A stretch of DNA of 32,808 nucleotides, from positions 1 through 32,808 of the forward strand of contig CAIMZS010000650.1 of the NCBI GenBank assembly GCA_903846015.1, in the 5' to 3' direction. Of this stretch, positions 1 to 32,808 are shown piece by piece (within the stretch, counting starts at the first letter, position 1; each line of letters begins with the position of its first letter). Below the pieces are notes generated by a model that was given only the letters and a program-made list of their open reading frames with translations, was not told the DNA's origin and did not search any database. A program made the position numbers and the translations under genes. The DNA is from an uncultured Anaerolineae bacterium. Its GTDB lineage: Bacteria; Chloroflexota; Anaerolineae; Anaerolineales; Villigracilaceae.

Positions 1-11
1 ATTCGCTAAAT

Positions 12-36
12 AAAACCGAATTCATTCGCTGGTTTT
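12..36 (+). terminator. possible terminator-like hairpin of a gene before the window
   Basis: AAAACC (12-17) and GGTTTT (31-36) can pair, with a smaller CGAA/TTCG helix possible inside. The downstream run of T is short. It lies before the first gene and might end a transcript entering from the left. Weak evidence. Confidence 0.25.
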
Positions 37-134
37 ACCCATTCGGACGCATCTGAATATAATATTCGAATAAGCCAGGATATCTATGGAATGAGCGGAG
101 TGGGCATCACCCAATAAGGCAGAGCGATTCAGGC

Positions 135-140
135 TATAAT
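135..140 (+). promoter_or_regulatory. -10 box (TATAAT) for the SPFH operon
   Basis: A perfect TATAAT lies 48 bases before the first SPFH start codon. No good -35 box is visible at 16-18 bases upstream, so either the -35 is weak or an activator is used. Confidence 0.4.
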
Positions 141-187
141 ATTGGTGTGAGCCTAATTTCTTATCACATTAATACAAGGAGATTGAC

Positions 188-1168
188 ATGGCAGCAGCAT
201 TAGTTGGGATGTTTGTTGGCTTCGTGGCATGGTTCATCCTGCGGTATATTTTGACATCGTTCTATACGGTTGATCAAAATGAGCGGGCGGTGAAAACCAT
301 CTTTGGTCGAGCAGAACGGGTAGGGGATGCGATGACCGCCGATTCTCCATTGGGTGAAACCCTGACGGAAGAGCATAAACAACGCTACAATTATCCACAG
401 GTACGTGTTATTCAACCTGGTGGGCCCTATTTCAAATGGCCGTGGGAAAAAGTATATAAAGTGTCCATCGCCACTCAAACCATCAACATGGCAATAGATA
501 GTGAGGACCCGCGTGCAAACATGGGTGGGACCATCCTGGAAGCGGTCACCAAAGACCAGTTAAATACCGGGCTTACCGGTCAGATTCGTTACCGAGCAGC
601 AGAAAACAACCTGTATGCATACTTATTTGGGGTTAAACGGCCCATTTTGCACGTGATGGGGTATTTCGTATCGGTGTTGCGCGAACGTATCGCCAGCTTT
701 GAAGCACCGCAGCCAGACGCAGCCCGCGGAGAGGAAATGAGCATCGTCACTGGCGTTTCGATCAATGACTTGCGTAAAAATCTGCGCGATTTGAACGAAC
801 ATATGGAACGCGAATGTGCTTCTTCGGCAGCTCGTTATGGGATCATTCTGGATGCTTCACTCATTACAGGCATCGATCCACCTCCAGATGTAGAATCTGC
901 CCTGGCAGCCATCAATACAGCACACAATCAGATATCGTCAGATATTAGCCTGGCACAAGCCTCTGCCGACCAAAAGATCGTTCAATCAAGACGAGCGGTG
1001 GAAATAGAAACATTGAACGCCCAGGCAGAAGTGGAGCCGCTGACCGCACTGGCAGATCAGCTCTATACCCTTCAAAGAAGTGGGCCGGATGCATTACAGG
1101 CATATTTGCGCAATGTACGCTTGCGCCTGTACACTCATGCTCAACAAATTATCCGGGAGGTGCGCTAA
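188..1168 (+). CDS. SPFH/band-7 membrane protein (first of pair)
   Basis: A 326-residue SPFH (stomatin/prohibitin/flotillin/HflKC) family protein. An N-terminal membrane segment (about residues 3-25) is followed by the typical start of the SPFH fold, in which the protein reads 'TVDQNERAVKTIFGRAERV' and then 'GPYFKWPWEKVYKV'. The rest is an alpha/beta SPFH domain and an Ala/Glu-rich helical stretch (about 235-300) suited to oligomerisation. Such proteins form membrane-anchored rings that scaffold microdomains or control membrane proteases; the partner here is unknown. AAGGAG at 176-181 supports the start. Its stop codon overlaps the next start by one base (TAATG), so the two genes are surely co-translated, as in HflK/HflC-type pairs. 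No FtsH or NfeD gene is adjacent. The exact subfamily cannot be named from the sequence. Confidence 0.85.
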   Translation: MAAALVGMFVGFVAWFILRYILTSFYTVDQNERAVKTIFGRAERVGDAMTADSPLGETLTEEHKQRYNYPQVRVIQPGGPYFKWPWEKVYKVSIATQTINMAIDSEDPRANMGGTILEAVTKDQLNTGLTGQIRYRAAENNLYAYLFGVKRPILHVMGYFVSVLRERIASFEAPQPDAARGEEMSIVTGVSINDLRKNLRDLNEHMERECASSAARYGIILDASLITGIDPPPDVESALAAINTAHNQISSDISLAQASADQKIVQSRRAVEIETLNAQAEVEPLTALADQLYTLQRSGPDALQAYLRNVRLRLYTHAQQIIREVR

Positions 1169-2070
1169 TGGATGCTATTATTCCCTTCTTTACAGGGGCG
1201 TTCATAACCTTTATCGGTATGTGGTTTGTAATGCCGATCGCGTTATTCTGTCTTCGGCTGGCGGGGTTGTACACTATCGTTGATGAAGGCACCTGCCAGG
1301 TATTTATCCTCTTTGGGCGCGTGGCCGGGATACTCTCAGAACCGGGCATTCACATTTTGCCGCTGAAACTTGGCCCAAGCGCCTTTTTGGTAAACTGGCT
1401 GGGCAGCCGCAAAGTGCTGGATATGCGCCTGGATCAACAGTATTTGCGCAGCAACCCGGTCAACTCAGAAGAAGGTGCGCCAATGGGTGTTGGCATCTGG
1501 TATGAGATGTATATCAGCGAACCAGTATCTTACTTGTTCAAAAATGCAGATCCACGTGGTTCACTCGCTGCAAATGTGAGCAACGCAGTTGTACGCTCGC
1601 TCAGCAACATGCCACTGGAACAAATGCTGATCAACCGCCACGGGATGAGCCGAATGGTGCGCGAAGATGTAACACCGCGATCACACGAATGGGGATACAA
1701 GCTGGGTTCGGTGTATATTCGCAAGGTACATTTTAGGGATACTGGAATGACTCAGCAAATCGAGGCAAAGGTGGTGAACCGTTTGCGCCAGGTTACATCA
1801 GCGATCAAGCAGGATGGGGCAAACCAGGTAAACATCATCACCAGCACAGCCGAACGGCAGGCAGCCATTGAATTTGCAAAAGCTGGAGCAATAAGACCGC
1901 GCATCGTTGGACAAGCAATGCAAGCAATCACTGCCGACAGCGAAGTGGCCGCCGCCGTATTTGAAATCCTGGAAACGCAAAAGATCCTGGAAAGCAAGGG
2001 AGCATTAACCCTGGTTCCGCAGCGTAATGAGTTATTAAATCAACTTCTGGCAGCCGGCAAGAATAGGTAA
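1168..2070 (+). CDS. SPFH/band-7 membrane protein (second of pair)
   Basis: A 300-residue SPFH-family protein paired with the preceding gene (one-base TAATG overlap). It has a longer hydrophobic N-terminus (about residues 5-35). The SPFH start follows: 'TIVDEGTCQVFILFGRVAG', then 'EPGIHILPLKLGP'. Next come the SPFH core ending near residue 215 and a short helical tail ('STAERQAAIEFAKAGAIRPRI') typical of the family. It probably forms a hetero-oligomeric ring with its partner at the membrane. It is shorter than eukaryotic flotillins and lacks an NfeD-like partner. The family call is firm; the physiological role is not known. Confidence 0.85.
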   Translation: MDAIIPFFTGAFITFIGMWFVMPIALFCLRLAGLYTIVDEGTCQVFILFGRVAGILSEPGIHILPLKLGPSAFLVNWLGSRKVLDMRLDQQYLRSNPVNSEEGAPMGVGIWYEMYISEPVSYLFKNADPRGSLAANVSNAVVRSLSNMPLEQMLINRHGMSRMVREDVTPRSHEWGYKLGSVYIRKVHFRDTGMTQQIEAKVVNRLRQVTSAIKQDGANQVNIITSTAERQAAIEFAKAGAIRPRIVGQAMQAITADSEVAAAVFEILETQKILESKGALTLVPQRNELLNQLLAAGKNR

Positions 2071-2206
2071 AAGGGTTTAGCAGCAGGAATACAAAACATA
2101 TTCGGCGATATGGCGATTAATGCATAACAACTAAAAATAGCCTTTCGAACAGATAAATTGCAGTTTACAATTTTGCAAGGATAGTACTGAAGGGCTACAA
2201 AAGTGA

Positions 2207-2212
2207 TATTAT
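2207..2212 (+). promoter_or_regulatory. -10 box (TATTAT) for the riboswitch-protease transcript
   Basis: TATTAT at 2207-2212 would give a start near 2219, about 15-20 bases before the riboswitch aptamer. The -35 region is poor. Position relative to the aptamer is the main support. Confidence 0.4.
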
Positions 2213-2235
2213 GTATTTGAAATATTGTAACGAAA

Positions 2236-2316
2236 AGGCAAAGCCGGTGAAAATCGGCGACGCAAAGCCACGGGTCTAAAGCCGGTAAACCCCGGAAATG
2301 ATCGCCAGGCTGCCGA
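2236..2316 (+). promoter_or_regulatory. c-di-GMP-I (GEMM) riboswitch aptamer
   Basis: The stretch matches the GEMM-I consensus in order. P1 pairs GGCA (2237-2240) with TGCC (2311-2314). A perfect six-pair helix (2243-2248 with 2253-2258) is capped by a GAAA tetraloop. Next comes the signature GACGCAAAGCCACGGG (2259-2274), then a second helix (CCGG 2282-2285 with CCGG 2292-2295), and the closing GCCAGGCTGCCG. This family binds cyclic di-GMP. It lies in the leader of the secreted protease gene, 84 bases before its start, and is followed by an intrinsic terminator. The class is firm; ligand affinity cannot be judged from sequence. Confidence 0.92.
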
Positions 2317-2342
2317 ATTCAAGACAAATTGCAGGACGTCTT

Positions 2343-2378
2343 GCAGGCCTGGCATAAAAATCAGGCCTGTTTGTTTTT
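2343..2378 (+). terminator. riboswitch expression platform: intrinsic terminator
   Basis: Two copies of the self-complementary CAGGCCTG (2344-2351 and 2362-2369) form an 8-bp stem followed by TTTGTTTTT, a classical intrinsic terminator between aptamer and protease start. The 5' arm GCCTGGC (2347-2353) is perfectly complementary to aptamer bases GCCAGGC (2304-2310). Aptamer closure and antiterminator formation therefore exclude each other. Ligand binding should free the terminator, which predicts that c-di-GMP turns the gene off. Confidence 0.85.
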
Positions 2379-2399
2379 CTCAGTAAGACGGAGGTCGCC

Positions 2400-4289
2400 A
2401 TGAAAACACAAAGATTAAGCCAAGTCCCTCGCATATTGATAATTGTTTTGATGTTTGCGCTGTTATTAACTCTGACTGGCGGTATGCCGGCAGCAGCGAC
2501 AGCCCCCAAACAATCATCCTATATCATCCAGGCAACAAATACTGAACTGGCTGAACAACTGGTAAGCAAACATGGCGGCTCGATCACCTCACGCCTGGAT
2601 ATTATCCATGCCGTTGGCGCCAACCTCTCAGACGAAAGCGTCAAACAGCTGCGGCTGGAGAAGGGTATCCTTGCCATCACTCCTAACAGCGCTGTAAACT
2701 CGAGTGACAATGGCAAGGACAAGAGCAAGGACAATGGCAATGGCAATGACAAGGAAAAAAAGTTCAGGGCCACTAAAAACGCACAAAACGTCCCTTCTAC
2801 CGATTATCCGAATGTGGTGGGGGCCGATATTGTTTGGGGAGAAGGCACCATCGGTTCTGGCATCGCAGTGGCTGTGCTCGATACTGGTCTCGGTGACCTG
2901 CCAAGCCTGACCCAAACGGTGAAAAACAAATCCGGGCGCATCGTGGCCTGGAAGGATTTTATTGACAACAGCAAAAAGCCCATCGACCCGAATGGTCATG
3001 GCTCGCATGTGGCTGGGATTATCGCCAACAGCGAAAAGGGTACGGACGGAGAATGGAATGGCATCGCTCCAGGCGTCAACCTGGTGGGTGTTCGTGTACT
3101 GGATGAAAGCGGCGCTGGATCATACGAAAGCGTCATATCCGGTTTGCAATGGGTTATTGAGAACAAATCACGTTACAACATCCGTGTGGTCAACCTCTCG
3201 CTGGTTTCACAAGTTCAATCGCCTTACTGGGCAGATCCTCTTAACCAGGCAGTGACCCAGGCATGGGCCAGTGGCTTGACCGTGATCGTTGCGGCTGGAA
3301 ATAGCGGCCCACAGGCCATGAGCATCTCAGTACCAGGGAATAACCCCTACGTTGTCACGGTAGGCGCTTTTACCGATAACTTTACACCCGCGGATTGGAG
3401 CGACGACTATATTGCCCCGTTCTCATCGGCTGGCCCTACCCTGGATGGCTTTTCCAAACCAGACGTAGTGGCCCCAGGGGCACACATGTTATCGCCCATC
3501 CCCGCCAACTCGTTCCTGACAAAAGAGTACCCGAGCAACCAGCTTAGCGACAATTACTTCAGCCTGGCCGGTACATCGCAAGCCACCGCAGTTATATCCG
3601 GCATCGCAGCCCTGGTCATTTCGAACAACCCTCATCTCACTCCTGACCAGGTCAAGAATCGCCTGACCTCAACAGCTTACCCGTGGATCGATAACTCCGG
3701 AGATGTTGCACTGTACAGCATGTGGCAGCAAGGCGCAGGCCGCGCCAGTGCTCCAGAAGCCGTCTTCTCAGACTCTACTGATGCTTCCAACCAGGGAATG
3801 GACATTCGTTCCGACCTTACTGGTAAAATCCACTACGAAGGTTTCGCTTACTACGATGAAACCACCGGCACTTACCGACTGCGCGCTCCCTTCGATGAAT
3901 GGGCTGGTGGATATGGCACGTGGGATGGCAAGTACGGCGTGTGGTCCGGCAAGTACGGTGTATGGTCTGGCAAGTACGGCGTGTGGTCTGGCAAGTACGG
4001 TGTATGGTCTGGCAAGTACGGCGTGTGGTCTGGCAAGTACGGCGTGTGGTCTGGCAAGTACGGCGTGTGGTCTGGCAAGTATGGTGTGTGGTCCGGAAAA
4101 TACGGTGTATGGTCCGGGGGCTACAGCGTGTGGTCTGGAAAGTACGGCGTATGGTCTGGATCTGAAGATATAAGTGGCTCACTGATCGCTGATCCCACCT
4201 TCATCGCCAATTTCGCAGCAGGTTTGAGCCCGGACGCATCCATCTCGAACGCAACAACATCCTTCTTCACAGAGGATCCCAACCCCTAA
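2400..4289 (+). CDS. secreted subtilisin-family (S8) protease with C-terminal YGVWSGK repeats
   Basis: A 629-residue pre-pro-protease. A signal peptide (about 1-33) is followed by an I9-type inhibitor prodomain (about 39-98) and an Asn/Lys-rich linker (100-125). The S8 catalytic domain (about 135-455) carries Asp161 (VLDTG), His200 (GHGSHVAG), oxyanion Asn301 and Ser393 (GTSQA), all intact. Residues 505-588 are twelve tandem 7-residue units, mostly YGVWSGK, followed by a 41-residue tail. No sortase or S-layer anchor is seen, so it is exported by Sec and then free or held by the repeats. GGAGG just before the ATG fixes the start. It stands alone in its transcript, controlled by the upstream c-di-GMP riboswitch and ended by a strong terminator. 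Subtilisins with short VWS-type tails are known in related bacteria; the function of such tails is not known to me. Confidence 0.93.
   Translation: MKTQRLSQVPRILIIVLMFALLLTLTGGMPAAATAPKQSSYIIQATNTELAEQLVSKHGGSITSRLDIIHAVGANLSDESVKQLRLEKGILAITPNSAVNSSDNGKDKSKDNGNGNDKEKKFRATKNAQNVPSTDYPNVVGADIVWGEGTIGSGIAVAVLDTGLGDLPSLTQTVKNKSGRIVAWKDFIDNSKKPIDPNGHGSHVAGIIANSEKGTDGEWNGIAPGVNLVGVRVLDESGAGSYESVISGLQWVIENKSRYNIRVVNLSLVSQVQSPYWADPLNQAVTQAWASGLTVIVAAGNSGPQAMSISVPGNNPYVVTVGAFTDNFTPADWSDDYIAPFSSAGPTLDGFSKPDVVAPGAHMLSPIPANSFLTKEYPSNQLSDNYFSLAGTSQATAVISGIAALVISNNPHLTPDQVKNRLTSTAYPWIDNSGDVALYSMWQQGAGRASAPEAVFSDSTDASNQGMDIRSDLTGKIHYEGFAYYDETTGTYRLRAPFDEWAGGYGTWDGKYGVWSGKYGVWSGKYGVWSGKYGVWSGKYGVWSGKYGVWSGKYGVWSGKYGVWSGKYGVWSGGYSVWSGKYGVWSGSEDISGSLIADPTFIANFAAGLSPDASISNATTSFFTEDPNP
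3912..4163 (+). repeat. 12 tandem 21-bp units encoding YGVWSGK
   Basis: Twelve in-frame 21-bp units without spacers. Units 4, 6, 7 and 8 are identical at DNA level and units 3 and 5 are identical, so a 42-bp pair (3-4) was copied as 5-6 and a single unit amplified after it. The outer units (1 and 9-12) have drifted: YGTWDGK, YGVWSGG, YSVWSGK and YGVWSGS. This is the pattern of recent slippage or unequal crossing-over in the array centre. All changes keep the frame. Confidence 0.97.
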
Positions 4290-4303
4290 ACGTTGAAACT
4301 AAC

Positions 4304-4348
4304 AAAAAATGTCCCTGGCAAGATTTTGCCGGGGACATTTTTATTTTA
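4304..4348 (+). terminator. intrinsic terminator after the S8 protease
   Basis: A long hairpin pairs AAAAATGTCCC with GGGGACATTTTT, extended by TGGCAA/TTGCC around a short GATT loop and followed by TTATTTT. It begins about 15 bases after the protease stop. The A-rich left side lets it work in both directions. Confidence 0.9.
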
Positions 4349-4598
4349 TCAATACCCTGGTCTTACAGGGATCGGCACACAGCACATAAAGCAGAACAAC
4401 TTTTCCACGGCACGCTTTCTGGGTATTCAGAAATCAGCGTGGTAATGACACCCAAATCATATGATATGCAAATAATAAAGGTTTTTGGCCGATTTATTTA
4501 AAAATAGTTGTCAACAATTATTAGACATCGCTCATGGCCTTGTACATCGCCGCCAAAACCCACTTCAGTTATCCCCCAGAATTTTCCTGTTTTTTCGC

Positions 4599-4807
4599 TT
4601 AGCGGATCACCCTGACAGCCACCCCAATATCAAGAGCTTCACGAATTACGTTTTCTGGCATTCCCAGCAGTGCTAATCGCGTAACAACCTTGGAAAATTG
4701 ACAGCCGAAATGACAGCACCAGGCAAGGACTCCAGCACTTTTTTTGCCCCAACTTCATCATTGAGCAAAGCCAGAACGGCAGAAGCATCCAGCACAACTC
4801 TATTCAT
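4599..4807 (-). pseudogene. decayed PIN-domain toxin (VapC-like)
   Basis: Read on the minus strand from the ATG at 4807, the first 38 codons (MNRVVLDASAVLALLNDEVG... to ...ISAVNF) are a typical PIN-domain N-terminus with the metal-binding Asp7. The frame then hits TAG at 4673. Shifting by one base at about 4685-4697 restores a PIN-like continuation (VVTRLALLGMPENVIREALD...), which stops at 4599. One base lost from a T-run would explain the break. The expected remaining half (third and fourth acidic residues) is not recognisable down to about 4420. The start overlaps the antitoxin stop by 8 bases, as in intact vapBC operons. A sequencing error could mimic the first frameshift but not the missing C-terminus. 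Confidence 0.75.
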
Positions 4808-5045
4808 GGACCGCTACTTCTCTACGCGCCTGGATCAAATCATCAACCAGCGAAGTTCCTTTGGGAACATATTTTTTGACTGATTGCTGGACCATGACAA
4901 CGGCCTGGTTAAGAGGAACCATCCGGATGGTTCCATTTTCGAGTTGTAAAACGATTTCATCTCCCGTCTTGATCTGTAGTTCTTTCCGTAATTGGGGAGG
5001 AAGTACGAACCTGCCACCTGAGTGTACTTGAACTCGGTATTCCAT
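4800..5045 (-). CDS. AbrB/MazE-type antitoxin (SpoVT-AbrB fold)
   Basis: An 81-residue protein whose first half is a swapped-hairpin AbrB DNA-binding domain: the sequence runs 'VQVHSGGRFVLPPQLRKEL', then 'IKTGDEIVLQLENGTIRMVP'. The C-terminal half ('SVKKYVPKGTSLVDDLIQARR') is the usual toxin-binding tail. An upstream ATG at 5072 exists, but AAGGTGG five bases before the ATG at 5045 makes the shorter form the likely product. It acts in the cytoplasm as antitoxin and autorepressor of a toxin-antitoxin operon. The PIN toxin gene that follows is frameshifted, so this gene is probably an orphan antitoxin. It reads intact. Confidence 0.85.
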   Translation of the reverse strand: MEYRVQVHSGGRFVLPPQLRKELQIKTGDEIVLQLENGTIRMVPLNQAVVMVQQSVKKYVPKGTSLVDDLIQARREVAVHE

Positions 5046-5062
5046 TTGAGCCACCTTTCTAA

Positions 5063-5083
5063 ATTGAACCATATAAATTCAAT
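5063..5083. promoter_or_regulatory. candidate antitoxin operator (inverted repeat)
   Basis: ATTGAA (5063-5068) and TTCAAT (5078-5083) form an inverted repeat immediately before the antitoxin ribosome binding site. AT-rich -10-like sequence lies within it. A second one, CCACTT/AAGTGG (5087-5092 and 5100-5105), is adjacent. Antitoxins of this family normally repress their own promoter at such sites. Confidence 0.4.
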
Positions 5084-5231
5084 ATACCACTTTCGTGAGA
5101 AGTGGCAGGTAACGCCGCAAAACGGTTAGATCAGAATGTTCCATCAATTTTTGCAGGGCAAAGATGATTACAGAATACAGCATATTGGATCTTAAATCTC
5201 ATTACCAAGGCTTAGGTTATGCCACCGAAAC

Positions 5232-5269
5232 AATAAAAAAGCGTCCGGAAAACTTGACGCATTTTTATT
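5232..5269 (-). terminator. intrinsic terminator after the cyclase gene
   Basis: AATAAAAAaGCGTC pairs with GACGCaTTTTTATT around a 10-base loop, with A and T runs on both sides, so it works on either strand. It lies about 130 bases past the stop of the minus-strand cyclase gene. The rest of 5106-5396 holds no gene I can support. Confidence 0.8.
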
Positions 5270-5396
5270 GGCCGAGATATTTCAAAAAATAGTTTGGGAG
5301 CTATTCACCCGGCCCTATTGCGGGTTTCAAGCCAGTAATTGGCGAAGATATTGCTTCTGTTTCATCTACCCCAAATTTTAGAAAGATACCTGAATC

Positions 5397-8300
5397 TTAC
5401 TTTTTGAGATCCAACTGCATTTTAATTATTTCCAGCTTTTGAAGATCCAGCCTGGCCCCGAGCTGCTCAAGCAATTTGCGCGCCAGGAGAAGGCAGGATT
5501 TTGCCAGCAAACGATTCGATTCGGCTGATGCAATCCTCGCCAGGCTAACCAGTAAGCGCCCACGTTCCAAACGGTTACCGGCTGCATCGAAAATGACTTC
5601 AGCTTCATGACAAAGTTTCTTGGCAGTCGATAAATCATTGGAGGCCAGCGCAATATCACCCAGCAAACGCAAGGCGCGACCCTTGTCCTCGGTCTGGGCA
5701 TCTCCACCAACCCGTTGAAGCATTTCAAGCGCAGCATTACCATACTGCGCCGCCTTGGGAAGGTTGTTCATTCCCAGGAAAATGGTACCCAAGTTGACAT
5801 AGACATCTACCAGGTATTCCTGATCATCAAGGCTTTTAAAGATCTCCTCGCTGCGGAGGCTATACTCAAGCGCAGAAGGCCAATCTCCCAGAGCAATAAA
5901 TAGCTTGCAAAGGTGATGGTTACTGAGAGCAATGTTGTAATTGAGACCAAGCTGCTGAGCACGATTCCAAGCTTCCTTCAAATATTGGCGAGCCTCATCC
6001 GGGTAGCCACGATCAATTTGCAGTAATCCCAGATTGTTGTTTAGTTCAATAATGGCTTCCACATCGCCCAGATTGGATTGAAGCTCAGCACTGCGCTTGA
6101 AGTCGACCAGAGCTTCATCCCAAAAACCACGCTTCCAACCAAGCAGGCCCAAATTGTTGTGAGAACGAGCCACGCCAAGAATATCGCCGATTTCCTGTCG
6201 AATAGCCAGGCTTTTGGCAGCAAAATCGCTGGCTTCTTTCAGCCGATCCTTTTGATAATACACCCCGCCCATACGATTGTAGATGGATGAAACAACATCC
6301 AGGCGGGTAGTTTTCTCAGCCAACCCCTGAGCGTGCTTGAGGTATTTTTCGGCATCATCCAATTTACCTCGCCGGAAGTAAATCCAGCCAGTATCATTTA
6401 AGATTTGAGACATCTCGGCTGGTGAATCAACCCTGGCCTGAAGCAGAGTCTTTCTAGCCAGGTCCAGGCACTCCAGCGCCCGATCGTAATCACCCTGGCG
6501 CTCGTAAGTCATGCCGATTTTACGCTGCAAACCGCAGATATTTTCTGTATAGTTATTTGCTTCGGCAGCGATGTCGTGAACGGCCAATTCATAAGCTGTG
6601 CGCGTGGCAGGATAATCCCCCGCAAGAGCAAAAGCATCGCCTAAACCGCTATGAACCTGAAGGGCCTGGAAGGCGGTATGGGGTGTATCGGTCAGCAAAC
6701 TGGCGGCATCTTCAAAATATTTTTGAGCTTGAGCAGTGTTGTAGTTTCGCCCGGATTTTTGTCCAGCAAGTATCAGGTAATACAAAGCGCGCTCTTTACG
6801 ATCGCTCCAGAAATAATGGCGGGCAAGAACGTCGATTTGATTTTCGATATGATCAGCAGAGAGCTTTTCGATAACATCTGCCACCACACCATGCAATTCT
6901 TTGCGTTCGCGTTTCAACAATGTGCTGTAAATTGTATCTGATACGAGAACATGCTTAAACATATACTCACCACCCGGTGATCTATCCGGAAGGATGAATT
7001 CACGATCAAGCAGAATTGTAAAAGAGTCGATCACTTCATCACTGGTCAAACCTGGCAGACATTCGATCACCACAGCGGATGTAAAAGCCCGACCGATGAC
7101 ACTCGCCACTTTGAGAACATGGCGTTGAACCAATTCGAGGTGATCAAAACGAGTCAGGATCAAGCCTTCGAGAGTGTCTGGAACACCCAGGGTAGCCAGA
7201 TCAACTTGTTCAACAAGCTGCCAGTGACCATCTGAGCGATGGAGCAGCTGACGATCCATGAGCATGCGCAAGATTTCTTCGAGATAGAGCGGGATACCAG
7301 ACGCCCGTTGCACGATATGATTGCGCAGCGTCTCGGGCATATTCTGAATTGCAAGCAGCTGTGAAAGCAAGCGATCGGCTTGATCTGGCGATAGACTCTT
7401 TAGCGAAAGATCCGTAAAACGCAAGCGTAATTGATCACTGGCCTTCTTGGCAATTTCTGCCAGTTTATCATCAACAAAAGATCGTGAAACAGCCACAATC
7501 ACAATCGGATGCTTTAAGAGGATTTCGATAAGAAAATCCAGCAATTCCAAAGAACCAGAATCCGCCCAATGCAAGTCTTCCAGTATCAAAACAATGGGTT
7601 TTTGGTGAGCTTCTGCCAAAATAAATTCACGCATCACCAAAAATATTTGCTGGCGGAGTTGATCCGCAGCCAGGTATTCGATACGTTTTGCCGCACCGGG
7701 ATTCGAAAGCGGAAGCGAGAGTAAATGCTCAAGATATGGCAAAATATCATCGACGCGATCGGGCAAAACACTGCTGATGCGTTGAATCAGCCTGGTCTGA
7801 CATTCAGTTTTTGGGGTATCTGCATCGGCTTCGAGCATTCGAAGCAAAACATCCTGAAAAATCCAGTAGGATACACCTTTACGATAAATAAGGCTGTAGC
7901 CTTCATGAACTTGAACCGGTAACTGAGATAAAAAGGATTTAAACTCAGAAATAAGTCGGCTCTTCCCAATTCCAGCCTCGCCGCTGACGGCCACAAAACG
8001 ACCGGTCTTTTCACTAACCATGGCATTAACATTCTGACGCAGACGTTCAAGTTCGCCATCACGCCCAATCATGGGCGCATACAGACCCTCGATGCCGCGC
8101 ACAGAACCTGGTTTGGTGCTTGCGCCGGTTACGCGATACGTTTGAACAGGTTGGCCAACTCCCTTTAGCTGGATTGGTGCCAGTGCCTCAAATTCAAACA
8201 AGGTGCGCACCTGGCGATAAACAACATCGCTGACCAGGATCGTATCTGATTCCGCTGCAGTTTCAATCCGGCTGGCCAGATTTACCACATCACCGATGGC

Positions 8301-8879
8301 GGTGTAATTCATCATCATGTTCGAACCAATACCACCGACAACAACGTTACCAGAATGCAGTCCAATATGGGCTTTAATTTCGGAGCCTATCCGTTTTTTC
8401 AACTGCTCACTGATCTTTTCGAGATCTGTTTTCATGTCAAGTGCTGCCCGGATGGCCAGTTCTGCGTTGTTTTCATGGGCAATGGGTGCACCAAAGAGAG
8501 CCATCAGGCCATCACCAGTAAATTTATCAACAATGCCATCGTATTTATAAACATCATTGGCAAACATTTTGGTGCACGTTTGAACAAGTTCGTATAATTC
8601 TTCGCTGTCTATTTTCTCAGAGAGATGGGTATAACCGGAAAGATCAACAAAAACCACGGTAACCTGACGACGCTGTCCCGCTGCCTCGAGGCCGGCCTGC
8701 CGAAATCGATCCAACAGGTCCGCGCCAATCAAAGCGCCAAACATGGTATTGGTTTCTGGCTCGACAACTGGTTCAATAGAATGCAGCATGCCAGTACCAA
8801 GAAGGCGCAGCCCGCAGTTTCCGCAGAAGCGCATATTGGCTGGATTGACAAAACCGCAGTTTCTACATTGGATGGACAT
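5397..8879 (-). CDS. zinc-ribbon / class III adenylate cyclase / AAA ATPase / TPR regulator
   Basis: An 1160-residue cytoplasmic signalling protein. A zinc ribbon comes first (C5, C8, C19, C22). The class III cyclase domain (about 70-250) retains metal Asp79 and Asp123, base-selecting Lys119 and Thr193, and transition-state Asn200 and Arg204. These are the class IIIb pattern for making cAMP. A STAND-type AAA ATPase follows (about 265-690), with Walker A GEAGIGKS at 300-307 and a Walker B/LHWAD motif. The C-terminal half (about 690-1150) is a run of tetratricopeptide repeats. This layout is common in Chloroflexota, Cyanobacteria and Actinobacteria; ligand and output are generally unknown. All catalytic residues are present, so activity is likely. 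It is monocistronic with its own -10 and terminator. Palindromes upstream may be regulator sites. Confidence 0.92.
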   Translation of the reverse strand: MSIQCRNCGFVNPANMRFCGNCGLRLLGTGMLHSIEPVVEPETNTMFGALIGADLLDRFRQAGLEAAGQRRQVTVVFVDLSGYTHLSEKIDSEELYELVQTCTKMFANDVYKYDGIVDKFTGDGLMALFGAPIAHENNAELAIRAALDMKTDLEKISEQLKKRIGSEIKAHIGLHSGNVVVGGIGSNMMMNYTAIGDVVNLASRIETAAESDTILVSDVVYRQVRTLFEFEALAPIQLKGVGQPVQTYRVTGASTKPGSVRGIEGLYAPMIGRDGELERLRQNVNAMVSEKTGRFVAVSGEAGIGKSRLISEFKSFLSQLPVQVHEGYSLIYRKGVSYWIFQDVLLRMLEADADTPKTECQTRLIQRISSVLPDRVDDILPYLEHLLSLPLSNPGAAKRIEYLAADQLRQQIFLVMREFILAEAHQKPIVLILEDLHWADSGSLELLDFLIEILLKHPIVIVAVSRSFVDDKLAEIAKKASDQLRLRFTDLSLKSLSPDQADRLLSQLLAIQNMPETLRNHIVQRASGIPLYLEEILRMLMDRQLLHRSDGHWQLVEQVDLATLGVPDTLEGLILTRFDHLELVQRHVLKVASVIGRAFTSAVVIECLPGLTSDEVIDSFTILLDREFILPDRSPGGEYMFKHVLVSDTIYSTLLKRERKELHGVVADVIEKLSADHIENQIDVLARHYFWSDRKERALYYLILAGQKSGRNYNTAQAQKYFEDAASLLTDTPHTAFQALQVHSGLGDAFALAGDYPATRTAYELAVHDIAAEANNYTENICGLQRKIGMTYERQGDYDRALECLDLARKTLLQARVDSPAEMSQILNDTGWIYFRRGKLDDAEKYLKHAQGLAEKTTRLDVVSSIYNRMGGVYYQKDRLKEASDFAAKSLAIRQEIGDILGVARSHNNLGLLGWKRGFWDEALVDFKRSAELQSNLGDVEAIIELNNNLGLLQIDRGYPDEARQYLKEAWNRAQQLGLNYNIALSNHHLCKLFIALGDWPSALEYSLRSEEIFKSLDDQEYLVDVYVNLGTIFLGMNNLPKAAQYGNAALEMLQRVGGDAQTEDKGRALRLLGDIALASNDLSTAKKLCHEAEVIFDAAGNRLERGRLLVSLARIASAESNRLLAKSCLLLARKLLEQLGARLDLQKLEIIKMQLDLKK

Positions 8880-8919
8880 TTGACGATCGACCTGTAATGA
8901 AAAGTAATGTGATAGCCCA

Positions 8920-8935
8920 GCTTCGCAAGCGAAGC
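8920..8935 (-). repeat. inverted repeat in the cyclase 5' leader
   Basis: GCTTCGC-AA-GCGAAGC is a perfect 7-bp inverted repeat 41-56 bases before the cyclase start. An adjacent CCGCT/AGCGG pair lies at about 8937-8957. It sits between the -10 box and the start codon, so it would be in the mRNA leader. Confidence 0.6.
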
Positions 8936-8985
8936 GCCGCTGATTTACAAGGTAGCGGACGAGTAAACAAAGATACCCTAATTGT

Positions 8986-8991
8986 ATTATA
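8986..8991 (-). promoter_or_regulatory. -10 box (TATAAT) for the cyclase gene
   Basis: Perfect TATAAT on the minus strand, 107 bases before the start codon. No convincing -35 box is seen. An inverted repeat lies just upstream, where an activator or repressor could bind. Confidence 0.4.
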
Positions 8992-9012
8992 CAACCGCCG
9001 CAGACAAGCCGG

Positions 9013-9045
9013 ATGTTATTTACATTTGTGTAATATAAATAACAT
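9013..9045. repeat. inverted repeat upstream of the cyclase promoter
   Basis: ATGTTATTTAC (9013-9023) mirrors AAATAACAT (9037-9045) plus an inner GTA. This gives two 9-bp perfect arms 15 bases apart. It begins about 22 bases upstream of the cyclase -10 box, a usual operator position. It could also be cruciform or weak termination sequence for the phosphatase operon. Confidence 0.45.
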
Positions 9046-9151
9046 GAAATAAATCATCACCCCAACCACCTGACACAAGCAGTGTGATGACCACTTCTCT
9101 TATAGTTTACCCTATAGTAATGAGCTTGGGGTTTATTAAAATGGAAATTGC

Positions 9152-9226
9152 GGTGTGGCAAGTTTCACACCCATCCTGACCAGTCGTCTGCGAGTTCATC
9201 CCAATAATCGGTTTGTGCTCACAAAC
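9152..9226. repeat. palindromes between the GG operon end and the cyclase gene
   Basis: GGTGTG/CACACC (9152-9157 and 9166-9171) and a near-continuous 16-bp palindrome GTTTGTGCTCACAAAC (9211-9226) lie in the 394-base gap between the phosphatase stop and the cyclase start. Neither is followed by a T-run, so they look more like protein-binding sites than terminators. No gene is seen in 8880-9273. Confidence 0.45.
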
Positions 9227-9273
9227 ACTCTCACTCTATTCCCAGAATTGGCGCAACCTGTCTGCCTCGGCTT

Positions 9274-9840
9274 TTATTGTTCTTCCAACCAATCGAGCCA
9301 GGTGGCGCGAGCATTTTTAGGAATATGATCATAAGCCTGTTCCAGAGGGATGGCCCAAGCATGACATAATAATACTGCCAAAGCCAACCCATGCGATACG
9401 ATTAAGATGGGTGCATCCGGATAATTACGAGATAATTCGATAATTACATCGACGACACGCTTTGACAAATCGATGAGAGACTCACCGCCTGGGGGATGTG
9501 ATTCGCATGGATAACGCAAACGATTTGCCCATTCGCATGGGTATAACGCCGGTATATCAACCCCGAGCTTACCTTCCCATTCCCCCATGTTAATTTCACG
9601 CAAGCAGGGCTCGATCAGAACTGGCAAGTTCAGATTATGAGCAATTATCTGTGCTGTAACCCGCGCCCTGAGCAGGTCGCTGCTGTAAATAGCGGCGAAA
9701 TATTGACCACCCAGTTCACTGGCAACCTGGGCTGCCTGAGCCAGCCCTACCGAATTTAGCGGCTGATCGGAATTTCCCTGCCAGCGACCTTGCACATTCC
9801 AATCCGTCTGTCCATGACGAACCAAACACAATCTTGTCAT
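9274..9840 (-). CDS. histidine phosphatase, candidate glucosyl-3-phosphoglycerate phosphatase
   Basis: A 188-residue member of the phosphoglycerate-mutase-like histidine phosphatase superfamily. It has the RHG motif with nucleophile His9 (after R8), Arg58, acid Glu82, and the second catalytic His150 (VSHG). Length fits small single-domain phosphatases. Family membership alone leaves the substrate open (PhoE, CobC, PGM-like). However, it follows the GpgS-like gene by 39 bases as the last gene of the operon, and the mycobacterial glucosyl-3-phosphoglycerate phosphatase belongs to this same superfamily. I infer that it removes phosphate from glucosyl-3-phosphoglycerate to give glucosylglycerate. 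AAGGA upstream of the ATG supports the start. Alternative: a general phosphatase or alpha-ribazole phosphatase; no cobalamin genes are nearby. Confidence 0.75.
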   Translation of the reverse strand: MTRLCLVRHGQTDWNVQGRWQGNSDQPLNSVGLAQAAQVASELGGQYFAAIYSSDLLRARVTAQIIAHNLNLPVLIEPCLREINMGEWEGKLGVDIPALYPCEWANRLRYPCESHPPGGESLIDLSKRVVDVIIELSRNYPDAPILIVSHGLALAVLLCHAWAIPLEQAYDHIPKNARATWLDWLEEQ

Positions 9841-9879
9841 CCGTGATTATCCTTGCGGGACATCCCGCACTAATATTTT

Positions 9880-11706
9880 TTATTTTGATAAGCTGGTTTT
9901 GCTTCGCCAATCCCGGTAAGCGGCCATTTCAAGCATGGGAGGACGTTCGTGCTCAATAATCTCTTCAACATCCAGGTAATAGCCACCCGTTGCATGGCGA
10001 ATGAGCTTCATCGATTTATTAACATCCTCAACCATCTGCTGACCATAGCGTTTTTCCAGCTTACGCAAAAAAGCCTGCAGGATAACGAAAGACATTTTGC
10101 TCAATGCTTCAAGAGTTTGATTATGATGGATGCGCTCGAGTAAATCCACCTGAGCGATGGATGAGAGCCCATGAATATCGAAAGCATCAATCAGCAAACC
10201 AGTTTCGACACCATAAGTGGAAAAAAAAGGTACCTGCTCAAGAAAAGAACGCCGGGCAGCATATTCACCGGATAAAGGCTGAACAACGCCAGAAAGCTCA
10301 GGATAGAACAAGTTGATCATTGGGCGGGCTGTCAGTTCGGTGACTCTCCCGCCACCTCCAGCTTCCATCTTGTTGCCAACCTTGAGCGGTCGGCGATAAA
10401 AACCTTTGACAAATTGGATACGCGGATTGAGCAGCAGTGGGCCAAGGATACCATATACAAAACGTGGGTGAATATTAACGATATCAGTATCAATCCAGGC
10501 CACAATATCACCGCGCGTTACAAGCAGGCTCTTCCACAAACCCTCACCCTTGCCGCTGCGCGGGCCAAGCTCAGGCAAGAGCTGCTGGTGAATAAAAACT
10601 GGCACTCCAAGATCACGAGCAATTTCACGGGTATGATCTGTCGAATTTGAATCAATCAAAATGATCTCGTCCAATAAAGGCACCGCGGTCATCAAGCTAG
10701 TCTTGATCGTCCTGATTACTTTTTCCACGGTATCTTCTTCATTGAGAGCAGGCAGGGCCACACTGATGGTGAGCCCATGACGCTCTTTAAGCTCCACAAG
10801 CTGCTTCAGGTCGGAAAATTCGTCTGCGTGAAAGGTGTTTTCGGCAAACCACTTATCAACCAGAATGGAAATAGCCTGGGTGCCTGTTGTTTCGTCGGGC
10901 AACAACTGATGCATGGGACGCCGGCTCTTTACAGCCAATACGCCTGTATTGGTGTTTTTCATAATGCTGTCGGCTACTGTTCCGAGTGATATGGGGCTAT
11001 TAAGTGGCTGAGCGGTTGTACCCATGATGATCAGATTAAAATCAGGCGCTTTAGCAAGAATGGCTTGTACTGGATCGGCAGTCGTCAAAACATGTTTCTC
11101 AACCTCGGGAAGTTGTGAAAGAACGCGTTGTAGCCCTCGAAAAGGCGCATCTGTACGAGCATGCTTCTCATCGGGGGCATTCAGGTGAAGTGTTGTAAGT
11201 TTGGCTTCACGGAAACTAAGCCCCATGCGCAGAGCAAGTTCTGCATGTGGACCGCCCCGCAAAGGAACCAGTATGCGCAGCGGCATTACGGGGAAAGGTC
11301 CATGCAGTACACCTACATTGCAAGGTGGGTTCATGAGAGCATCGGCAGGAGTAATCCCCAAAGCTTTAAAATCATCGTCCCAATCCAGCAGTAAAAGATC
11401 AGGCTCATCATCCTTAATAATTTTGATAAGATCGTTCCAGCTTTGGTAAGAAACCACAACCCTGGTGCGGCTGCGAATAGGAACTTCATCTACTAATCTT
11501 CGCAACTGTTGGCGCATCAAACGGGCCGCCGATGCGCTGAGGCTTAACGATTCGGATGGCGCAGCCTGAACAAGCCCAACCAGAATAATTTGGGCATCCA
11601 ATGCGCGGGCAACCTGCAGGGCAGCGTGTTTGTCACGACCTTGAATTATCGGAACGAGCACGCTGCGAAAAGATGTAAATTTTTGCGACTTCATTTTGAC
11701 CATCAT
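9880..11706 (-). CDS. gpgS: UspA-UspA-GpgS fusion: glucosyl-3-phosphoglycerate synthase
   Basis: A 608-residue fusion. Residues 12-135 and about 143-262 are two universal-stress-protein (UspA) domains. The second keeps most of the ATP-binding motif (G229-x2-A232-x9-G242-T243; the second Gly is Ala). Residues 283-570 match GT81 glucosyl-3-phosphoglycerate synthases: entry motif VDKWFAENTF, nucleotide fold VALPALNEEDTV (316-327), DTD metal site (406-408), GGGRVTEL acceptor loop (450-457), PLSGEYAARRS (477-487) and the His pair 527-528. It should transfer glucose from an NDP-glucose to 3-phosphoglycerate, the committed step of glucosylglycerate synthesis. Known GpgS proteins are about 300-400 residues with no UspA part. 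ATGATG at 11706/11703 gives two possible starts, and the ribosome site is weak. It begins 10 bases after the preceding glycosyltransferase gene. Confidence 0.88.
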   Translation of the reverse strand: MMVKMKSQKFTSFRSVLVPIIQGRDKHAALQVARALDAQIILVGLVQAAPSESLSLSASAARLMRQQLRRLVDEVPIRSRTRVVVSYQSWNDLIKIIKDDEPDLLLLDWDDDFKALGITPADALMNPPCNVGVLHGPFPVMPLRILVPLRGGPHAELALRMGLSFREAKLTTLHLNAPDEKHARTDAPFRGLQRVLSQLPEVEKHVLTTADPVQAILAKAPDFNLIIMGTTAQPLNSPISLGTVADSIMKNTNTGVLAVKSRRPMHQLLPDETTGTQAISILVDKWFAENTFHADEFSDLKQLVELKERHGLTISVALPALNEEDTVEKVIRTIKTSLMTAVPLLDEIILIDSNSTDHTREIARDLGVPVFIHQQLLPELGPRSGKGEGLWKSLLVTRGDIVAWIDTDIVNIHPRFVYGILGPLLLNPRIQFVKGFYRRPLKVGNKMEAGGGGRVTELTARPMINLFYPELSGVVQPLSGEYAARRSFLEQVPFFSTYGVETGLLIDAFDIHGLSSIAQVDLLERIHHNQTLEALSKMSFVILQAFLRKLEKRYGQQMVEDVNKSMKLIRHATGGYYLDVEEIIEHERPPMLEMAAYRDWRSKTSLSK

Positions 11707-11716
11707 TTCTATGAGA

Positions 11717-12943
11717 CTAATCCGAATTGTTCATGAAAAGGGGCGCGATTTTTTCCTGATAGATCCGTTCCCAGGTGTATTGCTGGCGAGTACGTACAGC
11801 AATGCGATAAACCGGGTCAGAATCCAAATATTGAAAGATGCGTGTCGCGACTGTAAGAGGATCATCATCCACCGAAAAATATTGGGCATCTGTTAAACCA
11901 AGCGCTTGCAATGGAACAAGGTCGGTACAAAAAACAGGTCGATGGCTGAGAGCCGCCTCGATGAGCGGTATTCCAAAACCTTCTTCTTTACTTGGCAACA
12001 GTACGGCATCAGCAAGACGGTAAAAATCAGCTATGATGGCATCTGGAAGATAATCATCGCCAAACTCCGCCAGAAAATATGCACTGCCTAGCAAGTCTAG
12101 CTCTAATCGTATTTTTAATAAACCTGAAAAGTAAGCCTGGTTCGCAGGATTGTGAGCGCCAAGTGGACCGGTGACAAGCATGCATGCAAGCGGAAAATAA
12201 GTACGCAGTTGAGCAAGAATGTGCAGCGCCATTTCCAGGTTTTTGCGAGGGGTGATGCGAACTGGCAAAAGCAGCAGTGGCGCAGTCTTGAGAAGACCCA
12301 GTTCTTTAATCCAGGAAACGGTTTGCGGTTCGAGTTTGAGAAAAGAGGCGATTTCTACTCCATTGGGAATAACGTGCACGCGGCTCAAGGGAATTCGCAT
12401 TAAATCAGCCAATTCCGCCTGACGAAAAGAGGATACCACCACCTGAGTAACAGCGGGCCAATCTGTGCGAAGCAAATCCCAGGGGAAACCTTCGTGAAGT
12501 TCGGAACGGTAGCGGTCGGTTGTCCACGCCAGATCATGATGCCAAAGGATCAGCCGTGGAAAGGCTGGGGAGTTATTGAGGCGGTACAGAGCAGCGGTAA
12601 GCGCAAGGTTCTTATTGAGCGAACAAACATTATGCGCGATGATGATATCAAGCCCATGAGTAATAACTTGCAGTTGAAGGACGATGGCATTGACAGTGGT
12701 TTCAAATAAAGGTGGTATGTGACCTCGATCAAGATCGGCTTTAACTTCCAATATCTGGGGATGGCGTGAACCAACCAGAGGAATCAAGAATAATTCGATA
12801 TCGTCACGCCAGACCTGACCCTGGGCAGCAATAACGCATACTTGATGTCCGGCATCTGCGATCATACCTGCCTGGTGAGCAAGCACACTTTCAACCCCAC
12901 CAACGACCGGGGGGGCGGCAAAATGCAAGAGGCCGATTTTCAT
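11717..12943 (-). CDS. GT4 glycosyltransferase of the GG operon (acceptor unknown)
   Basis: A 408-residue GT-B glycosyltransferase, family 4. The N-terminal Rossmann half has the GGVE acceptor loop (15-18), and the C-terminal half carries TPRKN (231-235) and the donor-binding motif EEGFGIPLIEAAL (320-332). There is no signal or membrane segment, so it acts in the cytoplasm on NDP-sugars. AAGGAA nine bases before the ATG fixes the start. It lies 10 bases upstream of the UspA-GpgS gene and 35 bases after the other GT4 gene, inside the five-gene operon. The inferred role is transfer of a further sugar onto glucosylglycerate or its mannosyl derivative. The sugar and linkage cannot be told from sequence. 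It could equally serve an unrelated glycolipid. Confidence 0.8.
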   Translation of the reverse strand: MKIGLLHFAAPPVVGGVESVLAHQAGMIADAGHQVCVIAAQGQVWRDDIELFLIPLVGSRHPQILEVKADLDRGHIPPLFETTVNAIVLQLQVITHGLDIIIAHNVCSLNKNLALTAALYRLNNSPAFPRLILWHHDLAWTTDRYRSELHEGFPWDLLRTDWPAVTQVVVSSFRQAELADLMRIPLSRVHVIPNGVEIASFLKLEPQTVSWIKELGLLKTAPLLLLPVRITPRKNLEMALHILAQLRTYFPLACMLVTGPLGAHNPANQAYFSGLLKIRLELDLLGSAYFLAEFGDDYLPDAIIADFYRLADAVLLPSKEEGFGIPLIEAALSHRPVFCTDLVPLQALGLTDAQYFSVDDDPLTVATRIFQYLDSDPVYRIAVRTRQQYTWERIYQEKIAPLFMNNSD

Positions 12944-12978
12944 GGGAGCTGTTCCTTTTGAATGTGATTATTATTGGT

Positions 12979-14328
12979 TCATTTTCCCAGGCAGTCATCC
13001 AGCAACAGCCTCAGATGGCGTTCGAGAACGGTAAAAGAATAATAACGTTTGGCGAGCCTGTAATTCTGTTCAGCGCTTTCCTGAAACTCATCCGGATAAG
13101 TGAGCCACCGCCGAACACGGTCGATGGTGTCTTCGTCAATAAACCCATTAAACTCGATCACCGAAAAACCCTTTGGCTTAATATCGACCTCGTAAATGGA
13201 ATAATTATTCAAAACAATGGGACGATGGTAATAGATGGCTTCCAAAAAGGCATTCCCAAAACCTTCAATGCTGGACGGATAGGTGACGATATCTGCTTGT
13301 GGATAGACATCAGCCAGGGTATATATCTTTCTACCATCAGGGGTCAAGCCGCGGGTATCCTGAACGATATTGGACTCGAAATTAACTGTGACATCCAGTA
13401 ATTTGGCAAACTCGCGCACGCGCTGTTCGTAATCCGTGCCTTCATCACCAGCAGCATGAGAAATAACCAGCCTGGCCTTCAGCCCAACCCGGCGGGTCAG
13501 CTCGATGGCATGTTCAATGCCTTTGCGCTGAATAATGCGCGTTGGTTGTAAAAACATAAACTCGCCGGAAGCTATGCCCAGGTCAGCGCGCGCACTAAGG
13601 GCGTAATGATCAAGCGGCACTGGATGCTGGTCAAAATCCATCACATTTGGGATGACCATGGAAGATAAGCCTGTTCGCGAAGCAAGCTGCGCCGATGCAA
13701 CCGAATTAATAACAACATGGCGAATGGATGGCAAGTTAGCCGGGAAGGCAGCGGCCAGATAATCATTTACGCAGCTGACCATGAAACGCTGGCGTTCCCA
13801 AAAAAAGTCGTGATGATGAGCAATGGTCGGGTAACCAGTCTCAGCGATGAACTCGGTGATGGCAAGACCGAGGGGCAGATTTACCGGAATGGAGAGCGCG
13901 TTTTCAACAATCAGTAATTCCAACTCGTACTCACGGGCAAAGTCATACAGCGATCGCTTAATATAATCCTTCAGTTCCTGTACCTGGCGTGAAATATTCG
14001 CAGGTCGGATATGCAAAGAAAAAGTGTCGTTATAGAGAGATGCCAGATCAGGGTTTTGGGCGCGAGCTTTGGCAGCCACAACCCAATCCCCTGCAAAGGC
14101 GATTTGGTTAATGGCATCAATACTTGGATGGCGGTAGAAGACCTCTGGGACAACCATACTCCGATCGACAGGACGGTCGCTCAGACCAGAAAAATAAAAA
14201 CAAGTGTGTCCAAGACGTTCAAGCACCTCAGCCCACTTGGCAGACTCAAGAGATACGCCATCGGTACCAGAAAACCGCGTAGAGATAAAACCAATATTAT
14301 GTTTGCCTGGCTCCCGGTTTTTTTTCAT
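12979..14328 (-). CDS. GT4 glycosyltransferase, candidate mannosylglucosylglycerate synthase
   Basis: A 449-residue GT4 enzyme. The start is the ATG at 14328, six bases after AAGGAG; a TTG two codons earlier is less likely. It opens with 'IGFISTRFSGTDGVSLESAKW', has HHHDFFWERQRF (172-183), donor-side TRIIQRKGIE (263-272) and EGFGNAFLEA (355-364). From memory this resembles GT4 proteins annotated as mannosylglucosylglycerate synthase (MggS), which move mannose from GDP-mannose to glucosylglycerate, but I could not run a search. The operon context (GG phosphorylase upstream; GpgS and phosphatase downstream) supports action on GG. It lies 46 bases after the phosphorylase gene. Alternative: a generic GT4 using another acceptor. 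Confidence 0.72.
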   Translation of the reverse strand: MKKNREPGKHNIGFISTRFSGTDGVSLESAKWAEVLERLGHTCFYFSGLSDRPVDRSMVVPEVFYRHPSIDAINQIAFAGDWVVAAKARAQNPDLASLYNDTFSLHIRPANISRQVQELKDYIKRSLYDFAREYELELLIVENALSIPVNLPLGLAITEFIAETGYPTIAHHHDFFWERQRFMVSCVNDYLAAAFPANLPSIRHVVINSVASAQLASRTGLSSMVIPNVMDFDQHPVPLDHYALSARADLGIASGEFMFLQPTRIIQRKGIEHAIELTRRVGLKARLVISHAAGDEGTDYEQRVREFAKLLDVTVNFESNIVQDTRGLTPDGRKIYTLADVYPQADIVTYPSSIEGFGNAFLEAIYYHRPIVLNNYSIYEVDIKPKGFSVIEFNGFIDEDTIDRVRRWLTYPDEFQESAEQNYRLAKRYYSFTVLERHLRLLLDDCLGK

Positions 14329-14374
14329 GCACAACTCCTTATAATACGAATTCTATAAGTTGGGGAAAATTCAC

Positions 14375-16093
14375 TTATCCTGGTATTCTCAGCCAACGGG
14401 TCTGATACGGGTCGAGAAATAATACTGCCTGGATATTAATAGATTGACCGGTAAATAGATCAACCAGCGAAGAATTCCCAAATAAATCCACAAAATTCCT
14501 GGACAATGTTTGCTGATTTTGGCTTATGTTTTGCAGGCAGAGGATACGCTCATCTGCCCGGGTTGAAGCACGCAAAATGGCAAAAACCTCACGACCAAAA
14601 TCGAAGATTTTTTGAGTGCCATACGGATCAAAGGCTGGTGAACTGGCACGCGCGCGCAGAAGTGAGGCTATGCGAGTGAAAACTTTGTGGCGTAGACTGG
14701 TTGGATCGGCCATGTTGCTTTCCAGCTCGATACGAGTGAGTTTTTGTCGATTGATTGTACGATTTGCGGCGGTTTGTAGCACCCCTTCCAACCATCCACG
14801 CGACCCAAAAAGACTATGAAAGTAGATACCCGGCAACCCAACAAGGGAAAGCATAATAGCATGAGCAGCCACAAAGCGTTCAACCTGTAAGTCAACCGGC
14901 TCGCCGCCATTTGGATTGGAAAGGGCATCGAAATAGTTAATATTCAATTCATATGGGCTCAGCGAGCCATCCGAATTTTGCTTTGAAGAGACCAACCCGG
15001 CATGAGAAAGCACCCGTTCCACAATCGCCCCAATAGCTGCCTCCGAGAGAATTCCACGCACCGGATTGAGTCCAATGCCGTCATGTGAAGCCAAAAAATT
15101 AAAGAATGTTACGCGCCCTGTCGATGGCAAGCGCAGGCTGTCTGCCCATTGCATGAGAGCGCTGGCATCCCCGGAATAAAAAGTATGTAAGATGAGCGGC
15201 GGAAGGGCAAAGTTGTACACCAGCTGCGCTTCATTGGCTCCATCTCCAAAATATGAGATGTTATCCACATGCGCTACATTTGTCTCAGTAATCAGTTTAA
15301 CGAATGGCGCAGTTTGATCAAGGATGGAGCGAAACAACTGAATGATCTGATGTACCTGCGGTAAATGAATGCAGGATGTACCAATCTCCTTCCAAAGATA
15401 GGCTATTGCATCCAGGCGAATAAACTCTGCGCCGTGGGAAACATAAAAAAGCAACAGGTCTATGATTTCCAACAATACTTGCGGATCTTTATAGTTCAGA
15501 TCAACCTGATCTGAACTGAAAGTAGTCCACACCCTTTTCTCACCAAAACGGGTAAGCAAGGGCAGGGCGCGAGGACGAACAACCAGAGAAAGGTCTGGCA
15601 TGCCGTTAACCACGATAAAGTTATCACCGTAGACTGGATCATTTTGCAAAAATGCTTGAAACCAGACACTCTGCGCCGAAATATGGTTGATGACCCCATC
15701 GAACATCAGGCGAAAGTTCAAGCGTAGGCGTTCGATGTCCTGCCAGGAACCCAGACGCGGATCCACCAATCGATAGTCGCTTACTGAAAAACCATCATCG
15801 GAAGTGGAAGGATAAAAAGGCAAGATATGGATACAGTTAACCAAGCCTGTGAGTTGCTCCACGCAAAAGCTGGATAGGGAAGCCAGGGGCGCCCTGTCTG
15901 GTTCGGTAACCTGATCAGCATAGGTAATCAACATGACATCCCGTTGACTGAGACGATCAGAGTTTACTTCCAACGAGGTGAATTGGATGGAATAGGCATC
16001 GAGCCGGGCAAGTAAAACATCCAGAATTGTTTCGGCCTTGGCCTTACCGTAAAGCTGATTTAATATACCAATCCATTGGGTGTGACTTTTCAT
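14375..16093 (-). CDS. GH13_18 sugar phosphorylase, likely glucosylglycerate phosphorylase
   Basis: A 572-residue GH13 subfamily 18 enzyme. Catalytic nucleophile Asp228 (FIRLDAIAYLWKE), acid/base Glu270 (ITETNV) and transition-state Asp338 (LASHDGIG) are present. It is longer than sucrose phosphorylases (about 490-505), and from memory its motifs (HILPFYPSTSDDGFSVSDY, RPRALPLLT, KEIGTSCIHL, PYELNINY) match E. coli YcjM and Meiothermus glucosylglycerate phosphorylase. These cut glucosylglycerate with phosphate to glucose-1-phosphate and glycerate, reversibly. Being first in an operon that also encodes GG synthesis strengthens this. It is cytoplasmic with no signal peptide. The -10 box at 16181 probably drives the whole operon. 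Alternative: sucrose or glucosylglycerol phosphorylase. Confidence 0.82.
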   Translation of the reverse strand: MKSHTQWIGILNQLYGKAKAETILDVLLARLDAYSIQFTSLEVNSDRLSQRDVMLITYADQVTEPDRAPLASLSSFCVEQLTGLVNCIHILPFYPSTSDDGFSVSDYRLVDPRLGSWQDIERLRLNFRLMFDGVINHISAQSVWFQAFLQNDPVYGDNFIVVNGMPDLSLVVRPRALPLLTRFGEKRVWTTFSSDQVDLNYKDPQVLLEIIDLLLFYVSHGAEFIRLDAIAYLWKEIGTSCIHLPQVHQIIQLFRSILDQTAPFVKLITETNVAHVDNISYFGDGANEAQLVYNFALPPLILHTFYSGDASALMQWADSLRLPSTGRVTFFNFLASHDGIGLNPVRGILSEAAIGAIVERVLSHAGLVSSKQNSDGSLSPYELNINYFDALSNPNGGEPVDLQVERFVAAHAIMLSLVGLPGIYFHSLFGSRGWLEGVLQTAANRTINRQKLTRIELESNMADPTSLRHKVFTRIASLLRARASSPAFDPYGTQKIFDFGREVFAILRASTRADERILCLQNISQNQQTLSRNFVDLFGNSSLVDLFTGQSINIQAVLFLDPYQTRWLRIPG

Positions 16094-16180
16094 AACGAAA
16101 TTTTCAACCTGCCAATTTCAATGCCCGGGTGATGCGAGAAGTGAGTGCAAGAATTGCCACATTTATTAGTAGATTTCTCC

Positions 16181-16186
16181 ATTATA
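16181..16186 (-). promoter_or_regulatory. -10 box (TATAAT) for the GG operon
   Basis: A perfect TATAAT on the minus strand, about 88 bases before the phosphorylase start. The -35 is poor (TAGCTT at 16 bases). It lies just after the terminator of the amylopullulanase gene, so the operon is probably transcribed on its own. Confidence 0.45.
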
Positions 16187-16240
16187 AGGTAAGAATGCGC
16201 TGAAGCTATCATTCAGATTTGATATCACCCAAAAGTTCGG

Positions 16241-16282
16241 ATATAAAAAACGCTCCGGAGTTTTCCAGAGCGTTTTTTATAT
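16241..16282 (-). terminator. intrinsic terminator after the amylopullulanase gene
   Basis: ATATAAAAAACGCTC pairs with GAGCGTTTTTTATAT. An inner GGA/TCC helix around a GTTT loop is separated by one C-A mismatch. It has long T-runs on both strands and stands 45 bases past the stop codon. Confidence 0.92.
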
Positions 16283-16326
16283 CCGTAATACGTTAATTCA
16301 ACTGGGATGTGCGAAGCTACTTCCTT

Positions 16327-19300
16327 TTAGTTGCCACAGAGCGGCACGTTGCGCCAGTTCAGAACAGTGTCATCTACTGTCATAGTACCTGTAGCCCCAT
16401 AGGTAAGCGTAATGGCACGGTTGCCAAGCTCACCACAGGCAACATCTTTCTCAACAAAGTCCCAACTCTCTAAAGCGTATTTATATTCGATCTGTGTGCT
16501 TTCTTTGCCGGTCAAGCTGATACTCCAATGGGTGGCATCTACACGAGTCAGAACCACACCACCCGGATTCCATGCTGGCAAACCACCATCCAGGCGATCG
16601 AGAGACCCGGCGATATATACACTCTTGCCGGTTCCATCAGTGCTGGCGGGCACCGTTACGGTGAGATTAAGCGTAACGGTGCGCGGTGTGGCAGTTGCAG
16701 TTACTTCAGTTGAGTTGGCAGAACGGTTGAAGGCATTATCCAGAGCGCGGACAACATAATAGTAGCTGCTGCCTTCGGTAACATTAGAATCAACGTAGGT
16801 TGTTCCGGTCAAGCGGGCAATGAGAGAATATGGACCTCCGCTGGCATCGCTGCGAAGCACCTCATAACCATACAGGCTGGCATCAACCGCGTTAGCGTCC
16901 CACGCCAATCCAATTTCGACTGGTGAAGCAACAGTAACATGAAGGTTGGCAGGCACATCCGGAGCCAGACTGTCGCCGCTCGGTGAAACAGTCAGCTTGC
17001 CAGGGTTGGACGGGAGGCTGCTCGCTGAGATGGGACCGTTTTGGTCAGCATACAACCAATCACGGCCACCTGTGGTAGAGTAGCGGTAAATGTAATCAAA
17101 AACACCGGCTGATTCGGGCAGTAAACTTGCAACAAACTCATCGTTATTTCCGTTATTTCCGTTAAAGGTGGCGCTCTCCCATATCCAAGCGGAATTTCCG
17201 GCGGGGTTACTTCCAACTGGACCAAAACCCAGTTGAGCAGCAAGACCAGGTGTAGCGCCAGGCAAATTGGTAACGCCATCAATCCAAACCTTACCATATA
17301 CATTATCGGTGCGGGTGGTTACACTGATGGTGTGGGTGAGCGTGGGTGGCCACTGCAGGTTTGCCCAGCCAATGACAAGATGAGGTTTGCCGACAACTAT
17401 GTTGGAGAAGGCACTTTCATTTCCGGCTGCATCCAGAGCGCTGACCACATAAAAATAGTTCTGTCCATTACGCAAGCCAGTATCAACGAAGGTGGTACCG
17501 GTTTGGAGGCTGTTGTTAACCTTTGCCCAACCACCACCGCTTACTGGGCTATGATACACGTTATATCCGGCTGTATTGGAAGAAGCAGTCCAGCTCAGGC
17601 TGATCTGGGCAGTACCTTCATCAGTGACAACAAGATCCGTGGGAACAGCGGGGGGCTGCAAATCTGTAGCGCCAGATACAAGCAGCCAGGCGCTTTGAGG
17701 TTTAAGGGTGATAGTGACAAAACCACCAGTAACTGTAGTGAAAATAGCGCCAGTATTACCAACACCGTAAATCGACTTAAAAACCACCCCATTTGGCAAA
17801 TAACCGCTCAATGGAATTTTCACAATGCGTGACTTTAAGCCGCTGTTGATGGCCACCAGAGCAGCCTGGCTGGCAGTCTTACGACCATAGACGACGGTAT
17901 CAGTGCTGTTATCGGCCAAAAGCACTCGCAGATCACCGCTGGTCAGGGCTGCATTCTGTTTCCGCAGCGCGGCAAGAGTCTGATAATGTTTAAAAAGATT
18001 AGTATCGGGTTTACCACCCTGATCAGCCCAAGGGTATGTGCGGCGATCGTCGGGATCATCCGCCCCGGTCATACCAACTTCATCGCCATAATAAATGGTG
18101 GGGGCGCCGGGCAAGGTAAACTGGATAAGCGAGGCCAGCCGTTGACGGTTTTTACCGTCAGCCAGGTTAGCAGCGTTGTTTTCTTTGGCAGCGGTTGTAG
18201 CACTGCCAGGGGTGAGCGTCCAAAGAATTCGCTCAGTATCATGACTATCAACCAGGTTCATCAAAGAATAGAATGCTGCACCTGGGTAATCTTCTTGAAT
18301 CGAGCCCAGGCGCGATGCAAATTCGGCAGGCGTAATTGGGCGACCGCTATCAGCAAAACCCTTCGAATCAAAGTTGGAGTTTGGAGTCAGCAATCCAATA
18401 ACCGCATCGCGCAGGCGATAGTTCATGGTTGTATCGGCACGGTCACCGCGCAGGAAGCGCAGCAAAGTGCTGTCTTTTTGCCAGAGTTCGCCAATGATCA
18501 GGGCGTTCGGATCGGTCTGCTTGACCGTCTGACGGAAACTGTTCCAATATCCGCTGGGGAAGGAAGAATCGCCCATCACATCCAGGCGCCAACCAGATGC
18601 GCCTTTATTTAACCAGGTTTTGGTAACGCTGTTCTGGCCCAGGATAAAGTAATCTTGAACCTGGGGATTGCTCTTCGTGAGAACCGGGATGCTGTCAAAT
18701 CCGAACCAGCCGTCGTAAGTGGCTGAATTTGCACCTGCGCTGCCCGCACAAGTACCGGTCCCTAGTGCCACATCGTGGAAAGTGAACCAGGAACGGTAAG
18801 GGGATGCCAAACTCTCACATGCACCCACTGTGTAGAAATGGTGGTAACGATCAAAAAAGGCGCTGTCTGATGACATGTGATTGAAAACACCATCCAACAC
18901 GATTCGGACACCTTTTTGATTGGCATGGACGACCAGGATTTTCCAATCCTGCTCGGTACCAAAATAAGGATCAATCTTGTAATAATCCTGGGTATCATAA
19001 CCATGATTCGATCCCGAGTTAAAAATCGGATTGAAATAGATGGTGTTGACGCCCAAAGATTTAAGATAATCGAGCTTCTGATCCACACCCTTCAGATCAC
19101 CGCCCATATAATCTCTGCCAAGGGGTGTTTCCTTAGCTGGATTGAGAGCACTATTAAAACGCCAGGGGCAGGTTATCGATGTGGCGTCTTTATAGTTTTT
19201 ACAATAACCTTCAGGCAATGTACCCCAGGGCAACTTTAGTACAGGCACATCGTAGCGAGAATCGCCAGTCTTGGGATTGTTATTGGTACGTCCGCCGCGG

Positions 19301-20523
19301 AAACGATCAGGGAAAATCTGGTAAATGACGGCATCTTTGGCCCAGGATGGGGCTGTAAAAGATGGGTCATAGACCATAAGCGCAAAGCTATTATCAACAA
19401 CATTGGCACTGGGACTGCCGAGTCCGCCATCCAGAGCAGCGGTATTATCAGCATAATACGCTATATTGGTGCCGTCTGAAATGATGAAACGATACCACAG
19501 GTTACTTGGGCTGGCATTCGGAAGAGTGTAGGCCCAATAATCGCAGCTGCTCTTTTCGAGACCAACCTCGTAACAGGAAACATCACTGGCTGCCAGTGTC
19601 ATGATCTCAATACGCTGAGTGCTGGTATTGGGATCATAAAGGCGTACTTTGACCTTATCAACATCGGTGTGGAAAGTGCGAAAACGCAGCGTAACCGGCG
19701 TTCCCGATGAAACGGCCCCGCCTGGGGTACGGTATAGAAGGTCACGCGAATCATGGCGCAGCCCATCCCACTCAACGTTATTGTCCAACTGCGGACCAGG
19801 TGATTTCACCTTGATATCGAGAATATGAGTGCTGCTGGTATAAGTGAAGGTAACGGTCGAGTCTGCAACGACAACATCGAAGGCATAATTATCCCCATTC
19901 AGTGCGCCACCTTTACCGTAGTTTACGTCCCAACTTTCATTGGTAGCCACCTTGCCTTCATAGCTGCCGGGTGGGATCGATGTTGTCACCAGGCTGTAAA
20001 TACCATCGCCATTCGTATCCTGAAGCCAGGAACGCAGACAGTCTGTCTGCCAGTCACCTGAACAACCAAGCTCACTCTGGAAACTGCCTGGAATCGTGGC
20101 AATCGGCGCTTCGACATTGGTAGTAACCCAGTGCGTGATATCGCTGTAATAGAATTTGACAGTGGTGTCAACCGACAGACTGAGAGGAATGTTGTCGCTA
20201 CCAGTATGCAATCCATAGCTTACGCCAAAGCTATCATTGATGGCTGCTTTGTAATTGTAATTTCCGGCTGGGATGAGCCAACTTCCCTGCCAGACATCAT
20301 CGACAGCATCGTATGTGAGATGCGTTGTGGCGCAGGCAGGATCCCAATCACCCACGCAGCCCATTTCGGTTTGAAGATCGCCAGCAATAGTGACACTGGT
20401 TGTTACTTCTGCTGAAGCGGGCCGGGCAAAAGCAGTTGCCTGGGTCGATTGCAGCATGCTCAGCAGCAATGCCAAAACGATGATGAAATTCGGAAAGAAA
20501 CTTTGTCTCTTCAGGGTCTTCAT
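16327..20523 (-). CDS. secreted amylopullulanase-type GH13 enzyme
   Basis: A 1398-residue extracellular starch enzyme. After a signal peptide (1-34) come two X25-type starch-binding modules (about 42-135 and 142-240; both open with a (L/F)Q(T/S)E(M/L)GC(V/S)GDW pattern). A beta-sandwich N-domain follows (245-390), then the GH13 barrel (395-860) with nucleophile Asp648 (GWRLDVMGD), acid/base Glu679 (IIGELW) and Asp762 (DSHDTE). A C-domain (to about 950), Fn3 (957-1045), a beta module (1048-1180), Fn3 (1188-1280) and a CBM20-like starch-binding domain (about 1290-1390) complete it. The layout matches amylopullulanases cutting alpha-1,4 and alpha-1,6 bonds in starch and pullulan. No wall anchor is seen. 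AAGGAG supports the start. It is monocistronic between a near-perfect promoter and a terminator. Exact product specificity is not deducible. Confidence 0.92.
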   Translation of the reverse strand: MKTLKRQSFFPNFIIVLALLLSMLQSTQATAFARPASAEVTTSVTIAGDLQTEMGCVGDWDPACATTHLTYDAVDDVWQGSWLIPAGNYNYKAAINDSFGVSYGLHTGSDNIPLSLSVDTTVKFYYSDITHWVTTNVEAPIATIPGSFQSELGCSGDWQTDCLRSWLQDTNGDGIYSLVTTSIPPGSYEGKVATNESWDVNYGKGGALNGDNYAFDVVVADSTVTFTYTSSTHILDIKVKSPGPQLDNNVEWDGLRHDSRDLLYRTPGGAVSSGTPVTLRFRTFHTDVDKVKVRLYDPNTSTQRIEIMTLAASDVSCYEVGLEKSSCDYWAYTLPNASPSNLWYRFIISDGTNIAYYADNTAALDGGLGSPSANVVDNSFALMVYDPSFTAPSWAKDAVIYQIFPDRFRGGRTNNNPKTGDSRYDVPVLKLPWGTLPEGYCKNYKDATSITCPWRFNSALNPAKETPLGRDYMGGDLKGVDQKLDYLKSLGVNTIYFNPIFNSGSNHGYDTQDYYKIDPYFGTEQDWKILVVHANQKGVRIVLDGVFNHMSSDSAFFDRYHHFYTVGACESLASPYRSWFTFHDVALGTGTCAGSAGANSATYDGWFGFDSIPVLTKSNPQVQDYFILGQNSVTKTWLNKGASGWRLDVMGDSSFPSGYWNSFRQTVKQTDPNALIIGELWQKDSTLLRFLRGDRADTTMNYRLRDAVIGLLTPNSNFDSKGFADSGRPITPAEFASRLGSIQEDYPGAAFYSLMNLVDSHDTERILWTLTPGSATTAAKENNAANLADGKNRQRLASLIQFTLPGAPTIYYGDEVGMTGADDPDDRRTYPWADQGGKPDTNLFKHYQTLAALRKQNAALTSGDLRVLLADNSTDTVVYGRKTASQAALVAINSGLKSRIVKIPLSGYLPNGVVFKSIYGVGNTGAIFTTVTGGFVTITLKPQSAWLLVSGATDLQPPAVPTDLVVTDEGTAQISLSWTASSNTAGYNVYHSPVSGGGWAKVNNSLQTGTTFVDTGLRNGQNYFYVVSALDAAGNESAFSNIVVGKPHLVIGWANLQWPPTLTHTISVTTRTDNVYGKVWIDGVTNLPGATPGLAAQLGFGPVGSNPAGNSAWIWESATFNGNNGNNDEFVASLLPESAGVFDYIYRYSTTGGRDWLYADQNGPISASSLPSNPGKLTVSPSGDSLAPDVPANLHVTVASPVEIGLAWDANAVDASLYGYEVLRSDASGGPYSLIARLTGTTYVDSNVTEGSSYYYVVRALDNAFNRSANSTEVTATATPRTVTLNLTVTVPASTDGTGKSVYIAGSLDRLDGGLPAWNPGGVVLTRVDATHWSISLTGKESTQIEYKYALESWDFVEKDVACGELGNRAITLTYGATGTMTVDDTVLNWRNVPLCGN

Positions 20524-20656
20524 TACGAGGGCTCCTTAATGGAAAAGCGGGGGACAAATTAGAATAAGGATAAAACGGTATGCGAGACAAAGGCTGACTA
20601 CATATGCGCAACATGCCCACAAAGGTACGACTACAACTCTCGCTTACACTATTGGC

Positions 20657-20685
20657 ATAATATCAAAAATTACATCCCTTGTCAA
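20657..20685 (-). promoter_or_regulatory. sigma-70-type promoter of the amylopullulanase gene
   Basis: On the minus strand, TTGACA (20685-20680), a 17-base spacer, then TATTAT (20662-20657). One mismatch from consensus overall. The transcript would start near 20650, giving a leader of about 125 bases. This is the strongest promoter in the window by sequence. Confidence 0.8.
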
Positions 20686-20699
20686 ATTTTATCAGTAAT

Positions 20700-21203
20700 T
20701 CTCAGCTAAATTAGAGTGTATATGTTCGATTTCAAATAACACAAAAAAAATGCTGTCCAAATAAAGAGTTATAGCGAAATCATGACTTTTTTCCCGCATG
20801 GGTAGGGGAAAGTGGTCGGTCAATTCTCATAATAAGAATTACTGAAATTTTATTTATTGAGCTCAACAATTCCAAATCTAAAATTAGAATCTTAGGAACA
20901 AGCTCTTTCAGTCAGTGGAAAGTAGTTCCCCCCATTTATGCGGTATTGCGTTTTTTCATCATCCATTTGTGTTCTTCAAATGGGGGATGTGGCCACAGGC
21001 CAGAGGGGGTCGCCCTTATTCGTGATCAAATTTCCCTGGACATCCCAGAAGAGCACAGCGGACACACACGTTGTCTAGGCAAATGTTTTTTTTCGCAGCA
21101 GCCTTCAACTTGCTTTTCCAAATTCTTTCGGGAAGCGGACGAGCGCCAGCGCGCCGGAAAAAGCAAAAATCTTCAGGTTTTATCCGCGTCCCGTGCTGGA
21201 CAA
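20700..21203. other. gene-free stretch with inverted repeats
   Basis: I find no convincing gene, tRNA or mobile element here. The left part is AT-rich, while about 20980-21190 is GC-richer and could hold a structured RNA, but no known family was recognised. CCCCCATTT (20929-20937) mirrors AAATGGGGG (20978-20986), and CATCCATTTG (20959-20968) can instead pair with CAAATGG...GATG (20977-20989). Two mutually exclusive hairpins are therefore possible. Short open frames here lack ribosome sites and family resemblance. Confidence 0.4.
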
Positions 21204-21232
21204 TTGACGATGCCTTTTGGGTATATTGTAAA
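21204..21232 (+). promoter_or_regulatory. candidate promoter for the NimA-like gene
   Basis: TTGACG (21204-21209), 17-base spacer, TGTAAA (21227-21232). It would give a leader of about 305 bases before the ATG at 21546. The leader contains GCGGATAA/TTATCCGC (21345-21352 and 21402-21409) and GAGCTT/AAGCTC at about 21239. Confidence 0.45.
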
Positions 21233-21545
21233 ATAGCACGAGCTTAAAGCTCACACGCTGCTCTGGGCAGTAACATTGTCGATCCATCCAGAATAATGGG
21301 GATACTCTTTTCCCACAAATCCGATGAGATCCAAAATAATAACAGCGGATAATTTTTGTAAAAAACAAATCGCAAATATACAGGTAAAATCAGCAGGGGA
21401 TTTATCCGCAAACCTTCAGCGATCCCGGCAGCGCGGAAAAGAAACTGTTCGTCTTTCATCGGCTGAATACATAAAATCAGGTATATCCACGAATTTAGAA
21501 AGAATGCACGGTTGCGTAACAAATTCCAATTGTCAGGAGAATTCA

Positions 21546-22121
21546 ATGCCAAGAGATTACCAAAAGGTTGGCCCGGCAGAATACCAACGCCGGGTGGAGT
21601 TAAAAAGAGATGATGAGTGGGTGCGTGAATTTCTACGGCACGGACAAATCGCACATGTAGCCCATTCATCAAACGATCAGCCGTTTATCACCCCCACAAA
21701 TTTTTGGTTTGATGAAATCAATAACCAGATTATTTTCCACTCAAACATAGCGGGAAGAGTGCGCTCAAACCTGGAGCATGCCCCCAGAGTCTGCCTGGAG
21801 GTAAGCGAATATGGACGTCTGCTGCCAGCAAATACCGCCCTGGAATTTAGCATACAATTCCGCTCAGTGATGGTATTTGGCTCAGTAAGCATTCTGGTGG
21901 AGGCCGTCGATAGACGGCGAGCACTCTACGGACTGATCAACAAATATTTTCCCAACATGACGGCTGGGAAAGAATACCGCCCAATAACAGATAAAGAAAT
22001 AGCCAGCACGAGTGTTTACGCGCTGGCTATTGAGTCATGGAGTGGAAAGGAGAACTGGGTTGAAATGGCCGATCAGCTTCCAGACTGGCCTCCGCTTCCT
22101 GACGAGTTCTTTTCTCACTGA
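21546..22121 (+). CDS. NimA-like pyridoxamine-5'-phosphate-oxidase-family flavoprotein
   Basis: A 191-residue PPOX-fold protein of the NimA (nitroimidazole resistance-like) group. From memory, conserved blocks are [64 protein letters not shown] and ESWSGKENW. Such proteins bind FMN or a similar cofactor as dimers; physiological substrates are mostly unknown. The frame is open further upstream, but CAGGAG seven bases before the ATG at 21546 and the family start choose this codon. Its stop overlaps the convergent tal-pgi stop by 7 bases, with no terminator between them. It is alone on its strand. I do not claim antibiotic resistance. Confidence 0.85.
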
Positions 22122-24874
22122 AGAATTTCGAGTAGTTTTTGCAACCCAACCAGCGAAGGCATATGAATACGCATGATTAGCCGGTTGCGAGCCGCCAGCG
22201 CTTCATAATCGCCAAGTGCTTGAGCATGTTCAAGCACAGCAAAACTCATGCCCTGGCCCGGAATTTCCACATCCTGATCCGAATCAATCGTAATCTGCAA
22301 AAATAAACCACCACCAACACCGCCCTTATGCAATTGACCGGTTGAATGTTGAAAACGCGGACCAAATCCAACGGTTGTAGCGCAGCCGGTCCGCGCCCGA
22401 ACAGCCAGGCGCAGGCTGGTGAGTAACTCGGAAGTCGACGAATTACGAGGCACATAGGCATTAATCGCCACATAATCATCCTTTTGCGCCCCTGAAAGAG
22501 TTGATCTCAGGATTTCAGCCAGACCGGTGGCGCGCAAAGGCTGGTGAGAAAAGACTTTCCAACCTCCCTGTTCCCAGGCTGGCAGATCTTCAATCAAATG
22601 GCCATCTTTTTTATATTGCGCAATTTTTCGATTTGTGCGATCCTTGGCGTCCTGCACATCAGGCTGATCAAAAGCATTAATGCCAAAAATGGCACATGCA
22701 ATCGCCGTGGCAAACTCCCAACGATAAAACTCCGCGCCAAGATCATAAGGATCGGTAATATCAAATACAAGCACAGGCTGACCACTTTGTTGTAAAGCCC
22801 CCAATGCCGAGTCGAACTTGCCGTCCTTGCGCAAATAGACGAACAGCCGATCATTACCATAATCCGAGGGTAACCCAAGCGGCTCGAGATCGATCGGAAC
22901 AATCCCAAAACCGAGCTTGCCACTGGATTCGGCAATCAACTGCTCCATCCATGAACCGATCGAATCAAGCCCATCGTCGGCAATCAGCGTTAATTTATCG
23001 CGACCTTCCTGGGCGGCCTGGCCCAAAATTGCGCCAAGCACCAGACCCGGGTTTCTAGCAGCCTGGATTTCAGGCGTACACTGAGCAGACATCCAGGTCG
23101 CTCGTGCAAGCAGATGGTTCAGGCCAATTCCCATCAGCGCGGCAGGTACCAGTCCGAAGTGTGTCAGCACAGAGTAACGTCCGCCTATCATCGGATTTGC
23201 ATGGAATACTTTCGCAAAACCGTGTTTCACAGCCAGACTCCCCAGCGATGTGCCAGGATCTGTGATGGCAATAAAATGTCTGCCAGCTTGAGAACCAAAC
23301 ATTTTTTCCGCTTGAGCCCAAAAGTAGTCAAACATGGCTGTCACTTCTGCCGTACCACCCGATTTACTGGAAACGATAAACATAGTCTTTTCAAGCGGGA
23401 AGTTGGCAGCAGTGGCCAAGAGCTGACCGGGATCGGTCGAATCCAATATTGCAAACCTGATGGATGGCTGTAATTTAAAAGCCAGACTGATGACCTCAGG
23501 CGCAAGGGATGAGCCACCCATCCCAAGCAGCAGAAAATGGGTAAATCCTTCTTCATGGGCATGCGCAGCAAAAGCATTGATCTCCTCCACAGCAACCCGT
23601 GAGGTCTCGGGGAGATCCAGCCAACCCAAGCGATTCTTAATCTCGGCCTGACCAGCGGGGTCATCAGTCCACAAACTAGGCTCATTATTCCACATTCTTT
23701 CAGATGCGTGAATAGCCTCGAGTTGCGCCACGCGCCGGGCGACCGGCTCGGCTAACACTCCGATCCGATCAACCACGGCAGCGCGCCGTTCATCTACAGT
23801 TTGGAGCAGCGCAGAGAAAGCATCCGCAAAAGATTTTACGCCCTCTGCTTCCAATTCGGCAGTGACGGTCTCCATCGAGATACCCAGGGTTTCAAGTTCA
23901 GCGATTTGGCTACGACACTCATCAATGCCATCCATAATAGTCATGGTTGCTTTGCCATGCTCCCGGAATGCATCCAAAGTGTTAGGAGGGACCGTATTCA
24001 CAGTAGCCGGACCAATCAGATTGTCAACGTAGACCGTATCGACATAAGCCGGGTTCTTTGTACTGGTGGATGCCCATAACGGACGCTGAAAATTTGCTTT
24101 AGCCAATTGAAGCTTTCCAAAACGGGGTTCACCAAAATATTTTCGGAACTCGTCATACGCCAGTTTGGCATTGGCGATGGCAGCCTTGCCAAGCAACGGA
24201 GAACCGACGGGTAGCTTTGGATCAATTTTGCTATCCACTCGCGAAATAAAAAAAGATGCCACTGAGTGAATTTTCTCGATATCCCCCCCAGCCAACAGGA
24301 AATCTTCGAGACCGCTCACGTAAGCGTCCATCACTTCTTTATAACGCTCAATCGAAAAGATCAGAGTAACGTTGACGTTGATCCCGGATGCGATAGCCTG
24401 GCGAATAGCCGATATTCCCGCCTTTGTGGCTGGGATTTTGACCATCAGATTGGGCCGGTTGACAACCTGCCATAGATGCCTGGCCTGAGCAACCGTGCCT
24501 TCGGTATCATTAGCCAGATAAGGGCTGACTTCCAAACTGACATATCCATCAGCACTACCGGTTTCGTCATAAAGCGGTTGGAACAAATCACAGGCAGCAC
24601 GAATATCCTCAATGGCAAGCTGCCAGAATATCTGCTCTGCCGTCCAGCCTGAGAGCGCTAAAGGCGTAAGGGCGGAATCATAATCATGTGATTTTGCGAT
24701 GGCATTGTGAAAAATACTCGGGTTGGATGTCACACCGCGAATATCGCCGCGTTCGATCATTGCAGATAGGTCACCATCATGGCCTTTGGGAGTAGCGGGC
24801 AACAAGCGCCGCTGAATATTGTCATACCATAAGGATTGACCAAGACTGGTCAATTTTTGAATTGGGGTTTGCAT
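22115..24874 (-). CDS. bifunctional transaldolase / glucose-6-phosphate isomerase fusion
   Basis: A 919-residue fusion. Residues 1-375 are a transaldolase (TalB/Tal fold) with Schiff-base Lys146 (MVKIPAT) and the GVTSNPSIF motif (47-55). Residues about 380-919 are a phosphoglucose isomerase with [11 protein letters not shown] (451-461) and SSKSGGTAE (502-510) sugar-phosphate motifs. It joins sedoheptulose-7-phosphate/glyceraldehyde-3-phosphate exchange with fructose-6-phosphate to glucose-6-phosphate conversion. The fusion is known from some Chloroflexota and other phyla and is not new. GGAGA six bases before the ATG fixes the start. It is the third gene of the tkt-rpiB-tal/pgi operon, 60 bases after rpiB. 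A perfect 14-bp palindrome lies in that gap. Confidence 0.93.
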
Positions 24875-24893
24875 GTTAATCTCCAGATAGCAG

Positions 24894-24907
24894 CCAAAAT
24901 ATTTTGG
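24894..24907. repeat. perfect 14-bp palindrome CCAAAATATTTTGG
   Basis: Self-complementary sequence in the 60-base gap between rpiB and the tal-pgi fusion, 20 bases before the latter's start. Either an operator, an mRNA processing hairpin, or chance in AT-rich DNA. Confidence 0.5.
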
Positions 24908-24934
24908 TTATGAAAAGGGTATTATCCTTATCCC

Positions 24935-25396
24935 TTACGAATTGTCACGTTCAATTTTTCTTACCTTTGCTACACGAAGCTTGTGCCGCTCCTGGCCCGG
25001 GTCATTCCCTACAAAACGAGCTCCCAGATAAGCCTGAATAATCTCTCGCGCAGGCTCCGGGCCAATGATGCGCGCCCCGATACACAGAACATTCATATCA
25101 TCATGCTCAACACCCTGGTGTGCAGAGTAGGTGTCGTGACAAATACCGGCATAAATGCCAGTAAGTTTGTTTATCGCAATACAGGCGCCCACACCCGATC
25201 CGCATAATAAAATTCCACGCTCCACTTCCCGATTCTGGATCGCCCGGCCCATTTTTTCGGCAAAATCGGGATAATCCACTGCGATGGTGCTGTCTGTTCC
25301 CAGGTCGAGCGCTTCGTGCCCGGCTAAACGGATAATCTCCAACACGATACCCTTCAACGGGAACCCGGCATGATCACATGCAACGGCAACTTTCAT
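24935..25396 (-). CDS. rpiB: ribose-5-phosphate isomerase B
   Basis: A 153-residue RpiB/LacAB-family isomerase interconverting ribose-5-phosphate and ribulose-5-phosphate in the cytoplasm. Seen: N-terminal [11 protein letters not shown] (Asp8, His9), active-site Cys65 in CGSGVG with the phosphate loop, CHDTYSA (His87) and the [11 protein letters not shown] segment. The length is normal. Its ATG overlaps the transketolase stop (ATGA), so the two are translationally coupled. It completes the non-oxidative pentose phosphate branch with its operon partners. LacA/B galactose-6-phosphate isomerases have similar sequence, but context and the Cys motif favour RpiB. Confidence 0.93.
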
Positions 25397-27396
25397 TGTC
25401 TCATCAGCTTTCTGGCTGTTTCAATCACATTCTCAACTGTGAAGCCAAATTCTTTGAACAGGGTGCCGGCAGGAGCCGATGCGCCGTAATGATCCAGGCT
25501 AATCACACTGCCGTAATCGCCAACGAATTGATCCCAACCCATGCCGATGCCCGCTTCCACAGCCAGACGGGCCTTTGTAGTGCGTGGCAAAACCGCATCG
25601 CGATAGGCTGCGGGCTGCATTTTGAACAGTTCCCAACTTGGCATGGACACCAACCGAACGTTGATCCCCTCTGCAGCCAGGCGGATACCCGCATCCACTA
25701 TCAGGGAAACTTCTGATCCTGATGCCATCAAAATCAGATCAGGTTGTTCGTCACCCATATCGGCCAATACATACGCACCTTTTTCCAACTGGGCGGCATC
25801 CGAATATATTTCCCGGTCAAGCGTGGGCAAATTCTGGCGTGTAAAAATCAATGCGGTTGGGGCGTGCGTACGCTCGAGAGCCACCCGCCAGGCATGAATG
25901 GTTTCATTTCCATCACACGGGCGAATAGTGACCAGGTTTGGAATACTGCGAAGGGATGCAAGTTGTTCCACGGGTTGGTGCGTGGGGCCATCTTCGCCAA
26001 CCCCAATGCTGTCATGCGTAAAGATCCATACAGAAGATAAGTGCGACAGTGCCGAAAGGCGAATCGATGGGCGCATATAATCAGCAAAGACCAAAAAAGT
26101 CGCGCCAAAAGGACGCAGACCACCATGATAAGCCATGCCATTGACAATCGCCCCCATGGCATGTTCGCGAACACCATAATGCATATTACGACCAACCGGC
26201 GATTCTTTTTGATAATCGCCCAAACCAGCCATGAATGTATTGTTCGATGGAGCCAGGTCTGCCGAACCACCCATTAATTCTGAAATCCGTGCCGCAAAAT
26301 GATTAAGTATCTTTCCCGAGGCGGCACGCGTTTGCACACCCTTAGGGTCAGCCGGGTAAACTGGCAAGTCTGCATCCCAACCTGGCGGAAGTTCGCCCTT
26401 TAAACGGCGTTCAAACTCATTCGCAAGAGCTGGGAGTTCGCGGCGGTATTCATCGAAGTGATTTGACCAGGCAAGCTCCAGTTCTTCGCCGTTCGCAAGA
26501 GCACGACGAAATTCAGCAAGCACATCTTCCGGAATGAAAAAGCGGGGTTCAATCGGCCAACCCAAAGCCAGCTTGGCACCATTAAGTTCTTCATCGCCTG
26601 GTGGTTCGCCATGTGCCTTGGCCGTTCCAGCACGCGTGGGCATCCCAAAACCAATCGTGGTGTGAACTGCTATGATGGAAGGCCGAGGGTCGTTCTTGGC
26701 AGCCGTGATGGCTTTATCAATGGCATCCACATCATTACCATCTTCCACGGATTGGGTATGCCACCCATACGCGACAAAACGAGCCATGCGATCTTCGCTG
26801 AACGCAACTTGAGTACCACCCTCGATGGAAATATGATTATCATCATATAAATAGATCAGCTTACCCAACTGCAGATGCCCAGCCAGTGATGCCGCTTCTG
26901 AGGAAACCCCTTCCATCAAATCACCATCCGTTACGATGGCATAAGTGAAATGATCAATTATTTTATAGTCAGGGCGGTTAAATTCAGCCGCCAGGTGAGC
27001 CTCAGCGATCGCCATCCCGACCCCATTCGAGAAACCCTGCCCGAGAGGGCCTGTGGTTGTTTCCACGCCAGGAGTCAGGCCAAATTCCGGATGACCTGGC
27101 GTCAGGCTGCCCCATTGGCGAAAGCGCTTTACCTCGTCCAGCGAGATTGAATAACCTGTTAGATGGAGCAGCGAATATAATAACGCCGATCCGTGGCCAC
27201 CTGAAAGAATAAAGCGATCACGATTCGACCAGTTTGGATTGGATGGGTTATGGCAAAGATGGCGAGTCCACAGGGTATAAGCCATCGCCGCTGCACCCAT
27301 CGGCAAACCTGGATGGCCGGAATTTGCCTGTTGGACTGCATCGGCAGAAAGAAAACGAATTGCATTAATCGATTGTTGCTGAAGGATGGATGACAT
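25393..27396 (-). CDS. tkt: transketolase
   Basis: A 667-residue full-length transketolase that moves two-carbon units between pentose, hexose and tetrose phosphates using thiamine diphosphate. Seen: [12 protein letters not shown] near residue 25, [12 protein letters not shown] (116-127), thiamine diphosphate motif [12 protein letters not shown] (158-169), [10 protein letters not shown], and [18 protein letters not shown] with the cofactor-activating Glu. It is first gene of the tkt-rpiB-tal/pgi operon and overlaps rpiB by 4 bases. No clear promoter was found in the AT-rich upstream gap. The ribosome site (AAAGGC) is modest. Confidence 0.96.
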
Positions 27397-27596
27397 ATGT
27401 GCCTTTTTTGCAAAGCTGAAGTTATGGATACACTCTAGGATATTGAGTAAAAAGACCTATTCGAAGGATATTTTTTTTGAATTACCACGCTTTTTAGCAT
27501 CGCATCTCACGATTACTTTAAACGCGCCAAATAAAATATGCCTGTGCGTAACTCTTCTGAATGAAATACCATTGTTACAAATTACATAAATGTTAT

Positions 27597-27624
27597 TTTA
27601 CCATGCAGCTTTTTGGTATATACT
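27597..27624 (+). promoter_or_regulatory. weak candidate promoter for the coiled-coil/zinc-ribbon gene
   Basis: TATACT at 27619-27624 with a TTTTAC-like -35 17 bases upstream; 32 bases before the start codon. The remaining part of the 260-base gap to tkt is AT-rich with no gene. Confidence 0.35.
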
Positions 27625-27656
27625 TTTAGATATCAGAATATTTTCAAGGAGAATCT

Positions 27657-28730
27657 ATGACTACACCATCACCCGCAGAACAGCTCGCCAGCGAAATTAA
27701 TGCACTCCAAACAAAAATAGGCTGGATGCAAGACAGCGTGCGTCTAAAAGGTCCGTTGGACGCTGTGGAAGATTTGCAAACGAACGTTAACAACATGCTG
27801 CTGCGCGTTGCCGGTTTACGCACCAAAGGCTATGTCTTTGAAAAGGAATTGGAAAGCCAGGCATCTGATCTTTCCCGCCAATGGAGCCAACTCCACTCAC
27901 CCATTGTTACCCAAATCAATATACAATCATCAACGCTGCAAGGCTCACTGCGCTCAATTGAGATCAAAATGGCACAGATCAACACCATGAGATCGAATCC
28001 TTTCACAGTGCGCCCGTTAATGGCATCCATTGATGCTGATATTGAAATGCTGGAAGACAAAGTGCGCTCAGCGGAGGGTACTGTAAACGGCATGTACGAT
28101 GCCTTTAATAATCAAGCCTATGCCTTTAAAAAACGTCTGGATGATATTGAATACATGGTAACCCAACTTGCTGAAGCCCGCTTCACTCTGCTACCCACCG
28201 AAGGCGGAATCCGGGCTGTCAAGGCTGTCTGGTGCAAGGATGGCAAGGATGGCAAGGAAAGCAATGATGATCCCGAAGGCGTTTTCTATCTGACAGACCA
28301 ACGCTTATTATTCGAGCAAAAAGAGGAAGTAGCCACTAAGAAATTTCTCTTCATCACCACCGCAAAACAAAAAGTACAGGAATTAGTATGGGAAATCCCT
28401 GTCGTTTTGATTGACGACATCAAACCATCAAAACAGGGTATGCTTAAAAACGAAGACCATCTTGATATCCGTTTTAAAGAAGGCTCTATGCACGAAAGCG
28501 TCCACCTGCATATCTGGCAGGAAGGCAGCGAATGGCTGCAAATACTCAACCGCGCCAAAAACAAGGAATTCGATAAGAATCGCGCAGTTGCCATCGACCA
28601 GGCCGAAATAGCCAAAGTAAAAGCTCTACCTGCGCAATGCCCATCCTGTGGCGGAAACTTAAACCAGATTATCTTGCGCGGGCAAGACTCGATTAAGTGC
28701 GAATATTGTGGATTTGTTATTCGCCTCTAA
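27657..28730 (+). CDS. unknown protein: helical/coiled-coil N-half, PH-like core, C-terminal zinc ribbon
   Basis: I do not recognise a named family. The 357 residues fall into three parts. Residues 1-185 are long amphipathic helices with heptad-like spacing. About 190-310 is a beta-rich segment ('GVFYLTDQRLLFEQKEEV', then 'ELVWEIPVVLIDDIKPSKQG') that looks like a PH/GRAM-type lipid- or protein-binding fold. The C-terminus is a zinc ribbon (C328, C331, C348, C351). No signal or membrane segment is present. CAAGGAGA before the ATG gives a strong ribosome site. The neighbour downstream encodes a small membrane protein 87 bases away. A KDGKDGKE stretch (about 197-204) is a small in-frame duplication. 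The PH-like call is a guess from strand pattern. Confidence 0.75.
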   Translation: MTTPSPAEQLASEINALQTKIGWMQDSVRLKGPLDAVEDLQTNVNNMLLRVAGLRTKGYVFEKELESQASDLSRQWSQLHSPIVTQINIQSSTLQGSLRSIEIKMAQINTMRSNPFTVRPLMASIDADIEMLEDKVRSAEGTVNGMYDAFNNQAYAFKKRLDDIEYMVTQLAEARFTLLPTEGGIRAVKAVWCKDGKDGKESNDDPEGVFYLTDQRLLFEQKEEVATKKFLFITTAKQKVQELVWEIPVVLIDDIKPSKQGMLKNEDHLDIRFKEGSMHESVHLHIWQEGSEWLQILNRAKNKEFDKNRAVAIDQAEIAKVKALPAQCPSCGGNLNQIILRGQDSIKCEYCGFVIRL

Positions 28731-28817
28731 CGCATCATATCATTAATATATTTTCGATCTTCGCATGCCAAGGATGTGACTTTGTCCGGCAACTATGTTG
28801 TTTAAAAGAAGGAATCT

Positions 28818-29102
28818 ATGGAAAAATATTTATTATTTGGTATACCTTATCCTATCATCGGTTTTTTTTGTTTCATTCTGGCCGCGACATTTCTCTATAT
28901 CTGGCCAAAATCCAGAGCAAAAAATTTAGAAAAACTGAGTTTTCCAAAATATGTTCTACACTATTTCCACCCGTTAGCATGGGTATTGATAGGAATGGGA
29001 GCCTTCTGGCAAAAGAACTCACCAGAAATTGCCATCATCACTGCCGGACTCGGGGCATTGGCCCTTGTAATGTTTATTTTTGTTTTTATTCGCAGCCGAT
29101 AA
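28818..29102 (+). CDS. small membrane protein, unknown
   Basis: A 94-residue protein with three predicted membrane helices (about 7-29, 51-64 and 70-91), a basic first loop (WPKSRAKNLEK) and a basic end (IRSR). AAGGA seven bases before the ATG supports translation. It follows the coiled-coil/zinc-ribbon gene on the same strand and may share its transcript. No family recognised. An overlapping longer frame from 28697 has no ribosome site and was not used. Confidence 0.65.
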   Translation: MEKYLLFGIPYPIIGFFCFILAATFLYIWPKSRAKNLEKLSFPKYVLHYFHPLAWVLIGMGAFWQKNSPEIAIITAGLGALALVMFIFVFIRSR

Positions 29103-29122
29103 ATAGGTGCTTACAACCAAGA

Positions 29123-29166
29123 AACGCGAAATGGCAGGTCGGTGATCAGTTCTGCCACTTCGCGTT
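29123..29166. terminator. bidirectional hairpin between convergent genes
   Basis: A 15-base arm AACGCGAAATGGCAG pairs with CTGCCACTTCGCGTT with one mismatch, around a 14-base loop. It sits between the stop codons of two convergent genes. T-runs are short, so it may be a factor-aided terminator or an mRNA 3'-end stabiliser. Confidence 0.65.
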
Positions 29167-29190
29167 CAATACATGCGCAGAATCCATACA

Positions 29191-29958
29191 TTAATACTTG
29201 GCCTTTAATTCCGTCACAGGCAGGGTAATCTGCCCTTCATCCGCATCGCCAAACCTGATGGTTCGCTCTGGGTGGCGACCCACTGTAAAGGCAACATACG
29301 CTGCAGCAATCGCGTCCAGTTCTTCAGAAGAATAAACCTGCTCAAGCGGCAGCGCACCCCGCAACAGCTTGTAGCGGGTAATCTCCTCATAAAAATCCAT
29401 CGGATCATTAATATGCAACCCCTGTTCGTAAAGTGCCAACTGGCGTTGTAAACGACCTTCCAACGTGGATCTAGGCAGCGGGTTTTGGCCTAAAAGCACG
29501 CAAAAACATGCATGTGGATGGGTCTCAATCCATTGATGTGACCCGTTTGATGCAGGAAAAGCCAGAAAACCAAGCGCCTCAATGCACCGGTAAAAATCAA
29601 AACCTGCCTGAACCCAATTGCTGCACAATTCTTTGCGTGCAGGTGTCATAGAAACATTGATACCGTGTTGGCGCAATTGGTGTTCACACAAACGCATATC
29701 AAGACTGCGACCTGAAATTTGCAAAGGCGGCAGGCTTTGCCTGATATCTTCCTGCCGAACCAACCCTTTATTGGGACGAGGCGCGGCATTAACCGCCAAA
29801 ATGGCGCCGGGCCTCCCGCTAATAAAGGCCAAAACATCATCCAGCTCGCCACCGTTGATCGCCACCAATTTTCCATTCTGGTCAAGCGCAGCATAAGTAA
29901 AGGGCTTGCGCCCCCCTGAAGGGTCTACACCAATGAAAAGGGTTACATCCGATAACAT
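29191..29958 (-). CDS. DUF429 family protein (RNase H-like fold)
   Basis: A 255-residue protein of the DUF429 type. Seen: FIGVDPSGGRKPFTYAAL at the N-terminus (acidic Asp12 on the first strand), ILAVNAAP on a later strand, IETHPHACF in the middle, and the helical C-terminus SSEELDAIAAAYVAF. These proteins are thought to adopt an RNase H-like nuclease fold; the biochemical role is unknown. No strong ribosome site precedes the ATG, and the start could be slightly further in. It stands alone, convergent with the small membrane protein and divergent from folB. Confidence 0.75.
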   Translation of the reverse strand: MLSDVTLFIGVDPSGGRKPFTYAALDQNGKLVAINGGELDDVLAFISGRPGAILAVNAAPRPNKGLVRQEDIRQSLPPLQISGRSLDMRLCEHQLRQHGINVSMTPARKELCSNWVQAGFDFYRCIEALGFLAFPASNGSHQWIETHPHACFCVLLGQNPLPRSTLEGRLQRQLALYEQGLHINDPMDFYEEITRYKLLRGALPLEQVYSSEELDAIAAAYVAFTVGRHPERTIRFGDADEGQITLPVTELKAKY

Positions 29959-30046
29959 GAGTACGCATCTAATCCAGTAAAAAAGTTAGGGCGAAAAATT
30001 TTGGATACCTATACTATAGATGCAAAATGATATTTTTGCAACCGAT

Positions 30047-30076
30047 TTGGGCGAGAGAATTAGCCCGTTTTATAAT
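30047..30076 (+). promoter_or_regulatory. candidate promoter upstream of folB
   Basis: TTGGGC (30047-30052), 18-base spacer, TATAAT (30071-30076). It would give a leader of about 150 bases before folB, containing a possible 45-codon reading frame. Confidence 0.5.
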
Positions 30077-30110
30077 GGCAATTAGACTGGGCCGTTTTTT
30101 GGAGCTTTTT

Positions 30111-30248
30111 ATGGCAAAGACAGCATATACCCGATGGTCTACAAATACCCAGGTTGGCGCCCAAGTTAATTTGGCAGCCCATCTGAATTGGTTGAATTCC
30201 CTAAATCGAAAGCCTGACCGAAAAAGGAGACAAGCATGGATAAAATAA
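30111..30248 (+). CDS. possible small protein or leader peptide overlapping folB
   Basis: A 45-codon frame (MAKTAYTRWSTN... to ...RRQAWIK) begins six bases after GGAG, 35 bases past a TATAAT box, and ends inside folB with a 13-base overlap. The product is basic and resembles no family I know. Translation to its end would bring ribosomes onto the folB start, so it could be a coupling leader. It may equally be chance. Confidence 0.3.
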   Translation: MAKTAYTRWSTNTQVGAQVNLAAHLNWLNSLNRKPDRKRRQAWIK

Positions 30249-30589
30249 TCATCTCAGACCTGCGAGTCCATGCAATACTAGGAATTTATGACCGGGAGCG
30301 AATTACTCCCCAGGAAGTCCTCATCAATCTGGAAATGCATACCGATATCCGAAAAGCTGCTGAATCGGATGATATTGCCGATTGCGTTGATTATGAAAAA
30401 GCAGCCAACGCCATCCGGGCACACGCGCAAACAGCCAAACGGTTAACCGTGGAAGCCCTCGCCGAAGATATTGCGCGCTTATGCTTGTCTACTCCAGGCG
30501 TATCCCGGGTAAAGGTTAAAGTTCAAAAAACCCAGGCAATCGCCTTCACAGGCTCTGTAGGTGTAGAAATCATACGGAAAAAGACATAA
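30236..30589 (+). CDS. folB: dihydroneopterin aldolase (FolB)
   Basis: A 117-residue protein of the FolB/FolX fold. It cleaves or epimerises 7,8-dihydroneopterin in folate synthesis, as a homo-octamer in the cytoplasm. Seen: LRVHAILGIYDRERITPQEV (Glu21), VDYEKAA with Tyr53, RLTVEALAEDIA with Glu73, and VKVQKTQA carrying Lys98. Length is normal. AAAAAGGAGA before the ATG gives a strong ribosome site. It is convergent with folE, whose stop is only 16 bases away. Pterin-epimerase (FolX) activity cannot be excluded. Confidence 0.9.
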   Translation: MDKIIISDLRVHAILGIYDRERITPQEVLINLEMHTDIRKAAESDDIADCVDYEKAANAIRAHAQTAKRLTVEALAEDIARLCLSTPGVSRVKVKVQKTQAIAFTGSVGVEIIRKKT

Positions 30590-30605
30590 ATTGAGTACCT
30601 CTCAC

Positions 30606-31238
30606 TTAAATACGCAGCTGTGAAGCCCCGCGCGAAATGTTATCCAAAAATTCCTGGCGGGTAGCCAGGTTGGCTCGAAAAGCACCATGCATAGCCGATG
30701 TGGTCATACGCGCATCGTGTTTTTTAACCCCGCGCATCATAGAACATAAGTGCATGGCTTCCACAACAACTGCTACTCCCTGCGGATGAAGTAAGTCTCG
30801 CAGAAAATCTGCAATCTGGCGAGTCATGCGCTCCTGGACTTGTAAGCGGCGGGCAAACATATCCACAATACGCGGAACCTTGGATAGCCCAAGCACCTTG
30901 CCATCTGGAATATAGGCCACATGCGCCCGACCAATAAATGGCAGCATATGATGTTCGCATAGGCTGTAAAACTCAATATCACGCACGATAACCATCTCAT
31001 CATACTGCACATCAAAGATAGCACCATTAACTACTGCGGCCGGATCGGTACGATAGCCAGCAAACAGTTCAGCATACATTCGCGCCACACGCGCAGGTGT
31101 CTTTTTTAATCCATCGCGGGTGGTATCCTCACCAACGGCTAAAATCATTTTTTCGACAGCGTTTTCGATAGCCGAAAAATCAATCTTGCCTTCCCAACCG
31201 GGCTCGAGGATGGAATCGTCAAAGTCGATATTTTCCAT
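30606..31238 (-). CDS. folE: GTP cyclohydrolase I
   Basis: A 210-residue GTP cyclohydrolase I converting GTP to dihydroneopterin triphosphate, the first folate step. Zinc ligands Cys94 and His97 ([10 protein letters not shown]) and Cys165 (HLCSMMRGV) are present, as are [23 protein letters not shown] and the N-terminal [13 protein letters not shown]. Length is as in E. coli FolE. GGAGAC nine bases before the ATG supports the start. It faces folB tail to tail, so two sequential pathway enzymes lie on opposite strands. A strong hairpin immediately upstream may insulate it from hpf or regulate it. Confidence 0.96.
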
Positions 31239-31251
31239 GTAGTCTCCAAAT

Positions 31252-31283
31252 AAATAGACTGACCCAAATGGGACAGTCTATTT
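31252..31283 (-). terminator. hairpin between hpf and folE, terminator or leader element
   Basis: AAATAGACTG (31252-31261) pairs with CAGTCTATTT (31274-31283), plus CCC/GGG around an AAT(T)-type loop. On the minus strand it is followed by ATTTGGAG, the ribosome binding site of folE, only a few bases beyond the stem. It could terminate hpf transcripts or gate folE translation. Confidence 0.6.
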
Positions 31284-31340
31284 TACTCTGGTTATGAGCT
31301 GACCGACCCGCCGAAAATGGCGCGCCTGCCAGACAATATT

Positions 31341-31910
31341 TTAACGAATACGGGGTTCAATTAAACCATAGGTGCCGTCACGACGGCGATATAAAACATT
31401 AACGGAATCCGTTTTGACATTATAAAAAACGAAAAAGTTGTCGTGCCCAAGCAGTTTCATCTGCTCAATGGCTTCTTCTTCTGCCATGGGGATCAGGTCA
31501 AAGTTCTTGCGCCGCACAATCACGGGCATTTCTTCTGACTTGTCATCATCGATAGGCTCAGTATCCGGGGCAACATCAGCAGTTGATTTGCCATCACCGC
31601 GAACGCGTCTGCTCTTGGTCTTAAACCGGTCAATCTGGCGAGATAGTTTTTCAAGAGCAGCATCCAACGCAGTGCGAACATCGTCGGAGCGTTCTTCAGA
31701 ACGAAGGATAAACCCCTTTCCTCGTACCGTCATTTGCGCAACATACCGGTCTGCCGAATTTCGAGCTGCCTTAACAAAAGAAAGGTCAACTCGAATTTCA
31801 TCTATAGTTCCCAGATGGCGATCAAATTTTGCCACCTTTTTGGTAACGTAATCACGCAAGTGATCCGTTACCTCAAATTCACGTCCAAAAATCTCGAGAT
31901 TGTTTGCCAT
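31341..31910 (-). CDS. hpf: ribosome hibernation promoting factor, long form
   Basis: A 189-residue long-form HPF. The N-terminal S30AE/YfiA domain (1-105: LEIFGREFEVTDHLRDYV, KVAKFDRHLGTIDEIRVDLSF, VQMTVRGKG-type strand) binds the 30S decoding centre. An acidic linker (105-130) leads to the C-terminal dimerisation domain (130-189: VIVRRKNFDLIPMAEEEAIEQMKLLGHDNFFVFYN) that joins two ribosomes into inactive 100S pairs. GAGGAGG precedes the ATG. It lies 42 bases after comF and probably shares its transcript. Confidence 0.95.
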   Translation of the reverse strand: MANNLEIFGREFEVTDHLRDYVTKKVAKFDRHLGTIDEIRVDLSFVKAARNSADRYVAQMTVRGKGFILRSEERSDDVRTALDAALEKLSRQIDRFKTKSRRVRGDGKSTADVAPDTEPIDDDKSEEMPVIVRRKNFDLIPMAEEEAIEQMKLLGHDNFFVFYNVKTDSVNVLYRRRDGTYGLIEPRIR

Positions 31911-31952
31911 AGAGCCTCCTCAATAAGGATGGTAGGATGTGAATCTCGCCCA

Positions 31953-32720
31953 TCAACACAACGGACGAGCGGCTAAAGACTTTTCATAGTCAGCACCGTA
32001 TCTTTTCATGGCTTTAGCAAAAGTCAATGCATAAACTTTTTTTGCCCCGGCATCCAGCAAACTACTGGATGCCGATTGGATGGTTGCGCCCGTGGTAGCA
32101 ATATCATCCAACACCAAAACTATTTTTTCCTGCACTACTCTCGCTTCTGCGTGAAACGCACCATTAACATTAACTCTCCGCTCCGAACCCGAAAGACCCA
32201 CCTGCGAAATCGTATGCCGAACCCGGCGAAGTGCTTTGGGAAGATATTGACATCCGGTCAATCGGGCAAGAGGATGTGCTATTAAGTCAACTTGATTATA
32301 GCCTCGTTCCGCCAATCTTTGCTCACTTAACGGAATTGGAATCAATACATCAGCTTGCCAACCCAACTCTTCAAGGTACATCGCAAGATTCCAGGCCAGT
32401 GCCTCCCCCAGCCCGATTTCATTGCGATATTTCATTTTAATCAGCGCCGGGCGCACAGGCTCTTTATAAATAGCACACGACCTAAGCGCAGAAAACGCAG
32501 GTCGTGTAGTTTGACAACCCTGGCAAATTCCCTTGAAATTTTGAGGCGCTCCGCAAATTTCGCAAATGGGCAGTGGAACTGGCTCCATTTTTTGTTGGCA
32601 ATCAATACACCAACGCGCACCCAATTTTCCGCAACCACCACAAGATGGAGGGAAGAGCAAATCCAGACCACTCCAAAAAAAATGATACATGTGATAGGAA
32701 AAGCTGGGTTTTAGCGTCAA
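31953..32720 (-). CDS. ComF family phosphoribosyltransferase-like protein
   Basis: A 255-residue ComFC-type protein. Two N-terminal zinc fingers (C27, C30, C38, C41 and C53, C56, C66, C69) precede a phosphoribosyltransferase fold with the PRPP-type loop VLVLDDIATTGAT (201-213) and the family signature ERGYNQ near 138-143. ComF proteins are needed for DNA uptake in competent bacteria, acting inside the cell with single-stranded DNA handling. The frame starts with TTG at 32720, three bases after the upstream stop codon, with a GGCGGTGG-like ribosome site; an internal ATG at residue 11 has no such site. It sits downstream of a TadC-like gene and upstream of hpf. Confidence 0.9.
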   Translation of the reverse strand: MTLKPSFSYHMYHFFWSGLDLLFPPSCGGCGKLGARWCIDCQQKMEPVPLPICEICGAPQNFKGICQGCQTTRPAFSALRSCAIYKEPVRPALIKMKYRNEIGLGEALAWNLAMYLEELGWQADVLIPIPLSEQRLAERGYNQVDLIAHPLARLTGCQYLPKALRRVRHTISQVGLSGSERRVNVNGAFHAEARVVQEKIVLVLDDIATTGATIQSASSSLLDAGAKKVYALTFAKAMKRYGADYEKSLAARPLC

Positions 32721-32723
32721 GAT

Positions 32724-32808
32724 TTAACCACCGCCTATGTTGACTTTCATGATTTGGAGAATAGCCGGAGTCATCAGTACGATAAAAATGGATGGGAAAA
32801 TAAAACCA
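32724..32808 (-). CDS. type II secretion F / TadC-like membrane protein, C-terminal end (partial)
   Basis: The last 27 codons before TAA at 32724 read GFIFPSIFIVLMTPAILQ and then IMKVNIGGG. A hydrophobic helix with the FIFPSIFIVLMTPA pattern is typical of the last membrane segment of T2SSF/TadC inner-membrane platform proteins of type IV and Tad pili. The gene runs off the right edge. It ends three bases before the comF start and is likely cotranscribed with it. The call rests on a short stretch. Confidence 0.6.
   Translation of the reverse strand, partial: GFIFPSIFIVLMTPAILQIMKVNIGGG

Follow-up and report, generated by a model that had tools for sequence, protein, structure and literature searches.

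The window analysed here is a stretch of 32,808 nucleotides, which constitutes contig C650 of an uncultured Anaerolineae genome (6.5 Mb in 662 contigs), and it raises the question of whether, and in which direction, the gene of a secreted subtilisin-like protease is controlled by c-di-GMP. The reading favoured below, to which a probability of about 0.85 is assigned, is that this gene would be controlled by a c-di-GMP-I riboswitch that has a single aptamer and an OFF platform acting through transcription termination. An initial annotation, made from the sequence alone, had proposed such a switch; its observations are confirmed, and its interpretation is partly supported. The aptamer class, the terminator, the mutually exclusive helices, their conservation in the orthologues and the lasting link with the gene were shown computationally.

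The gene (2400..4289, plus strand) lies behind a strong Shine-Dalgarno site, GGAGGT (2390..2395, plus strand), and encodes a complete S8 subtilase of 629 amino acids (Pfam PF00082, E 4.7e-52), for which the nearest solved structure is 3afg. The protein comprises a signal peptide recognised by inspection, a prodomain-like region, the catalytic domain and C-terminal heptad repeats, and no anchor is evident on inspection of the sequence. Residues D161, H200 and S393, which make up the Asp/His/Ser triad, and the oxyanion N301 show no variation across 13 aligned relatives. The domain match and the catalytic residues, together with the signal peptide as judged by inspection, bear out the earlier description of the product as a secreted subtilase. 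The catalytic domain and its residues are common to S8 subtilases such as Tk-SP (PDB 3afg); unlike these, the window protein carries a C-terminal W-G heptad domain, which among the sequences compared is peculiar to this Chloroflexota family. It consists of 12 heptad repeats of the form Y-G-V-W-S-G-K (residues 505-588; 3912..4163, plus strand). Comparable W-G heptads are found in all orthologues with an intact C-terminus, each relative having its own near-uniform version (RGAWAGG, HGSWAGG, GFWADG and others), which is a sign of concerted evolution. An AlphaFold model of the subtilase built with 13 sequences was unusable (mean pLDDT 51.6, about 20-30 in the repeat domain), and an ice-binding beta-roll in the repeats, hinted at by a Pfam match (E 9e-4) below the family cut-off, was set aside.

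Exactly one structured RNA above the Rfam threshold is present in the window, a c-di-GMP-I (GEMM-I) aptamer at 2227..2317 on the plus strand, which matches RF01051 over the full model (1-87) with 76.2 bits (gathering threshold 35) and an E-value of 1.8e-13. The GEMM-I class proposed earlier, for which an Rfam structure-model search had been named as the check, is therefore upheld, and its location stands with the borders moved outwards from 2236-2316. The full-length match and the canonical G at the specificity position are typical of RF01051, whereas the short predicted P1 and the Chloroflexota-type GCCAGGC 3' strand set the window aptamer apart. An intrinsic terminator follows wholly outside the aptamer, 25 bases 3' of its end, with a stem at 2343-2370 on the plus strand (10 pairs, 8-nt loop, tail TTGTTTTTC, -16.5 kcal/mol) and a U-tract at 2371..2379 (plus strand); the terminator with a T-run placed at 2343-2378 by the initial annotation is thus confirmed.

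Three plus-strand segments of this leader are central to the proposed control. The A strand (2304..2313) is the 3' strand of aptamer helix P3 with J1/3 and, by fold and duplex computation, is also the antiterminator strand; the T strand (2343..2353) is the 5' arm of the terminator and, by the same computation, the alternative partner of A; the H strand (2362..2370) is the 3' arm and shows compensatory changes with T in relatives. An exact 7-nt complement had been noted between 2304-2310 (GCCAGGC) and 2347-2353 (GCCTGGC) and is present in the sequence. The antiterminator formed by the aptamer strand is, however, longer than these 7 bp, comprising 8 contiguous pairs (2304-2311 with 2346-2353) in the best fold of the shortened transcript and 10 pairs with one bulged G (2304-2313 with 2343-2353) in the duplex calculation. 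It also includes a linker hairpin, AAGAC/GTCTT (2321..2342, plus strand), which spaces aptamer and terminator, has similar counterparts in the folds of most relatives and, in the folding model, would help bring the A and T strands together. Inside the aptamer the antiterminator strand, the lower P3 3' strand, pairs with 2266-2273. Since aptamer and antiterminator both use this strand, the two are mutually exclusive, and the leader thus has the makings of an OFF platform, in which the aptamer 3' strand is able to pair with the terminator 5' arm. For the same reason the compensatory mutations suggested earlier in 2304-2310 and 2347-2353 would not be clean, because the former is the P3 strand and 2347-2351 belongs to the terminator stem.

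The terminator 5' arm is complementary to the 3' end of the aptamer beyond chance. The expected number of pairs is 8.8, as against 1.5 after dinucleotide shuffling of linker and arm; of the 200 shuffles, 1% reach 8.8. The plain duplex energy is equalled in 10% of arm shuffles and is weaker evidence than the expected pairs.

Folding of successively longer transcripts gives the antiterminator as the free fold for ends at 2353-2365, where aptamer-enforced folds are 4.4-5 kcal/mol worse, and the antiterminator has an ensemble probability of 0.99 for ends at 2354-2364. From a transcript end of 2366 onwards the terminator has a probability of at least 0.94, with the exception of 0.73 at 2375, and it is favoured by the ligand-free full-length RNA (0.97 at 2380). 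A polymerase on the U-tract covers about the last dozen bases of the RNA, so that the RNA exposed at the point of decision ends near 2364 and would be antiterminated without ligand. The earlier reading, in which transcription proceeds without ligand, is thereby refined: transcripts ending at 2354-2364 fold as antiterminator, and at full length the terminator is preferred. Control must therefore be kinetic, because the full-length terminator wins with or without ligand.

Ligand binding, the direction of control in vivo, the promoter and the biological role are matters of inference, and the course of events may be pictured as follows. The leader would be transcribed from its own promoter just upstream. 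Were c-di-GMP bound before about position 2353 had been transcribed, the A strand (2304-2313) would be retained in the aptamer, the T arm (2343-2353) would be free to form the hairpin with 2362-2370, and the polymerase would stop at 2371-2379. If no ligand were bound, the A strand would capture the terminator arm and transcription would reach the subtilase gene, the antiterminator being metastable and the choice kinetic. The Cd1 riboswitch of Clostridioides difficile, a proven OFF switch with the order aptamer-A-T-H, was measured and modelled to behave in this way, with a transient antiterminator that relaxes to the terminator (PMC9262584). The window leader resembles Cd1 in strand order, in its proposed kinetic OFF logic and in the alternation of the aptamer 3' strand with the terminator 5' strand; it differs in that Cd1 controls the flagellar operon and has a longer platform and a putative pause site, whereas the window T strand lies about 30 nt past the aptamer and is separated from it by a linker hairpin. 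An OFF logic in which an aptamer strand serves as antiterminator, as first proposed, is thus supported by folding, by this Cd1-like layout and by its conservation in 19 leaders.

These leaders comprise that of the window, 14 from GTDB genomes scanned with the protease, a scan that yielded 18 loci, and four from aptamer-protease pairs found in whole-genome searches. An aptamer, either c-di-GMP-I or the RF03167 variant, lies just upstream in 14/14 Chloroflexota relatives at 48% identity or above; none was found upstream of the protease-scan loci of Herpetosiphon (36% identity) or of a Clostridiaceae relative. A clear terminator is present in 18 of the 19 leaders and a weak one in L016. Pairing of the terminator 5' arm with the aptamer 3' end is predicted in all 19; the expected pairs number 4.8-12.8, as compared to 0.2-2.8 for shuffled sequences (15/19 at 3.5% or below, 19/19 at 8% or below), although the leaders are homologous and do not constitute independent tests. 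In alignment A1, 93% of the antiterminator cells pair in the main register, as compared to 9-47% when the register is slid. The antiterminator helix in this register shows little covariation (one double change), since one side is already constrained by the aptamer, and the conservation of the A strand is partly due to the aptamer. In the terminator helix, both partners have changed at 4/8 pairs. The sister loci L014 and L017 pair through different bases (ACCGAAC with GTTTGGT), and L021 and L016 maintain the pairing with further different bases; such pairing that survives sequence change is better evidence than conservation of the main register. Beyond the subtilase leaders, 22 other GEMM-I leaders from Anaerolineae have a terminator, and in 18 of them its arm pairs with the aptamer in the same way; this platform is the rule in the lineage.

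The foremost alternative is constitutive attenuation, wherein the terminator works irrespective of ligand and the aptamer is vestigial or weakly coupled. It draws on the equilibrium preference of the ligand-free full-length leader for the terminator, and a failure of kinetic capture would indeed mean constant termination. Against this, the 19 diverged leaders retain the aptamer and a complementary arm, with register shifts that preserve the pairing, and the antiterminator is preferred in the RNA exposed up to 2364, which is approximately the polymerase-free part at the U-tract. Constitutive attenuation is thus considered unlikely.

A second alternative concerns the ligand, which might be 3',3'-cGAMP or another nucleotide instead of c-di-GMP. 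The identity of one base, G in c-di-GMP sensors and A in cGAMP sensors (PMC9481103, PMC6274999), is decisive here; it corresponds to model position 11, equivalent to G20 of Vc2 and A14 of the Geobacter cGAMP riboswitch (mapping from PMC6274999; also PMC9481103). This base is G in 15/19 leaders, including that of the window, A in L015 and L020, and C in L011 and L017, while L019 and L021 fit RF03167 better than RF01051; these orthologues lend the alternative what support it has. The window itself has the c-di-GMP-type G at 2237 on the plus strand (PMC9481103), and its aptamer is therefore expected to sense c-di-GMP, another ligand being very improbable. Several leaders elsewhere in the same genome, on C210, C561, C627 and C333, have A (cGAMP type) or C at this position and not G.

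Comparably improbable is an ON switch, in which ligand binding favours readthrough as in the GEMM-I examples Bc3-5 of B. thuringiensis and pilM of Geobacter, since the pilM terminator is made of aptamer strands whereas in the window leader neither terminator arm belongs to the aptamer and the competitor is the aptamer's own 3' strand; an ON architecture was rejected on this strand order.

An extended -10 element, TGATATTAT (2204..2212, plus strand), with the TG-n-TAnnAT pattern conserved in close relatives, is the candidate promoter element of the leader, and a transcript start near 2219 would be expected from it. The other leaders mostly have -10-like hexamers just 5' of the aptamer, some with a -35 at 17 nt. 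A generic sigma-70 scan gave matches on the minus strand only and did not list the element at 2204-2212. A further motif, TTTTGCAAGG (2171..2180, plus strand), conserved in an alignment of 8 upstream regions from close relatives, sits about 27 bases before the -10 element and is too far for a -35. Each leader probably has its own promoter, because it persists behind upstream genes that vary among relatives; on the same grounds, the sole promoter is unlikely to be one that reads through from the Band_7 genes upstream. These are two adjacent Band_7/SPFH genes (188-2070), which the window shares only with G001 among the relatives seen. On the other side, a Cyclase-AAA_16-TPR protein gene (5397-8879, minus strand) is convergent with the subtilase gene; an AAA/TPR relative is the downstream convergent neighbour in most relatives, and the window copy has a nucleotide-cyclase domain. 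Between the two genes lies a strong hairpin, TGTCCC...GGGACA (4306-4344), with T-runs on both strands, which is probably a two-way terminator.

The genomes closest to the host in the protease-based scan are Anaerolineae/Chloroflexi MAGs, and the distribution of the switch over the subtilase tree points to essentially one acquisition of the aptamer-subtilase pairing, subsequently retained across about 50% protein divergence. When the presence of the riboswitch is mapped on a maximum-likelihood tree of 53 proteins, 2 changes are required, as against a mean of 15.8 for shuffled labels. The riboswitch is absent from L036, a relative from the same order at 56% identity, and Rfam-detectable GEMM-I was absent from the stretches examined in 28 further relatives from the class (40-53% identity), a few of which (e.g. 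L126, L127, L138) start near a contig end without upstream DNA.

The closest precedent is PPEP-1 (CD2830) of C. difficile, a protease that is likewise secreted and whose gene is governed by a class I c-di-GMP riboswitch (PMC11477304). In this species the class I switches turn transcription off, and the adhesins shed by PPEP-1 are themselves ON-regulated (PMC11477304). By analogy, the window would share with it a secreted protease gene behind a c-di-GMP-I OFF switch and the making of protease at low c-di-GMP, perhaps trimming surface or matrix proteins in the PPEP-1 manner. PPEP-1 is a metalloprotease whose known adhesin substrates are oppositely controlled by class II switches, whereas the window enzyme is an S8 subtilase from the Chloroflexota, for which no oppositely controlled adhesin was found. 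Production of the protease on leaving surfaces or flocs, as first proposed, is hypothetical. A broader proposal, considered doubtful, is that of a clade-wide convergent counterpart of PPEP-1, in which, once c-di-GMP falls, a subtilase with a rapidly homogenising W-G heptad tail would act on the surface or matrix of its own cell, and in some species (L015, L020) the leader would have switched to 3',3'-cGAMP. The OFF design is already known, and the long-conserved pairing with a subtilase in a Chloroflexota lineage appears undescribed; no report was found of a c-di-GMP riboswitch with a subtilisin or subtilase, or in Chloroflexi/Chloroflexota, in a search with limited coverage of subscription papers, so that absence is not proof.

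The c-di-GMP machinery of the host is ample, with about 31 GGDEF, 2 EAL and 19 HD-GYP-type domains over the cut-off. For the Anaerolineae, in which diguanylate cyclases are numerous and characterised c-di-GMP targets few, the switch would provide a concrete, testable output, and it would extend the theme of protease release at low c-di-GMP past C. difficile to a family of proteases unrelated to PPEP-1. Naturally occurring variants of the leader in register and ligand base form a comparative set for the evolution of GEMM-I platforms and specificity.

Further GEMM-I targets in the same genome are a secreted fn3/F5-8C protein, whose leader (L005) likewise looks OFF-type where the surface substrates of a PPEP-1-like dispersal module would be oppositely regulated, a PAS-GAF-GGDEF protein and a gene before an MTTB methyltransferase. 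The aptamer of the second (positions 6213-6294 of locus L091, on C561; 39.9 bits) precedes a diguanylate cyclase gene (6478-8946 of the locus), and feedback on c-di-GMP synthesis is possible there. Three abutting c-di-GMP-I aptamers with a period of about 83 nt occur outside the window at C333:3064-3340 (L087), and similar triple arrays are found in related genomes at L099, L102, L103, L106, L107, L108 and L109. They have no terminator between the aptamers and one terminator-like hairpin after them, unlike the characterised B. thuringiensis triple with one platform per aptamer, and the middle aptamer is often lower-scoring. Arrays of the L087 type drive no gene, because the next gene is convergent; the related arrays L100, L101, L104 and L105 do stand before genes. 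The gene-less arrays are more surprising than the window switch, and at L103, where the upstream gene is divergent as well, the arrangement suggests a stand-alone c-di-GMP-binding RNA.
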